Positions 1-64,000 of a DNA stretch of 64,000 nt are shown one piece after another; position 1 is the stretch's first letter; each line of letters begins with the position of its first letter. The stretch covers positions 1 to 64,000 of the forward strand of contig PQAS01000030.1 in NCBI GenBank assembly GCA_003104905.1, read 5' to 3'. The notes beneath the pieces were generated by a model. The model made no database searches. It was not told where the DNA came from and saw only the letters and a program-made list of their open reading frames with translations. The DNA is from Candidatus Methanoperedentaceae archaeon. Its GTDB lineage: Archaea; Halobacteriota; Methanosarcinia; Methanosarcinales; Methanoperedenaceae. The position numbers and the translations under genes were made by a program.

Positions 1-28
1 ATTTTTAAATGTAGAAGATATTGTAACC

Positions 29-102
29 ATGGTCAGTTGCAGGTAATATCATTACATTAAAGAATAAATAAGTATTTATTGTGATGATATTACTTTGACC
101 AT
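29..102. repeat. nested inverted repeat
   Basis: The left arm has ATGGTCA (29-35) and GTAATATCAT (43-52). The right arm has ATGATATTAC (84-93) and TGACCAT (96-102), so 17 bases pair with a size mismatch between the two blocks. Inside the loop lies a second perfect hairpin, AATAAATA (63-70) with TATTTATT (73-80) and a 2-base loop. It could be a regulatory structure, a transcript end from the gene left of the window, or the end of a small mobile repeat. Confidence 0.6.
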
Positions 103-285
103 AACTGAATTATGTAACTGTGCCGATTAATTGGATATTTTTATATTTTGTATTTTATATGTATATATAAAGTTTTGGATGTAAATAAGGGTTATGCATC
201 GGTCACCGGTTAAGGAATTTAATGGCAAGTACATATCTTCTTATGAAAATCAGTGGTTTCTATTAAATCTTCAATTTAGTCTAAA

Positions 286-371
286 TAGAACGCGGATGAC
301 GCTGATTACGCGGATTTCCACGGATAATCCAATCCGCGAGCATCCGCGTCATCTGCGCAATCCGCGTTCTA
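286..371. repeat. palindromic dispersed repeat built from ATCCGCG words
   Basis: This 86-bp element is bounded by a perfect 12-bp inverted repeat, TAGAACGCGGAT at 286-297 and ATCCGCGTTCTA at 360-371. Inside, the words GCGGAT/ATCCGCG and ATCTGCG recur. It is much more GC-rich than its surroundings. A related element lies at 56964-57099, so this is a dispersed family within the genome. Confidence 0.7.
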
Positions 372-527
372 TATCATGGATTTTCTCTTAACCGATGACG
401 CATGAAGGGTTATGCAGTTGGAGATTTATTTGAGTCAATATTGAGTTATAATATTTTTTAATTTTTCTTCCTTCTATTTCTTCGAGCATAGAGACTATTT
501 TATTCAATAGTTTTATACGCCCCGCAA

Positions 528-2549
528 ATGTATTTAGGCTTCAATATGGAAATAAAACTACGACCTTATACATCCATCTGGGCACGCAGACTTGCGCTAT
601 ACTTCGGTCTCTACGTGGTGATTATAAGTTCTCATATATACTTTTCGAGATTTGACATCTGGCACACTGATGTGGATAGCGCCAGATACATGCTTAGTTC
701 CTTGATACAAAGTGAGGCTGCCATCGTTGCGCTTGTGGTGACGTTGAGTCTTGTTGCAGTGCAGCTTGCAGCTTCATCTTATTCAACAAGAATAGTAGAT
801 GTATTCATAAAAACACCTGACCTCTGGATTCTTATTTTGATTTATGGTATTGCTATGTTTTATGGATTGATTGTGTTGAAGTTCATAGAGAAGGCAGACC
901 CACAGAAATGTGCTGAAATATACGTTTGTCATTCCAATCTTGAACCACATATTACGCTCTCGTATTTTCTTGGAGTTTTTGTGTTTGTGGCTTTAGTTCC
1001 TTATATTTGGAATACAGTGAGATTGCTTAAACCAGCCCCACTATTCGATAGATTAACAGAAGAAATAACAAATAAAAGCATTTTAGATACTATCCATAAT
1101 GAACAAATAAAAACGGATAAAGAAAGCACCCTTCAACCTATTCTAGACATAGTAAATGGTTCGATAATGAAATATGATTATGGAACGGCAAAATATGGAT
1201 TGAAAGCTATTGGTAATAAAGCAAACGATATTTTAAAAAACAGGGATATTGACAAAAAAGAAAAAAAAGAAATATCAGAACATATTTTTAGTCATATAGT
1301 CAGTGTTGGTCAATTGGCAATAAGTAAAGATAACGAACGTTCCACCAGTGAAATAATAGCCATTTTGTGTTCAAATGGGATAATTTCTGTTGAACAGGAG
1401 CTTGAAGAGATAGCATTTAAAGCAATTAAATCGATTAGACTCCTCGGAGTAGATGCGTTAAATAATAAATTGGAATTTTTGGCAGCTGACGCATGTTCTT
1501 CTCTTCGTAAAGTTGGAGAAAAATCAGTTGAAAAAGACTTGAAAATCTTAACCAAGCAAGGAGGATGGTGGGAAATTAGTTCTATAAAAGATATTGGAAT
1601 GATATCGGCAAAGTACGAATTAGAATACAGTATAATGGTAGTGGCAAATTCTATAGACCTTATTGGAAGTGCAGCAGTAAAACATAGATTAAAGGGTACA
1701 ATTCAGATGGCGATAGACTCTCTAGAAGCGGTTGGCATGGAGGCGGCAAAATATAAGTTCATCGGCGGAATACGAAATGTATCAGCATCTCTTGGTTGCA
1801 TGAAAGATGAAATGTTCGGAAAAGAAGAATTCAAGAACGAAGAACAAAAAGCAGGTTTTGTGTTCGATCATTTCCAAAGCTTTTTATTGGAATACCCTGT
1901 CTTTTGCAGGAATATGAGGGCAGTCATTCCATTCAAGAAAAGCAATGCAAAGTCAAGATTAAGTTCATTGCTATCGAAAACAGAGCGTGAGGAACTTGCA
2001 ATGGCAATGCTCAACGACGTAGCCGGGACGCTTGTCAGTTCAGGATGCTTTGATGTTATCGATATACTATCCACATCAATGATAGATGTCGAGGGTGCCA
2101 ATACGGTGCTGACAGAGATGGGATTGAATGAAGCCCTGAACGAATATCTGGGAAAAATGTCTTCACATAATATAAATGAACCCGTCCTTATCATTATGGC
2201 AGATATCCCCCTGGTCTCACAAAAGAATATAAAAGATATGGTTTCCACAAATGCCGATATCGTGATAGCACCCGGCAGGATGGGAGGAACAAATGCAATT
2301 TTTATCCGCAATCCATCAAGTTTTCATGTGGATTATTACGGTGCAAGTTTCCTCAAGCATCGTGAAATCGCACATGGCCTTCACTCAGAAATTTTTGATT
2401 CATTTAATATCAGTACTGATATTGATGAAGTTTCCGACCTTACAGAAGTCCTTCTCCATGGGAAGGGGCAATCACGGGAATACCTGGAAAAAATCGGACT
2501 AAATATCTCAGCGAATGGTGGTCGCGTGGGAGTGAAAAGGCTGACGTAA
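528..2549 (+). CDS. membrane/helical-repeat protein fused to 2-phospho-L-lactate guanylyltransferase (CofC)
   Basis: This single 673-residue frame has three parts. Residues about 15-165 carry four hydrophobic segments and resemble DUF2254-type membrane proteins. Residues about 300-430 contain repeats of about 23 residues of the form S-[IL]-x-x-[IVL]-G-x-x-[AS]. Residues 463-673 form a full-length CofC domain, starting MRAVIPFKKSNAKSRL and containing VLIIMADIPLVS. CofC activates phospholactate (or a related acid) with GTP in coenzyme F420 biosynthesis. CofC is normally a free protein of about 210 residues, so the fusion is odd. The internal Met at 1914 has only AGGA two bases upstream, a poor ribosome site, which favours a true fusion. 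An alternative start is ATG 546. The CofC identity is confident; the DUF2254 resemblance is from memory. Confidence 0.85.
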   Translation: MYLGFNMEIKLRPYTSIWARRLALYFGLYVVIISSHIYFSRFDIWHTDVDSARYMLSSLIQSEAAIVALVVTLSLVAVQLAASSYSTRIVDVFIKTPDLWILILIYGIAMFYGLIVLKFIEKADPQKCAEIYVCHSNLEPHITLSYFLGVFVFVALVPYIWNTVRLLKPAPLFDRLTEEITNKSILDTIHNEQIKTDKESTLQPILDIVNGSIMKYDYGTAKYGLKAIGNKANDILKNRDIDKKEKKEISEHIFSHIVSVGQLAISKDNERSTSEIIAILCSNGIISVEQELEEIAFKAIKSIRLLGVDALNNKLEFLAADACSSLRKVGEKSVEKDLKILTKQGGWWEISSIKDIGMISAKYELEYSIMVVANSIDLIGSAAVKHRLKGTIQMAIDSLEAVGMEAAKYKFIGGIRNVSASLGCMKDEMFGKEEFKNEEQKAGFVFDHFQSFLLEYPVFCRNMRAVIPFKKSNAKSRLSSLLSKTEREELAMAMLNDVAGTLVSSGCFDVIDILSTSMIDVEGANTVLTEMGLNEALNEYLGKMSSHNINEPVLIIMADIPLVSQKNIKDMVSTNADIVIAPGRMGGTNAIFIRNPSSFHVDYYGASFLKHREIAHGLHSEIFDSFNISTDIDEVSDLTEVLLHGKGQSREYLEKIGLNISANGGRVGVKRLT

Positions 2550-2700
2550 AATAGCGTCTTAATACTCAAAAAATTAAAACTTTCGTGGAAATCCATGCAT
2601 AGCGGTCATGGATTATTTCGACTTTTGTTATCATGAGTAAAAAGTTATAATAGGAAATTGGCGCAAAGTATATCTCATATAATTAAGAAGTTAAGACGTT

Positions 2701-3597
2701 ATGCAACTTGAAAATCTCAGACATGGCACTGAACTTTTAAAACGCGGTTTTGCAAAGATGCAAAAAGGCGGTGTAATTATGGATGTCACAACACCCGAAG
2801 AAGCAAATATTGCAGAAAAAGCAGGGGCTGTGGCTGTTATGGCGCTGCACCAGGTTCCTGCGGACATAAGAAAAGCAGGCGGAGTTGCCAGGATGGCTGA
2901 CCCGCAGGTCATTGCCGCAATTATTGAATCTGTGACAATACCTGTGATGGCTAAGGCAAGAATAGGGCATTTCGTTGAGGCCGAGATAATTGAAGCGCTC
3001 GGAGTCGACATGGTAGATGAATCAGAAGTCCTCACACCCGCAGATGAGATGTATCATATCGACAAAACAAAATTCACAATACCTTTCGTTTGCGGAGCAC
3101 GCGACCTCGGAGAGGCACTTCGAAGGATTAACGAAGGCGCTGCCATGATAAGGACAAAAGGCGAAGCGGGCACTGGAGATGTGAAAGAGGCAGTACGGCA
3201 TATGCGTGCTATAATGGGCACTGTAAGGGAATTAAAAGGCAAAGGGGCAGAGGAATTGATAGCAGTGGCAAGAAAAATTGAAGCTCCCATTGAACTTGTA
3301 AAAGAAACCGCACAGCTTCAGAGGCTTCCTGTAGTTAACTTTGCGGCAGGTGGAATTGCCACACCAGCAGACGCAGCCCTCATGATGCGCCTTGGAGCAG
3401 ACGGTGTTTTTGTGGGATCAGGAATATTTAAGGCAGACAATCCCGAAAAGATGGCCTCTGCAATTGTCGAGGCTGTGAATAATTATGATAATCCTTCTGA
3501 ACTTGCCCGGATTTCAAAAGGCCTCGGCGGTGCGATGAAAGGAATAGATATACGGAGTTTATCCGAGAAAGAAGTCCTCCAGGCAAGAGGATGGTAG
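2701..3597 (+). CDS. pdxS: pyridoxal 5'-phosphate synthase lyase subunit PdxS
   Basis: PdxS condenses ribose 5-phosphate, glyceraldehyde 3-phosphate and ammonia into pyridoxal phosphate in the deoxyxylulose-independent pathway. The 298 residues match the usual family length. The first catalytic lysine is K85 in [10 protein letters not shown], the second is K153 in [11 protein letters not shown], and D28 lies in [10 protein letters not shown]. The C-terminal phosphate loop FVGSGIF is present. The glutaminase partner PdxT is not beside it and is not seen in this window, so it must lie elsewhere if present. The gene stands alone with AT-rich promoter sequence at about 2640-2690. Confidence 0.97.
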
Positions 3598-3611
3598 ACC
3601 TTCCTGAAGGT
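3598..3611 (+). terminator. small hairpin directly after pdxS
   Basis: ACCTTC (3598-3603) and GAAGGT (3606-3611) form a perfect 6-bp stem with a 2-base loop, starting at the base after the pdxS stop codon. No clear T-run follows, so a terminator role is only suggested by position. Confidence 0.3.
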
Positions 3612-3879
3612 TCTGTGCTGATGGAAATTTCCTGGTAAGCTGTTCTATCCCATGAGCTGCAAACAAATGCGAAAAACATAATTATTTGAAAAGAGCCAAA
3701 AATATTTTTAATGTCAATAATTTTATCTCTCTTTTCACCGTTCCGGAGAAAAAAGTATACAGAGGTCATTTTTAATTACATTATAATGATTAGTATAAAA
3801 ATCATTTAAAAAATTTTAGAGTAGTGGGAAAGTATATCCGTAATTAAAACAATAATAACACTGGATAGAAAATTGAAAT

Positions 3880-4605
3880 ATGGGGGAGGAAATGACCTTA
3901 TTCAATAAATTTGGTAATATGAAAACAATTAGCATTGTAGTTCCGACATTGAATGAATCTAAAAACATAAAATATCTTTTTTCAAATATCCCTGATTTCG
4001 TTGATGAAATAGTAGTGGTAGATGGGAATTCCACTGATGGAACAAGAGATGAGGTAATAAAATATAGAAATGATGCAAAAATCATTATTGAAAATAGACT
4101 TGGAAAAGGTCAGGCACTAAAAACAGGTTTCGAGAATGCATCCGGGGATATTGTTGTGATCATGGACGCAGACGGAAGCCATGATCCAAAAGAACTGCCA
4201 AGACTTCTGGAACCAGTCCTGGATGGTTATGATGCCTCACACGGATCGCGCTTGCTTCCTGGGGGAGGGTCTAATGATTTCTCAGTTTTCAGAAAACTTG
4301 GTAACAGGATGTTCGTGAGCCTTGTCAATTATATGTATGGATCAGAGTATACAGACCTTTGTTATGGGTACAGAGCTTTCAAGAAAGATGCTATTGACAA
4401 AATGACCTGCACGAGTAAAGGTTTTGAAATTGAGACTGAACAATCAATACGCGTTAGAAAGGCAGGGCTCAAGGTCAAAGAAATCCCATCTTTTGAGTCT
4501 CAAAGAATACATGGAAATTCTAATCTAAACTCGTTCAAAGACGGCTGGAGGATACTGGATGTAATTGTTAGGGAATATATCAAGGATTTTGAGAGTAAGA
4601 AATGA
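3880..4605 (+). CDS. family 2 glycosyltransferase (dolichyl-phosphate sugar synthase type)
   Basis: This is a GT-A fold glycosyltransferase that moves a sugar from a nucleotide sugar, probably to a lipid phosphate or surface glycan. It shows the start ISIVVPTLNES, then VVVDGNSTDGT, and the metal-binding MDADGSHDP. It has no C-terminal membrane helices, so it acts at the inner membrane face or in the cytoplasm. ATG 3880 opens the frame. ATG 3892 sits two bases after GGAGG and ATG 3919 begins the conserved core, so the exact start is uncertain. The stop overlaps the start of the next gene (ATGA), which indicates translational coupling with the surface protein that follows. Confidence 0.9.
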   Translation: MGEEMTLFNKFGNMKTISIVVPTLNESKNIKYLFSNIPDFVDEIVVVDGNSTDGTRDEVIKYRNDAKIIIENRLGKGQALKTGFENASGDIVVIMDADGSHDPKELPRLLEPVLDGYDASHGSRLLPGGGSNDFSVFRKLGNRMFVSLVNYMYGSEYTDLCYGYRAFKKDAIDKMTCTSKGFEIETEQSIRVRKAGLKVKEIPSFESQRIHGNSNLNSFKDGWRILDVIVREYIKDFESKK

Positions 4606-5126
4606 AAATAATATTATTGGTGATTTTGGTATCTATAATGTTTGTAGAAATAGCAGCTGCTGTTGAACAAGATCCAAAAATTCTGTACAATGGTATAGAC
4701 AACATAAATCCCATAAATGTCAGTGTAGACCCAAATCCTATATCACCACCAATATCGGTGGAATATAATGGGTGGAATAACACAACTAAGTGCGGTTTCT
4801 CTGGGGATCTTCCGTGTTCTACTTATAATATAACAATAACAAATGACGTTACGAATGCTCAAGTATGTTCGGAATCAGGGAATATTACAAGTGACCCGTT
4901 CTATGTTATGCTTCCAAATTGCAGGATTCCTTCCACAAGCGCAGGTGTATCGCATACAATTCTTGCAATTGGAGAATGTCCCAGAGGTGGTTGTGAAAAT
5001 AAGAACAGAAGCAGGCATATTGGGGTTGATGCTGAAATATATCCTACCCCGGAACTCAGTACCATCGTCCTTATTTCAGCAGGTATCTTCGGACTCCTTC
5101 TCATCTCCGGGAGATATCAAAAATAA
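4602..5126 (+). CDS. secreted protein with PEF-CTERM-like sorting signal
   Basis: The 174 residues begin with a signal peptide (MKIILLVILVSIMFVEIAAA). A cysteine-containing extracellular domain of about 120 residues follows, with several N-x-[ST] glycosylation sites. The C-terminus has the tripartite form of archaeosortase targets: a PTPELST motif, a hydrophobic helix and a short basic tail (GRYQK). PELST is a variant of the PEF motif. The protein is probably exported, cleaved at that motif and attached to a lipid. The start codon overlaps the stop of the upstream glycosyltransferase. The central domain is not recognised. Confidence 0.75.
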   Translation: MKIILLVILVSIMFVEIAAAVEQDPKILYNGIDNINPINVSVDPNPISPPISVEYNGWNNTTKCGFSGDLPCSTYNITITNDVTNAQVCSESGNITSDPFYVMLPNCRIPSTSAGVSHTILAIGECPRGGCENKNRSRHIGVDAEIYPTPELSTIVLISAGIFGLLLISGRYQK

Positions 5127-5176
5127 TAAATCTTTTCAATTATTTAGCACTATTGGAATAATTTGGAGTGTTTTGG

Positions 5177-5959
5177 ATGTCTTCAATTCAAAAAGATCTT
5201 GTAATACTGATAGGCATTCTTTCTCTGTCTTTTGTTGTAATTTTACTCATGGCTCCAAAAAATATTACAGACTTATCTATAGCAGATACAGAATACTGGA
5301 GGGAAACAGAAAAAAGAGTAATGTTGAAATCAGCATATGATTTTACTAATAAAGAGAATATTCAAACATTTCCAAAAACAATGGGGGACTGGAGTGGTTA
5401 TGATATTATTTTTCCTGATGTGATCTATAAAGATCTAAATGCGGATATAATTTTGACAAGGGCATACAATTCCAATGATGGCCTTATATGGATGGACATA
5501 ATTACAAGCAAGGTCGGGGAGAGTTTTCATGAGCAGCGGATATGTGTGGAAGGAGCAGGATGGACCGTGAACAATGAAAGTATAGCAGAGTTCAGGATCG
5601 CTTCCATGCCCAATCCTTATACGAAACTCTATGCCAACAGGCTGGATGTCAGCAAAGGAAATAATAAACAGGTGATGATCTACTGGTTCATGTTCAAGAA
5701 GTTCGGTTCCAGTGATGCCGTTACCATGATACGACTATCTTCTCCTGTTAAATATAATGAAACTGCCACATTTAATACCATGAAAGGTTTTATTGAAAAA
5801 CAGTTATTCGAAACCATGTATGAAAGATCACTTCCGGATAACAAAACCGTCGCTGAGGATATTATGAAGAGTCATGGAAAAACCGGAATGCTGGCAATTG
5901 GGCTGGCTGTTCTTATTCCATTGGGTATCATGTTCATTGGAGTAAGGAGAAACAATTAA
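5177..5959 (+). CDS. EpsI-like exosortase/archaeosortase-associated protein (DUF3485 type)
   Basis: The product has an N-terminal membrane helix, an extracellular domain and a C-terminal helix ending in basic residues (VRRNN). The domain carries family features: FPKTMGDWSGYD near residue 60, a long beta-rich core, and HEQRICVEGAGW with the conserved cysteine. In bacteria, EpsI-like domains occur next to or fused with exosortases. Start ATG 5177 is preceded by GGAG at 5165-5168 with 8-base spacing. A GTG at 5168 is a less likely start because it lies inside this ribosome site. It directly follows the PEF-CTERM-like gene, so they probably work together, but no sortase gene is in the window. Confidence 0.8.
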   Translation: MSSIQKDLVILIGILSLSFVVILLMAPKNITDLSIADTEYWRETEKRVMLKSAYDFTNKENIQTFPKTMGDWSGYDIIFPDVIYKDLNADIILTRAYNSNDGLIWMDIITSKVGESFHEQRICVEGAGWTVNNESIAEFRIASMPNPYTKLYANRLDVSKGNNKQVMIYWFMFKKFGSSDAVTMIRLSSPVKYNETATFNTMKGFIEKQLFETMYERSLPDNKTVAEDIMKSHGKTGMLAIGLAVLIPLGIMFIGVRRNN

Positions 5960-5986
5960 GTTATTAGTAAAGGATTTAATAATAAT

Positions 5987-6220
5987 ATGGGATTAGTGGC
6001 TCTTGTTTCAAATACACAAACATCTTTTCCAATAGAGATTATCTCACAGGGTGGAGCCCTTGCTACAATTTCCCTGATGATTTTTCTCACTATCGAGCTA
6101 TTGATCTTAGACACAAAATACTGGAACAAATGGGTATCAGGCAATCTTGATTCTAGTTCCGGCACACTTCTTGTTTTATTTGTAGCAATTGTCGTTTTCA
6201 ATATCATTGTAGTATTATAG
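5987..6220 (+). CDS. small two-helix membrane protein, unknown
   Basis: The 77 residues contain two hydrophobic segments, at about 22-40 and 57-77, joined by a polar loop. The gene starts 27 bases after the EpsI-like gene with AAGGA about 10 bases upstream of its ATG, which suggests it belongs to the same transcript. It overlaps the convergent CPBP gene by 17 bases. A competing open frame on the minus strand (5956-6207) has no membrane or domain logic. I do not recognise a family. Confidence 0.5.
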   Translation: MGLVALVSNTQTSFPIEIISQGGALATISLMIFLTIELLILDTKYWNKWVSGNLDSSSGTLLVLFVAIVVFNIIVVL

Positions 6221-6956
6221 GCAGGATTCCAAACAGAAGTAGGTTTGCAGTGCCGTGGATAACAATAATAAAAGGAAAGCTTCTCGTTTTCTGGAATATA
6301 TATCCTATGACAATGCCAAAAATCCCGGAAAAGATGATCTCATCAATGCGCCCGTAGCCAGAGTGCATTATGCCGAACAGGATTGCGGATATCAGGAGGG
6401 CTGTTCCAGATTCAAGGACTTTTTCAAACCTGGTCAGAAGTATGGATCTGAATATGAGTTCTTCAATTGCTCCTACAAAAATGAACATCACCATGGCTAT
6501 CAGAATGATGTTCGAAAATCCAATATTATCTATAAGAGGCAATGGTTTCAAAATCCTATACTCAATAATTGCCGATATTGCGCCTATTAAAATGGCAGCA
6601 GGTAGATAAATATAAAATCGTTTGAAGGTAAAGCCAAGTTCTTTATAAGAGATCTGCTGGTTTCTGATAACTGAATATACAGCTATATACATGATCCCGT
6701 AAGTCAATGGATACCATAGCAGCGTCATAGTGAAGAACGGAGGCATTGCGAGATTTACGATGCGCATTAGAAGCAGCAGGATCAGACTTTGATGAATAGT
6801 CCGTATATCTGATGAAAAATGTTTAAAACCAGGAGCAAATGTTAGCATCTGGAGGTTTATTATATGGATCGCCAGACCATAATATATCATGCCAAAAAAC
6901 ATTAAAATTTCACCTGTAGCTATGCCCAGTAAAGGAAGATACATCTCTTTCTTCAT
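6204..6956 (-). CDS. CPBP (CAAX/Abi) family intramembrane metalloprotease
   Basis: This is a polytopic membrane protein of 250 residues with the family motifs in order: EELIFR (E165, E166, R170), the FGIMHS histidine H198, and the late HGTANLL histidine H234. Such proteins cleave substrates within the membrane, and prokaryotic members process or protect against small peptides. The start at 6956 overlaps the stop of the upstream DUF1616 gene as ATGA, which fixes the start against an upstream Met in the same frame. It is coupled to DUF1616 and sits next to surface-sorting genes, so a role in processing exported proteins is possible but not shown. Confidence 0.88.
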   Translation of the reverse strand: MKKEMYLPLLGIATGEILMFFGMIYYGLAIHIINLQMLTFAPGFKHFSSDIRTIHQSLILLLLMRIVNLAMPPFFTMTLLWYPLTYGIMYIAVYSVIRNQQISYKELGFTFKRFYIYLPAAILIGAISAIIEYRILKPLPLIDNIGFSNIILIAMVMFIFVGAIEELIFRSILLTRFEKVLESGTALLISAILFGIMHSGYGRIDEIIFSGIFGIVIGYIFQKTRSFPFIIVIHGTANLLLFGILPIILQ

Positions 6957-7816
6957 GTTGTTACATTCACCCACAGATGCAATTTACGATAGGGCATGGT
7001 GAAATTATCTTCCCTGTATAGCCAGAATTCAAGCTTCTGGCCGTTACCTCTTTTATCGGGTACAAAAGTTACGTTATTTTTCCATGTCCCATTGTGAGCC
7101 AGAGATAGCGATGTATCAGTCAATATCCTATTATCAAGCACTACCCTCACTGTATAATTTAGTGAAGTATATTCATTGTTCACTACCCCTACAAGGATCT
7201 TTGAAGGCAAATTATTTTTCATTAATATAGGATAGTCCTCGGCTTTTCCTGATGGATCAAGTATATAAAATTCTGTAAATCTTTCTCCGATCTTGGGTGT
7301 CATTATCACGAAATATATCATGCCTGCGGCGAAAGCTATGGAAAATATGAGAATAATGGCCAGGAACATATTAGTTCTATTCCTGGGAGTGTAGATCTCC
7401 CTTTCAATTAATTCCTGTACCTTATATAATGGAACGAAAAAGTGCTCTTCCTGAGGCAATGTTTTCCTCCTGTATGCAGCTATGATCGCCATAGCTATGG
7501 AATATGAGCACAGTGAGAGCAGGATGGGAACAAGTCTTATCCCGTAGGTAAAGTTAAGCAGTAAACCAAGGAGAGGAACTACAACGATACTTAAGCCAAG
7601 ACTCAGGGCGATCCTTTCCACTCCTTTAAGATCATCCTTCTTTGGATATAGGACAGCTATTAACACATAACCGGGAATGAACAGTACCATTGGAATTCCA
7701 AGCAAGGTTCTCACTGACATTTCGCTTAATACAGGGATCAGGACAAAAATAAGAGAAAGGATTGTCCAGACTATTACGATCAATAAGTCATGAGGAAGTT
7801 TTTCAGGTAATTTCAT
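6953..7816 (-). CDS. DUF1616 domain membrane protein
   Basis: The 287-residue protein has four N-terminal helices (residues about 10-130), a fifth helix at about 150-170, and an extracellular beta-rich domain with several N-x-[ST] sites. The family signature is visible in FIPGYVLIAVLYP and in the loop YILDPSGKAEDYP. DUF1616 proteins are common in archaea next to sorting and glycosylation genes. Their biochemical role is unknown. The gene is divergent from the flippase and is translationally coupled to the CPBP protease. Confidence 0.85.
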   Translation of the reverse strand: MKLPEKLPHDLLIVIVWTILSLIFVLIPVLSEMSVRTLLGIPMVLFIPGYVLIAVLYPKKDDLKGVERIALSLGLSIVVVPLLGLLLNFTYGIRLVPILLSLCSYSIAMAIIAAYRRKTLPQEEHFFVPLYKVQELIEREIYTPRNRTNMFLAIILIFSIAFAAGMIYFVIMTPKIGERFTEFYILDPSGKAEDYPILMKNNLPSKILVGVVNNEYTSLNYTVRVVLDNRILTDTSLSLAHNGTWKNNVTFVPDKRGNGQKLEFWLYREDNFTMPYRKLHLWVNVTT

Positions 7817-7922
7817 TTTGAATACTCTTTTACAATAAGGAAACCTAACACATTATGAAATAATATAGTCTTTGTTCAGATATTGAGAAGTCTTTTTAAT
7901 ACCCGCGAACTATAAGAAAGCC

Positions 7923-9200
7923 ATGCATTTCATCAGAGCTATGTTCAGAGATTCGCTCTTAAAAAATGCATTCTTTTTAATGGCAACAAACCTTACTAAC
8001 CTTACCCTCGGATTCATTTTCTGGGTGATAGCCGCACGATACTATACGCCACATGATATCGGTACTCTTTCAGCAGTGGTTTCAAGCATGTTCCTAATAA
8101 CTATGATAAGCTCCCTGGGATTTCCTACCTCGCTGTTATTCTACCTTCCCAGAGATAGAAAAAATGCGGGGAGTATAATTAATTCCTGCATTATTGCAAG
8201 TATGGCAGCATCGATTTTATTTTCATCCATATACATATTTGGCATTGATATCTGGACGCCAGCGCTTGGATCGATGTTTAGCAGCCTGAAATACAATCTT
8301 ATCTTCATCGCTGTAACAATTTTTTCCACGATTTCAGCACTAATAAGCGGCGCATTTACTGCTGGTAGGAGATCTTCATTCCATATGACTAAGGAGACGA
8401 TTTTTGCCTTCGTTAAAATACTTCCTCTTTCCCTCCTTTCAAGCTTTGGCGCTATGGGAATTTTTATATCGTGGGGTTTCGGTCTTGTGTTTGCTTTAAT
8501 TCTTGGTTTTATTCTCTTATCTATTGTCTGGAAAGGATATTCACCCGGACTCAAGCTTGATCCGATAATCAAGAGCATGGCAGGTTATTCTGCAGGAAAT
8601 TATCTCTCTGGGATCTTGAATGCTCTTCCACAACTTGTTCTTCCTATTATGATCGTAAATTTGATCTCTCCGGAATCCACAGGGTTCTTTTTCATTGCAA
8701 TGATGGTAGCTGGTTTACTTTACGGGATACCTCAAGCTATCTCCAGCTCACTTCTTGCAGAAACCTCGGATGGTGGGGAGCTATGGGATAAATTAGGCCC
8801 AGCGATAAGGTTCAATTTTGTTCTAGTCCTTTGCGGATTTTTGCTTTTTGTCTTTTTCGGTAAGTTCGTTCTGAATATCTTTAATCCGAGCTATGCACAG
8901 AACGCTTCCACTACTCTGACAATACTTGCGGCTGCAAGCCTGCCTCTTTCTGTTAACACTATTTTTGCCGGAATCAGGAATTCTCAAAATAAAGTTAAGA
9001 GTGTTGTATATATCAACCTTGCAATCTCTGTTATCACTTTTTTCCTTGCTGTTCCTTTTATTAAGGTGTGGGGAATAAATGGAGCAGCGGCAGCGTACCT
9101 GCTGGCGAATATGACCTGTGCGATCGCAGTAATTTGCAGGATGAATAAACCCATAGAGTTTATATCAAATATATTCAACAGAAAGGAAGGAAAAGGCTAA
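7923..9200 (+). CDS. polysaccharide/lipid-linked oligosaccharide flippase (Wzx/MurJ type)
   Basis: The 425-residue polytopic protein has about twelve hydrophobic helices and the MATE/MOP superfamily pattern. Its first helix pair is followed by WVIAARYYTPHDIGTLSAV, typical of archaeal and bacterial O-unit flippases. It would move a lipid-linked glycan across the membrane for surface polysaccharide or glycoprotein assembly. It is divergent from DUF1616, and TTTTTAATAC at about 7892-7901 is a plausible TATA box. The length is slightly short for the family (often 450-500), but no break is visible. Confidence 0.88.
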   Translation: MHFIRAMFRDSLLKNAFFLMATNLTNLTLGFIFWVIAARYYTPHDIGTLSAVVSSMFLITMISSLGFPTSLLFYLPRDRKNAGSIINSCIIASMAASILFSSIYIFGIDIWTPALGSMFSSLKYNLIFIAVTIFSTISALISGAFTAGRRSSFHMTKETIFAFVKILPLSLLSSFGAMGIFISWGFGLVFALILGFILLSIVWKGYSPGLKLDPIIKSMAGYSAGNYLSGILNALPQLVLPIMIVNLISPESTGFFFIAMMVAGLLYGIPQAISSSLLAETSDGGELWDKLGPAIRFNFVLVLCGFLLFVFFGKFVLNIFNPSYAQNASTTLTILAAASLPLSVNTIFAGIRNSQNKVKSVVYINLAISVITFFLAVPFIKVWGINGAAAAYLLANMTCAIAVICRMNKPIEFISNIFNRKEGKG

Positions 9201-9660
9201 AGTCAACCCTTTTCAATCATGTATCTGCCTGATCTATTTGATGACAGTTCTATCCTTTTTACGATAGCGTGTTCTATGGATTTATAGATTTATATGATGT
9301 AAAAATTATTTGATAAACAGCTATGGTGGGTCTATTATATCATTGTAAAATTTATGTTTCTGTCAAATTAGGGTTTTTACTTATAAAGCAAACAAAGGTA
9401 TATATGTATGTAGGTAAACAGTAAATTTCCTATGTATTCGATATAAAAACAGAGAATAAAAATCGGAGAAAAACGTAATGACTCAAAAATGTATTGATTT
9501 TAAGTGTGATTTTATTGTAGCATCCGCTTTGCGTTTGAATTCAAAAAATAAGCTTCATGATACCTGCCGTAAATCCTGTTTATGATGCTCATGATACGTA
9601 TCATAAATATCTATAAACATTTCCTTTGGATTATATAGTATTGTTATTAGTATCATAATT
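9201..9660. other. long intergenic region
   Basis: No gene is seen in these 460 bases. The right end carries a 14-bp palindrome (9591-9604) and a TATA-like ATTATATAG at about 9630-9638, the probable promoter of the beta-helix gene. The left part is AT-rich and shows no further repeat that I can see. Confidence 0.5.
9591..9604. promoter_or_regulatory. candidate operator palindrome upstream of beta-helix gene
   Basis: ATGATACGTATCAT is a perfect 14-bp palindrome. Related words lie around it: TTATGAT at 9580-9586 and GTATCATAA just before the start codon at about 9650-9658. The cluster brackets a TATA-like sequence, as expected for an archaeal repressor site. The regulator is unknown. Confidence 0.4.
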
Positions 9661-11691
9661 ATGAAAAACGTCTCAAACCTGCAAAGAAAACTTATTCTTC
9701 TCTTAATCGTGTCAATCCATCTTACTTATTCTGCTTCAGCATTCAATCTTATCCCTAATCCCGGTTTTGAATCAGGCGCAACCAAACTCCAGAACTGGAG
9801 CCTCATCACAATCAATGAGAACACCCCTTACTGGGACAAAACTGTATCCCACAGCGGCGTGAGCTCTATCAAGATAAACATTCCAAAAAAAATATCCAGA
9901 GAAAGCGGTTATCCCAAATCAGAACTCCTTGTGGTTGAGCCGTTTTCCTATTACAACTTCTCAGCATGGGTACGGACTCAAGGAGCGGGAGGTACGACAG
10001 CACCGCAAGTGTATCTTGTAGAGTATGACACTAACTATAAATGGGTGCGTGAAACGTCGCTTGTTTTTGCTAAAGGCACAAATCCATGGACTCTGAAGAA
10101 TATTACCATTAGGACAGCTCAGGATACTAGCTTCGTTCATATATATGCTGGCTTCAAGAAGGGATACGGGACTTACTGGGTGGATGATATTGGACTCCAG
10201 AAGATAATGGATATAAATCCGACACCGACTCAAACACCAACGCCCTCGCCGACTCCTGCTCCTACTCCCACACCAACGCCCTCGCCGACCCCTTCTCCTA
10301 TTCCCACACCAATGCCCTCGCCGACCCCTGCTCCCACACCAACACCGATGCCTATTGGCACTACCTATTATGTTGCCAAAAACGGCAGCGATAGCAATCC
10401 TGGAACAAAAACTCTCCCATGGCTGACAATTACAAAGGCGGCTAATACAGCAATTGCTGGCGATATTGTTTATGTAGCTAATGGGACTTACCACGAAAAA
10501 GTAGTCGTTAGTAATTCTGGATCATCTGGAAACTATATTTCTTTCATTTCTACCAATAAATGGGGAGCGATCATAGATGGCCTTGGTGTGACCATATCAG
10601 TAGATGGAAACGGTTTTGGTGATGGATTATTTAATATCAAAGGGAAATCTTACATAAAAATAAAGAATTTCAAAATCATTAATTCAACTTCTGTTGGGAT
10701 TTTTGCTCTGGAATCCGGATCTACTTATCCGGACCATTTGTGGTTTGAGGAAAACTATATTTATAATACTTCCAGCTCCGCCATAATTATCCGGACTGGA
10801 ACTAATCACGTGGTATTAAATAATGTCGCAGCTCAAAATGCACACGGAGTTATCGGCACCGGGAAATCCCAGGAAATAATATCTTTACAGGGAATTGAAA
10901 ATAATCCCGATAGTATAATAGTTGATTTCAATATTTCAGGAAATAATATTTCTCAGGGTGATAACCCTGTAGACGGTGGGGAAGGTATTGACTGTAAAAT
11001 AGGATGCAAAAATGGGACAATACACGATAACAATGTTGATGGGGTGGTTTCGACAGGAATATATTTAGACGGGTATGGTTTGACTACCAGTAATGTTTCT
11101 ATTTATAACAACCGAGTAAACGGGACAAATCGAAGATGGGGTCATGGAATTGGCATTGGTGCGGAAAAGGGAGGAAATGCAACTGATATAAATATCTATA
11201 ACAATGTGGTCACAAATAATAATTATAACGGGATAGACATTCCTGCCTCTAACGAAGGAATTATAATAAAGAATATTTCAGTTTGTTACAATACCGTTGT
11301 TAACAATGGTATTGAACCTGGAACCAATTTTGGAGGCATAGGTATCAAATTATGGTTCTACAATCCCATTATTTCAAATATCACTGTTTGTAATAACATT
11401 GTTTCTCAAAATCAAGACTTTTCAATAGTGGTTGATTCTATTGGCACGTCAAATATAAATATAACGAATAACTTAATTTATGGATTTAAGTCTTTTAGTT
11501 ACCAGACATGGAATGAAACACTGGGAAATAACTCAATACAATTAGATCCACAGTTTGTTTCACAAACAAACTTTTCGCTTAAATCAATAAGTCCAGCTGT
11601 AAATAATGGAACATCGTTCTTTGCGCCCTCTTTTAATATTTTGAATGATGCAAGACAGTATGTGACGGGGTATGACATAGGAGCCTATTAA
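9661..11691 (+). CDS. secreted right-handed beta-helix protein with N-terminal CBM-like domain
   Basis: A signal peptide (residues 1-27) is followed by a jelly-roll carbohydrate-binding-like domain (about 28-180; [11 protein letters not shown] start, WVDDIGLQ end). Next comes a Pro/Thr-rich linker (about 185-232) and a parallel beta-helix domain opening with [14 protein letters not shown] and the DUF1565-type [16 protein letters not shown] segment. The end [13 protein letters not shown] is typical for such helices, so the protein looks complete. It probably binds or cleaves polysaccharide at the cell surface. No catalytic residues can be named. It stands alone between the flippase and the glycan operon. 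Confidence 0.85.
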
Positions 11692-11735
11692 AAGAGATAC
11701 ATTATTTTTGATAACTGGAATATTGAACTGTATCA

Positions 11736-12938
11736 TTATATCTTTTTTTCAATTGAGTCTAAAAATCTCTCAATATTTTTATTCCAATCAAAATGTTCAA
11801 TAGCATATTCTCTGCAACATTTGGACATCAATTCATATTTTGGCCTATCGTTAATTAATGATAATATTTCAGATTTTATCACATTTATTGAAGAACTCCT
11901 TATTATAATGCCGCATTTGGAATCATTCAATTCAATTATACCATCATGCCCATAAGCAATCCATGGTAATCCCATCGCCATATATTCAATTATTTTAATA
12001 GGCATTTGAAACTCCGAAATTGAATTTTTTTCCATAGGACCAATTCCAATATGTGATTTGTTAAGAATTTCCAAAACCTCATTGTGGGATAAATTTCCAA
12101 GGATTTTAACAAACCTGGTTAATTTATTACCTGAAATAAACTTGATTAAGTTTGGCTTTTCAACACCATCCCCAACAATATATAGATTTAAGTTGAAATT
12201 ATATTCTTTATTAATTTCAGATATGGAATATAAAATATTATATAATCGCCTATTTCGATACAAACCACCAACGAAAACGAAATTAACTTCTTGTTCAATT
12301 TTTCTATTTAAATTAATGCGCGATTCATTAAAATCATCCATGAATAGACCATTGGGGAGAATAGCGGATTTCTTTATATTGAAGTTATATCTTTTAACTG
12401 CTTTTTCACGCATAGACTTATTAGGAAATTGTATTAAATTAGATAAACGCATAACTTTTTTATTATTTGAATAGTTTAAAATTGAATATATTATTTCAGG
12501 AGTTAGAGAAATAAAAGGATATATATCATGCACTTTTACTATATGAGGTATATTATAAACATCTGATAAATTCTGGCCAATAATACCGATTTCGGTACTT
12601 TCATGAAAATGTGAAATTATATAATCTATATGTTCTGATTTTATTATATCATTACATTCTTTAAACATTTCCTGGAATAATAATTTCCGAGTAAAAAAGT
12701 CATATATTTTAAAATATTTGAATGTAAATTTTGATTTTACATATATTGGATGCAACTTTAAATTTGGAATCTGTGATGATTTTTCATTTTTTAAAGATGT
12801 TAAACTTACATCAAATATTGGATATACTAAATGGACTTGATGCCCTCGTTTGCATAGTGCTTTCACCATTGATTCTATAGTAGTTGAAGCTCCGCCACCG
12901 GCAGGATAATAAAACATGGTAATTTCTAAAATATTCAT
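11736..12938 (-). CDS. family 4 glycosyltransferase
   Basis: This is a GT-B fold retaining glycosyltransferase of 400 residues. The N-terminal domain has the glycine-rich acceptor loop MFYYPAGGGAST. The C-terminal domain has FVGGLYRNRRLYN and the donor-site region KIIEYMAMGLPWIAYG. It is the last gene of the six-gene minus-strand glycan operon and starts 15 bases after the stop of the membrane protein gene. The sequence is strongly AT-rich like the rest of this operon. The donor sugar and acceptor cannot be told from the sequence. Confidence 0.88.
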   Translation of the reverse strand: MNILEITMFYYPAGGGASTTIESMVKALCKRGHQVHLVYPIFDVSLTSLKNEKSSQIPNLKLHPIYVKSKFTFKYFKIYDFFTRKLLFQEMFKECNDIIKSEHIDYIISHFHESTEIGIIGQNLSDVYNIPHIVKVHDIYPFISLTPEIIYSILNYSNNKKVMRLSNLIQFPNKSMREKAVKRYNFNIKKSAILPNGLFMDDFNESRINLNRKIEQEVNFVFVGGLYRNRRLYNILYSISEINKEYNFNLNLYIVGDGVEKPNLIKFISGNKLTRFVKILGNLSHNEVLEILNKSHIGIGPMEKNSISEFQMPIKIIEYMAMGLPWIAYGHDGIIELNDSKCGIIIRSSSINVIKSEILSLINDRPKYELMSKCCREYAIEHFDWNKNIERFLDSIEKKI

Positions 12939-12953
12939 TTTTTGACCTGTACT

Positions 12954-14630
12954 TTATTTAATATAATAAATGTTAAAATCCCCATTATTATATATATAAT
13001 TCGTATTCTTTGCCTGAAAATCAAAACCAAGATCTAAAACATTCAAATTGCATGAATATAATAAAAAGTTATTAAATTGTTTTGTTAACATAATATATTT
13101 TACATCATAGTATGATGAAAAATTATGTTTTTTTCCTTCAGAACAAATATGTTCTATTGAAAATCCATCAAATAACACCATCGAATTATTATAAAACCTG
13201 ATGCCAGGAGATGGGGCATATAAATACTGATTATAGCTATTCAAGCGAGCAGTTTGCGAAAAAAATTTATCTCCTGAAAGTTCCGATGAGTAAATTATTT
13301 CATTTGATTCGCTACCATAATGAGCCGGAAGGTGAGGAATCATAAGCAAAATCGCCAATACAAGCACAACTTTCTGATTAAATGATAAAATCAATATATA
13401 TATCATAGGAATTAAAGAAAGTATATATATTCTATCGTCAATCTCAGATTCACCGTATCTGAATATGAACAACATCAAAATACCAATTAACCAAAAAAAA
13501 CAAATTTTAATTATTTCCCTATTGTTTTCTATGACGCGGTTGGTTAGATAAAGGAAAGCAGCTATTGTCATACCAACGGTGTAAAACACTAAATAGAAAA
13601 TGCGACTATAATGAGTTATTTGTCTCGTTAAAAGTATTCCGACTTCATATTTTGTAGTTCCGAAGAAACTTAAAGGCTTTCTTTCTGCAATTTGTGTTAT
13701 TAACTCTCTTGTCCCAACTTTTAACATTTCTGGTGCAAGATATACATGCCATGAAATAAAAGCTATTAAAAAAAATAATAAAAATCGGAGACGCCTTTCA
13801 TAGATTGATCGGATATATTTAGATGAAAATATAAACGAAGATATTACTGCTATAGCAGTTAATAAATGAGTTATCACAATGGTACAAAAAGTTATGATTA
13901 TAAACAATCTATCTTTATACTCATTTTTATATTTAAAAAGTATAAATAAAAATAATATATATAATAGGTATCCAAAATACTGCGGTCCGTAGTAATTATG
14001 GAATTCCCAGAAAGAGAAAAGAAATAAGAGAGAAACTAATAAACATTGTTTTTCGGATAATTTAAAATGTAAACCAATGCTAAAAATAAATAAAGTAACG
14101 AAAAATACCCAAAAAAGGGGCATATATTTTAACAAAAAGTCTATTTTAATATTTGCAAAAGATATAATAAATGCCGAAATGATATGGGTTGCCGGCCAGG
14201 AACGATAAGAAATAAGAGGGTATTCAGATATAGTATCAATATATTTTGTTTCTAAAACGGTCTTTACTTCTCCGGCCGGATAATAAGACCATGGAAATCT
14301 TGCATTTTCCTCCGCAAATATAGGAACTGAAAAAATAAACAATCCAAATATAAGTGAATATAATATATATATATATTTACTTTCTATTTTTTTGTCGAAA
14401 TATAGTTTGATAAAAGAGGATATTATCAAAATAAATCCGGCCCAATATGCTGTTGTTAAATGAGATATTAAGCCGAGAAAGTCTGTTATTTCTACGACTA
14501 CAGGTTTTATTTCCCATATAGAATAAAATAATAATATCAATCCTAAAACTAAATTAATTAGATATACTCTTATATTAATTTGTACATTTATAAGTTTAAA
14601 TATGGTGGGTATTTTAATCCTGTTTTTCAT
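12954..14630 (-). CDS. polytopic membrane protein of glycan operon, unknown
   Basis: The 558 residues contain about twelve hydrophobic helices with one larger extracytoplasmic loop near residues 110-150 (FPWSYYPAGEV, SYRSWPATH) and a C-terminal soluble tail of about 100 residues. The position inside a glycosyltransferase operon suggests a polymerase (Wzy-like) or a GT-C type glycosyltransferase using lipid-linked sugars. No diagnostic motif was recognised. It overlaps the upstream GT4 gene by 4 bases (ATGA), so the two are co-translated. Confidence 0.75.
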   Translation of the reverse strand: MKNRIKIPTIFKLINVQINIRVYLINLVLGLILLFYSIWEIKPVVVEITDFLGLISHLTTAYWAGFILIISSFIKLYFDKKIESKYIYILYSLIFGLFIFSVPIFAEENARFPWSYYPAGEVKTVLETKYIDTISEYPLISYRSWPATHIISAFIISFANIKIDFLLKYMPLFWVFFVTLFIFSIGLHFKLSEKQCLLVSLLFLFSFWEFHNYYGPQYFGYLLYILFLFILFKYKNEYKDRLFIIITFCTIVITHLLTAIAVISSFIFSSKYIRSIYERRLRFLLFFLIAFISWHVYLAPEMLKVGTRELITQIAERKPLSFFGTTKYEVGILLTRQITHYSRIFYLVFYTVGMTIAAFLYLTNRVIENNREIIKICFFWLIGILMLFIFRYGESEIDDRIYILSLIPMIYILILSFNQKVVLVLAILLMIPHLPAHYGSESNEIIYSSELSGDKFFSQTARLNSYNQYLYAPSPGIRFYNNSMVLFDGFSIEHICSEGKKHNFSSYYDVKYIMLTKQFNNFLLYSCNLNVLDLGFDFQAKNTNYIYNNGDFNIYYIK

Positions 14631-15838
14631 AATATATCTAAATAATGTTCGAGGTATTTATTTTTTGAATAAAAAGTTGAATATTTTATAGCATTATTTG
14701 TTAAATTAGCTAAATATTTTTCATCATTAATGGTTTTTGTTATAACTCCCAATAAATCCATTTTATTTTTCATATTTACCAGAACCCCTGCACCTGATAG
14801 ATCTACAATTTCACTTAATCCACCGCAATTCGATGCTATTATTGGTTTTCCAAATGCGATTGCTTCAAGGGCTACAAGAGGGCAATTCTCAGGCCATATT
14901 GAGGGAATAATTACAGCAGAAGTATGTTGATATAAATTAGATAATGTTTTATTATCCGAATATCCCAAATAATGTATTTTTCCTTGAGATTCAATAGATT
15001 CAGACATTGATTTTACTTTTTCTCTAAGTCTGCCATCTCCCACTATTACCAGATGGTAATCCATTTTTTTCAAAACTTCATAAAAGGCTCCAATTAATAT
15101 TAGTATGCCTTTGCTATATTCAAGTCTACCCACATATAATAAATAAGGCTGTTTAAAATACCTTGGAGTGTCAATTTTGTTGACACTGACAAAATTTGGC
15201 AATACCTCTATTTTATTTGTTATTTCTAACCTTCTTAATTCGTTTTTGACATAGTGGCTGGGAGATATTATCAAATCAATATTTTTTGTCAATTCCCTCT
15301 TATCAAGCAGATACCTCCAAATTTGTGGAGGTTTTCCTGACATAATTGAACATGCTCCACAATTGAAAGTATTATTTGAGCATGGTATTTTGTTATTATG
15401 AAGTAAAGAATAAGTCTGACAAACTAACCAGTAATCATGCGCAGTATATAATATTTTTTCAGCTTTTGCTTTTAATATAAATGGTCCGAATCCGGTTATG
15501 TTGTGATGATGCAAAATATCCGGTTTGACAGAATTTATTAATTGAATTATTTTATCTGACATGGGGAAATAAGTACCAAATGAATATGCTAATAATGGTG
15601 TAATTTTTCTCAATGGAGAATTAACAGGATGTAATATGATATTCTCATGGTTTGGAAAAATATCTTTTGGTTTGACATTTCCTTTTTTCATATAATACCA
15701 ATCAAGACTATAAATAACATGAACTTCATGACCCAATTCTGAAAGAGCATTTGCTAAATCATATACATGAATGCAAGCACCTCCTACGTGATATGGGGGA
15801 TAATAACTGGAGGTCATGAAAAACGTTTTTGTTTCCAT
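14627..15838 (-). CDS. family 4 glycosyltransferase
   Basis: The 403-residue GT-B enzyme has an acceptor loop SYYPPYHVGGACIHVYDL, the hinge segment YLLYVGRLEYSKGI and the donor-site stretch PLVALEAIAFGKPIIAS with the E-x7-E pattern. A cysteine-rich insertion (CSNNTFNCGACSIM, residues about 150-170) is also seen in some WcaI/CapM-like enzymes. Its start codon overlaps the last base of the methyltransferase gene by one base, and its stop overlaps the membrane protein gene. It probably adds a sugar to a surface glycan. Confidence 0.9.
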   Translation of the reverse strand: METKTFFMTSSYYPPYHVGGACIHVYDLANALSELGHEVHVIYSLDWYYMKKGNVKPKDIFPNHENIILHPVNSPLRKITPLLAYSFGTYFPMSDKIIQLINSVKPDILHHHNITGFGPFILKAKAEKILYTAHDYWLVCQTYSLLHNNKIPCSNNTFNCGACSIMSGKPPQIWRYLLDKRELTKNIDLIISPSHYVKNELRRLEITNKIEVLPNFVSVNKIDTPRYFKQPYLLYVGRLEYSKGILILIGAFYEVLKKMDYHLVIVGDGRLREKVKSMSESIESQGKIHYLGYSDNKTLSNLYQHTSAVIIPSIWPENCPLVALEAIAFGKPIIASNCGGLSEIVDLSGAGVLVNMKNKMDLLGVITKTINDEKYLANLTNNAIKYSTFYSKNKYLEHYLDIL

Positions 15839-16674
15839 TAATCTCTCTCCTCTGATTTGGTAAGTTTAAAAAATATTGTATTCCCATCATTGCTTTCAAA
15901 AATGCTTTCTGTCATATGAAATATATATCCGAATATAAGATCTTTTAAAATAAACCAACCCGGAGGAAATATCTTAAAAAAATACCTGAAAGGCATTCTA
16001 CCGAAAATGATTTCTTCTTCAATCTTCCAGTTTTCATCTTTAATAATAGATAAAAGTTCATTTTTACTATATCTTTTCTCTAAAAAATCGGTTTGAGTTT
16101 GTTCTTTGAAATAGAAGAAATTGTCTCCGGAAAGTAGAATCTTCCAGAAATTTTGAAGATATTTGGAATTCAATAACTTTACCGCAAAACCTTTTCTCAA
16201 ACCTTTTACTACATAACTCTCATTTGATGAATAGGGTACGCTAATTATCAAAACACCTCCTTTTTTCAAAATCCTATTGATTTCGCTGTAGACTTTTCTA
16301 TCATCCGGCACATGCTCTATTGAAGATATTGCAATTATAACATCAATAGAATTTGAAATAATTGGCATATTGCAGAGATCAGCAATAAGAGACTCATTCC
16401 CATTTTTCTTTTGCCATATACATGCCTTTTTATTAATATCAAGTGCTTTCACATTTGAATATTTAGAATACAATTGTGGCGAGATTGAGTAACCAGTGCC
16501 AAGATCAAGAATCTTTTTTCGGGATTTGATGTTGTCCAGAATTCTTAAAGTATTTGAATACTCTATAAATCTATAAATATCTAAATTACTAATATAAAAA
16601 ATATATTGACGATATCCATTAAGTGAAACCGCCGTTTTCATGATGTTAAACCATACTTTAATATTTTGTTTCAT
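15838..16674 (-). CDS. class I SAM-dependent methyltransferase
   Basis: This 278-residue methyltransferase carries motif I ILDLGTGYS (about residues 54-62), the acidic end of strand 2 (ALDIN), and SSIEHVPDDRKVY followed by ILKKGGVLIISVPYS. The C-terminal 100 residues are hydrophobic in part (FPPGWFILKDLIFGY), suggesting membrane association. Its place between GT4 genes suggests methylation of a sugar or glycan lipid. It starts 19 bases after the upstream GT4 stop. A second Met at residue 12 is a possible alternative start. Confidence 0.85.
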   Translation of the reverse strand: MKQNIKVWFNIMKTAVSLNGYRQYIFYISNLDIYRFIEYSNTLRILDNIKSRKKILDLGTGYSISPQLYSKYSNVKALDINKKACIWQKKNGNESLIADLCNMPIISNSIDVIIAISSIEHVPDDRKVYSEINRILKKGGVLIISVPYSSNESYVVKGLRKGFAVKLLNSKYLQNFWKILLSGDNFFYFKEQTQTDFLEKRYSKNELLSIIKDENWKIEEEIIFGRMPFRYFFKIFPPGWFILKDLIFGYIFHMTESIFESNDGNTIFFKLTKSEERD

Positions 16675-16693
16675 AAATTTGAACTCACAAAAG

Positions 16694-17905
16694 TCATTTT
16701 ATTTGTAATATTTTTTCATAAACCTTCTGTGTTTTACATGCCATAATCTCTGACGTAAATTTTCTGATAATTTTTTCACGTGCATTTCTTGATAGTCTTT
16801 TTATTTCTGATTCGTTATTTAATAAGAATAATATTTTTTTTGCCAACATTTCCGGATTTCCTGGTTGTACTAACAATCCATCGATTCCATCATCTATGAT
16901 TTCAGGTATTCCTCCTACATTGCTTCCTATAACGGGTAATCCGCAGCTCATTGCTTCAAGAACACTGAAAGGAAGATTTTCCATCAAACTTGGTTGAACT
17001 AATATGGCTGAATTAGAATATATTTCAGGCATTTCATCATGTGGGATATATCCTAATAAAGAGTAATAATCTGCCGGGATACCTTCATTTTCAAACAATC
17101 TTATCCATTTCTTATCAGGTTCAACACCAGCAAAAGCAAAATGAATATTATCTGTTTCATTAATCACATTTTTTATAGCCTTTAATAAAATGTTGATACC
17201 CTTTAATGCAATGGGTCTCCCCGAATAAAGGACAACAGGTTTATTCGTATCAAATACTATTTTCATATTATTTTTTTTCTTTTGTGAAAAGAAATTGTGA
17301 TCTACTCCGTTGTATATCACATTCACATCATCTACCCCATAGTTCTTCTCAAGCACTTCCTTCATCCAATTTGATACTGTAATTATTGTTGGCGATTTTT
17401 TCAAATATAGTCTCTGGATGATTTTCAACATTGGGAAAAGTGCAAGTGTGTAACGCTCCGATGCATCCATACTCATGAAATCAAGACCTGATGCCACAAT
17501 TCCCTGTCTATGGCCTTCAATTATCGAATGCACGGTAGTTACCGTGTTTTTATTGGATTTTATCAACCTTAACATCACATCAGACATATGGGGAACATCT
17601 GCATGAATAATATCAATATTGTTCTCTTTACAAATTTTCGGCAGCTCTCTCAAACAGGCATACTGGAAAGCTGCATTATAAAGAAATGTATCATTTGCAT
17701 TTGAAATAGTATGCAGACAGATCTTATTATCAAAAAAATCAAGTATTTCTTCATTATCATATGCCGATACTTTATTTTTTTCTCTCCTCAAAGTGATAAC
17801 ATGCACATTATGTATTTTTGAAAGATGCTTTACAAGCTCAATCGAATATGTCCCCGCTCCTCCCCAGTTTGGCAAAAACTCAGGTGCAAGAAAAGCTATA
17901 TTCAT
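16694..17905 (-). CDS. family 4 glycosyltransferase
   Basis: The 403-residue GT-B enzyme starts MNIAFLAPEFLPNWGGAG. This start was chosen because the conserved N-terminal strand begins here and the 15 residues upstream are unlike the family. The donor domain shows VVLYSGRPIALKGI, LVQPSLMENLPFSVLEAM and GLPVIGSNVGGIPEIIDDG. The last of these is the strongest GT4 signature in the operon. It overlaps the end of the PIG-L deacetylase gene by 26 bases, so the two are probably coupled, and a deacetylated amino sugar may be its substrate (inference). Confidence 0.9.
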   Translation of the reverse strand: MNIAFLAPEFLPNWGGAGTYSIELVKHLSKIHNVHVITLRREKNKVSAYDNEEILDFFDNKICLHTISNANDTFLYNAAFQYACLRELPKICKENNIDIIHADVPHMSDVMLRLIKSNKNTVTTVHSIIEGHRQGIVASGLDFMSMDASERYTLALFPMLKIIQRLYLKKSPTIITVSNWMKEVLEKNYGVDDVNVIYNGVDHNFFSQKKKNNMKIVFDTNKPVVLYSGRPIALKGINILLKAIKNVINETDNIHFAFAGVEPDKKWIRLFENEGIPADYYSLLGYIPHDEMPEIYSNSAILVQPSLMENLPFSVLEAMSCGLPVIGSNVGGIPEIIDDGIDGLLVQPGNPEMLAKKILFLLNNESEIKRLSRNAREKIIRKFTSEIMACKTQKVYEKILQIK

Positions 17906-18704
17906 CCTCGACCCCCTTATCCACCCAAAAACGTTCGAAAAAAGTCGCACGTGTGCATTTGTTAGTAAAAAGGCACATAAAATATCTTAATAAATTAGTT
18001 GGATAGATCAATTCTAAAAAGCGTTTATCTTCCATGCCTATCCGTAAAGAATGTAGTTTAATTAAGATTTGAAATATCCATCGTTGACTTTTATATAATT
18101 TTATATTATTATATTTATCATTAAATTTAGTTGTAATATCTATCTTAACTGGTTGAAGTCCTGATGTTATAGAATTTGCTCTCAATTTTATTTGATTCAA
18201 AGTAACCCATAATGCATATGGCAGATCTTCATAAAAAATAATTTTTATATTATTTTCTCTTGATATTTTATGACAAATATCACATATCATAATATGGTCT
18301 ATATGATTACCCAGACCGATAGGCGCTACTATTAATTCGCATGGATATGATTTTATTAATTTCCTTAGTGAATTATACACTTCTGAATATATCGGATCTA
18401 AAGCAGGATTATTACATTCAAACATATTATTATGTGAATATCCCCTCAATGGCGGTTCCGAAAATTTGAAACTCTGATAATCTATCTTCACTTTATTAAT
18501 GAATTCAATATCTTCCGATTGCCTTATTTTAGATGATATTTCAATATCATTAGTCTTGATATTGGGTGAATAATTCGATCTGGTAAAAACGGTTACCATC
18601 AAAATTGGCTTCATAAAAAAATCTTGTAAGAGAGATCCTCCGATAGAATATGCAATATCATCTGAATGTGGAGATACTAATATTGTTTTAATACTATTAT
18701 TCAT
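17880..18704 (-). CDS. PIG-L/LmbE family N-acetylglucosamine deacetylase
   Basis: This zinc-dependent deacetylase family removes acetyl groups from N-acetylglucosamine-linked lipids or glycans. The zinc motif is SPHSDD near the N-terminus (H13, D15, D16), and the second motif NHIDH supplies the later histidine. The start was set at the Met 19 residues into the longer frame, because ILVSPHSDD lies about ten residues after it, as usual for the family. It is the first gene of the six-gene glycan operon. The promoter would lie in the AT-rich gap at about 18705-18809. Confidence 0.87.
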   Translation of the reverse strand: MNNSIKTILVSPHSDDIAYSIGGSLLQDFFMKPILMVTVFTRSNYSPNIKTNDIEISSKIRQSEDIEFINKVKIDYQSFKFSEPPLRGYSHNNMFECNNPALDPIYSEVYNSLRKLIKSYPCELIVAPIGLGNHIDHIMICDICHKISRENNIKIIFYEDLPYALWVTLNQIKLRANSITSGLQPVKIDITTKFNDKYNNIKLYKSQRWIFQILIKLHSLRIGMEDKRFLELIYPTNLLRYFMCLFTNKCTRATFFERFWVDKGVEDEYSFSCT

Positions 18705-18809
18705 GCATTTTTCAACACTTATCCTTTTGTTGGCTGCAGTGAAAATATCTGCGCCACTCATAAACCTTAACTCTTTACTCTCTAATAAATATATTCTATA
18801 TTATAATCA

Positions 18810-20606
18810 TTACCATATACGCTTGTTGATGAGGCACTTCCTTTCACCCCCTACCAAATCCTCCCTCCCGGCCATCTTTAGTCCCTCAACAACAAATCCG
18901 TAATTCCTCTTTTCCCTGTACTGCAGAAGCGCCCGCTGGATCCTTTTTTCCCGTCCTTTTGCCACATGTACTTCCTTCATCGTGAAAGGATCAATGCCGG
19001 TATAATACATACAGGTAGAAGCTGTCATAGGTGTCGGCGTGAAATCCTGCACCTGTTCAGTATAAAGATTGTTGTCACGGATATATTCGGCAAGTTCTAC
19101 CATATTCCCCACTGTGCATCCGGGATGCCCGGAAATAAAATACGGAAGAATAAATTGTGTTTTCCCGATCTTCTTATTCTCTTCATCAAATCTTTTCCTG
19201 AATTCCTCAAACACCTCTTTTCCGGGTTTGTGCATGATATCTGTGACATGTTTTATTATGTGTTCAGGGGCGACTTTCAAATGGCCGCTCACATGATGCT
19301 GGCATAATTCGGAAATATAACCGGATGATTCCCGAAGCGTAAGGTCAAATCGTATCCCTGAACCAATGAACACTTTTTTTACACCTTTGATCTCAAGCAG
19401 GCGCCTGAGAAGTTCGACCTGACCTTTATGGCTTGCATCAAGACACTTGCAGTCCACGCAAATTTTATCGGCACATGCGCCCTCTTTTTCCCATTTCATG
19501 CATTTCATCGAATACATATTCGCAGAAGGTCCGCCAACATCCTGCACAATACCCTTAAAATCAGGTATCTTCGTCATTTTTTTTACTTCTCTAATAATAG
19601 ATTCCATACTCCTGCTCTGGATTATCTTTCCCTGGTGATGCGTAAGGGCGCAAAAGGAGCATGATCCGAAGCACCCCCTGTGGCTGACAACAGAGAATTT
19701 TACAGGAGCAAGAGAAGGTATCGGTTTATTATAAGACGGGTGCGCTTTCCTTGAGAAAGGAAGACCGTAAACAAGGTCGATTTCCCGGGTAGTAAGAGGC
19801 ATAGCAGGTTTGTTCTGGATAATAAGGGTTTTCGGATGCGCCTGGGCTATTCGTCTTCCTCTTATGGGATCCTGCTCATCGTAATGAAATTTGAATGCTT
19901 TTGCATAGAGTTTCCTATCTTTCGATATTTCTGCAAATCCCGGTATTTCAAGAAAATCTTCATGACTGATAGAGCGCCATGTGCAGATTTCCATTTTTAT
20001 AGATGTCCCTGCAATATCCCGGATATCTTTGATATTCTCGCCTTTTGAAAGTCTTGAGGCGATCTCTATGATCTGTCTTTCCGCCATCCCGAATACCAGC
20101 ATATCTGCCGGAGAATCGGCAAGAATGGACTGGCGTACTGAATCAGACCAGTAATCATAATGGGCAAACCGTCTTAGACTTGCCTCGATTCCGCCAAGCA
20201 CAATTGGCGTGCCCGGAAAAATAGAATGGAGTTTGTCAGAATATACTATTGCTGCACGGTTTGGCCGCAGTCCTCCTTTTCCCCCCGGTGAATAAACATC
20301 ATCATTTCGTACTTTCAGGTTGGCGGTATAATTATTTACCATGGAATCCACATTCCCGGAGGTGACACCGAAGAACAATCGCGGTTTCCCGAGTTTTGTG
20401 AAATCGTCCCTGGTTTTCCAATCAGGCTGCGATATGACACCAACGGCAAATCCCGCATCCCAGAGAACACGACCTATCAAAGCCGTCCCGAAGGAGGGGT
20501 GATCCACATATGCATCACCTGTTACAAGGATTATGTCAAATTCCTTTAATCCCATGTCTCTGGCTTCGTGAAGTGACATAGGAAGGTATGAAGGTTGTGA
20601 TTTCAT
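18810..20606 (-). CDS. YgiQ family radical SAM protein
   Basis: The 598 residues match the YgiQ family in length and order. The N-terminal region begins with YLPMSLHEARDMGLKEFDI, then comes PNRAAIVYSDKLHSIFPG, then the radical SAM cluster RGCFGSCSFCALTHHQG (about residues 311-326), whose three cysteines hold the 4Fe-4S cluster. A second cysteine group, about residues 374-392 (MKWEKEGACADKICVDCKC), may hold another metal. The true substrate of this widespread family is unknown. The gene stands alone with its own upstream gap. Confidence 0.93.
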   Translation of the reverse strand: MKSQPSYLPMSLHEARDMGLKEFDIILVTGDAYVDHPSFGTALIGRVLWDAGFAVGVISQPDWKTRDDFTKLGKPRLFFGVTSGNVDSMVNNYTANLKVRNDDVYSPGGKGGLRPNRAAIVYSDKLHSIFPGTPIVLGGIEASLRRFAHYDYWSDSVRQSILADSPADMLVFGMAERQIIEIASRLSKGENIKDIRDIAGTSIKMEICTWRSISHEDFLEIPGFAEISKDRKLYAKAFKFHYDEQDPIRGRRIAQAHPKTLIIQNKPAMPLTTREIDLVYGLPFSRKAHPSYNKPIPSLAPVKFSVVSHRGCFGSCSFCALTHHQGKIIQSRSMESIIREVKKMTKIPDFKGIVQDVGGPSANMYSMKCMKWEKEGACADKICVDCKCLDASHKGQVELLRRLLEIKGVKKVFIGSGIRFDLTLRESSGYISELCQHHVSGHLKVAPEHIIKHVTDIMHKPGKEVFEEFRKRFDEENKKIGKTQFILPYFISGHPGCTVGNMVELAEYIRDNNLYTEQVQDFTPTPMTASTCMYYTGIDPFTMKEVHVAKGREKRIQRALLQYREKRNYGFVVEGLKMAGREDLVGGERKCLINKRIW

Positions 20607-20691
20607 TTTAATTGCTAATCTAGTGAAGTCATATATAAGTGAATTCAGGATTATGCGAAAATTCTTAAAGAATTAAGTTCCATTATGATCA

Positions 20692-21552
20692 ATGATTGGA
20701 GACAAGATTTCTATAGGAAATGTTACTTTAGATAATTTCTTGATTTTTATTTTTGTAATAATTATTACGATTGTGGGAGGAAATATATCCTATGCGTTTA
20801 CAAGAAGACTTCTCGATGACAGGATATCCTTTCGTTATTCAAGATCAATAGCAAGAGTCGTAGAATATATGGTATTATTACTGGGATTCTACTATGGTAT
20901 ATATAAAGTCCTTCATTATGACCTGAATGCATTCATTGCATCGCTTGGCCTGATCGGTATCGCGGTAGCTTTCGGATCCCAGCAAATAATCCAGAATTTC
21001 ATTGCAGGACTATTGATCTCGGTAGGAAGGCCGGTGCGACCTGAGGACTGGGTTGAAATAGGCGATTCTGGCATCAGTATTATAAAAGATATCAATTTGA
21101 CACGAACTGTTCTTAGGAACAGGAATGGCAAATTATTTTCTATTCCAAACTCTATTCTCATATCATCAATTGTAGCGAACTATACTAAATCAGGATTTGT
21201 TGAGATTTCAGTGCCTTTGTCTGTACCCGGTCGTTGTAGTATTGAGCAGGTAAGAAAGATTATCCTGGATGTTGCCAACGAACATGCAAGCATACTGCCA
21301 AATGTTTCAGGAGAAGAAAAAGATATAATTTCCAAATTATTTAAATTGCCCAGCATAAGAATTTTGTTTCAAGATAAGATGGATACTAAGATATTTGAAC
21401 CAAAAGTACTTTTGTCGGGAATTTCAGATTCCAGGATAAACCTTAGCATAAGACTGTGGATAAGGGAAGTCTATAGAAAAGATGAAATTATCTCAGAATT
21501 CTTCGAGAGTCTATTCAAAAGGTTCATTGACGAAAAGATTGATTTAAAATGA
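20692..21552 (+). CDS. MscS family mechanosensitive ion channel
   Basis: This 286-residue channel has three N-terminal helices. The pore-lining third helix is glycine/alanine-rich (ASLGLIGIAVAFGSQQII), followed by the beta domain with GRPVRPEDWVEIGD and the conserved RNRNGKLFSIPNS segment. The soluble vestibule domain fills the rest. It opens on membrane tension and releases solutes during hypo-osmotic shock. It is a single-gene unit divergent from ygiQ. Confidence 0.92.
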   Translation: MIGDKISIGNVTLDNFLIFIFVIIITIVGGNISYAFTRRLLDDRISFRYSRSIARVVEYMVLLLGFYYGIYKVLHYDLNAFIASLGLIGIAVAFGSQQIIQNFIAGLLISVGRPVRPEDWVEIGDSGISIIKDINLTRTVLRNRNGKLFSIPNSILISSIVANYTKSGFVEISVPLSVPGRCSIEQVRKIILDVANEHASILPNVSGEEKDIISKLFKLPSIRILFQDKMDTKIFEPKVLLSGISDSRINLSIRLWIREVYRKDEIISEFFESLFKRFIDEKIDLK

Positions 21553-21579
21553 AGCATTATGCCTTTTGTAATCATTGAA

Positions 21580-22353
21580 TCATTGCCTTTTTCTGCATTC
21601 TTTAAGCATTTCCTCAAAAGTGTAATTCTCAGGCATGATATCTACCTTCACGCCACATCCGATCAAAGTATCACGTGTAGGTTTGCCAATAGCTGCTACC
21701 ATCTTGCTGTTCATGATACGAATTATTTCATCCTTTGCTCCCATATCATTTGCAAGAGCCATGAAATTCCTGACCATCATGGTGCTTGTGAATGCAAAAA
21801 TATCCACACCCCCGGCAAGCGCGTGCTTCATGAGCGCCTCATGCCTCTCATCCCTGGGACTGATTATCTGATATACCTGTGTTTCATGCACCACAGCCCC
21901 CTTTTCAAGAAGTCCTCTTACAAGTTCAGGCGCTCCATGGCTGCTCCTTGCGATCTCGATACTTGCTCCTTCGATTTTGTTCATCGATTCAACAAGTCCT
22001 GCTGAACTGTAAGACTCTGGCATCATACTAACATGAATCCCGTTTTTCAAAAGTGCGTCTCTTGTCCTGGGGCCGATAGCCACAACATTGGTTTCATTGA
22101 GGCGTTCAATAAATTCATCCGGATATTTCAGCTTCAATAATGTAAATTCAACTCCGTTAGCGCTGGTGAAAATTACATAATCGGACTCTCCCCCCATTAT
22201 ACGATCAAAAAATTCTTTGAATTCATGTCCGCTCTTATCCATTACATCGATCATGGGAGCTGTTATTGTGGAAAAACCCATCGAAGCTGCAAGCCTGACA
22301 GACTCTTCCATATAACCGGAAGGTCTCATAATGGCTATTACTTTCATTTCCAT
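21580..22353 (-). CDS. hemD: uroporphyrinogen-III synthase
   Basis: HemD closes hydroxymethylbilane into uroporphyrinogen III with inversion of ring D. The protein (257 residues) shows the weak but recognisable family pattern: IFTSANGVEF in the first domain, VVAIGPRTRDAL at the crossover, IFAFTSTMMVRNF and VAAIGKPTRDTL in the second domain, and the C-terminal MPENYTFEEML. It is the last gene of the menG-hemL-hemC-cobA-hemD operon, three bases after cobA. An alternative start lies two codons in (Met3). Confidence 0.93.
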   Translation of the reverse strand: MEMKVIAIMRPSGYMEESVRLAASMGFSTITAPMIDVMDKSGHEFKEFFDRIMGGESDYVIFTSANGVEFTLLKLKYPDEFIERLNETNVVAIGPRTRDALLKNGIHVSMMPESYSSAGLVESMNKIEGASIEIARSSHGAPELVRGLLEKGAVVHETQVYQIISPRDERHEALMKHALAGGVDIFAFTSTMMVRNFMALANDMGAKDEIIRIMNSKMVAAIGKPTRDTLIGCGVKVDIMPENYTFEEMLKECRKRQ

Positions 22354-22356
22354 CTT

Positions 22357-23094
22357 TCAAAGAGCAAGTTCGTGATGCAATTTTACAACATCGCCTATCA
22401 CGGTAATTGCCGGAGCTTTTACCTTTCGTTGTTTGCAGAGACTTACAATATCAGCAAGTGTTCCAATGGTTACCCGCTGGTCGGGCCGCGTGCCTCTTTC
22501 TATCACCGCAACCGGAGTATCTACGGATTTACCGTGCTTCATTAATTCTTTCACATTTCTCTCCAGCATGCTGACACCCATCAGGATAACAAGCGTTCCT
22601 TCAAATTTCGCAAGAAGTTCCCAGTCAAGAGCTGTTTCGTCCTTTTCGGGATCTTCATGCCCTGTTATGAAAGTTACCATGGATGCATAATCACGATGCG
22701 TAATTGGAATTCCAGCATACGCCGGAACTGCAATTGCCGAGGTTATCCCCGGGACGATCTCCACGTTGATGCCTTCTGCTGCAAGCGTCTGTGCTTCCTC
22801 GCCTCCGCGGCCGAAAAGGTATGGATCTCCCCCCTTTAACCGTACCACGATCTTTCCTTCTTTTGCCCTTTTGACAAGGAGCTCATTTATCTGCCACTGC
22901 GAAAGCTTGTGATTCCCTGCATATTTACCAACATCTATTTTCTCGGCTGATTCCGGCAACATATCAAGTATCGCTTTACCCGGAAGCTGGTCATAAAGAA
23001 TGACCTGGGCGCTCTCAATAAGCCTTTTTGCTTTTATGGTCAGAAGCTCCGGGTCGCCGGGACCTGAGCCTACAAGATAAACTTTCCCTTTCAT
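22357..23094 (-). CDS. cobA: uroporphyrinogen-III C-methyltransferase (SUMT)
   Basis: SUMT methylates uroporphyrinogen III twice to give precorrin-2, the branch point to sirohaem, cobalamin, coenzyme F430 and archaeal haem. Motifs: VYLVGSGPGDPELLTIKA at the N-terminus, VVRLKGGDPYLFGRGGEEA for SAM binding, and PGITSAIAVPAYAGIPITHR. The length of 245 residues is normal for the single-domain enzyme with no CysG-type fusion. It lies in the operon between hemC and hemD, with a 2-base gap to hemC. Confidence 0.97.
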   Translation of the reverse strand: MKGKVYLVGSGPGDPELLTIKAKRLIESAQVILYDQLPGKAILDMLPESAEKIDVGKYAGNHKLSQWQINELLVKRAKEGKIVVRLKGGDPYLFGRGGEEAQTLAAEGINVEIVPGITSAIAVPAYAGIPITHRDYASMVTFITGHEDPEKDETALDWELLAKFEGTLVILMGVSMLERNVKELMKHGKSVDTPVAVIERGTRPDQRVTIGTLADIVSLCKQRKVKAPAITVIGDVVKLHHELAL

Positions 23095-23096
23095 TT

Positions 23097-24026
23097 TTAT
23101 CCTCTTTTAGCTGCAAATATTTTTACTGCTTCATCCACAAGTTTGCCGCCGCCTTTTTTGTTCAAATCATTACCGATTCTCTCGGCTTCCTTTTCATATT
23201 CGGCGGGGTTTATAAATTCATCTATTTTTACGCATCGTTTTCCGTCAACTGAGAGAACTTCCGTGCGTACATGTATCTCATTACCTTCAGTCTGTGCAAA
23301 AGCGCCGATGGGAACAAGACATCCACCACCAAGTATACCGATTATTATCCTTTCTATCCTTGTTTCAAGGCGCGTCTGAATATCATTCAATTCCTGGGCT
23401 GAAATTTGCGCTTCTGAATCTTTTTTAGTAACAATAACCACCGTTCCCTGGTTGGCAGATGGAACAAAATCATCAGGATCAAGACGTTCTCCCGGCAGGT
23501 CCCATTTCAACCTTTCCAGTCCTGCCTCGGCAAGGAAAATACCATCGTATTGCCCTTCCTTAAGTTTGCGAAGACGGGTGTCGATATTTCCCCTCAACTC
23601 CTTTATATTGAAACCTGTCCTGAATCTGGAAAGCTGGGCTCGCCTTCTCAGGCTTGTAGTTCCAATGATCGAACCTTCAGGAAGGTCTTTCAATTTTGTA
23701 TCTTCACGCGTAAGCAGGAAATCATATGGTGAGTCACGCTTCATTACTGCAGCCATTGTAAGTTCGGGCGGACGCTCGGTAGGAATATCTTTCATGCTGT
23801 GTACCGCAATATCTATCTGGCCTGCAAGCATCGAATCGTCTATCTCCCTCACAAAAACCCCGAATCCCTGCACTTCATGCAGCGGCCTGTCAGTGAAGGT
23901 ATCACCGGATGTCTTGATTATATTGATCTCCGTATCCACTCCTTTTCTTGCAAGGAGATCTTTAACCAGGTTTGCCTGGGCAAGAGCAAGTTTGCTCCCT
24001 CTTGAACCGATACGCAATTTTTTCAT
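23097..24026 (-). CDS. hemC: porphobilinogen deaminase (hydroxymethylbilane synthase)
   Basis: HemC joins four porphobilinogen units into hydroxymethylbilane. The 309 residues contain IGSRGSKLALAQA at the start, the catalytic aspartate in HSMKD (D80), the cofactor-binding arginine region TTSLRRRAQL, and the dipyrromethane-attachment cysteine C236 in LGGGCLVPIGAF. All key residues are present. It is the third gene of the operon, two bases after hemL. Confidence 0.97.
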   Translation of the reverse strand: MKKLRIGSRGSKLALAQANLVKDLLARKGVDTEINIIKTSGDTFTDRPLHEVQGFGVFVREIDDSMLAGQIDIAVHSMKDIPTERPPELTMAAVMKRDSPYDFLLTREDTKLKDLPEGSIIGTTSLRRRAQLSRFRTGFNIKELRGNIDTRLRKLKEGQYDGIFLAEAGLERLKWDLPGERLDPDDFVPSANQGTVVIVTKKDSEAQISAQELNDIQTRLETRIERIIIGILGGGCLVPIGAFAQTEGNEIHVRTEVLSVDGKRCVKIDEFINPAEYEKEAERIGNDLNKKGGGKLVDEAVKIFAAKRG

Positions 24027-24028
24027 AA

Positions 24029-25294
24029 TTATTTCAAATTCCTTTTGTAAGCTTCTATGGTTTTTTCAATATCATCCTTTGAGTGGGCAACGGACAGGAA
24101 GTTTGTTTCAAACTGTGATGGGGGCAAAAAGATGCTGTCAGTTAGCATTTTCTTGAAGAACTCATTGAATTTATTAGTATCGCATTTCAGTGCTTCCTGA
24201 TAATTGTAAGGCATATCCCCAAAGAACACTTTGAACATGCTCCCTACTCCGCTCACGTTATAATCCAGTCCGAGATCCGCTATAATATCAGATAATCCTG
24301 ACCGCAATAAATCACCCGCTTTATTTACCCTGTCGTGTACTTTCTCTTTTCTTAACGTGCTTATCACGGCAAGTCCGGCTGTCATGGAAACCGGACTTCC
24401 ATTGAATGTTCCTGCCTGGTAAACAGGTCCTGCAGGTGAAATTTTCTCCATTATCTCACGATTTCCCCCGATCACTCCGATATGGAAACCTCCGCCAAGT
24501 ATCTTTCCAAGGGTTGTCATATCAGGTGTTACTCCATAATATTCCTGCGCTCCCCCCATCGCCAGCCGAAAACCTGTTATGACCTCATCGAATATCAATA
24601 CCACATCATTTTCTTTTGTTACGGCGCGTACCTCTTCCAGATAACCTTTTTCTGGCAATATTGGCCCGATATTCCCAAGTACGGGCTCCATAATTACCAC
24701 CGCCACATCATCCTTATAAGCTTTGATGGCTTCTGTCATGGCTTCGATATCGTTGTAGGGAACCTGGAGCGTGTTTTTTGTAAAATCTTTTGGGACTCCC
24801 GCGGAATCAGGTGTTCCCAGAGTCGTTGCGCCAGAACCCGCTTTTACAAGCACGGCTTCATGAGCACCATGAAAGCCCCCTTCGATCTTAATTATCTTAT
24901 TCTTACCTGTGAAACCTCGCGCTGCACGAAGTGCTCCCATTGTAGCTTCGGTTCCTGTGGATACAAATCTTACCATGTCGATACTGGCATAAAGCTCAAT
25001 AATTTCTTTTGCAAGAGCGACTTCAAGTCCGGTCGGTGTTCCATAAAGCCAGCCGTCATCAAGCTGCCTGGTCACGGCTTCCTTTATAGAAGGATGATTA
25101 TGGCCAAGAAGCAAAGGCCCGTAACCCATAACGTAATCGATATATTCATTTCCGTCTATATCAGTTATTTTTGAGCCGTCAGCTTTTTTCGTATAAAACG
25201 GATACGGTTTTATAGCTCGGACCGGGCTGCTCACTCCTCCCGGAAGGATCTTCTTTGCGTCTTCAAATAATTTTCTTGATTTCTCTGTTCCCAT
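24029..25294 (-). CDS. hemL: glutamate-1-semialdehyde 2,1-aminomutase
   Basis: HemL makes 5-aminolevulinate from glutamate-1-semialdehyde, using pyridoxal phosphate. The 421-residue chain has [17 protein letters not shown], the DEVITGFR segment with the cofactor-contacting aspartate, and the Schiff-base lysine K264 in [14 protein letters not shown]. The pathway partners hemA and hemB are not in this window. It is 45 bases downstream of menG and may share its promoter. Confidence 0.97.
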
Positions 25295-25339
25295 GGATTA
25301 CTGAAATTAGGGCATAAAGCAATATAATTTGTGGCTTTT

Positions 25340-26041
25340 TTAAACCTTTATCTTATCAATGCGATCTCCGACATAAACTGTGACTATCCCGAAAGTCAGG
25401 TCAAAATATTCCACATGCGAGATACCAGCGTCTTTCATAATTCCTACAAACTCGTTCCTTTTTGGAAACGCCATCACTGATGCAGGAAGATAATCGTAAG
25501 GTCCGTTTTTTTCGGATATGACTGTTCCGACTAACGGCAATATCTTTTTGAAATATAAATAATACATATACCTGAAAACCTTATTCTCAGGCAGGGAAAA
25601 TTCAAGAATTACAACCCTGCCACCTATCCTGACTACCCGGTTCATTTCCGATAAGGCTTTTTTAATATCCGCGACATTTCGTATTCCGAAAGCTACAATT
25701 GCCCCATCAAAAGTACCATCCTTGAACGAAAGATTCTCAGCATCGTTCTGTATGCAGCTTACATTTTTCAGATTCTTTTTCTCTAACTTGGGTTTGCATA
25801 ATTTAAGCATCTCAAAACAAAAATCAGAAGCTATGACACGATTCTTTTTGGATGCTTCTATTGCAACATCCCCCGTACCGGAGCAAACATCAATAATATA
25901 TCCGGATGGCAGCTTTGATACTGCATAACGACGCCATTTTTTATCCTTCTGAAGGCTTAACAGGTGATTCAGGAAATCATATCTTTTTGATATACCTGCA
26001 AACATATTCCGGACATTTTCTTTTTTCTGCAGTTGAGACAT
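25340..26041 (-). CDS. demethylmenaquinone methyltransferase (UbiE/MenG)
   Basis: This is the C-methyltransferase of the last step of menaquinone synthesis. The 233 residues carry the UbiE start FAGISKRYDFLNHLLSLQ, SAM motif IIDVCSGTGDVAIEA, the family signature GAIVAFGIRNVADIKKAL, and RIGGRVVILEFSLPE. This suggests the organism makes menaquinone rather than, or besides, methanophenazine. Its position at the head of the tetrapyrrole operon links quinone and haem supply. Close relatives can act on other quinones, so the exact substrate is open. Confidence 0.9.
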   Translation of the reverse strand: MSQLQKKENVRNMFAGISKRYDFLNHLLSLQKDKKWRRYAVSKLPSGYIIDVCSGTGDVAIEASKKNRVIASDFCFEMLKLCKPKLEKKNLKNVSCIQNDAENLSFKDGTFDGAIVAFGIRNVADIKKALSEMNRVVRIGGRVVILEFSLPENKVFRYMYYLYFKKILPLVGTVISEKNGPYDYLPASVMAFPKRNEFVGIMKDAGISHVEYFDLTFGIVTVYVGDRIDKIKV

Positions 26042-26182
26042 TGCTGTTCCTTCAGGAAGGGGATAGCATCAAAATGATATATAGGTTTTCTAAGTTTCAT
26101 TACGAAAGTATTTGTATTCAGCAGGTAGCCATTTCGGAAGTCACCAAAAACTTATAACTTATCTTGATAATAAGTAGGTTCT

Positions 26183-26812
26183 ATGATCATTGCAGAGAAT
26201 GGCCCTGATAAGAAATCTGAAGTAATGCGTAATATCCTTAATATCTCAAAGAAGCTTGCTAAAGAAAATCAGGGAGCACTTTTCATTATTGCGGACAGGA
26301 AACAGATTGAAGGAAATTACCGTCTTCATTATCCCCAGATACAATTTGCAGGAAATTTACTCAGCAAGGGCATGAATGCTGTGGTGGAGAAACTTGCTAC
26401 GCTTGACGGTGCTATAATATTTACCCCCGATGGCGAAATGGTTGCATACGGTTCGAGAATATTGAAATCCGAAACACTACTTGGTTTTGGGACGAAACAC
26501 GCAGCTGCCAGGGGTATAACTTTATTTGACGACACCATAACCGCTGTTCTTGTCTCTGAGGAAAGCGGATGGATAAAAGTTTTCCAGAAAGGAGAGATCG
26601 TGCTTGAAACTGATTCGGTGGATATCGAACCTTCCACTCTGGATAAAGTTTCACGCTTCCTTACGAACCAGGATACTGCGCTTCTCGCAAGTGCCGGAAT
26701 TGCTGCAGCTGCTTTTGGTGCTCCCATAGTATTGATAGTTGGAGGCACATATATGATGGTAAGGACTGCAGGCCAGATGATATCCGCTGCATTAAAGAAA
26801 GAGAAGAAGTGA
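26183..26812 (+). CDS. DisA-N (DAC) domain protein, probable c-di-AMP synthase
   Basis: The DAC domain joins two ATP into cyclic di-AMP. The product (209 residues) has the DGA motif (residues 75-77, LDGAIIF) and FGTKHAAARGI (102-112) where the classical GTRHRAA motif stands. The first arginine is thus lysine and the second is alanine. A hydrophobic C-terminal stretch (about 167-200) could anchor it in the membrane or fold against the domain. It is directly upstream of dapF with a 1-base gap, so they are coupled. If the motif change is tolerated it makes the messenger; otherwise it may be a binder. Confidence 0.8.
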   Translation: MIIAENGPDKKSEVMRNILNISKKLAKENQGALFIIADRKQIEGNYRLHYPQIQFAGNLLSKGMNAVVEKLATLDGAIIFTPDGEMVAYGSRILKSETLLGFGTKHAAARGITLFDDTITAVLVSEESGWIKVFQKGEIVLETDSVDIEPSTLDKVSRFLTNQDTALLASAGIAAAAFGAPIVLIVGGTYMMVRTAGQMISAALKKEKK

Positions 26813-26813
26813 A

Positions 26814-27644
26814 ATGATGCATTTTACAAAACTTCATGGCAATGGAAATGATTTCATTCTCATCGATGAATATAACGAAACGATCGTTGATGACGAAAAG
26901 AAATCCGATTTCGCATCAAAATATTGTGACCGACGCTTTGGAATAGGAGCGGACGGTGTACTTTTCCTTGGAAGATCAAAAATAGCCCACATCAGGATGA
27001 GAATATATAATTCTGACGGCACACAGGCCGAGATGTGCGGAAATGGTGTGAGATGCCTGGTGAAGTATGCGCTCGATAAAGGATACATCAAAGAGAAGGG
27101 AAGCGTGGAAACGCTTGCAGGTGTTCTCCCTATAAGTTCGAAGCAGGGCGATAAAGCATGGATTTGCGTAAATATGGGAAAACCGCAATTCCAGAGGACA
27201 GAAATCCCCGCTGAAGGAACAGGGGAATTTCTCAATGTCGCTATGCATGGATATGAAGTATCGGCAATAAACACAGGCGTTCCTCACGCAGTGATCTTTG
27301 TAGATTCACTTGATGACCCGGAATTAATGAAGAACGCGCCAAAGATCCGCTATGACAGGATTTTTCCAAATGGAACGAATGTAAATTTCGTAAAGATGAA
27401 TTCCGGGGATGAGATAACGATACGCACTTATGAGCGGGGTGTGGAAGGTGAAACATTAAGCTGCGGCACTGGTTCGGTAGCCTGCGCTGCAATAGCTCAC
27501 CGGCTCGGGAAAACCGGAAATAAGGTTAAAGTGAATACAAAAGGCGGGGAATTAAGAATTACACTTACGGATGATGCCGCATATATGGAAGGACAGGCGC
27601 AACGGGTATTTGAAGGGACTATTCAGGATTCGTTTGAATCTTGA
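26814..27644 (+). CDS. dapF: diaminopimelate epimerase
   Basis: DapF interconverts LL- and meso-diaminopimelate on the way to lysine. The two catalytic cysteines are present: C75 in AEMCGNGVR and C217 in [10 protein letters not shown]. The N-terminus [15 protein letters not shown] is typical. ATG 26814 and ATG 26817 are adjacent and either could start the protein. The end (GTIQDSFES) is followed without a gap by a remnant of hisF, so the original 3' flank of dapF has been rearranged. Confidence 0.96.
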
Positions 27645-27924
27645 GACTATAAAACTTGGGGCAGGTGCCATCTTACCTACAAGCATGGATGCAGATGGGA
27701 CCCAGGCTGGATATGATATCCCCATGACGAGAGCTATATCAGATGCAGTAAGCATACCCGTGATCGCATCAGGTGGTGCAGGGACACTTGAACACCTCTA
27801 TGAAGCCATAGCGGATGGACATGCAAATGCGGTTTTAGTAGCATCCATTGCTCACTTTGGGAAATATTCTATTAAAGAAATGAAAGAATATATGGCAAAA
27901 AAAGGTTTACATGTGAAAATCTGA
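27640..27924 (+). pseudogene. C-terminal remnant of hisF (imidazole glycerol phosphate synthase cyclase)
   Basis: The encoded stretch of about 95 residues matches the last third of His[32 protein letters not shown], then a tail ending KKGLHVKI. The N-terminal two thirds, including the first catalytic aspartate and the ammonia-tunnel entrance, are missing. The open frame technically runs back to 27571, but that part overlaps dapF and is unlike HisF. The fragment begins at the dapF stop codon, which places the deletion junction there. A working hisF would have to exist elsewhere. Confidence 0.8.
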
Positions 27925-28059
27925 TGATTTCAAAGTCCCATAACATTTATATGCAGTGAATATATTGCATTCTCCGCTATTCCTTTCAATTTTTCTATTT
28001 AAATCGCAATATTTGAGTAAACTATATCTTATTTCAAGACGTAACAATGAAGTTTAAAT

Positions 28060-29331
28060 ATGACAGATGAGAAATTTTTGATAACAGAATTGGTATTGAC
28101 AGCGCATCTGTATAATGAGTCAGATAAGCTTACAGTAGATGACCTTCCCCAAAAAATCAGAAAGCATTACTGGGATGAAAAAGAAAATACCGTAAAGCGT
28201 CCAATATACGTCACTGAAGGCGATATCAAAACCATATATGGGATTGAAAACGTAAAAAAATGCACAAAAAAACTTCCTTTCCTTGAATTTGAAGATTTCG
28301 GCTCTCAAATAAAGCTCACAGTCTTTGACCTTGCAGTAAAGTGGATATCCAGGCATCCGGAAGCGGTTGATAACATAAATATGAATCCTGTACTTGCATC
28401 GTATTTTGAGAACTCTGATTCAATCTCCGTGAGCTATAAGAAGGCAATTGCTTCAAATTTACCCAAAGAAAGCGGCAGGGAATGGATAACGTCCCTGATC
28501 AAGGGTATTGAATCTGAAAAAGGTTCGGAGGATATGCTAAAACTTGCACATATTGTTGCCCCGGAGGATATAAAACAGAATATTTCAGACCTCGTTCTTA
28601 CAAAGGCCCAGGAAGAAGAAATCGAAAAAATGACAAAAGCGATAAAGTATCGCGATTACCTTAAGCGAATAGGTCTTCGGGAAATCGGGAAATTATTGTT
28701 CGTTGGCCCGCCTGGAACGGGGAAGACCTCTGTTGCCAGGGCTATTTCAGGACAGCTTAAAATCCCTATAGTAGAAGTAAAACTCTCCCAGATAGCTGAC
28801 CAGTATCTTGGAGAGACCGCAAAGAACATTGACAGGGTATTTGAACTTGCAAGGCGCCTCAGTCCGTGCATCCTCTTTATAGATGAATTCGATTTCGTAG
28901 CAAAAGCAAGGGCTACGGATGAGCACGCTGCATTAAAACGGGCGGTAAATACACTTCTTAAAGCCATCGATGAGATCAGCCTTGTAGAGCATGGGGTCCT
29001 GGTCATTGGAGCCACAAATCACCCAACCATACTTGACCATGCGGCATGGAGGCGGTTTGATGAGATCGTGGAGTTCACACTGCCGGATAAGGAAATGAGG
29101 AAAAAGATACTCGACATTATTTTGAAGAGCATTGAAGGAACCTTTGATACGGAAGAAATAGCAAAAATTTCAGAAGGATATTCCGGTTCGGACCTTCGCC
29201 TGATAGCAAGGGAAGCTGTACTTAATGCCCTTATTACGGAAAGAACCGTTCTTACACAGCAGGATCTACTTCGCGGAGTTACCGAGTTCAACAAGCGCAA
29301 CCAGCTAAAGAAGCTTGATGAAAGTGTTTGA
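28060..29331 (+). CDS. AAA+ ATPase (FtsH/proteasome-ATPase-like domain with novel N-terminal region)
   Basis: The C-terminal half is a classical AAA module: Walker A GPPGTGKTS (about 215-223), pore-loop region, Walker B ILFIDEFD, sensor-1 GATNHP, arginine finger region WRRFDE, and a helical lid GYSGSDLRLIAREA. The N-terminal 180 residues are not recognised and contain no membrane helix; they may be a substrate-binding domain. It lacks a protease domain, so it would act as a remodelling ATPase. It stands alone, upstream of the PhnP-like gene on the same strand with a 40-base gap. Confidence 0.88.
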   Translation: MTDEKFLITELVLTAHLYNESDKLTVDDLPQKIRKHYWDEKENTVKRPIYVTEGDIKTIYGIENVKKCTKKLPFLEFEDFGSQIKLTVFDLAVKWISRHPEAVDNINMNPVLASYFENSDSISVSYKKAIASNLPKESGREWITSLIKGIESEKGSEDMLKLAHIVAPEDIKQNISDLVLTKAQEEEIEKMTKAIKYRDYLKRIGLREIGKLLFVGPPGTGKTSVARAISGQLKIPIVEVKLSQIADQYLGETAKNIDRVFELARRLSPCILFIDEFDFVAKARATDEHAALKRAVNTLLKAIDEISLVEHGVLVIGATNHPTILDHAAWRRFDEIVEFTLPDKEMRKKILDIILKSIEGTFDTEEIAKISEGYSGSDLRLIAREAVLNALITERTVLTQQDLLRGVTEFNKRNQLKKLDESV

Positions 29332-29371
29332 ATTCATAATGTTGGATGCATGAAATGTTAAAGGGAGCTTT

Positions 29372-30112
29372 GTGAAAATAACACTCCTTGGAACCGGTGA
29401 TGCTGTGGGAACACCAAAAATAGGATGTTCCTGCAAGACCTGCCTTGATGCAATAGCGGGTGGCAAAAGCAGAAGACTTCGTTTTTCAGTCCTCTTAGAA
29501 TCGGAATGCGGCAAAGTACTAATTGACACAAGTCCGGACCTGCGCTGGCAGCTCTTGAAAAAAAGGATCAGCCATATCGACGCAGTGATCTGGACCCATG
29601 CCCACTATGACCATTATGCAGGTTTCGGGGATTTCCACCGTATACAGAATGGGGTCAACGTGTATGGTTTAAAGAATACATTGGATTATATATTGAACTA
29701 TCTTTCATTTATGGCTCCTGTGAGGCACGATGTAATCTTTTATGAGCCTTTTTCACTTATCGGTCTTGAGATAACATTACTGGAGGTCACTCATCCGCCT
29801 CTGGAAGAGTCTGCAGCCATCTTGATCACAGATGGTTCGGCAAAAGTCGTTATCACAGGTGACACATCCAGAAACATTCCGGAAAAAAGTCTGCAGATCA
29901 TGTCCAGACCTGACCTTCTGATCGCGGATGCCATAATCCCTCCGCGCGGGAATATTCCCAAACATATGAACTCAAAAGAAGCTATGGAACTTGGAAGAAC
30001 ATTGAATGCGAAAAATGTAGTACTTACTCATTTGAGCCATAATTTTCCTCCTCATGATGAATCAATTAAAGAGTGGCCTCTTGGGTACGATGGCATGGAA
30101 TTTGAATTCTAA
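29372..30112 (+). CDS. PhnP-like metallo-beta-lactamase fold phosphodiesterase
   Basis: The 246-residue hydrolase shows the metal motif THAHYDHYAG, an N-terminal Cys cluster CSCKTC typical of PhnP for a structural zinc, the later aspartate in ITGDTS and a final histidine in LTHLSHNF. PhnP cleaves cyclic ribose phosphates; relatives act on other phosphodiesters. The start is GTG 29372, supported by GGGAG about 6 bases upstream. No phosphonate genes are nearby, so the substrate is open. Confidence 0.88.
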   Translation: MKITLLGTGDAVGTPKIGCSCKTCLDAIAGGKSRRLRFSVLLESECGKVLIDTSPDLRWQLLKKRISHIDAVIWTHAHYDHYAGFGDFHRIQNGVNVYGLKNTLDYILNYLSFMAPVRHDVIFYEPFSLIGLEITLLEVTHPPLEESAAILITDGSAKVVITGDTSRNIPEKSLQIMSRPDLLIADAIIPPRGNIPKHMNSKEAMELGRTLNAKNVVLTHLSHNFPPHDESIKEWPLGYDGMEFEF

Positions 30113-30116
30113 TATT

Positions 30117-30248
30117 TCAAGATAATTGATTTTCAGATGTATGCTGCCTTTCGATATTTTCGCTTTGGGGGCCATATGACCTGCCATCTGTCTTGAGTAA
30201 ACGCATCCAAATTTCAAATCCAAGATCAACAAATTCATTTTTGATCAT
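30117..30248 (-). CDS. possible 43-residue small protein
   Basis: A short minus-strand frame fills the gap between the PhnP-like gene and the HyfB-like gene. It starts MIKNEFVDLGFEIWMRLL, with AGGAA about 9 bases upstream of the ATG. It is polar, has no membrane helix and no recognised motif. It could be translated from the same transcript as the HyfB-like gene. Support is weak. Confidence 0.3.
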   Translation of the reverse strand: MIKNEFVDLGFEIWMRLLKTDGRSYGPQSENIERQHTSENQLS

Positions 30249-30353
30249 AATCTATTTCCTATCCATTTTTTGAAAATGTTGTTCAAGTATATCAATTTTA
30301 TGAAAGGTTTCGGGACTACACAAAAAGTTTCATCCCATGTAGTAAAAAAAATC

Positions 30354-32387
30354 TCAGCCGCCGCTTCCCACATATATTAAAGAAATTACAAGAGTGATAA
30401 ATATGTAGAGCAGGTAAGTCTGGATATATCCTGTTTGTATTATCCTCATATATCTGGATAATACAATTACTACCTTTGCTACCGGATCATAAAGATACCT
30501 CTCAAATATTGGCTCTATCTCAGATCCAAATATCACTTTATCCTTAATAAAGGATGAATCCGAATAGGTTGTCTGTATCTCCCTCTGAGGTCTGAAGATA
30601 CCTACCATCCACATGCGGATCGGCTTTGAAAATGCTGTTGCCGTATATTCATTTCTTCCCGTGGAAACTGGCTGTCCGCATCCCCATGTTTCATATTTTA
30701 GGATTGGGGTCCGTTTCCATAACAGGTACATGATAATCGGAAGCGGCAATATCACAAATACCAGGAGGGCTATCAATGAGGTGGATACGGTTGCAGGAGA
30801 ATAGGAAAGAGATGGTGAAAGCGAAGCAATTGAAAGATCGAAATTTATCCTTGAAATAATATTTACACCCACAAGCTGCGCGGATATTGAGTCAATAATC
30901 TTGATGAAATAGAAAGGCATTACACCAAGGACAATGCACATAAGTGAAAGAATAAACATCCCGACCAACATTGGAACAGGCACTTCCTTCGAATGTTCCG
31001 CATGAGCGCTTCTTGGAAGGGCAAGGAAACTAATGCCGAACGCTTTTACGAAGCAGGCTGCTGCAAGAGCGCCTGTGAGAGCCAGTCCTGCGCCGCTAAA
31101 TAGTACTATAATCTTTGTAATATTATCCGAAAGGTTGATACTTAACAATTGGGCCTGGAAAGTCAGCCATTCACTGACAAATCCATTAAAAGGAGGAAGA
31201 GCGCAGATAGATATTGCTCCTATCAAGAAAAAGAGCGCCGTCCAGGGCATTCTCTTGATAAGTCCCCCATATTCTTCGATATTTCTTGTATGGGTAGAAT
31301 ATACAATGGAACCAGCCCCCAGGAAGAGCAGGGATTTAAATACTGCGTGGTTGATCGTGTGGTATAGGCCCGCTATCAATCCGAAAGCTGCAAGATCGGG
31401 ATGTCCTGAAGCCATAAAGATCATTGAAACACCGACTCCTATCAGGATAATTCCGATATTCTCAACGCTATGGTAGGCAAGAAGTCGTTTCAGATCATGT
31501 TCCATTAGGGCGTACATTACACCGATAAGCGCTGAAATTGAAGCTACTATCAGCACCAGAATACCCCACCAGGCAGTGCCTGCGCCCAGGAAATCAAAAA
31601 ATACACGGATGAGCATGAAAATAGCAGTCTTGATCATTACTCCCGACATGAGTGCGGATACATTGCCTGGGGCAGCAGGATGAGCGTATGGGAGCCAGAT
31701 ATGAAGTGGAACGATACCTGCCTTTGTGCCAAAACCGATAAGTGCGAAAAGGAAAATCATATCCTTAAGGTATGGAGGCATAGTTGAGGCGGCCAGGCGG
31801 AATGCTTCGAAATTAAAACTGCCTGTTGAACCTGCAAGGATAAGGAAGGAAAGAATAATGAAACCTGTGCCGGTGTGTGTCATCACAATATAGATAAAAC
31901 CGGCTTTTCTTGTCTCCTTTTTTTCATGCTCAAACATAACAAGCATATAGGAGATTATGGACATCAATTCCCAGACAATCAGGAACATGATGGCGTTATT
32001 GGCACTAACTACAAGGACCATTGAAAGTATGAAAATATTATACAGGGCTCCCAGGTATCCAATGTTTTTTTTCCCAAAATATTCGGTGGCATACCCTATT
32101 GAATATATCGAAACTGAAACTCCTGTTATTGATATTATAAGAATAAAAAATGCCGATAATTTATCAACAAAAAAGCCATAACTCAGGAGCTCTGAACCAT
32201 TTATCACGTAATCGAAGGTATTCCCGGATAGAACAGATATGGAAAAAATTATTCCCAGGCCCGATGCCACGGATGCGCTTATAAATGATACATACATGCA
32301 TACGCGATTTTTCTTATTGAATATCAGGGCCGATATAGCCCCGATCAAGTATACTGCAATACTTCCTAAGAATAAATAGGAGTTCAT
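30354..32387 (-). CDS. HyfB/NuoL-type proton-translocating membrane subunit, orphan
   Basis: The 677-residue polytopic protein belongs to the Mrp/complex I antiporter-like family and is closest in feel to hydrogenase-4 subunit B. Key charged residues are visible: Glu in FLIVWELMSIISY, Lys in IGFGTKAGIVPLHIWLPYAH, and the His-rich segment IAGLYHTINHAVFKSLLF. These form the proton path. ATG 32387 is the likely start, since the longer frame begins with TTG. No other Hyf, Nuo, Fpo or Ech subunits are next to it, which is unusual because this subunit works only in a complex. Confidence 0.88.
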   Translation of the reverse strand: MNSYLFLGSIAVYLIGAISALIFNKKNRVCMYVSFISASVASGLGIIFSISVLSGNTFDYVINGSELLSYGFFVDKLSAFFILIISITGVSVSIYSIGYATEYFGKKNIGYLGALYNIFILSMVLVVSANNAIMFLIVWELMSIISYMLVMFEHEKKETRKAGFIYIVMTHTGTGFIILSFLILAGSTGSFNFEAFRLAASTMPPYLKDMIFLFALIGFGTKAGIVPLHIWLPYAHPAAPGNVSALMSGVMIKTAIFMLIRVFFDFLGAGTAWWGILVLIVASISALIGVMYALMEHDLKRLLAYHSVENIGIILIGVGVSMIFMASGHPDLAAFGLIAGLYHTINHAVFKSLLFLGAGSIVYSTHTRNIEEYGGLIKRMPWTALFFLIGAISICALPPFNGFVSEWLTFQAQLLSINLSDNITKIIVLFSGAGLALTGALAAACFVKAFGISFLALPRSAHAEHSKEVPVPMLVGMFILSLMCIVLGVMPFYFIKIIDSISAQLVGVNIISRINFDLSIASLSPSLSYSPATVSTSLIALLVFVILPLPIIMYLLWKRTPILKYETWGCGQPVSTGRNEYTATAFSKPIRMWMVGIFRPQREIQTTYSDSSFIKDKVIFGSEIEPIFERYLYDPVAKVVIVLSRYMRIIQTGYIQTYLLYIFITLVISLIYVGSGG

Positions 32388-32523
32388 GTGAGAAACCAAT
32401 GTTAATTTGATATTCTTTACTTAAGACTTGCTGAAGTTTCCGGAAAAAATATATTGATTATTAATGATAAATCAAATTCATTTTTAATAAAACCTTATTT
32501 CACCTTAACTCATAATCAGACTC

Positions 32524-33441
32524 ATGCTTGCTGTAAAAGCCGATGGGATATATAAATACTACAAAAGTCCGGAAGGAAAAAAAGAGGTTCTGAAGAATGT
32601 TTCCATCAACATCGAACAGGGTGAGGTTTTTGGGATACTCGGCCCGAACGGTGCAGGCAAAACAACGCTCATATCCTTACTTTCAACGCTATCGATACCG
32701 GACTCCGGGAAAGTCGAAATTTTCGGAATAGATGCATTAAAAGAGCCGAATAGTGTAAAATGTATCGTAAATATCAGTAGCGGAAATCCTAATTTTCCCT
32801 GGAGCCTTACTGTTTATGAAAATCTCAAGTATTTTTCATTACTCTACGGTCTGGAGAACAGGGAAAAATCCATAAATAATGTCATTGGCATGCTGGAACT
32901 TGAACCATTCAGGAACACCCGCTTTGATTCGCTTTCAACCGGCACGAAGCAGCGCCTCTCCCTGGCCAAAGCCCTCCTTAATGAACCCCGGCTTCTTTTC
33001 CTTGATGAACCTACCGTCGGTCTTGATCCTGATATGGCGATCAAGATACGCAAATTGATAAAACAGATCCATGAAGAAAAAGGGATAACAATTGTCCTTA
33101 CAACCCACTATATGAAGGAAGCTGAACAGCTATGCGGACGGATTGCATTTATAAAGAAAGGTGAAATAATCGCTAATGCCGCACCTGCTGAACTTAAGAG
33201 ACAGATGAAACTGGGTGAGAAGATAATTATCGATTATGAAGGCAGGTTTGATATTTCTTCATTAAAGAATATCCCGCAAATACTTGATATCAAATCCGGA
33301 AATGAAAGAGTGATGATCATTGCAGAAAATATTGAGTCAATACTTAACGATGTCTTAAAGAAGTTCTGTGATGTCCATATCAAGAATATCGAGATTTCCC
33401 AGCCTGATCTTGAAGATGTTTTTCTGCAGCTTGCGCATTAA
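32524..33441 (+). CDS. ABC transporter ATP-binding protein (NatA/NosF type)
   Basis: The nucleotide-binding protein (305 residues) has Walker A GPNGAGKTT, a signature LSTGTKQRLSLAKALL, Walker B LLFLDEPTVGLDP and the switch histidine in LTTHYMKEAEQ. A C-terminal domain of about 80 residues follows, as in exporters of the NatA/CcmA/NosF group. No permease gene is adjacent. It lies just upstream of the oxidase gene on the same strand, so it could serve oxidase assembly (for example copper or haem handling), but that is only positional inference. Confidence 0.88.
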   Translation: MLAVKADGIYKYYKSPEGKKEVLKNVSINIEQGEVFGILGPNGAGKTTLISLLSTLSIPDSGKVEIFGIDALKEPNSVKCIVNISSGNPNFPWSLTVYENLKYFSLLYGLENREKSINNVIGMLELEPFRNTRFDSLSTGTKQRLSLAKALLNEPRLLFLDEPTVGLDPDMAIKIRKLIKQIHEEKGITIVLTTHYMKEAEQLCGRIAFIKKGEIIANAAPAELKRQMKLGEKIIIDYEGRFDISSLKNIPQILDIKSGNERVMIIAENIESILNDVLKKFCDVHIKNIEISQPDLEDVFLQLAH

Positions 33442-33596
33442 CATCAAAAGCTGGACCCGAATCTCCCATCAGGTACTCAAAGAACTGTTATTAAATACTG
33501 ATTTTTTTATCCTTTGTAATAATGTCATTGTAATCATGTAATCTCCGTAACGGTCAACTCAATCAGATAACTTTAATAACTACCAATTAAACAATT

Positions 33597-36245
33597 ATGA
33601 ATACCATGGAGTTCAAAGAACAAAGTTCGGCAAAGAATTTCCTATTATCCTCGATTTTCTGGCTGATACTATTTACGTCATTTGGTTTTATCATTGCCAT
33701 CAAATTTTTTGCTCCTGAATTCCTGGGGCAGTTATCATTTATCACTTTCGGCCGCGTGCGCCCCATGCATGTAAACGGTGTGACCCTGGGTTTTCTTTCC
33801 ACCGGACTTATCGGCATCGCATATTATATAATCCCCAGGTTATCGGGAACGAAACTGTATAGTGAAAAGCTGGGCAATCTCACTGTCATCTTGTGGAATG
33901 TTGCCATTGCTTCAGGTACAATCCTCCTTGCCCTGGGATATACGCAGGCAAGGGAATATGCGGAATATATCTGGATAATCGATGTCGCTATAATTATCAC
34001 GCTTTTATTGATCGGATATAATATTTTCAAAACAATCCAGAAAAGGACAGAGAGAAAACTGTATGCTTCCACATGGTATGTCATGGGCACATTCCTGTCA
34101 TTTCCCATAGTATATTTCATCGGAAATGTAATGTGGCATTCAGATACGGGTTCATTGCAGGGAGCCGTAGATGGTGTTTTCAACTGGTTCTATGGGCATA
34201 ATGTCCTGGGATTATGGTTTACGACGCTGGGAATCGCCGGATGGTATTATTTTATTCCCATCATGACCAGGCGTCCGCTTTACAGTCATCTCCTTTCGAT
34301 GATCGGATTTTTCTCTATCGTATTTGTCTATACAGGCGTTGGAGGACATCATCTTCTGCAGGCGCCGATCCCTGAATGGTTAAAGACCATAGCTATTGTG
34401 AATAGCGGGCTGATGATGATACCGGTTCTTGCTTTCATTACTAATATCCTTCTTACCATGCGCGGGAGATGGGACTGTTTTATAGAAAGTATTCCTCTTC
34501 GTTTTATCCTGATAGGCGCATTCTTATATTTCCTTGCATCGGCGCAGGGCACTTTCCAGGCATTCAGGGAAACTAACATGTACCTGCACTTTGGCCAGTG
34601 GGCTGTTGGACACGCCCATATTGCTCTCCTGGGAGGCTTCGGATTCCTTGTGATGGGTGCCATGTATTTCCTTGTCCCCAGGATCACCGGCAAGGAGATT
34701 TATTCAAACAGGCTTATGAGCTACCATTTCTGGTTCACCATACTTGGTTTCGTATTGTTCTTCTCGATCATGACCATTATGGGTCTTATCCAGAGTTCAG
34801 GATGGGGGCAAAATATCACAGTCGCCACCGTATTGCTCCAATTGAAGCCGTATTTCATAATAAGAGCGCTTGCCGGCGGAACAATAATTGCAGGCCAATA
34901 CATATTTTTTTATAATATCCTGATGACTTTTCAGGGATCGACAAAAACAGTTTCAGAGCCTTCCCTTGCACAACACAAGGTTCCAAGAAAATCCCGAAAG
35001 GTTCAGAAATACAGGGAAAGCGCACCATTATTTGCCATCGGGGCACTTGGCCTCTTCCTGACCATGTTTTTCATAACAGTCATACTTCCGTATCTTCTTA
35101 TGGATTATCCACCTTCGGATATCTCCCATCCCTATTCAGGAGAGCAGGCACGCGGGCGGGAGATTTACAAGAGCAATGGCTGCCTGTATTGTCATTCCCA
35201 GTTCGTGAGAACCCAGGATTGGGGTCTTGGTAGAACATCTCTGCCAGGGGATTATTTCTATGACCGCCCGCATCTTTTCGGAACAGAAAGGACCGGACCT
35301 GATCTTGCCCAGATAGGAGGACAAAGACCCCCTTTATGGGAAATAATGCATCACATGAATCCACGCTCAGTTAGCCCTGGCTCCATAATGCCTAATTTTT
35401 CATACCTCTCAGACCAGGATCTTCAGGATCTCAAAGCATATATCGATGGACTTGGGAACAGAAATCTTGAAACACAGGATTTCCAGCCGCTAGTTCCGGA
35501 ACTTTATTCCGGACGGGATAACATCTATAATGAAACCATCGCAAATGCTAATTCCAGTAACGAATCTATGGCCGAATATGCTGACCTGATATCAGCTGGA
35601 AAAATTCTTTTTTCCCAGCGCTGCCTGCCCTGCCATGGAGCATCCGGCATCGGCCAGGGACCTTATGCGCGGCATGTTAATCAACATCCTGCCAACCTGA
35701 ATGACAGGATCTCAAATTTTCCCGGTGTTGATTATAATTTATGGCGTGTCATGGAAGGAGTACCTGGAACGGCAATGCCCCCATGGAAACTTTCGCTTAC
35801 AGAAGATGCAATATGGAAAATAATTTCGTATGAAAAGACATTTGTTGACGGAGTGGTCAGGGTTATTCCCGGTGACTTTTCCGATGGTGAAGCAGAAGAT
35901 TTTGGCAGCAAGGGTATCAAATCACCCCTTGTTAAGGATGATATTAATTTTACCGAAGGTATGAAATTATTCAATCTCTACTGCGCACAGTGCCACGGCA
36001 TTGATGGGCAGGGTGACGGCCCTGCATCAATATATATTAATCCTGAACCGGCAAATCTGACAGAGACCAATGATGATTTCAAAACACAGGGGCAGTGGTT
36101 CTGGAAGGTGAGCGAAGGTGTGGAAACGACAAACATGCCGCCCTGGAAATATGTCCTGACGGATGATGACCGATGGAAAGCCATATATTATATCCAGAAG
36201 AATTTTTCAGAACCTGGCATTTTCGAAGCAAAATGGAGGTCTTGA
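33597..36245 (+). CDS. cbb3-type haem-copper oxidase: CcoN fused to CcoO-like and two extra cytochrome c domains
   Basis: Residues 1-455 form a CcoN-like catalytic subunit with low-spin and high-spin haem and CuB ligands: H58 (RPMHVNG), H201 (FYGHN), H251-H252, and H339/H341 (GHAH). Y245 lies six residues before the HH pair, matching the His-crosslinked tyrosine of true O2-reducing cbb3 enzymes and absent from NO reductases. Residues about 485-610 are a membrane-anchored CcoO-like domain with haem site CLYCHSQFVR (529-533) and a GSIMPNF methionine. Two more c-type domains follow, at CLPCH (676-680) and CAQCH (796-800), each with an MPPW axial methionine. ATG 33597 or 33606 is the start. Such a three-haem fusion replaces CcoO and the dihaem part of CcoP. 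Function as an O2 reductase is inferred from the residues. Confidence 0.92.
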   Translation: MNTMEFKEQSSAKNFLLSSIFWLILFTSFGFIIAIKFFAPEFLGQLSFITFGRVRPMHVNGVTLGFLSTGLIGIAYYIIPRLSGTKLYSEKLGNLTVILWNVAIASGTILLALGYTQAREYAEYIWIIDVAIIITLLLIGYNIFKTIQKRTERKLYASTWYVMGTFLSFPIVYFIGNVMWHSDTGSLQGAVDGVFNWFYGHNVLGLWFTTLGIAGWYYFIPIMTRRPLYSHLLSMIGFFSIVFVYTGVGGHHLLQAPIPEWLKTIAIVNSGLMMIPVLAFITNILLTMRGRWDCFIESIPLRFILIGAFLYFLASAQGTFQAFRETNMYLHFGQWAVGHAHIALLGGFGFLVMGAMYFLVPRITGKEIYSNRLMSYHFWFTILGFVLFFSIMTIMGLIQSSGWGQNITVATVLLQLKPYFIIRALAGGTIIAGQYIFFYNILMTFQGSTKTVSEPSLAQHKVPRKSRKVQKYRESAPLFAIGALGLFLTMFFITVILPYLLMDYPPSDISHPYSGEQARGREIYKSNGCLYCHSQFVRTQDWGLGRTSLPGDYFYDRPHLFGTERTGPDLAQIGGQRPPLWEIMHHMNPRSVSPGSIMPNFSYLSDQDLQDLKAYIDGLGNRNLETQDFQPLVPELYSGRDNIYNETIANANSSNESMAEYADLISAGKILFSQRCLPCHGASGIGQGPYARHVNQHPANLNDRISNFPGVDYNLWRVMEGVPGTAMPPWKLSLTEDAIWKIISYEKTFVDGVVRVIPGDFSDGEAEDFGSKGIKSPLVKDDINFTEGMKLFNLYCAQCHGIDGQGDGPASIYINPEPANLTETNDDFKTQGQWFWKVSEGVETTNMPPWKYVLTDDDRWKAIYYIQKNFSEPGIFEAKWRS

Positions 36246-36246
36246 A

Positions 36247-36444
36247 ATGCTCGCTGACCATTTAATGACTGGAGAAGCGATGTCCATTAACACTGCCGAC
36301 AATTCAATAATACTTATCGCAAGCGTGATAATTCTTCTTATCTTTCCGGCAATTCTCTACTGGGGTTGGAGAAAGGGGCAGTTCAGGGATATCGAAGAGG
36401 CAAAATACAGGATGATCGAAATGGAGGAGGAAAATGGTAGTTGA
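36247..36444 (+). CDS. CcoS-like cbb3 oxidase maturation protein
   Basis: The 65-residue protein has one membrane helix followed by GWRKGQFRDIEEAKYRMIEM, close to the CcoS pattern W-x-x-x-x-G-Q-F-x-D-x-E. In bacteria CcoS is needed to load haem and copper into the cbb3 catalytic subunit. Start ATG 36247 has GGAGG at 36235-36239 with 7-base spacing, one base after the oxidase stop. Longer upstream frame residues are excluded. CcoG, CcoH and CcoI are not seen in the window. Confidence 0.7.
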   Translation: MLADHLMTGEAMSINTADNSIILIASVIILLIFPAILYWGWRKGQFRDIEEAKYRMIEMEEENGS

Positions 36445-36688
36445 AATATCTCAAACACAGCTGCCTTCGCTTCTGCTGTTGACTGTGCTCCTTGGGGCAG
36501 TGGTTGTTGCGGTTTATTTGAGCTTAAAAAGCGGGGATAAATATTCGGTTGAGGATGCCGATCGTGATGCTATAAGCTTTGCAGATATAATCAGGGAAGC
36601 AGAAGGTCCGATGACAGCATTCCTTATAGCTGCATTTATCATTATAATTATCTGGGCAATTGCCTATCTTGTTCTATATCTTAAATGA
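36434..36688 (+). CDS. small two-helix protein resembling the N-terminal anchor of CcoP
   Basis: The 84 residues have two hydrophobic helices (about 10-30 and 60-83). The second segment, AFIIIIIWAIAYLVLYLK preceded by an acidic stretch and EGPM, resembles the CcoP/FixP N-terminal anchor, where a helix ending YLVLYP precedes the cytochrome domains. Here no cytochrome follows. It overlaps the CcoS-like gene by 11 bases, and its ATG is preceded by GGAGGAGG. The likely reading is a split CcoP whose haem domains were moved onto the oxidase chain. A generic small subunit (CcoQ-like) is the alternative. Confidence 0.55.
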   Translation: MVVEISQTQLPSLLLLTVLLGAVVVAVYLSLKSGDKYSVEDADRDAISFADIIREAEGPMTAFLIAAFIIIIIWAIAYLVLYLK

Positions 36689-36710
36689 AAAAAAGATTAA
36701 AAGAATAAAA

Positions 36711-37139
36711 TTATTTCTTCTTCCGATTTTCGATCTCTTTCTTAATCCATGGGCCCACATCAATTCCATGTATAAGACCTTTCAGGTCATCCTTAAGATT
36801 GGAAGGCTTTGTTTTGATCAGCCATCCTTCGCCATAGGGATCTTCCTTTAAGATGTCAAGATCATCCTCGATATTTTCATTGACCTCAAGAACAATACCT
36901 GCGACGGGCATCAATAATCCGCCTACCCATTTTGCGGATTCAAGTGACCCGAATGCTTCCCCTGCCTCGAACTCATCGTCTTCAAGGGGCAGGTCAATGA
37001 ATTCAATATTTCCTGCCGCTTTTGCTCCGTAAGCGTCAAGGCCGACCGTAACGGTACCGTTGTCTTCAATTCTTGCCCACGTATGATCTTTAGTATAATA
37101 CAAATCATCTGGAAGTTTGTGTCCCTCTATTTCGACCAT
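36711..37139 (-). CDS. GcvH-like lipoyl protein
   Basis: The 142-residue protein has the H-protein fold pattern: DDLYYTKDHTWARIED at the start, then TVGLDAYGAKAAGNIEFIDLP, and the lipoylation site SLESAKWVGG with K70. In the glycine cleavage system this lysine carries dihydrolipoamide. No gcvT, gcvP or lpd is nearby. A second GcvH-like gene lies just upstream on the same strand. H-like proteins without the cleavage enzymes can be the lipoate-binding proteins of the sulfur-oxidising Hdr-like system, so that is a second possibility. Confidence 0.85.
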   Translation of the reverse strand: MVEIEGHKLPDDLYYTKDHTWARIEDNGTVTVGLDAYGAKAAGNIEFIDLPLEDDEFEAGEAFGSLESAKWVGGLLMPVAGIVLEVNENIEDDLDILKEDPYGEGWLIKTKPSNLKDDLKGLIHGIDVGPWIKKEIENRKKK

Positions 37140-37182
37140 TATTTTTCCTCTTTGTTAGGTTATTACATTGCCATATATAAAG

Positions 37183-37605
37183 TTAATTATCTGCATATCG
37201 TTCTCGTTCTTTTGTAATCAATTCGGTAAAATATTTTATTGCCTGTTCTACTTTCATTACATGATTATCATCAAATTTACCTTCCACTTTCACGATCCAT
37301 TCATTATAAGGGTCACTATTGATAATATTGGGGTCTTCCCATAGTTTTTGATTTACTGATGTGACTTTTGCATCAAATGGAACCGATATCTGGGACACTG
37401 CCTTTATTGTTTCATACGCTACAAGCATGTCCCCTTTTTTAATTGATTCTCCCATTTCAGGTAGATCGATATGTACTATCCCTTTGGATAATGATTGGCC
37501 AAGTTCAGTTATACCTACGAGGATTTCTCCATTTAAAGGTTTCAACCACACATGGTTTTTCATATAATATCGATCTTCAGGGAAATCAAAATCATAAGCC
37601 TTCAT
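37183..37605 (-). CDS. second GcvH-like lipoyl protein
   Basis: The 140 residues share the H-protein core: EDRYYMKNHVWLKPL, LVGITELGQSLSKGIVHIDLP and a lipoylation lysine K68 in YETIKAVSQISVPF. It differs clearly from the neighbour at 36711, so this is an old duplication rather than a recent one. The gap between them is 43 bases and both run on the minus strand, so they are probably co-transcribed. The physiological partner is unknown. Confidence 0.83.
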   Translation of the reverse strand: MKAYDFDFPEDRYYMKNHVWLKPLNGEILVGITELGQSLSKGIVHIDLPEMGESIKKGDMLVAYETIKAVSQISVPFDAKVTSVNQKLWEDPNIINSDPYNEWIVKVEGKFDDNHVMKVEQAIKYFTELITKERERYADN

Positions 37606-37661
37606 ATTGTCTAGAATCTGAAGAGAGGTATAAAATACTTTTGACGCCTCGTTAAGTAACT

Positions 37662-38318
37662 ATGTTAAAAGCGGTAATTTTTGATATGGATGGTGTGCTT
37701 GTTGATTCGATGCCATATCATGCAGACTCATGGATAACCGTTTTTGCCGGCGCTGGTATTAAGATAAAAAGAGAGGATATATATGAAATTGAAGGCTCAA
37801 ACCATACTGGAATAATCGATCTGGTTTTCAGAAAAGCAGGCAGAGTACCAGCGCCTTCGGATTTTATTAAGCTGGTTGAGGAAAAAAAGAAGATATTTTC
37901 AAAAATAAATAAGGTGACGGTCTTTAATGGAATTTACGAGTGCATCGACCTATTGAAAAACAACTGCCTTCTCAGTGTAGTATCCGGTTCTGATAAAGCA
38001 GTCGTCAAAGAGTTAATTGAAAGGTTCTTCCCGGATGCATTTTCGGTTCTGGTAACCGGAAATGATGTAACAGAGGGAAAACCATCTCCTGAGCCATATT
38101 TGAAGGCAGTTGAAATGCTTAAAGTCCAAAAACAGGAATGCATAGTTATTGAAAATGCGCCGATGGGTGTGGAATCGGCAAAAAGGGCGGGCTTATACTG
38201 TATTGCAATCCCAACTTATGTTGATCCGGGCATGTTGAAGAATGCAGACAGGATAATTTCAGACCAAAAAATGTTATTTGAATTTCTTAAGAACTCAATA
38301 AGAAATAAAGATTGTTAA
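37662..38318 (+). CDS. HAD family hydrolase (beta-phosphoglucomutase/phosphatase type)
   Basis: The 218-residue HAD-IA enzyme has motif 1 FDMDGVLVDSMPYH with the nucleophilic aspartate, motif 2 VVSGSD, the lysine in EGKPSPEPYL (motif 3) and motif 4 CIVIENAPMGVESAKRAG. A helical cap (about 18-85) places it in the C1-capped group. Sugar phosphatase or phosphoglucomutase activity is expected; the substrate is unknown. It is divergent from the lipoyl genes and overlaps the convergent DUF5658-like gene by 32 bases at its 3' end. Confidence 0.9.
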   Translation: MLKAVIFDMDGVLVDSMPYHADSWITVFAGAGIKIKREDIYEIEGSNHTGIIDLVFRKAGRVPAPSDFIKLVEEKKKIFSKINKVTVFNGIYECIDLLKNNCLLSVVSGSDKAVVKELIERFFPDAFSVLVTGNDVTEGKPSPEPYLKAVEMLKVQKQECIVIENAPMGVESAKRAGLYCIAIPTYVDPGMLKNADRIISDQKMLFEFLKNSIRNKDC

Positions 38319-38691
38319 AATTTATGAACAGATACATATAAATCATTCCTACCATTGCGACTTTAGCCAGTTTTCTGTTCGGGGCAGGTATCCGCTGCAT
38401 AACTGACATAATTAATAGAACCATTGTCAATTTGAAAGGGATGAACCATTCTTTGCTGTACAACGGATTGAGTTCTTTATTTTGCGGATTTTGAAGTGCA
38501 AAATATGTGATCGTAAGGTCTGTAATTTGCAGTATTGTAAATAATATTCCAAACAATATAATAAATCGTATGTATCCGGATTTTCCACCTATGAAAGATT
38601 TTAGCTTATATAAAAAAATATACTTTCTATCCTTTTCATCCGGTTTTTTCCGGTTATTCAAGTAATCTTCAGAAGTGGTCATCTCATACAC
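38287..38691 (-). CDS. DUF5658-like small membrane protein
   Basis: The 134-residue protein has a basic N-terminal tail and three to four hydrophobic helices. The pattern TDLTITYFAL followed by NKELNPLYS is the core of the DUF5658 family of small archaeal and bacterial membrane proteins, whose function is unknown. A second Met at 38682 has better spacing to AGGTG and may be the true start. It is divergent from the TetR gene. Confidence 0.7.
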   Translation of the reverse strand: MYEMTTSEDYLNNRKKPDEKDRKYIFLYKLKSFIGGKSGYIRFIILFGILFTILQITDLTITYFALQNPQNKELNPLYSKEWFIPFKLTMVLLIMSVMQRIPAPNRKLAKVAMVGMIYMYLFINFNNLYFLLSS

Positions 38692-38802
38692 ACCTACCCT
38701 AAATCAGACCTTTATCTATTTAAATATATCTAAATCATTATATAATTATAATCGTTATTATTATCATGACCAATTTATTCAGCACACCAACAGATTTGAC
38801 AC

Positions 38803-38816
38803 TTACGAACTCGTAA
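38803..38816. promoter_or_regulatory. candidate TetR operator and promoter
   Basis: TTACGA (38803-38808) and TCGTAA (38811-38816) form a perfect 6-2-6 inverted repeat. A TATA-like TTTAAATAGTATA follows at 38819-38831. A second related sequence, TTAAGTAAGTGAACG (38844-38858), lies between it and the start codon at 38871. Position and symmetry suggest autoregulation of the TetR gene and its export operon. Confidence 0.45.
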
Positions 38817-38870
38817 TCTTTAAATAGTATAATAAATAAACAATGTTAAGTAAGTGAACGATATTTATTT

Positions 38871-39518
38871 ATGGGAATCAAAGAAAGAAAACTGCAGGAA
38901 AAATCCGAAATGAGAGAATTGATCCAGAAGACTGCAATGAATCTATTCCTTGAGAAGGGATTTGAAAATATAACCATTCGCCACATAGCAGAAAAGATCG
39001 AATACAGTCCGGCGACTATTTATTTATATTTCAAAAACAAGGATGAAATCCTTTATATCCTGCGCAGGGAAGGATTTGAAGACCTATACAGGAGGCAGAA
39101 AGACTCACTCAAACTCAAGGATCCTTTGAAGCGTCTGCTCAAGCATGGGGAGGCATATGTTTCGTTCGCCCTCGAAAATCCGCAATATTACGATTTGATG
39201 TTCATGATGAGAAGTCCTTCGACCAGGACAAAAGAAATGAATGATATGGATATCGGCCTGCAGTCTTATGAATTGCTTAAGAATAATATAAAAGAATGTA
39301 TGGAAAAGGGATTATTTCCCGGCGTAAACATCGATGTTGCTGCATTCTCATTGTGGTCTTATGTCCATGGTATCGCATCATTAATAATTCGAGGCAGAGG
39401 TATCATGTTTCCTGAGGAAGGGATTAATGATATGATCAAAGGGGCCTTGAATTTTTTACTGGAAGTTATACCTGATAAGTTGGATTCAAAAAAAAGATCA
39501 ATGAATTTATCGAGTTGA
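38871..39518 (+). CDS. TetR/AcrR family transcriptional regulator
   Basis: The 215-residue regulator has an N-terminal helix-turn-helix (residues about 15-60: AMNLFLEKGFENITIRHIAE, then YSPATIYLYFKNKDE) and a C-terminal ligand-binding helical domain of the WHG type with FALENPQYYDLMFM. It is followed after 4 bases by the export operon (39523-42544), which it probably represses. The candidate operator lies upstream at 38803. The inducer is unknown. Confidence 0.93.
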   Translation: MGIKERKLQEKSEMRELIQKTAMNLFLEKGFENITIRHIAEKIEYSPATIYLYFKNKDEILYILRREGFEDLYRRQKDSLKLKDPLKRLLKHGEAYVSFALENPQYYDLMFMMRSPSTRTKEMNDMDIGLQSYELLKNNIKECMEKGLFPGVNIDVAAFSLWSYVHGIASLIIRGRGIMFPEEGINDMIKGALNFLLEVIPDKLDSKKRSMNLSS

Positions 39519-39522
39519 AAAT

Positions 39523-40722
39523 ATGAATAAATATATATTTATCTTGTTTATAATATTGGTATCGACAATAAATGTCCAGGCTGAACCTTTCAATATTACA
39601 ACAGTCCTGTCAGTTCCTCATCTTGCCCCGGGGGACAGGAATATCGGGCTTGAGTTTACGATACAAAATAACCAGGATACATCCACTGATAAGGTAAAAG
39701 CATATCTTTTCTTAAGGTATCCGTTTTCTGCATCTGTTCCTCCGAATAATAACCTCGGAGAATTAAGCAATCCCGGATATCTTATAAGTGCAGGAGGATC
39801 AGGAGATGAATATTCGCCATATTTTGACCTGCCTCCGCATATGTCACGGAAAACATTTTTCAAGATAGATATTGACCGGAGCGCAAAATACGGAGTTTAT
39901 GATTTGCCTTATACGGTTTTTTATGATAACAGGGAATATAACGGAAAGATAACACTAACGATAAAAGGAGAGACCCTGATAGAGATAAAAAACGTATCTG
40001 TGGGATCAAACAACAGCCCTGTCGAACCGGGTGAAGTATTCAAGATACAAATATCCCTTGAAAATGTGGGCGATAATGAAATCAAATGGTTGAAGATCAG
40101 TATGGAACCAAGAGACAAAGCCCTTGTACCATTATCTTCGGATTCGGAAATGATTTTTAAGGATATCCCCCAGGGGTCACAAAAAAATTCCGAAATAATG
40201 TTTTCCCTGGAAAAAGATTCATTGATCAAAAATTATCCTATCGACCTTGTGCTAAACTATCTTGACGAGAGGGGGATTGAATATAATGAAACCAGGCTCT
40301 TTGGCATTGTTGCCGCGGGAAGAGCGAACATTGACATCGCCAAAAAAACCACAGACCCGGCAAGGGTCCTGGGAGATCAGCCTTTTACACTAACGATCAA
40401 GATCGAAAATACAGGCACTGGGGATGCAAAAGGAGTAACAGCTCATCTTGAATCAAATCTTTCGGGGGATAATATTGCCTATCTTGGCGAAATAAAAAAA
40501 GATGATTATTCAAATGCAATATTTACGCTGGATGCAGATGGCAGCGGGAAAAAAACTGGTTTTTTACGGATAGAATATGAAGATGATTTTGGAAAACATG
40601 AGATACAAAAAGATGTTATTATTGTTGTGGGCCAGGAAGAAAGCAATAACCTTCTGCCGTTTTTGATAGGAATAATAGCAATAGCAGCTATACTATTATT
40701 CGTAAGAAGAAGGAAACACTGA
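39523..40722 (+). CDS. exported NEW3/CARDB-type surface protein of ABC operon
   Basis: The 399 residues start with a signal peptide (to about residue 20). They continue as three to four immunoglobulin-like modules of the COG1361/CARDB type (VSVGSNNSPVEPGEVFKI, IENTGTGDAKGV) and end with a membrane helix and basic tail (VRRRKH). In archaea such proteins occur beside LolCDE/MacB-like ABC exporters, where they may act as the extracellular partner. The gene begins 4 bases after the TetR stop and ends 2 bases before the permease. Confidence 0.82.
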   Translation: MNKYIFILFIILVSTINVQAEPFNITTVLSVPHLAPGDRNIGLEFTIQNNQDTSTDKVKAYLFLRYPFSASVPPNNNLGELSNPGYLISAGGSGDEYSPYFDLPPHMSRKTFFKIDIDRSAKYGVYDLPYTVFYDNREYNGKITLTIKGETLIEIKNVSVGSNNSPVEPGEVFKIQISLENVGDNEIKWLKISMEPRDKALVPLSSDSEMIFKDIPQGSQKNSEIMFSLEKDSLIKNYPIDLVLNYLDERGIEYNETRLFGIVAAGRANIDIAKKTTDPARVLGDQPFTLTIKIENTGTGDAKGVTAHLESNLSGDNIAYLGEIKKDDYSNAIFTLDADGSGKKTGFLRIEYEDDFGKHEIQKDVIIVVGQEESNNLLPFLIGIIAIAAILLFVRRRKH

Positions 40723-40724
40723 CC

Positions 40725-41894
40725 ATGAACGCCTGGCTGTTCCTTGCCATAAAGGATATGTCTAAAAGAAGACGTGAAACCCTGATGGTAATAGTTGCCA
40801 TAACGATAGGAGTGGTTGGGCCCTTATTTTCAACAGCCCTGAATAATGGGATGCAGGATGCGTTTGTAGGAAATACTGTTAATGTTTATACTGGGCATTT
40901 GCAGATCCAGCCGAATACAGGCGACAGCGATATTTCGAAATCGGAAAGCGTGCTTTCAAAAGTCACCGGGATAAAAGGCATTGTAGGAGCTGCCCCGAGA
41001 ATTACAGGGGGTGTGGATATCGAATCAAGAACCGAAAAAATGGGTATAGCAATATTCGGCGTTAAGCCCTCACTTGAAGAAAAAGCATCCACATTATCAA
41101 AAACACTGGAAAGAGGAGAATTCCTCGATGATAAGGATAAATATGAATTATTGGTTGGGACTTCTTTTGCAGAAGTCATGAAAATAGATGTTGGGGACAG
41201 GGTTCTTCTCACATACCAGGATAGAAAACCTGTGGAGTTTCGGATAAAAGGTATCATAAGCACAGGCACATTTGAACTTGACAGGTATGCCATTATTGCA
41301 ACATTTGATACTGTTAAGGAATTCATCGAAAAAAAGGAAGCATCCAATATCGTTATAAGGCTTGAAAAGCCCGAAGAATCCGCGAAGTATAAATTGATCC
41401 TCCAGAAAGAGACTACCCTGCCTAATGTCAAAACATGGCAGGAACTCTCGGCCGGTATGGCAGGGATGATCGAAACCTTCGGGGTTATATCCATGATGAC
41501 ATCGGGAGTCTCGGTATTTGTTGCCGCGATCGCAATTAGCCTTATAATATACACTACAGTCCGAAATAAGATCCGCCAGATAGGCGTCATGAAAGCAATA
41601 GGTGCAAGGGGTGAATTGATACTCAGGATATATCTTGCAGAAGCTTTGTTCATCGGGATAATCGGGACTTCACTTGGTACGATCATCGGTTTATTCCTTA
41701 TACATGGAATGCAGCAGAACCCCCTTATCATGAACCCGGAGTATGGTATGAAACTTATTATCATGCCGCGGATTTCAATTAATTCGATACTGGCTGCCGA
41801 TTTATCGATACTACTCACATGCATCATCGGCGGAATCTACCCGGCAATTATAGCCGCAAGGACAAATATCATAAAAGCAATATGGAGCGGATAG
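40725..41894 (+). CDS. FtsX/MacB-type ABC transporter permease
   Basis: The 389-residue permease has the family layout: one N-terminal helix (IVAITIGVVGPLFSTALNNG), a large extracellular domain (about 45-240) with the MacB-PCD pattern, then three C-terminal helices containing NKIRQIGVMKAIGARGELI, the typical coupling segment. It pairs with the ATPase gene that overlaps its end. Such transporters move lipoproteins, peptides or transmit force, and need not pump small molecules. Confidence 0.92.
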   Translation: MNAWLFLAIKDMSKRRRETLMVIVAITIGVVGPLFSTALNNGMQDAFVGNTVNVYTGHLQIQPNTGDSDISKSESVLSKVTGIKGIVGAAPRITGGVDIESRTEKMGIAIFGVKPSLEEKASTLSKTLERGEFLDDKDKYELLVGTSFAEVMKIDVGDRVLLTYQDRKPVEFRIKGIISTGTFELDRYAIIATFDTVKEFIEKKEASNIVIRLEKPEESAKYKLILQKETTLPNVKTWQELSAGMAGMIETFGVISMMTSGVSVFVAAIAISLIIYTTVRNKIRQIGVMKAIGARGELILRIYLAEALFIGIIGTSLGTIIGLFLIHGMQQNPLIMNPEYGMKLIIMPRISINSILAADLSILLTCIIGGIYPAIIAARTNIIKAIWSG

Positions 41895-42544
41895 GTTTGA
41901 TCGAAATCACCAACCTTAAGAAAATATATTCTATGGGGCAAATAGAGGTTCATGCCCTGAGAGGAATAGACATTGCGATCAGAAAGGGTGAGTTCGTTGC
42001 ACTTATGGGTCCATCAGGCAGCGGGAAATCAACCCTATTGAATATGATAGGACTTCTGGACACACCCACATCAGGAGGAATAGTTGTTGATGGGATAGAA
42101 GTATCCTCGCTGGATGAAAACTCAAGAGCTGATTTTAGGCTTAAAAAAATGGGTTTTGTTTTCCAGTTCTTCAGTCTGCTCATGGAATTGAATTCGCTTG
42201 AAAATGTTGCACTCCCGATGATAATGGATGATAGAAAATACGACCGCGCAGATTCACTTCTGGAACTTGTTGGAATAGGTGACAGGGCGGCCCATTATCC
42301 AAGCGAGCTTTCGGGGGGCCAGCAGCAGCGTGTAGCGATCGCGCGCGCACTGGCTAATGAGCCTGTCATTTTGCTTGCCGATGAGCCTACAGCAAATCTT
42401 GATACGGAATCCTCAACCCAGATAGTTGAACTGTTTCGTGAATTGAACAAAAAAGGGCAAACTATCATCATGGTGACGCACGAACCCGAACTTGGCGAGA
42501 AAGCGGACAGGATAATCAGAATAAAGGATGGAAAAGTGGTTTAA
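41882..42544 (+). CDS. LolD/MacB-type ABC transporter ATP-binding protein
   Basis: The start MERIGLIEITNLKKIY was chosen because it begins the conserved domain; earlier codons in this frame lie inside the permease gene. The 220 residues have Walker A GPSGSGKST, the LolD-type segment VFQFFSLLMELNSLENV, signature LSGGQQQRVAIARAL and Walker B ILLADEPTANLD. The gene overlaps the permease by 13 bases. Together the TetR, NEW3, permease and ATPase genes form one unit. Confidence 0.94.
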   Translation: MERIGLIEITNLKKIYSMGQIEVHALRGIDIAIRKGEFVALMGPSGSGKSTLLNMIGLLDTPTSGGIVVDGIEVSSLDENSRADFRLKKMGFVFQFFSLLMELNSLENVALPMIMDDRKYDRADSLLELVGIGDRAAHYPSELSGGQQQRVAIARALANEPVILLADEPTANLDTESSTQIVELFRELNKKGQTIIMVTHEPELGEKADRIIRIKDGKVV

Positions 42545-42838
42545 AACTATGATAACCATAAACCTTCTTCGGGAATCCATGTATGTCTGGGGAGCATACG
42601 TGTCTGCGCCATTTTGAGGTGCAGCTCTCCGGTTCTATCTTTTCAACTCTATAGCTTTTTTCAGAAAGACCAGTAATATCTATATAGGATAAGGCGATTA
42701 ATGAGGTTTGAGATTATATATGCCCGGTTGGATTTTGAAATCTTTACGAATTGGATAGGAAAAAAGCATAAAAATGTTGTTGGTGAGATTTTGGCTGGAT
42801 TTTCACAGTTTACTGGTAAAAAACATAAGAATGGGGGA

Positions 42839-44668
42839 ATGGAAACACGGGAGAAAGTAACATGCGAACAATACAGGGAACTGTTTGAAAATGCAAGTGA
42901 TTGGATTTATACAATCAATATCGATGGACAGATTGTTGCATTTAATAATTCAGTAGTAAAAGCACTGAAGTGTAACAGCGTACAGGATGTATTTAAATCC
43001 AATATTTCAGATTGGATGACCCCTGAAAGCCTTGAAAAGGCAAATAGATTCATGCAGGAAGTCATTGCCGAAAAAGACTTTTATGACAAATCAATTGAAA
43101 TAGAGATCATACGCAAAGATGGGGAACATGTATGGTTAGAACACAAAGCCAGGCCTATCAAAGATAAAAATAACAACGTAATCGGACTCCATGGCATCGG
43201 TCGGGACATAACTAATAAAATCAGACTGGAACAAGAGCTAAAAGAATCCGAAGCAAAATATAGGAAACTTTTTGAGAATGCTAATGATGGAATATTCTCA
43301 CACGATACTGAAGGCTATTTCACTTCTGTTAACAAAACGGGTGTTTGGATACTTGGAGAAAACGACGAAAAAAATGTTGTAGGTGCTCACTTCTCCAGGT
43401 GGCTCACGCCCGATAGTCTTAAAATTGCTCTTGAGGCATTGAAAAAAGCTGTCTCACAAGAAATTACAAATATATCATTAAATTTGGAGATTGTAAGGCC
43501 GAATAATGAACACAGATGGATTGAGACCAACTCGTGGGTAGTAAAAGATGGAGACAGGGTAGCAGGAATAAATGGTATAGCCAGGGATGTAACTGAAAGA
43601 TTGGAACTGGAAGAAAAGCTGAAAGCATCTGAGGCCCTGTATAAAGATTTGTTTGAAAATGCGGATGATCCAATGTATACACATGATTTAAAGGGAAATA
43701 TCCTGAGTATGAATAATATTGGAATGAAAATACTCGCCGTGACCGAGGAAGAAATAATCGGATCAAATATATCCAAATGGGTAACACCTGAAAGTTATAA
43801 AATTTTTGAAGACCGTGTCAGGAAGATTTTTTTGAACCAGCCTTTAGAGAAGCTTGTTGTCATGGAAGTAATAACCAATACAGGAGAACATAAATGGGGC
43901 GAAGCAAGAACAAGGCTTCTTAGAGATGGAAATAAGATAATTGGAACGCATGGCATAATGAGGGATATAACTGATAAGGTAATGCTGGAAAAGAAACTCA
44001 AAGAATCAGAGGAAAAATACCGTGATCTCTTTGAAAATGCCCAGGATGGCATGTATGTACTGGATAATGAACGAAATTTTTTAAGTATTAACCGTTTCGG
44101 ACTTCAAACACTGGGATGTACCGAAGAAGAAGTCATTGGTACTAACATTTCTAAATGGATCACTCCTGCCAGCATGAAAATCGTTGATGAGCGCAGGTTG
44201 AAACGCCTGTCAGGAGAAATGGTTGACGCGGCAGATGTAATTGAGTTAGTGTGCAAGAATGGTGAGCACAGGTGGATTGAGATAAAAACCAGGGAAATAA
44301 AAAATGGCAGCAGGAGAATAGAGATTCACGGCATAGCCAGGGATATTACTCAAAACAGGCTGTTGAAACAGGAGCTTAAGAAATCCAATAAACAACAGAA
44401 ACTTCTATGCTATCTGATCCAGGGGACCCGTGGAGGTAAAACCAGGGCATTGATCCTGAAACATCTTGCTGATGGATCTTTTAATGCAAATCAATTAGCA
44501 ACAGCTTTGAAGATGGATTATAAAACTATCAGGCATCATCTTAATGTTCTGATCAAAAATGGGATAATAGGAAAAGGAAATAATGGACATTCCGATTTAT
44601 ATTTTATATCGAATAATATTGAAATGACCTTAAATGATTTTAATCCTGAATCAATAAGAAATCGTTAG
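42839..44668 (+). CDS. four-PAS regulator with C-terminal winged-helix domain
   Basis: Four PAS domains follow one another (about 120-125 residues each), and they share words such as FENA-x-D, NISKW and TPES/TPAS, and PAC ends such as IDGIARDVT/HGIARDIT. The C-terminal 80 residues form a winged helix (LILKHLADGSFNANQLATAL, YKTIRHHLNVLIKNGII). There is no kinase or methyl-accepting domain, so this is a one-component sensor-regulator. ATG 42839 with GGGGG just before it fits better than ATG 42701, whose 46 extra residues are unlike PAS. The ligand is unknown. Confidence 0.88.
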   Translation: METREKVTCEQYRELFENASDWIYTINIDGQIVAFNNSVVKALKCNSVQDVFKSNISDWMTPESLEKANRFMQEVIAEKDFYDKSIEIEIIRKDGEHVWLEHKARPIKDKNNNVIGLHGIGRDITNKIRLEQELKESEAKYRKLFENANDGIFSHDTEGYFTSVNKTGVWILGENDEKNVVGAHFSRWLTPDSLKIALEALKKAVSQEITNISLNLEIVRPNNEHRWIETNSWVVKDGDRVAGINGIARDVTERLELEEKLKASEALYKDLFENADDPMYTHDLKGNILSMNNIGMKILAVTEEEIIGSNISKWVTPESYKIFEDRVRKIFLNQPLEKLVVMEVITNTGEHKWGEARTRLLRDGNKIIGTHGIMRDITDKVMLEKKLKESEEKYRDLFENAQDGMYVLDNERNFLSINRFGLQTLGCTEEEVIGTNISKWITPASMKIVDERRLKRLSGEMVDAADVIELVCKNGEHRWIEIKTREIKNGSRRIEIHGIARDITQNRLLKQELKKSNKQQKLLCYLIQGTRGGKTRALILKHLADGSFNANQLATALKMDYKTIRHHLNVLIKNGIIGKGNNGHSDLYFISNNIEMTLNDFNPESIRNR

Positions 44669-44686
44669 ATGGAAGCCACCTGTGGT

Positions 44687-45076
44687 TTATGACAGCTTCT
44701 TCCCCGTTTTTTCAAGATAATCCTTTATTGCCGCATGTAATCCATCCGCGGCAAGATTCGAGCAATGCAATTTCACCTGTGGAAGCCCGTCAAGCGCTTC
44801 GGCCACATTTCCGCGTGAGATCTTAAGTCCTTCTTCGAGTGTTTTGCCTTTTGCAAGTTCAGTAATCATACTGCTGGTTGCTATCGCAGCACCGCAGCCG
44901 AAAGTCTTGAACTTGACATCTTCAAGAATGTTGTCTTTGACCTTGATATATATCCACATCACATCGCCACATGTGGGATTTCCAACCTTCCCAATGCCGT
45001 CTGCATCCTTAATTTCCCCGACATTTCGAGGATTGGCAAAATGGTCCATTACTTTTTCGCTGTATCCGTCAGTCAT
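44687..45076 (-). CDS. Fe-S cluster assembly scaffold (IscU/NifU N-terminal type)
   Basis: The 129-residue scaffold has all three cluster-binding cysteines: C36 in GNPTCGD, C61 in FGCGAAIA and C105 in KLHCSNLA, plus D38. It receives sulfur from the cysteine desulfurase encoded two bases upstream and passes clusters to apoproteins. The start YSEKVMDHFANPRNVG is typical. The gene order desulfurase-scaffold is the minimal archaeal/bacterial ISC/NIF unit. Confidence 0.95.
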   Translation of the reverse strand: MTDGYSEKVMDHFANPRNVGEIKDADGIGKVGNPTCGDVMWIYIKVKDNILEDVKFKTFGCGAAIATSSMITELAKGKTLEEGLKISRGNVAEALDGLPQVKLHCSNLAADGLHAAIKDYLEKTGKKLS

Positions 45077-45078
45077 TT

Positions 45079-46230
45079 TTACCTCGCAAGCGGAGATATC
45101 ATCCGCAATTTATTAACTATATCGGGAAGCACGGAAAGGACATAATCTACGTCTTCCTGTGTATTTTCCCGTCCGAGCGTCAATCTAAGGGAGCCATGGG
45201 CTTCCTCGGGCCGAAGGCCAATTGCCATCAGTACATGTGAAGGCATAAGAGAGGTTGAAGAACATGCAGAACCTGTGGAGGCTGCCACACCTTTCATATC
45301 AAGATTCAATATCATGGATTCCCCTTCGATATAGCTGAACCTGAAATTTGCATTATTTGGCAGCCGTTTTATGGGATGACCATTAAGGTATGAATCCTTA
45401 ATCTCAAGAACACTTTTAATTAGTGAATCCCTCAATGCCGCTAAATTCGATTCCTGGGGGAGGCGCTCCTTTGCCATTTCACATGCTTTCCCGAAACCAA
45501 CTATCCCGGGTACGTTTTCAGTGCTTGAACGGATGTTTCTCTCATGCCCGCCCCCGTGCATTTGTGGTTCGATAACCGTGCCTTTTCTCAAAAAAAGCGC
45601 TCCCACACCTTTCGGCCCGTATATTTTATGCGCGCTGATCGATAACATTGAAACCCCGAGATCATCAACATTTACAGGGATTTTCCCTGTTGTTTGAACC
45701 GCATCGGTATGAAAGACAATATCTTTTTCTTTTGCTATCTTTCCGACTTCAGCAATGGGCTGGATAGTTCCAATTTCATTATTTGCATGCATTATTGAGA
45801 TCAGAATTGTTTGCGGGGTTATGGCCCCGGCAACATCAACCGGATCTATTAATCCTTCTTTATTTACAGGGAGATATGTGACTTTGAAACCGTTTTTTTC
45901 CAGGTATTTGCATGTATGCAGCACTGCGTGATGTTCTATCGAACTTGTAATTATATGGTCGCCTTTTGTACGGTTCCGCAAGGCGCTCCCTTTAATCGCA
46001 AGGTTATCGGATTCTGTTCCGCTGCCTGTGAATATGATCTCTTCTTTTTTTGCGCCGATAAGGTCGGCGACTTTTTGCCTTGATTCCTCAATGGCCCTTC
46101 TTGCCTGTCGTCCTATCGTATAGAGGCTTGAGGGATTGCCGTATTTTTCAGAAAAATAAGGAAGCATGGCTTCCATGACCGCAGGGTCAGTAGCGGTTGT
46201 GGCGCTGTGGTCCATATAAACTTGTTTCAT
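45079..46230 (-). CDS. cysteine desulfurase (NifS/IscS)
   Basis: This pyridoxal-phosphate enzyme takes sulfur from cysteine for Fe-S clusters. Its 383 residues show YMDHSATTATDP at the start, the PLP lysine K202 in SISAHKIYGPKG, and the active-site cysteine C323 in TGSACSST. It is in one unit with the scaffold gene, with a 2-base gap. Length and motifs are normal for the NifS-type branch. Confidence 0.96.
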   Translation of the reverse strand: MKQVYMDHSATTATDPAVMEAMLPYFSEKYGNPSSLYTIGRQARRAIEESRQKVADLIGAKKEEIIFTGSGTESDNLAIKGSALRNRTKGDHIITSSIEHHAVLHTCKYLEKNGFKVTYLPVNKEGLIDPVDVAGAITPQTILISIMHANNEIGTIQPIAEVGKIAKEKDIVFHTDAVQTTGKIPVNVDDLGVSMLSISAHKIYGPKGVGALFLRKGTVIEPQMHGGGHERNIRSSTENVPGIVGFGKACEMAKERLPQESNLAALRDSLIKSVLEIKDSYLNGHPIKRLPNNANFRFSYIEGESMILNLDMKGVAASTGSACSSTSLMPSHVLMAIGLRPEEAHGSLRLTLGRENTQEDVDYVLSVLPDIVNKLRMISPLAR

Positions 46231-46614
46231 AATGATTCATCGTATGACTTAAATTGGAATATACTTAACGATATGGACAATAATTGAAGAGACCGTCAAC
46301 TTAGCATCTTCCGGTCCAATCAATTAGTGATGGAAATCTCTCGGTCGCACTTCTTGGTCTAAAGGAGTCAGTGAACACCTCATTCGGCGTTACTCCACAC
46401 TCTTCATGATACCACTGTGCAACCCAGTACTCGGCTGTCCCAGCTATCAGCAGAACTGCTGAAAAGAGGAGCAACTTGCGGTCAGGTCTCATTTCCATGT
46501 GGTCTAGCCCACCGAGCGCTGCGCTTTGCATATGATCAACCTTGTTTCTACTTATCAATTTTTTCAAACGGTTTCAATTTTTCTTTAGCTACAAATTCTT
46601 TCTTCATTGCCTGA
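46231..46614. other. intergenic region with weak open frames
   Basis: No gene is convincing here. A minus-strand frame (46301-46567) encodes 88 residues with a hydrophobic patch and a C-terminal WYHEECGVTPNEVF segment that faintly recalls the end of IS3/IS481-type integrases, but the match is too short. The base composition is more GC-rich than the flanks and the stretch marks the left edge of the accessory zone. It may be a decayed insertion. Confidence 0.35.
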
Positions 46615-47181
46615 TTATCTTATCGGCTGGTAACGCAGTAATACAATTCCATTTTTAAACGCCCTTGCTTCAAGAAGTTTCAGATTCATCTTTCTAACAT
46701 CTTTGAATAATGGTCTGCCATCACCTAAAATAACGGGAACGACCACAAGACTGTATTCGTCAATGAGATCAAAATTTGCAAGCTGTTGCAAGATAGTGCC
46801 GCTGCCCATTATCACGATGTCCTCCTTTTGTTTCAGCGTAAGGATTTCTTCCGGTCTTATTTCGTTTAGGATCCTGATATTTTTCCAATTAGGCCCTTCC
46901 TCCACGCTCTCAAGTGTTTTGGAAATAACTATCTTCGGATTATTGTTTACGACCCCGGCCATATCCGGGTCGTTCTTGACAGCATCAGGGGTGGGCCAGT
47001 AACTTTTCATCATTTCATAGGTCGTATGACCAAACATCAGTGTGCTACCTGATTTTGCCTGCCCGCGAGTATACCTTTCCCACTCCTCATCTTTTTTTAT
47101 TAACTTGAACCAATCTATTTCTCCGTTTGGGCCTGCAAAGAAGCCATCAACGGTCACATGATTAAATACACCTATTTTTCC
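46615..47181 (-). CDS. dihydrofolate reductase-family protein (RibD C-terminal domain)
   Basis: The 188-residue protein of the YyaP/RibD-C group has FNHVTVDGFFAGPNGEIDWF at the start, LMFGHTTYEMMKSYWP, and IVIMGSGTILQQL with the NADPH-binding glycines. It is probably an NADPH-dependent reductase; the substrate is unknown. ATG 47181 was chosen because the conserved strand begins there and GGTGA precedes it. The frame upstream belongs to the truncated SgcJ-like gene. It is one of three paralogues in this cluster. Confidence 0.88.
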   Translation of the reverse strand, partial: GKIGVFNHVTVDGFFAGPNGEIDWFKLIKKDEEWERYTRGQAKSGSTLMFGHTTYEMMKSYWPTPDAVKNDPDMAGVVNNNPKIVISKTLESVEEGPNWKNIRILNEIRPEEILTLKQKEDIVIMGSGTILQQLANFDLIDEYSLVVVPVILGDGRPLFKDVRKMNLKLLEARAFKNGIVLLRYQPIR

Positions 47182-47470
47182 CATTTTCACCTTTTTGCAC
47201 CATTCCTGCAACTGCACGAAGCAAGGCAACATCTTTTCTCAACAAACGGATCTCTCTTATTATTCCGACGTAAGAAGCCGTTCGATGATGTGCAAATATT
47301 TGCCCAATTTCTGATTCCATCTGAATTTTCCCATTCATCAGGCTTCCATCAAATCCTACGATACTACCGTCCATAGCAAAGAGTGAGGCCATTCCTTTTA
47401 CATCCTGCCTGTTCCAGAAATCAAGAAGTTCCCTGTATAACTTTTCGATTTGTGTGCTGGCATCTGACAT
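47162..47470 (-). pseudogene. truncated SgcJ/EcaC (SnoaL-like) protein
   Basis: The 102-residue product begins like SgcJ/EcaC proteins (IEKLYRELLDFWNRQDVKGM) and reaches the conserved strand VALLRAVAGMV. The family normally continues for another 40-50 residues (a GM-x-P-P-G loop and a final strand). Here it runs into 13 unrelated residues and stops inside the next gene. The start region of the DHFR-like gene replaces the lost end. It may be non-functional. Confidence 0.65.
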
Positions 47471-47490
47471 AATTATTCCACCTCAAAATT

Positions 47491-47982
47491 CTATTTCTGC
47501 ATTTTCTCCATTAACTCGTCGAGACGGTCGTACGAATCATTTACCCCCTCTTCCATACCGCTCTGGAGCATACCATCACGATCTGCAACCGACTGGAATA
47601 CAGATTGAGACACCAGCTTTGTCCTGTTCCCCGGCAATTCCTCAAATCGCGCCGTTTGGAGGACGACATGCCCTTTTTCCGGCAGCCCTTCGAATTCAAA
47701 GGTACCAATAATTCGTTCAGGTGATAAGACCTCGTGATTCACACCATGAAATGCAAATTCATTGCCTTCTGGATCTTTCGAAATATATCGCCATGAACCT
47801 CCATTTCTTGGTTCGAATTTCTCAAGCCTCATTGTGAGTCTGCGCAGCCCAAGCCACTGTATATAAAGCTTCGGATCGGTAAACGCTTTGAACACAAGTT
47901 CTCGCGGCGCATCAAATTCCCGTTCAATGATGATCTCCTGTTTCCCTGGTTCAGCTGTGATCTCAGTAAGTTTTTTAATCAT
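47491..47982 (-). CDS. SRPBCC/AHSA1 domain protein
   Basis: The 163-residue protein is of the activator-of-Hsp90-homologue-1 type. It has [21 protein letters not shown] at the start, the WLG motif, [16 protein letters not shown] in the sheet, and a final helix [16 protein letters not shown]. The fold binds hydrophobic ligands. Bacterial members occur with ArsR regulators and DHFR/VOC genes, as here, but no regulator is adjacent. The role is unknown. Confidence 0.88.
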
Positions 47983-47985
47983 ATT

Positions 47986-48555
47986 TCAATCACCTCTATT
48001 TTTGTCTGATAGATAGTGGAGCAGAACCACGCCATTGTTGAATATCTTCGTCGTTACAAGTCTCAATTTATGCCTGTCATTCAGGTCTTTGAACAATGGT
48101 TTTCCTTTTCCCAGGACAATGGGATTTACACAAAGATGATATTCATCAATCAAGCCAAGATTCAACAAAGCCGATACTATGCTGCCGCTGCCGTATATCA
48201 CAATGTTCTTACCAGGATACTTTTTCATTTCTGAGATTTCTTCAGCATTGATTTCTTTGATCACTTTCGTATTCTTCCATTCAGCCTTTCCCAGGGTTGT
48301 TGAAAACACTATCTTGGGTAGATTATTCATATTATCAATGATGATCTGGTCATTTGTAGGCGCGGAAGCGGATGGCCAATAACTTGCCATCATTTCATAG
48401 GTTACTCGGCCAAACAAAATCGTATCCACTGTACTTATCAGATCAATGGAATATTTCTCGATATCCTTGTCCCAGAAGAACCAGTCTATTTCACCTTTCG
48501 GCCCTGCAAAATAGCTATCGAGTGATACATATTCTGACGCAATTATTTTTCTCAT
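47986..48555 (-). CDS. dihydrofolate reductase-family protein (RibD C-terminal domain)
   Basis: The 189-residue paralogue of the neighbour at 46615 carries ASEYVSLDSYFAGPKGEIDWF, ILFGRVTYEMMASYWPSA, IVIYGSGSIVSALLN and the end VVLLHYL. It starts 21 bases after the SRPBCC gene and ends 3 bases before the AHSA1 gene, so the cluster is co-transcribed. It is probably an NADPH-dependent reductase. Confidence 0.88.
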   Translation of the reverse strand: MRKIIASEYVSLDSYFAGPKGEIDWFFWDKDIEKYSIDLISTVDTILFGRVTYEMMASYWPSASAPTNDQIIIDNMNNLPKIVFSTTLGKAEWKNTKVIKEINAEEISEMKKYPGKNIVIYGSGSIVSALLNLGLIDEYHLCVNPIVLGKGKPLFKDLNDRHKLRLVTTKIFNNGVVLLHYLSDKNRGD

Positions 48556-48576
48556 AAAACCTCTTTGTTGATATTT

Positions 48577-48978
48577 TCAGGAAGACTTTTCAAGCACCTG
48601 TTTTAATCTTTCAAGATCCTGCCTGACAATTTCCGCATCTTCAGCAAACATTTGGTCTGACATACCCGGCCGCTGGTACAGCGTGAAAACTAATTCACTG
48701 CCATCGTTGTTGGGAAATACACGCATCGGGTTATAGAAGTTCTCACCTGATGGCAACATAACATAATGATCCAGAATGCCGAACTTCTTCTTCTCGACAA
48801 ATCTGACTTTTACTGTTCCCATAGGAGATTCCGCAATCCAATCTTCATCGACCTTCCTTATCGAACCACTGAGTCCTCCTGCCCATTTTGGCAGGTTAAC
48901 GGGATTTGAGACATACTCGTAGACTTCAGATGAGGTGCGGTTAACGGATACACTGATGTGTTTAGCTAAGAATGTCAA
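48577..48978 (-). CDS. SRPBCC family protein
   Basis: The 133-residue START-like fold begins HISVSVNRTSSEVYEYVSNP and continues with LPKWAGGLSG and an acidic C-terminal helix (AEIVRQDLERLKQVLEK). Such proteins bind small hydrophobic ligands or act as cyclase-like enzymes. It is in line with the DHFR-like and AHSA1 genes. No active-site residue can be named. Confidence 0.8.
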   Translation of the reverse strand: MTFLAKHISVSVNRTSSEVYEYVSNPVNLPKWAGGLSGSIRKVDEDWIAESPMGTVKVRFVEKKKFGILDHYVMLPSGENFYNPMRVFPNNDGSELVFTLYQRPGMSDQMFAEDAEIVRQDLERLKQVLEKSS

Positions 48979-49064
48979 GATTTCTCCCCAATAATAATAA
49001 TGTGTTCGATGATATAAGGATTTTTCTCAGTTTCATAGAGTTGCCCTAGGAGACCGAGTTTTTC

Positions 49065-49727
49065 CTATGCTTTGTCCTCATCCGCAAGTCGTTTTCGTCT
49101 TTCAATTTCCGCTTCACCCGGATTATCAAGCGCAAACGATCCAGTCTTGAGTTGTCCGGCCGGTGTATATGTCGCGATGATGACACCAGTGTTGGAAATT
49201 TTGCTATCGATGAGTCTGAGATTGGCTGGTTGTGTTCCTTCGCCGAACAAGCGCTTTCCTGAACCGAGAGTGATGGGAAATATCTTGAGCCAAAATTCAT
49301 CCACCAAATCGTATTTCATAAGCATTTGAACCAGTACGCTGCTGCCGTAAACATGCAAATTGGGACCGTTTTGGGCTTTCAATTTTATAATTTCTTCAAC
49401 AACGTCACCTTTTATCAAAACTGAATTTTTCCACTCAGGCAAGTCATGAATGGTTGAAACCATGTACTTTGTCGCGTCATTGACCCCGGGCCATTTGTCT
49501 TCATTCTGCGGCCAATATGAAGCGAAAATCTCAAAGGTTTTTCTACCCAAGAGCAACGCAAAGGGTTGTTTCATCTGCTCTGCCATGACCTTGCCTAAAA
49601 GTTCGTCAAAATAAGGAACAATCCATCCGCCATATTTGAAACCGCTGGAAGTGTCCTCCTCCGGCCCGCCGGGCGCCTGCATAACCCCGTCGAGCGTTAT
49701 AAATGTGGTTACAATAAGTTTTCTCAT
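49065..49727 (-). CDS. dihydrofolate reductase-family protein (RibD C-terminal domain)
   Basis: The third DHFR-like paralogue has 220 residues. It shows VTTFITLDGVMQAPGGPEED, the long insertion WIVPYFDELLGKVM, LLLGRKTFEIFASYWP and HVYGSSVLVQMLM. The C-terminus has an extra 30 residues rich in charged residues (EAEIERRKRLADEDKA). It is more divergent from the other two than they are from each other, so it probably came with the cluster rather than by local duplication. Confidence 0.87.
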   Translation of the reverse strand: MRKLIVTTFITLDGVMQAPGGPEEDTSSGFKYGGWIVPYFDELLGKVMAEQMKQPFALLLGRKTFEIFASYWPQNEDKWPGVNDATKYMVSTIHDLPEWKNSVLIKGDVVEEIIKLKAQNGPNLHVYGSSVLVQMLMKYDLVDEFWLKIFPITLGSGKRLFGEGTQPANLRLIDSKISNTGVIIATYTPAGQLKTGSFALDNPGEAEIERRKRLADEDKA

Positions 49728-49745
49728 GATCCTTTCTCCTTAATT

Positions 49746-50162
49746 TTATTCCTCCGACTTCGATTGCATGGGCACAGGCTCAAGCATGCTTACACGGTTG
49801 CCTTCCGTATCTGTAAATGAAACATATTGCCCTATACCGGGAATCTCCATCGGTTCACCGAGAACTTTTCCACCAGAATCGGCGACCTTCTCCATCGCGT
49901 CCTTGATATCATCCACAGCAATAACTACGGACGGATATTGAGCCGGCCAATCGGGTTTCTTAGGGAAAAAACCGCCGTTGATGGCGCCGGGTCTTATTAC
50001 CATCCTGTTCTCGTCAATTTCCGTCGTAGCTGCAGTAACATAATCGCCCATATCTTTGCCAAGCTTCTGCATCTGCCATCCAAAAACCTTCGAGTAAAAC
50101 TTTACGAGGCGTTCACGGTTCTCATACGGCATTTCAAAATGTACGACAGGATTCATTTTCAT
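49746..50162 (-). CDS. VOC superfamily (glyoxalase-like) protein
   Basis: The 138 residues form two beta-alpha-beta-beta-beta modules of the vicinal oxygen chelate fold: VVHFEMPYENRERLVKFYSKVFGW, then VVIAVDDIKDAMEKVADSGGKVLGEPMEIPG and SFTDTEGNRVSMLEP. The usual metal ligands are partly visible (H in VVHFEM, E in SMLEP). ATG 50162 was chosen because GGGGA lies five bases upstream; the longer frame begins with GTG. It is the first gene of the accessory cluster on this strand. Confidence 0.85.
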   Translation of the reverse strand: MKMNPVVHFEMPYENRERLVKFYSKVFGWQMQKLGKDMGDYVTAATTEIDENRMVIRPGAINGGFFPKKPDWPAQYPSVVIAVDDIKDAMEKVADSGGKVLGEPMEIPGIGQYVSFTDTEGNRVSMLEPVPMQSKSEE

Positions 50163-50247
50163 CAGATTCCCCACTAATAAAGATAATTATATGTTCTTAA
50201 TATAAGGATTTTTTGCAGTCTCATGGATTCAACCTAAGGTTACATTA

Positions 50248-50500
50248 GATCTTGAAATTAAACATCTCTGGAAAGTCTATGAGAATCTGACCATACATGA
50301 AATTCCTTTGATTATTATTGATTCTATGGGAATAGACAGCAGAAGGGAAGACTTTTTCGCATGGACGTTACCATTACTATGGTTTTTCAGATGTGAGGGC
50401 AGTTTCTCCCTATCTTATCCGATATTTTCCTGTAACAGTCGTTCTACTGATAGCGAGGCGATGAATATAATAGAAATCATCAATCATACTTTGCGCGGGG
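50248..50500 (+). pseudogene. frameshifted transposase remnant
   Basis: The translation reads IIIDSMGIDSRREDFFA in one frame, continues as YHGRYHYYGFSDVRAVSPY in the next frame, and returns to the first for STDSEAMNIIEIINHT. The pieces together look like the catalytic part of a DDE transposase, possibly of the Tn3 type, with two frameshifts. The match ends where the IS200/IS605 remnant begins, so that element probably inserted into it. The family assignment is tentative. Confidence 0.45.
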
Positions 50501-51215
50501 TCAAGGGGTAGAGATCGCCCATGCCTTTAGGCTTGGGCTGAATCGTACCCCTTGCATAAATACTTTCACCCCACTCTGATAAACAATATATATTCATAAA
50601 ATAATGTCGATGCTTGATGATAAAAACCTATATGTTCAGAATATATCCGAACAAGAATCAGGAGTTTATTCTCAATAGGACACTCTCCACATGCAGGCAT
50701 CTCTACAACAATTCTCTTGCAGAACGAAAGAAGCAAGCAGAGCTTAATCGACTCAAAAAGTCATTTGATGTATTTCCATGGGGGAAACCTGAATGGATCA
50801 ATAAATATGATCAAATGCTTGATTTAACAGCTACAAAAACAGAATATCAAAAAGAAGTATATGGTCAGGTACTTCAAGATGCAATAAAACGATCTGATAA
50901 AAGCATGACTAACTTTTTCAAAGGTTTTGGCTATCCCCGGTTCAAAGGACGAAACAGGTATAATAGTTTCACTTACCCGCAAAATGGCTTTTCAATCAAA
51001 GATGGAAAACTACATCTTTCAAAAATAGGAAACATCAAAATTATCTTGCATCGAGAAATCGTGGTTTTATCATGGGAAGAGATCAAGTGTCTGCAATATT
51101 AATCGAAAATAAACCAATCAGTACGGTAGGAACTACCGGAATTAACGCCCGTCAAAGATATGTCACTGGAGTATCAATGCAGCGGGACGCTCCGTGGCTT
51201 TAGCCCGGAGCAGTT
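50501..51215 (+). mobile_element. IS200/IS605-family element remnant
   Basis: The left end has nested palindromes: AAGGGGTA (50503-50510) pairs with TACCCCTT (50546-50553), and inside it GCCCATGCC (50517-50525) pairs with GGCTTGGGC (50530-50538). The right end has a hairpin of GCTCCG and CGGAGC (51189-51211). Such end hairpins are the recognition sites of the TnpA transposase of this family. No tnpA is present and tnpB is internally deleted, so the element is immobile by itself. The right end overlaps the part from which guide RNA would be made. Confidence 0.75.
50614..51203 (+). pseudogene. tnpB remnant (RNA-guided nuclease, internally deleted)
   Basis: The first 147 or so residues match the TnpB N-terminus: YMFRIYPNKNQEFILNRTL, CRHLYNNSLAERK, then FPRFKG-like YPRFKGRNRYNSFTYP and ILHREI. 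After that the frame breaks, stopping at 51102. The C-terminal tail VGTTGINA reappears in another frame from about 51060 to 51203. The region between, which would hold the RuvC catalytic residues and zinc finger (roughly 200 residues), is gone. The product cannot be an active nuclease. Confidence 0.8.
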
Positions 51216-51272
51216 CACTAAAAGTATATTGGGTGAAGGGTCTCTTTATCTGAAGTATTTGGGTGAAATGTC

Positions 51273-54200
51273 ATGAGCAATAGCAAAGTTTGTGGAGTAC
51301 ATGTCCTAAGAATAGCGGTGGGAATAATAGTCGTGGTATTGTTTATTGGAATTGCTAATGCAGCGGATTTTGTAGTCTGTAAAAAGGAATGCGAATATTC
51401 GAGCATACAGGAAGCGATAGATGCTTCAAGAAATGGCGATACTGTTCTGGTAGAAGGCGGTACATATTATGAAAATGTGAACGTCAATAAGAAGATTACA
51501 CTGCGCGGTATCGGGATGCCAGTTGTAGATGCCAGAAGAAAAAACAATGCTATCAAGCTTTCTGCAAATGGAATTGAACTTGAGGGTTTCACTGTAACGA
51601 ATAGTTCTCGTCATAATGGAGCGGGGATAATGGTCACTTCACATGGTAATGTATTGAGAGGCAACAATGCTTCCAACAACTTTAATGGCATCATTCTCTC
51701 AGGTTCAAGTAATAACACCCTGATCGGCAATAATGCATCTGGAAACTGCAATCCTTCAAAGTTTGGTTTCTGTAATTATGGTATTTTTCTGGGCTCTTCC
51801 AGCAATAATTCTTTGATCTCAAATATTGAATCAAATAACTACATCGGGATTGTTTTATCTAATTCAAATGATAATACATTAAGCGGGAACAATGCATCCA
51901 TTAATTATGGGGGCATCTATATGTACGATTCAAGTGGGAATGTATTTAAAAAAAATATTTTGACTGGAAATAGATATAATTTTGAATTAACCGCGTATGA
52001 TGCCTCTTATTTTAATAATACCATCGAAAAGAACAACTTGATAGATGGAAAGGCAATTTATTACATAAAAGACGTAAAAGATACTATTTATGACTCGTCT
52101 TCCAATGCAGGAACTTTCTATTGTATTAACTGCGTTAATGTTACTGTTAAAGATCTAAACATGACCAATAACAGTTATGGAGTTTTTTTCTGGAATACGA
52201 CTCTCTCAAAAGTCAAGAATGTCACCATATATAACAGCAGCATAGGAATATATCTATATGATTCAGGCAATAACGCCCTCGAAGATAATAATATTATAAA
52301 CAATGGTATTGGCATCAATCTATTAAGATCAAACCATAACAAAGTGATGAATAATATTGCCAACGATGGGAGCCATGGCATCAGTTTGGACTGGTCAAAC
52401 AATAACAAAATAAAGAGGAACAACGCTTCCAGTAACAAGTATGCCGGTATCTCTATTTCATATTCAAGCAACAATACACTTATCGGTAACAATGCATCCA
52501 TGAACAGGCAGGGAATCCGGATATACACCGATAGAGACGGTGAGGATGGTGATTCTGAATATTTTACCACAAATAACACGCTAAAGAAAAATATAATGAA
52601 AGGAAATATATATAATTTTGAACTAATAGTGCACAGGATTAATGATTTTAAAAATCAAATAGATAAGAGTAATTTGGTGGATGGAAAACCAATTTATTAT
52701 CTGAATGGAGCCGTAAATACTATCTATGATTCTTCCACAAATGCCGGGACTTTTTATTGCATAAACTGCGTGAATGTGACCGTGAAAGACCTTAATTTTA
52801 CTAATAATAGCCATGGAGTATTTTTCATGAATACCACTCTATCCAGGATACAAAATGTGAATGCATCAAACAATACCGTTCACGGTATCCTTCTCTATTT
52901 TTCCACCAATAACACATTAAGAGGCAACTTTGTGTCAAACAACAATATACTTTTATCATATTATACATACAGAGGCAATGGTATCTATCTGTTAGATTCC
53001 AGCAATAATACAATAGAAAAGAATAGAATATTAAAAAATAACAATGGTATCCTCATTGAGTATTCAGTCGGTAATCTGCTGAAAAGTAATAGAGTATCAA
53101 AAAATGACAAAGGTATCTATCTAATTTCTTCCAGCAGCAGTAATTTGAAAAGAAACAGGGTATCAAATAACGATCTGGGAATTTATATTGATTATTCCAA
53201 CAATATAATGCTTGCAGACAATTTAATGAATAAAAATATTTACAATTTTGGATTAATTGGGTATGAAACTTCTCATTTTAATAATACAATCCATAAGAGC
53301 AATTTAGTAAATGGAAAGCCAATCCTTTACCTAAGGGGCGCCTCTAATACAATTTATGATAACTCTACAAATGCAGGAACTTTCTATTGCATAAACTGTG
53401 TGAACGTTACGTTAAAAGACATGAACCTGACTGAAAATCTTAAAGGAATATTTTTCAGAAATACTACTCGTTCGAAAATTCAAAATGTCAATTTGTCAGG
53501 CAATCGTATAGGTATCTATCTGTCAGATTCCAGTAATAACACACTGAGAAGCAATAATGTAATGGACAGCAAGAAATATGTATCGAGAGGTTTTTACATT
53601 AATGATAAAGGGATCTATCTATCCGATTCCAGCAATAACACATTGAGCGGTAATAATGTATCAAATAACGGCAATGGCATATTAATTGATAATTCCCGCA
53701 GAAATATCCTGAATGGTAACAAGGTCTCAAATAACAGTATTGGTATGAGCTTATCTTCTTCTAATTTCAACAATTTGATCGATAATAAGGCATTAAATAA
53801 CGATGAGGGTATTTATCTATCTTCTTCAAACGACAATATAATCATGAGCAACTTTGCGTCGGACAAAAACTCTATCGGTATAGAACTCTATGGTTCAAGA
53901 AATAATATGCTGAATAGAAACAATGTTTCAAATAATAACCTTCATGGCATCATTCTTTTTTCTTCGATTTATAACAATCTAAGCAGCAACAATATATCGA
54001 ACAATAAGAATGGAATCAATATTGTATTTTCTAGCAGCAATAAAATTCACAACAATGTTTTCAATAATGAAGAAAATGTCAGATTCTTTGAGATAGAGAC
54101 AGATAGTAACAATTGGAACACCACCAAACAGTCCGGCATAAACATTATCGGAGGCTCCTATATCGGGGGCAACTTCTGGGGTAATCCGAAAGGTACAGGA

Positions 54201-54389
54201 TTCAGTCAGACCTGCATGGATGATAATAAAGATGGGATATGTGACTCGACCTATACGCTGGATTCAGGGAATGTGGACTTTCTGCCATTAACAATACCAG
54301 CGGGATATGGTTATATTTACGGTACTGTTTTAAACAACAGTATGGGCATCTCAAGCGCGACTATTGCGACAAAAACAAGTTTTCAATAG
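51273..54389 (+). CDS. large secreted parallel beta-helix (NosD-like) surface protein, C-terminally truncated
   Basis: A signal peptide (to about residue 30) precedes about 980 residues of PbH1-type repeats (GIYLSDSSNNTL, NNVSNNGNGI and variants), with three long modules of about 210 residues that each contain AGTFYCINCVNVT. The opening EYSSIQEAIDASRNGDTVLV is typical of NosD-like helices. Near the end GYGYIYGTVLNNSMGI starts what looks like a carboxypeptidase-regulatory-like domain, which stops after about 25 residues (normal length about 80). The protein is a glycan-binding or structural surface protein. It lies 57 bases after the IS remnant. Confidence 0.85.
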   Translation: MSNSKVCGVHVLRIAVGIIVVVLFIGIANAADFVVCKKECEYSSIQEAIDASRNGDTVLVEGGTYYENVNVNKKITLRGIGMPVVDARRKNNAIKLSANGIELEGFTVTNSSRHNGAGIMVTSHGNVLRGNNASNNFNGIILSGSSNNTLIGNNASGNCNPSKFGFCNYGIFLGSSSNNSLISNIESNNYIGIVLSNSNDNTLSGNNASINYGGIYMYDSSGNVFKKNILTGNRYNFELTAYDASYFNNTIEKNNLIDGKAIYYIKDVKDTIYDSSSNAGTFYCINCVNVTVKDLNMTNNSYGVFFWNTTLSKVKNVTIYNSSIGIYLYDSGNNALEDNNIINNGIGINLLRSNHNKVMNNIANDGSHGISLDWSNNNKIKRNNASSNKYAGISISYSSNNTLIGNNASMNRQGIRIYTDRDGEDGDSEYFTTNNTLKKNIMKGNIYNFELIVHRINDFKNQIDKSNLVDGKPIYYLNGAVNTIYDSSTNAGTFYCINCVNVTVKDLNFTNNSHGVFFMNTTLSRIQNVNASNNTVHGILLYFSTNNTLRGNFVSNNNILLSYYTYRGNGIYLLDSSNNTIEKNRILKNNNGILIEYSVGNLLKSNRVSKNDKGIYLISSSSSNLKRNRVSNNDLGIYIDYSNNIMLADNLMNKNIYNFGLIGYETSHFNNTIHKSNLVNGKPILYLRGASNTIYDNSTNAGTFYCINCVNVTLKDMNLTENLKGIFFRNTTRSKIQNVNLSGNRIGIYLSDSSNNTLRSNNVMDSKKYVSRGFYINDKGIYLSDSSNNTLSGNNVSNNGNGILIDNSRRNILNGNKVSNNSIGMSLSSSNFNNLIDNKALNNDEGIYLSSSNDNIIMSNFASDKNSIGIELYGSRNNMLNRNNVSNNNLHGIILFSSIYNNLSSNNISNNKNGINIVFSSSNKIHNNVFNNEENVRFFEIETDSNNWNTTKQSGINIIGGSYIGGNFWGNPKGTGFSQTCMDDNKDGICDSTYTLDSGNVDFLPLTIPAGYGYIYGTVLNNSMGISSATIATKTSFQ
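52020..53520 (+). repeat. triplicated internal module of the beta-helix gene
   Basis: Three copies begin near 52020, 52660 and 53280. Each has an N-[NL]-[VI]-D/N-GK-x-I-Y/L-Y segment, a TIYD-x-S-x-NAGTFYCINCVNVT block and an x-NTT-x-S segment. The start points of the TIYD blocks are about 638 and 630 bases apart. The copies differ at many silent and replacement sites, so the duplications are not recent. Confidence 0.75.
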
Positions 54390-54404
54390 CAGTTGCCCTC
54401 CCTC

Positions 54405-54611
54405 TCACAGCAAATGACCAAAATATTTCCGGATGCCCCTTTTATCTGCCAGAAAGTATATGCCCGGCTTTTCTTTCAAGAAATTGCCGATCAGTTCGGT
54501 TTTACCCACACGGCGCCTGCCGTAGATAACGGTTAAGGAGAACTTATCCGACCTGTACTCGCGGTCGAGGTATGCACTCTCTTCATAGCGATTGATAAAT
54601 TTCCTGGGCAT
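54405..54611 (-). pseudogene. N-terminal fragment of archaeal AAA ATPase
   Basis: The 68-residue piece has the start of the ATPase group with a DUF234 tail: FINRYEESAYLDREYRS, then the Walker A region IYGRRRVGKTELI and GIYFLADKRG. The rest (Walker B, sensor and C-terminal domain; about 400 residues) is missing. It ends next to the truncated beta-helix gene, which suggests that one deletion removed the ends of both. Confidence 0.75.
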
Positions 54612-54714
54612 AACAATTATAATCTATATCCGAATTATTTATAACTATCGGAACTCAATTATTATGATATAATTTAGAATTTTATTCCTCAAGGTGCTCC
54701 CTGAAATCAAAATC

Positions 54715-54826
54715 ATTGCAAACTTGCCCAGAAAATACTCGTAGATCTTGCCAAAAGCATCGCCCTCGATGTCCATTGGCTAGAATTGAAAGTCTTTAAC
54801 AACTCAACAAGGGTGCTATTATCAAG
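54715..54826 (-). pseudogene. hsdM (type I restriction-modification) remnant
   Basis: On the minus strand the translation NSTLVELLKTFNS is followed, after a one-base frameshift, by PMDIEGDAFGKIYEYFLGKF. This is the conserved N-terminal region of type I DNA methyltransferase HsdM. Only about 37 residues remain. It indicates that a restriction system once lay beside the tRNA gene. Confidence 0.65.
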
Positions 54827-54839
54827 ATGGTTATAGGTA

Positions 54840-54913
54840 TGCCCAGACCCGGACTTGAACCGGGGACATCTGCGTCTTCAGCGCAGCGCTCTCCCAGGCT
54901 GAGCTATCTGGGC
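54840..54913 (-). tRNA. tRNA-Phe (anticodon GAA)
   Basis: The minus strand folds into a standard cloverleaf of 74 bases. The acceptor stem is GCCCAGA with TCTGGGC and discriminator A, the D-stem GCTC/GAGC, the anticodon stem CTGCG/CGCAG with loop CTGAAGA, and the T-arm CCCGG-TTCAAGT-CCGGG. The anticodon GAA reads phenylalanine codons. CCA is not encoded. No intron is present. Confidence 0.97.
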
Positions 54914-54938
54914 ACATCATGTGCTAATGCCGACATGG

Positions 54939-54947
54939 TATATGTAA
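54939..54947 (-). promoter_or_regulatory. TATA box of tRNA-Phe
   Basis: TTACATATA on the minus strand lies 26-34 bases upstream of the mature tRNA 5' end, the expected distance for an archaeal TATA box. AAAGG just upstream could be the BRE. Confidence 0.6.
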
Positions 54948-55069
54948 CCTTTGCCAGCGACGCTCACAATATGGTTAACCATAGAAAAAGGTTTCGATTA
55001 TTCGTATAAAAAACGTTCATCCCCAAGACTTAATATAATTAAAACCAATAATGCGGATGAAGGTGACGA

Positions 55070-55951
55070 ATGGACGAACTAATGGAGAAAATTCAAAAAC
55101 TCCAGTTGGAATATTTTAAACGCCGTCAGTTGCTGCTAATTCTTGATTTAATCTCCATTTTTGCCATTTTTTATGCGATTTTTATTATCTTATCAGCGGG
55201 ATTTTTCCTGGATAAATTTTTTAATGATCCGCGAATTCCCACAAAAATTATCCTGCCAATTATTGCTATTATTATTGCCGCATTGGGAGCTTTTTTACTC
55301 CACAGGAACGATCGTAAGGTAAAATTTAATTTTTTGGTTGAAAATAAGTATCCTGAACTCAAAGAAAAACTCAGAACCGCCTATGACAATATCTCTGAAT
55401 CAAATGTTATTGTAGATTCTCTAAAAAGTCTCGTCTCAGACGGACTTGCAATCGTTTCATCCTCAAAATTAATACAGGGAAGTGTAATAGTCACAAAGAT
55501 AATATTAGTGATAATATTCATTTCCGCGGCAACGATAATATCACTAAATCCTGATGAATACAGTATCCCGCCGGATATCGTGGCCAATAATTTCAAGAAT
55601 TTGACCGGAATTGGGAATGAAGATACGAACGTATCGATCGGTGACATCAACAGCCGCCTTGAAGATATGGAGAACGCAGGGCAGAACGGAACAGGGAACA
55701 TTTTCGGGAAGCCAAAGATAGCATCCATTGAAGGAAAAAATATTGACCTTACCCTGTATTCCGGAATGGATACAGGTTTTGAAGTAAAGGATACAAGCGC
55801 GGCCAATAGCCAGTTCATCAAGTCAGCGGCTTTCCCGGTGGATGTCCTGGGTTCCAATGTTTCTGATGGCGGTTATACTATGCTTATGAAAAAAACTGAA
55901 ACTGAAAAGCAGCTTATCAATAAATACGCAGTGGAAAGGAGTAAAATATGA
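55070..55951 (+). CDS. DUF7502-like membrane protein at head of MoxR/VWA operon
   Basis: The 293 residues have two helices at 22-46 and 60-80, a third at about 138-158, and a C-terminal extracytoplasmic or loosely folded half. It resembles archaeal DUF7502 proteins, which are found before MoxR genes. Function is unknown. It starts about 150 bases from the divergent tRNA gene, and its stop is 13 bases before the MoxR start, so it belongs to the operon. Confidence 0.7.
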   Translation: MDELMEKIQKLQLEYFKRRQLLLILDLISIFAIFYAIFIILSAGFFLDKFFNDPRIPTKIILPIIAIIIAALGAFLLHRNDRKVKFNFLVENKYPELKEKLRTAYDNISESNVIVDSLKSLVSDGLAIVSSSKLIQGSVIVTKIILVIIFISAATIISLNPDEYSIPPDIVANNFKNLTGIGNEDTNVSIGDINSRLEDMENAGQNGTGNIFGKPKIASIEGKNIDLTLYSGMDTGFEVKDTSAANSQFIKSAAFPVDVLGSNVSDGGYTMLMKKTETEKQLINKYAVERSKI

Positions 55952-55964
55952 ATGAGGTTAAAAT

Positions 55965-56912
55965 ATGAGTAATGAGACCTATGCAAGCTCGACCAGGATT
56001 TTCAAAGAGCTTCTTGATGAGATAGGGAAAGTGATAGTGGGCCAGCAAGAGGCGGTGGAACAGATGATGATAGCCATTCTTTGCAATAGCCATGCGCTTG
56101 TTGAGAGCAACCCGGGGCTTGCAAAAACACTTACCATCAGCACAATTTCAAAAGCGCTTGACCTGAAATTCAACAGGATACAGTGTACTCCCGACCTTAT
56201 GCCTTCTGATATTACAGGTACATATATCATCGAGGACATCGGGGGGAAGAAACAATTCAGATTTGAACCAGGACCAGTATTTGCCAATATCGTTCTTGCA
56301 GATGAGATTAACAGGGCATCGCCCAAGACCCAGAGCGCCCTGCTTGAAGCAATGCAGGAAAAACAGGTAACAGTGGGCAACAAAACTTATCCGCTTGATA
56401 AGCCCTTCTTTATCCTTGCCACCCAGAACCCCATCGAAATGGAGGGTACATATCCCCTGCCGGAAGCACAGCTTGACAGATTCCTTCTTAAGATCTTAAT
56501 GGATTATCCTACATTTGAGGATGAGAATGAGATCGTTAACAGGTATACCAAAAATATTGTTCCGACTGTAAGGGGTGTAGTCTCAAAAACTGAAGTCCTT
56601 GAACTCCAGAAACTCACGCGGGATGTTCCAATAGCTGAAGATATAAAGACCAGGGCAATAAAGATAGTGGGTGCCACCAGGGGGAAAAATGAAAATATCG
56701 AATACGGCGCATCGCCAAGGGCTTCAATTGGCTTGATTCTTGCGGCAAAAGCGCGGGCGCTTATGAAGGGCAGGAATTATGTAAGCAAGGAAGATATCGA
56801 TGCCATGGCATATCCTGTGCTGCGCCACCGTGTCATATTGACATTTGAGTCCGAACGCAAGGGTATGACGACCGATCAGGTTATCTCGGATATTTTGAAA
56901 AATGCGAAGTAG
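55965..56912 (+). CDS. MoxR family AAA+ ATPase
   Basis: The 315-residue ATPase has a Walker A variant ESNPGLAKT in place of the usual GxPGxGKT, Walker B NIVLADEINRASPKTQSALLEAM, the sensor 1 ATQNPIEMEGTYPLPEAQLDRFL segment and the lid YGASPRASIGLI. MoxR proteins work as chaperones with VWA-domain partners, which are encoded next. The glycine-poor Walker A (N-P-G-L-A-K-T) is normal for this family. Confidence 0.94.
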   Translation: MSNETYASSTRIFKELLDEIGKVIVGQQEAVEQMMIAILCNSHALVESNPGLAKTLTISTISKALDLKFNRIQCTPDLMPSDITGTYIIEDIGGKKQFRFEPGPVFANIVLADEINRASPKTQSALLEAMQEKQVTVGNKTYPLDKPFFILATQNPIEMEGTYPLPEAQLDRFLLKILMDYPTFEDENEIVNRYTKNIVPTVRGVVSKTEVLELQKLTRDVPIAEDIKTRAIKIVGATRGKNENIEYGASPRASIGLILAAKARALMKGRNYVSKEDIDAMAYPVLRHRVILTFESERKGMTTDQVISDILKNAK

Positions 56913-56963
56913 ATGAGCTTTCGAATATCTTGAGCATGTAATTGGCAAAAATTATGAAAAACA

Positions 56964-57099
56964 AACCGCAGATTACGCGGATCTTCACGGATTCGTGCGC
57001 ATCAACCGTTGCGCAACCCTTGACGTATGTCTCTCGCCATACGTGGAGATCAGTGTTCCAATGCACTGTATCTGCGTTTATCTGCGTTCATCTGCGGTT
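56964..57099. repeat. dispersed palindromic repeat inside the MoxR operon
   Basis: The ends are AACCGCAGAT (56964-56973) and ATCTGCGGTT (57090-57099), a perfect 10-bp inverted repeat. ATCTGCG recurs three times in tandem at the right end, and GATTACGCGGAT is shared with the element at 286-371. It lies between the MoxR and DUF58 genes, separating them by 225 bases where the other operon gaps are below 15. Confidence 0.75.
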
Positions 57100-57137
57100 A
57101 ATATTCGTTTCAATCTTTAATCGGAAATGTGAATTAA

Positions 57138-57998
57138 ATGATAGACACCTCTTTCTTCAAAGAGCTTGACCGCTTCTCATTCATGGTTAGAAAGCGCGTT
57201 TCGACCGCATATAGCGGAAGCCGGCGCTCCATCCTTAAAGGCAGGGGCATGGAACCTGTAAGCTATCGTGAGTACACACAGGGAGACGATTTCAAGACTA
57301 TCGACTGGAAAGTTTACGGTCGCACTGAGAAACTTTATGTAAAGGAATTCGAGGAAGAAAAAAGCTTAACCACTCACATATTGCTTGATACGAGCAAGAG
57401 CATGGATTTCCGGAATAAATTTGAGTATTCTGCAATGCTGGCGCTTGGATTTGCATATCTTGTGACAAAAGACAATGAGAAATTCGCCGTCGCTACATTC
57501 GGTGAGGATATCAATATAACGAAACCCAAACGAGGAAGAAGATTTCTTTCCCTGACAATAGATCTTCTTAATAGCGCACAGCTTAATGGAAAAACAAACT
57601 TCGATTATTGCATGGAAAAATATGCAAGTGTTATCAGATCAAGGTCACTTGTGTTTATTATTTCTGATTTTATGGCGGATGTCGACACCATCAGGAACTC
57701 AGTATTCAGGCTTGGAGATAATGAACTCGTGCTTATCCAGGTGCTTGACCCCCTGGAAAAAAGCCTTGACCTTGGAGGAGAAGCGAAATTGATCGATCTT
57801 GAGACCGATGCAAAAATGGACATCTATACAAGCCCCAGGCTTCGTGAGCAATACCTGCAAAAACTAAATGACCATATAGCTAAGATAAAGGAAACATGTA
57901 TGACGGTGGGGGCCGATTTTCATACAGTCACAACTGACAAACCGGTCTTTGATGCCATTTTTGAAGTTGTAAGCACAAGGGAAGGGACTACAAAATAA
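57138..57998 (+). CDS. DUF58 domain protein
   Basis: The 286-residue protein has the DUF58 signature GMEPVSYREYTQGDDFKTIDWKVYGRTEKLYVKEFEEE, shown here only as its key words YREYTQGDD, IDWKVYGR and VKEFE. A VWA-like fold follows with LLDTSKSMDF as the metal-ion site and IISDFMADVD. DUF58 proteins are the usual partners of MoxR ATPases. Start ATG 57138 follows the repeat element. Confidence 0.93.
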   Translation: MIDTSFFKELDRFSFMVRKRVSTAYSGSRRSILKGRGMEPVSYREYTQGDDFKTIDWKVYGRTEKLYVKEFEEEKSLTTHILLDTSKSMDFRNKFEYSAMLALGFAYLVTKDNEKFAVATFGEDINITKPKRGRRFLSLTIDLLNSAQLNGKTNFDYCMEKYASVIRSRSLVFIISDFMADVDTIRNSVFRLGDNELVLIQVLDPLEKSLDLGGEAKLIDLETDAKMDIYTSPRLREQYLQKLNDHIAKIKETCMTVGADFHTVTTDKPVFDAIFEVVSTREGTTK

Positions 57999-58007
57999 GG
58001 GGATATA

Positions 58008-59882
58008 ATGGCACTTCTTGATTCATTTTCTGCATTGCAGTTCGCTAATGAAGCCGGGCTCTATGCGCTTCTCTCAATTATCCCGCTTATCATAATTTAT
58101 CTTCTCAGGCCAAGGGCAAGAAAAATAAAGATACCTTCGGTCATGTTCCTTCTTGATATTGAAAAGAAAAAAAGGCTTAATATTTTCAGGAAGTTCTTGA
58201 AAGACCCTCTCTTTCTCATTCAACTTCTTGCGCTTATTATCATCTCGCTTGCCATCGCAGCGCCTTTTATAATGGCAAACGAAGAAGCCGGGGGCGGTTC
58301 TACAGTAATAATTCTTGACGGTTCCGCGAGTATGCAGGCTGATGGCAGGTTCGAAAAAGCTGTTGTGGAAGCTAATAAATTCTTGAGTGCCAAAAATACC
58401 ATCATTTTCGCCGAGAGCATCCCCCTCATGATAATGAAAGAGGCTCCGGCAAGCAGTGCAAAGGATGCGCTTTCAAAACTCAAAGCAAAAGCCACAGTTG
58501 TTGATTTGTCAGGCGCAATCATACTTGGACGAAGGATGCTCCCGGAAGGCGGAAGAATAATTGTAATTTCGGATTTCATAAGCTGGAACGGGGACAGTCC
58601 GGAAATTGCAAAAAAAGTTGCCGAAGCCAGCGGCATCAAAGTTGATTTCATAACGGTAAGCGGAAGAACCGATAACATCGGCATAGTGAACGGCTGGTTT
58701 GAATCGGCTGGCGATTACAAAATAGTGATAAAAAACTTCAACAGGGACGCAAGGGATGTAAAGATCGATGTTTCAATAAATGATAAGAATGTAGTTACTA
58801 ATTCGATCAATGTAAAAGGCCAGTCGAGCGAATATTTCAGCATCAGCGACCTGAACCTTAACCCGGGAACAACGAAGATATCAATCGGTTCCGAAGATGC
58901 CTTACCTGTCGATAATAATGCTTTTGTTTATATGCCGCCATCGATGCAGCGTGATGTTCTCTATATTACGGACAACCAAAAATCGCCTTCAATTGTGGCT
59001 CTTAATCTCATTCCCAATACAAAAGTCACAAAAGCAGGCCCTAAAAGCGTACCTTCTATGTCCGGCATCATTGTAGCCAGTGCCGCCCTGCCGCAGGATG
59101 CCGTGAAAAAACTCTCAGATTATGTCAGCAGTGGAGGTACTGCCGTAATAATCGCATCCCCGGATCTAAAGGATATGGACATCCTGCCGGTTGAACTGGG
59201 AACCCTGGGGAATAAGACATCCCTGAATATCGCCCGCCAGAGTACCATAACCGCAGGCATTGATATTGAGAAAACCAATGTCAATAAATATTTTAAGGCT
59301 CATCTTAAGAACACAGCTGTGGGTCTAATCGAAAGCGGGGATAAAGAAAAATCAGCTATTCTTGCATACTGGAAATACGGGAAAGGAACAGTAATCTATT
59401 CCGGGCTTGCCGATCCGCGGGGAAATAATATCTATGACCCGCTTAATGAAAATGTCTGGAATGACTTACACACGCTCGTGGAGTATCCTCTTTTCTGGAA
59501 ACAGATGCTTGAGTGGATAAAAGGCAGCCTTGATGTGACAGAATATAATGCAAATACGGGAATGCTGATGAAATTCCCGGCATCTGTGACTGCGAACACA
59601 CCATCTGACAGGGTAACGACGGACACGCTTCTGCTTGATGAGGTTGGTATTTTTGAAGTGCCCGGAAAGAGTATAGCTGTAAACCTTTATAATGAACGTG
59701 AGTCAAATCTTGTTAGCGGCGATCTCACAATTGGGCAATCAAATGTTTCCGCGCCAAAGGAATTGGTTTATAAGCCTGAAACCATACGAAAACCCAGAAA
59801 TTTTGATAATTATTTCATTATAGGGGGCTTGTTCCTTGTATTCCTGGAACTGTACTACCTGCGCTGGAGGGGTGAGTTGTAA
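58008..59882 (+). CDS. BatA-like membrane protein with VWA domain
   Basis: The N-terminal BatA-type module has two helices (about 15-33 and 60-85) around RPRARKIKIPSVMFLL. A VWA domain with metal site LDGSASMQADGRF follows at residues about 95-250. A beta-rich region and a glutamine-amidotransferase-like stretch lead to a C-terminal helix (FFIIGGLFLVF-like, about 600-620). It lies 9 bases after the DUF58 stop. In bacteria such genes (Bat operon) relate to oxidative stress resistance; here the function is open. Confidence 0.87.
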   Translation: MALLDSFSALQFANEAGLYALLSIIPLIIIYLLRPRARKIKIPSVMFLLDIEKKKRLNIFRKFLKDPLFLIQLLALIIISLAIAAPFIMANEEAGGGSTVIILDGSASMQADGRFEKAVVEANKFLSAKNTIIFAESIPLMIMKEAPASSAKDALSKLKAKATVVDLSGAIILGRRMLPEGGRIIVISDFISWNGDSPEIAKKVAEASGIKVDFITVSGRTDNIGIVNGWFESAGDYKIVIKNFNRDARDVKIDVSINDKNVVTNSINVKGQSSEYFSISDLNLNPGTTKISIGSEDALPVDNNAFVYMPPSMQRDVLYITDNQKSPSIVALNLIPNTKVTKAGPKSVPSMSGIIVASAALPQDAVKKLSDYVSSGGTAVIIASPDLKDMDILPVELGTLGNKTSLNIARQSTITAGIDIEKTNVNKYFKAHLKNTAVGLIESGDKEKSAILAYWKYGKGTVIYSGLADPRGNNIYDPLNENVWNDLHTLVEYPLFWKQMLEWIKGSLDVTEYNANTGMLMKFPASVTANTPSDRVTTDTLLLDEVGIFEVPGKSIAVNLYNERESNLVSGDLTIGQSNVSAPKELVYKPETIRKPRNFDNYFIIGGLFLVFLELYYLRWRGEL

Positions 59883-62395
59883 TGGAAATCTCAACCCAGT
59901 TTGAGCATCCTTATGTCCTTTTACTCATAAGCCCTCTGATCCTTGCGGGTTTGTATTATATCAGGAGAGGTGTTTCGAAATGGATAATCATTTCACGGAT
60001 TATCATCCTGAGCCTCCTGATAATGGCCCTGGCCTCGCCTTTTTCCCTGGGTATAAACACGGTGCGCGATGATGCCCCGAAGATAACTGTAATTTCGGAT
60101 GACACTATGAGCATGGATCTATTCAATAAAGACCTGGGAAAGAAAGTATTTGATGCGCTGCAGCCCAAAACTCCCACGAAATTCAGGGAATTCGCGGGAA
60201 TAAAATCACCAATTGGCGATGAGGTGATAGGGGCGTCTGAGAACAATAATTTAGTCCTTTTGACAGATGGGAACGCTAATTACGGAAAAGACCTTTTCGA
60301 TGCGATATCGCTTGTTTCCCAAACCGGAACAAGGGTGTTCGCCGTAGAACAGAAACCTCTCCATAATGATGCAAGCGTTGAGATAGTAAGCTCCAAGAAT
60401 ATAATCATCGGGAATGAGAATGTTTTCAATGTTGTTGTAAGGCAGGCAGGAAACGATTTAAGATACAAGCTTGATGTGGAGATTGATGGAAAGTCAGTTT
60501 ATAGCGATTCTGTTACCCAGAAGGAACGCGAAAAGTCAATTCCGATAACAGGCAGCTTTTCAGCTCTTGGTTCGCATAAACTGAAAGCGACGATAACACC
60601 AGCAACAGAGGACAGGTTCAAGTTAAACAATGTATTCTACAGGTCGGTATTCGTGGTGCCAAAGCCAAAGGTCCTGGCTGTAACAATCGATACAGGATCG
60701 CCTCTTTATACAATTACATCAGGGCTTTATGATGCCACTAACACTGGTTCTTTGCCAGCTGATCTTTCACCCTACAAGACAGTGATAATAGACAATAAGG
60801 GAGCGGTTGAAATTAATGCCGATATCCTGCGAAATTTTGTATCAAACGGCCGAGGACTTGTGGTTGTAGGAGGCGACATGTCTTATGACAAAGGTAAATA
60901 TAATAATTCCCCCATTGAAGCAATGTTGCCTATAATATCAAGATCAGGAGAATTTAAAGGAGGAAGGACTATAATAATTGTCTTTGATTCATCGGGAAGT
61001 ACGGCAACGATAGATTCAGAAACGGGATATTCTCAGATAGAATTAATCAGAGCTAATGTGAACAAAATTGTCAAAACAATAGATAGAGACAGTTCATTAG
61101 GTTTGGTAGCTTTTGGCGGCAACATAGAGAAAAAAGAAATAAATCTTATGAACAATGATGCTATTCGAAAAGAATATGAAGATTGGGTTCAAGAAATTGG
61201 CCCTGGACAGTTGGGAGTAAATCCCACTAATTTTGATGATGGCTTGAGAGAAGCAGTAGAAATGTTTAAGAAAGTGAGCGGGACAAAAGAGCTCATCATG
61301 ATTTCAGATGGCGCTTTACATGCAGATAATATGGAATCCGGAATCAAAATAGTTTCAAATTTCAAGGATCAACAAATTAGTCCTCAATTCATTCAACTTT
61401 CAACGGTTTTTCTTACAGAAAAGGAAAAATATGCACCATCCATAGCAGGTCCTTCTACTTACGAAGATCTTGCAGCAGCCGCAAATAAAAAGATATTAAT
61501 CTTAAATCCTGATGAAAGAATAAACATCCAGACAGAAAAATCTTCTGAAGCAGCGCCGACCCCTGCGCCGACTCCTACTACTCATGAATACCCGCTTGCA
61601 ACGATTGATTCAAACCATTTTATTACAAAATACCTCAATATCACAGCATCGATTACAGGATATAATGATGTAATTCCAAAACTTGGTTCTGACCGCCTTG
61701 TGGCGACCACACGCGGAAAACCTATCCTTACCACATGGGGCTTCGGGCTTGGAAGGGTGGCAGCGTTCACGACAGATAACGGTAATCCATCTACCGATCC
61801 TACCAGACCCTGGGCAAGCGAGGTTTACAGCGGTGAGAACTCACGCCTTATCTCATCAATGATAAACTGGGCGATCGGCGACCCCCGCCCGAAAGAAGGG
61901 GACGTTGTAAACGCTGAGGATATCTGGGCAGGAACAGCGGGAAAGGTCATTGTCACATCTGATAAACAGCCACCGCAGGTGAACCTTGACGGCGCGCCTC
62001 TTGAACTTTCAAGAACAGGGCCGACAACATACGAAACTTCCATTAACCTCGATAACCCTAACACTGAGAATTTCCATGACCTCTCAGGATACGGGATAGC
62101 TGTGAACTATCCTCTCGAATACAGGGAGATCGGATTTAATGAAAAATTGAAATCAGTCATTGAATCAAATGGCGGGCGCGTGTATAAGGAGGATGAAGTC
62201 GAAGGATTGCTTTTTTTGGATATTAAGGAAAAAGCTGTGAGGACGGTGAATGAGCCAAAGAGCGAAAAAGAGCCGTACCTTCTTGCGGCGCTGGTTTTAT
62301 TCCTGACAGAAGTGATAATCAGGAGGATAAAAGATTACAGGAAGGAACGGCCTGTTATCGAAGAGAATCAGCTGAGAACACAAGTGGCGGAATAG
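59882..62395 (+). CDS. membrane protein with two VWA-like domains
   Basis: The 837 residues start with two helices (about 10-58), then a degenerate VWA-like domain (ISDDTMSMDLF), and beta-sheet modules (about 180-260). A second VWA domain lies at about 360-540 with a full metal site VFDSSGSTATI, followed by a Pro/Thr linker (about 557-573) and a GATase1-like segment ending in a membrane helix near 800-815. The second domain region (about 60950-61540) is more AT-rich in codon choice than its flanks. It overlaps the upstream gene by one base. Confidence 0.85.
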   Translation: MEISTQFEHPYVLLLISPLILAGLYYIRRGVSKWIIISRIIILSLLIMALASPFSLGINTVRDDAPKITVISDDTMSMDLFNKDLGKKVFDALQPKTPTKFREFAGIKSPIGDEVIGASENNNLVLLTDGNANYGKDLFDAISLVSQTGTRVFAVEQKPLHNDASVEIVSSKNIIIGNENVFNVVVRQAGNDLRYKLDVEIDGKSVYSDSVTQKEREKSIPITGSFSALGSHKLKATITPATEDRFKLNNVFYRSVFVVPKPKVLAVTIDTGSPLYTITSGLYDATNTGSLPADLSPYKTVIIDNKGAVEINADILRNFVSNGRGLVVVGGDMSYDKGKYNNSPIEAMLPIISRSGEFKGGRTIIIVFDSSGSTATIDSETGYSQIELIRANVNKIVKTIDRDSSLGLVAFGGNIEKKEINLMNNDAIRKEYEDWVQEIGPGQLGVNPTNFDDGLREAVEMFKKVSGTKELIMISDGALHADNMESGIKIVSNFKDQQISPQFIQLSTVFLTEKEKYAPSIAGPSTYEDLAAAANKKILILNPDERINIQTEKSSEAAPTPAPTPTTHEYPLATIDSNHFITKYLNITASITGYNDVIPKLGSDRLVATTRGKPILTTWGFGLGRVAAFTTDNGNPSTDPTRPWASEVYSGENSRLISSMINWAIGDPRPKEGDVVNAEDIWAGTAGKVIVTSDKQPPQVNLDGAPLELSRTGPTTYETSINLDNPNTENFHDLSGYGIAVNYPLEYREIGFNEKLKSVIESNGGRVYKEDEVEGLLFLDIKEKAVRTVNEPKSEKEPYLLAALVLFLTEVIIRRIKDYRKERPVIEENQLRTQVAE

Positions 62396-62534
62396 AAATC
62401 AAGCTGATAAATCATTTTTGACAAAGTTAATTTGATCCGCGGGTGCCGCGCCTTCGTTTGCACATTTTTTGAAAGCTTTTTCCATTCCTCACCCAAATTA
62501 TTATCTTAGCTGTGAACAATAAACAAGACAATAA

Positions 62535-63029
62535 ATGAATAACAATAACATAAATATCCTATCGGGAAGAGCATGGAAATTCGGTGACAATGTCGATACT
62601 GACGTGATAATTCCAGGCAAATATCTGCGCACGACTGATATGAGTGTGTTCGCGTCCCATGTTATGGAAGGGATCGATCCGGAATTCTCCAAAAAAGTAC
62701 GAAAAGGAGATATTATCGTAGCAGGAAAGAATTTCGGATGCGGCTCATCAAGGGAACAGGCGCCTCTGGCCTTAAAATATGCAGGCATAACCTGCATCGT
62801 TGCTGAATCGTTCGCCCGGATATTTTTCAGGAACGCAATTAATGTGGGACTGCCAATTATTGAAGCAAGGATCGATTGCAGAGAGGGAGATAATATCGAG
62901 ATCGATCTTGAGAAAGGAATTGTGAAGAATAACGAGAAAACATACTCTGCCACAAAAATGCCGGATTTCCTGCGAAAAATACTTGCTGATGGCGGGCTTG
63001 TGGAACACCGCAAAAAGGTGAACGCTTGA
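62535..63029 (+). CDS. leuD: 3-isopropylmalate dehydratase small subunit (or homoaconitase small subunit)
   Basis: The 164-residue swivel subunit has [20 protein letters not shown] at the start, the [17 protein letters not shown] loop and [15 protein letters not shown]. It joins a large 4Fe-4S subunit, which is not in this window, to isomerise isopropylmalate in leucine synthesis. Archaeal homologues also serve as homoaconitase small subunits (HacB) for coenzyme B. The neighbouring dehydrogenase (63889 on) fits both pathways, so the choice is open. Confidence 0.9.
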
Positions 63030-63892
63030 TATTCCCGGCTGATTATAAAAGCGTAGGCGTAACCAGGACCGACCCTACAGGAAGGATAGGGGGTCCGATA
63101 TATTTTACTACAGAATACCTGATAGCGCAGCTTCCATCCGGTTATAAGATTTACAGGGTAAAAAGCGAAGGCGAAGGGCTGTTAAGGAAACTTATATCAC
63201 TTGAGTTGATTGCAGGTGGAAATGAGGTAAAGACATATAAAGAAAAACTTGATTCCCATGACAGGACAAAGCTTATCGTATCCGCTATCGAGTTATGTAA
63301 AGGGTCAGTAAACACAGTTATTTTTGAGGGCATGGACAGGCATACCACATTTATCCAGGACCCAAGCCTGCATGAGGTAATGGAAATTGAAATAATAGAT
63401 ATTGCACCCCCTGAGCCCCCCTGGCTTGACTTCGCCATCCAGAGGCTTGTAAAAAGCGGTATACTCGGGGAATTGAATATTCGTTTTTCAACAAAACTCA
63501 TTGATCTTCGCCGGTTTGAAGGGGAAAAGGTAGTATTTCCCTGCCATGCTTCGGAACTTAAAGGAAAATATCTTGATACTGATATCGATATTGAGAATAA
63601 TTCCACACTCGTTGGATGCGACATATCAAAGCAGATCTTTGAGCTTCGCTACCCTGACCTGACATATAAGCACATCAACATGTGTCCCCTTAAGACACAG
63701 CTTTATTTGCCAACCAGGCCTTTTATCACCAGATGCTGCCAGAGCAAGAAATCAGGAATGGTGAACCTCAATGGTATTGACGGCGCTGTTGTTCACTGGG
63801 GCGCGTCAGAGTATGATATCGTTGATGCGATCAGGATGCTGGTAAAAGTCCTGAAAGGAAATCTTGAAAGTTATAGGACAGGTTTATTATGA
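63026..63892 (+). CDS. DUF7714-like conserved archaeal protein
   Basis: The 288-residue protein resembles DUF7714 proteins found beside leucine/2-oxoacid genes in methanogens. It carries several conserved cysteines (FPCHAS, LVGCDI, MCPLK, TRCCQ), which could bind a metal or cluster. No membrane helix is present. The start is TTG 63026, overlapping the leuD stop by 4 bases, and the stop overlaps the following start as ATGA. This indicates a coupled three-gene operon. The function is unknown. Confidence 0.8.
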
Positions 63893-64000
63893 AAATCGCT
63901 GTAGTTCCTGGTGATGGCATCGGGAAGGAAGTCGTGCCTGCGGCACTTTTAGTACTTGATGCTCTTGGCCTTGATATTGAAAAAGTCCCTCTTGAAATCG
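63889..64000 (+). CDS. isopropylmalate/isocitrate-type dehydrogenase, 5' part
   Basis: The gene starts [20 protein letters not shown] and runs off the window end. The GDGIG-[KR]-EV motif is the NAD(P)-isopropylmalate/isocitrate dehydrogenase N-terminus. Behind leuD it is probably leuB (3-isopropylmalate dehydrogenase), or its homoisocitrate paralogue. It overlaps the DUF7714-like gene by 4 bases. Confidence 0.85.

Follow-up and report, generated by a model that had tools for sequence, protein, structure and literature searches.

A divergent C-family oxidase-like protein joining CcoN, CcoO and two cytochrome c domains in one chain in Methanoperedens, Methanolobus and a few bacteria

Both methanogens and anaerobic methane oxidisers are regarded as strictly anaerobic, and the question here is what an intact oxidase-like gene might do in Methanoperedens. 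Within the window, that is, the whole 64,000-nucleotide stretch analysed here, a single open frame of 882 codons extends without frameshift from 33597 to 36245 on the plus strand, and its translation follows the order ccoN-ccoO-cytc-cytc, a layout shared by its orthologues. Pfam matches comprise COX1 (residues 12-427), FixO (493-610) and Cytochrome_CBB3 in two places, of which 785-866 is the better match; the haem-c domains are thus those of FixO and the two CBB3 matches, and no CuA-type (COX2) domain was found in the chain by Pfam. Together, Pfam, alignment and a predicted model delimit a CcoN-like domain with 12 predicted transmembrane helices (residues 12-450; 33630-34946), which is followed on the same strand by a CcoO-like part (residues ~475-625; 35019-35471) with a transmembrane helix at 475-500, a mono-haem motif, C529xxC532H533, and the candidate ligand M598. 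The first CcoP-like cytochrome c domain (residues ~660-752; 35574-35852, plus strand) contains C676xxC679H680 and the candidate ligand M727, and corresponds to the match of the NCBIfam ccoP model at 659-751; the second (residues ~780-875; 35934-36221, plus strand) contains C796xxC799H800 and the candidate ligand M847. Synonymous change relative to the nearest orthologue far exceeds non-synonymous change (dN/dS ~0.07; 0.0625/0.887), and the gene is therefore under purifying selection as a protein. The 882-residue fused frame of the original prediction was confirmed as one intact frame; two small downstream genes of the same cassette were absent from that prediction.

The putative active site resembles that of bacterial cbb3 oxidases in most respects. 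On alignment, H58, H201, Y245, H251, H252, H339 and H341, all of which had been singled out beforehand, pair with H60, H207, Y251, H257, H258, H345 and H347 of Pseudomonas stutzeri CcoN; the spacing from the tyrosine to the His-His pair is 6 residues in both proteins, as had been claimed, and that from histidine to tyrosine is 44 in both. The six histidine metal ligands and the tyrosine are invariant among 21 homologues, and the three CxxCH motifs and the candidate methionine ligands are likewise invariant among the 21 full-length homologues, archaeal and bacterial. Equivalents of P. stutzeri T215, Y223, S240 and Y317, which we take to be residues of the proton path, are also retained. One departure is Gln317, which occupies the position of Glu323 in classical cbb3 enzymes and is glutamine in every member of the fused and split clade. 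A glutamate in the active centre is described as obligatory for authentic C-type enzymes (PMC5492636, with reference to Muntyan 2015), and we infer this residue to be E323; proton pumping or substrate use may therefore differ in the fused protein. Other non-classical CcoN forms encoded on alphaproteobacterial plasmids (L085 and L086) also have glutamine at this position.

Profile scores and structure bear on the family to which the chain belongs. TIGR00780 (ccoN) matches at 298 bits, short of its cut-off of 583, and the best NCBIfam match, NF011053 (CcoN/CcoO fusion), reaches 428 bits where 1080 is the cut-off. The AlphaFold model has 12 plus 1 membrane helices, with a mean pLDDT of 64.7 and poor confidence in the haem-c domains, and its fold is nearest to the cbb3 structure 3mk7 (TM-score by target 0.89), with NO reductase (NOR) next. 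Because of the glutamine at the Glu323 position and the score below the ccoN cut-off, we file the protein under a broadly defined C family, as a probable divergent relative that lies outside classical cbb3. The prediction of a cbb3-type oxidase accordingly stands in part: the chain has the domain order N-O-c-c and the tyrosine of the cbb3 kind, but is not a classical cbb3 oxidase. With the classical CcoNO(Q)P enzyme (P. stutzeri 3mk7; TIGR00780/TIGR00781/TIGR00782) it has in common the CcoN fold, the six histidines, the tyrosine spacing, the mono-haem CcoO, the di-haem CcoP-like domains and a linked CcoS; it differs in being one chain rather than three, in having the CcoP anchor apparently encoded by a separate small gene, and in its glutamine, with ~29% identity in the fold alignment. 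The statement that cbb3 enzymes usually have separate chains also proved incomplete, given that CcoN-CcoO fusions and CcoO-cytochrome fusions are each known, separately, from earlier work. In the former (NF011053 PRK14485; Melioribacter CcoNO, PMC5492636) CcoN and CcoO likewise form one chain, but the NF011053 profile of 716 positions lacks fused CcoP-like domains, and the Melioribacter protein, unlike the present fusion, belongs to the clade of authentic cbb3 enzymes. In the latter (NF011054 PRK14486; Sinorhizobium meliloti L086; L046-L061) CcoP-like domains follow CcoO in one chain as they do here, whereas CcoN is separate; the S. meliloti locus, for example, encodes CcoN and then a second chain in which CcoO is joined to two cytochrome domains. 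L046-L061, from Chloroflexota and Actinomycetota, share the downstream pattern of CcoS and a small gene resembling the anchor, beyond which a frame the size of a P-type ATPase often lies, and their CcoO has four further cytochrome c domains and five CxxCH motifs.

The two small genes lie immediately 3' of the fusion on the plus strand. The first (36247-36444) encodes a CcoS/FixS-like membrane protein of 65 residues (PF03597, 2e-7, above gathering); it begins 1 base past the oxidase stop codon, with GGAGG just upstream of its start. The second (36434-36688) overlaps the first by 11 bases and encodes a membrane protein of 84 residues with a weak match to PF14715 (FixP_N, the CcoP N-terminal anchor; 7.5e-6, just above gathering), a family matched by five of its 16 homologues. 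Since hhalign against one classical CcoP gave just E = 0.014, assignment of this protein as an anchor rests on the Pfam matches and gene order, and its putative anchor identity is the weakest link in our reading of the cassette. The fusion has this pair on its 3' side in Methanolobus, ANME-2, Desulfosporosinus, Clostridiales, Syntrophaceae and Actinobacteria too, and in Chloroflexota and Actinomycetota the pair comes 3' of separate genes for CcoN and a five-haem CcoO; genes upstream of the fusion vary from genome to genome. Conservation of these two coupled genes suggests that CcoP has been split, its haem part being fused to CcoNO. The simplest reading would be that the haem part joined CcoO first and CcoN later, and that the anchor stayed a gene of its own. 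Directly downstream of the cassette, on the minus strand, are two tandem and divergent GcvH genes (36711-37139 and 37183-37605), which are also found in the nearest relative (L029).

Genes that might support such an enzyme occur in the same genome. CcmF, for haem-c attachment, was found in all 13 genomes tested, including this one; a respiratory-sized Rieske frame was found in Methanoperedens, again including this genome, which also has mcrA. The window itself contains haem/sirohaem-type genes (21580-25294) and one or more menaquinone-methyltransferase-like genes (25340-26041), as read from the sequence, and the Methanoperedens group has been reported to possess menaquinone and a Rieske/cytochrome b complex (PMC4683180). 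Cytochrome bd was not found in six Methanoperedens genomes, and the fusion is therefore the only candidate oxygen reductase found in them here; two Methanolobus genomes do have cytochrome bd. The Rieske-type frames recovered from Methanolobus were all short, like those of the M. acetivorans control, and as a guess the electron donor there would be a multihaem cytochrome.

By analogy with the solved cbb3 enzyme, we propose that the catalytic CcoN, the mono-haem CcoO and the di-haem part of CcoP were merged in one polypeptide, with CcoS retained for maturation, while the membrane anchor of CcoP would persist as a small subunit of its own. A c-type cytochrome would carry electrons from a menaquinol/Rieske-cytochrome b chain to the haem-c domains of the fusion, from which they would reach a low-spin haem b (H58/H341) and then haem b3 (H339) and CuB (H201, H251 and H252), where Y245, if joined to H201 by the cross-link known from the bacterial enzymes, would provide an electron and a proton for reduction of oxygen. 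In redox-fluctuating habitats, removal of trace oxygen could shield methyl-coenzyme M reductase (Mcr), and some energy might be conserved in the process. The cassette is thus read, with good though not full confidence, as a divergent C-family cytochrome c:O2 oxidoreductase, mostly for removal of trace oxygen and maybe energy-conserving. Invariant ligands, the position in the tree, the fold, the linked CcoS, dN/dS, CcmF, the Rieske frame and mcrA weigh in its favour; weighed against it are Gln317, the sub-cut-off scores, occurrence in a minority of the genus, the weak FixP_N match and the poor model of the haem-c domains. Since these archaea have an intact gene for an oxygen-reductase-like enzyme, supposedly strict anaerobes are probably able to remove, or even to breathe, trace oxygen, the most likely role being high-affinity oxygen removal fed by cytochrome c.

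Respiration proper, which the original prediction had named beside oxygen defence, is possible, but ranks below oxygen removal. Under this alternative, which we regard as rather unlikely, energy-conserving microaerobic oxidation of methane or methyl compounds with oxygen as the terminal acceptor would be the main function, beyond mere removal of oxygen. Retention of the proton-path residues is consistent with it, as are the menaquinone and the Rieske/cytochrome b complex of Methanoperedens; set against these are the presence of the gene in just a third of the genus, and its occurrence in methanogens with no evident respiratory Rieske complex (short frames only). Further, Mcr is generally sensitive to oxygen. 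We would accordingly give only a low probability to the broader proposal that some Methanoperedens and Methanolobus are facultatively microaerobic, coupling oxidation of methane or methyl compounds to oxygen via a single-chain, Gln-type C-family oxidase. If this were true, then methanogen-type metabolism and oxygen respiration would meet in the same cell, by means of an oxidase lineage exchanged between archaea and bacteria.

Less likely again is that the enzyme works mainly on nitrogen oxides, as a reductase of NO (or nitrite) or as an NO-detoxifying enzyme in an organism exposed to nitrate and NO. Methanoperedens does inhabit nitrogen-rich settings, the active-centre region is unlike the classical one at Gln317, C-family enzymes are able to reduce NO, and the P. 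stutzeri cbb3 oxidase can convert nitrite to N2O (PMC8780969). We nonetheless consider this role improbable because the genome already encodes a separate cNOR-like set, comprising NorB, a NorC-like cytochrome and a di-haem cytochrome (L002:268-4210, contig C52, minus strand). This NorB of 857 residues has NOR-type residues and no active-site tyrosine on alignment, and no Pfam family is matched by its C-terminal half, where ~400 residues form additional membrane helices. The fusion has its fold and histidine ligands in common with cNOR and qNOR (4xyd, 3o0r and the genome's own NorB), but NORs lack the tyrosine, have a glutamate in a WVE motif and form a separate clade, whereas the fusion keeps the tyrosine and has no WVE motif. 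In the CcoN-domain tree, NORs, including the NorB of this genome, are separated from the tyrosine-bearing sequences and the fusion with support of 100/100, on long branches. Residues and tree position together reject the protein as a NOR, and placement within a NOR clade lacking the tyrosine, which the original prediction had named as a potential objection, is not what the tree recovers.

A non-functional or chimeric gene, whether an artefact of assembly or binning or a transferred gene in decay, is extremely improbable: the window derives from a MAG with 3.4% contamination and the gene has bacterial relatives, but the fusion is intact and in frame in several independent Methanoperedens assemblies and in closed and isolate Methanolobus genomes, which excludes the frameshift joining separate genes that had been the other anticipated objection, and low dN/dS and a conserved cassette argue against decay. 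Full-length in-frame fusions of about 880-985 residues were found in genomes of the same genus, HGW-Methanoperedenaceae-1, an ANME-2 MAG, Methanolobus and a few bacteria. The Methanolobus carriers include the isolate M. vulcani PL 12/M and closed genomes, two of which (G063 and G084) we assign to Methanolobus because the tree places them next to L036 and L049; a closed genome of another genus within the same family as our archaeon (G097) also carries the fusion. Among 31 Methanoperedens genomes, 11 carry the gene, two of these (G010 and G025) showing pieces at contig ends only, and it is therefore accessory. Among 394 genomes drawn from the phylum, the fusion occurred only in the present genome and five genomes of one family, and none was found on viral contigs in IMG/VR. 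The original prediction placed the fusion in an archaeon-like genome, which holds insofar as the host, represented by a Candidatus Methanoperedens MAG, is an archaeon related to methanogens; the fusion is unique neither to this genome nor to archaea.

All 21 fused sequences form one clade in the CcoN-domain tree (99/96). In the tree of CcoN plus CcoO the archaeal sequences fall into two lineages: the first is restricted to Methanoperedenaceae, and the second, comprising Methanolobus, G097, ANME-2 and one Methanoperedens genome (G021), is sister to the bacterial fusions; these trees took in five bacterial fusions, a thin sampling, and some branches are long. A single clade of archaeal fusions is rejected (AU p = 0.001), which requires at least two archaeal lineages and gene exchange between domains. 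Two transfers into archaea would fit this result, as would one archaeal origin of the fusion with transfer to bacteria. The fusion in G021 (L013; G021:C24:5925-8648) is of the Methanolobus type and stands in place of the genus-typical one, which suggests that the gene was transferred or replaced within the order.

Neither the full fusion nor its range among archaea seems to have been described in the literature searched, on Methanoperedens or Methanolobus and cbb3 or cytochrome c oxidase, coverage of which was incomplete, such that an earlier mention is possible. A 2025 survey listed haem-copper oxidase (HCO) matches in three Methanosarcinales strains, with no reports of expression or function (PMC7618691); at least where these are the same protein, they now gain a concrete identity as an intact, conserved and selected C-family cassette. 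The accessible part of a landfill study (PMC10654671) credits MAG STD1_19, which carries the fusion (L031), with NO-reducing potential and leaves the oxidase unmentioned. The clade may also correspond to the 'unknown group' of Muntyan 2015. Presence of the cassette in cultured Methanolobus opens its function to experiment there, and a natural single-chain enzyme with all three haem-c domains and a Glu-to-Gln substitution could be useful in studies of proton pumping in the C family. More broadly, if the enzyme is active, then models of where these archaea consume or make methane would change.

Elsewhere in this genome, a COX1-like protein of 138 residues, with four helices and an HSH motif (PF00115, 39.6 bits), is encoded at L004:1339-1755 on the minus strand (contig C21, about 85924-86085). 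Its gene adjoins CGGC-domain and DUF2124 genes, and similar short open frames are found in most Methanoperedens genomes.
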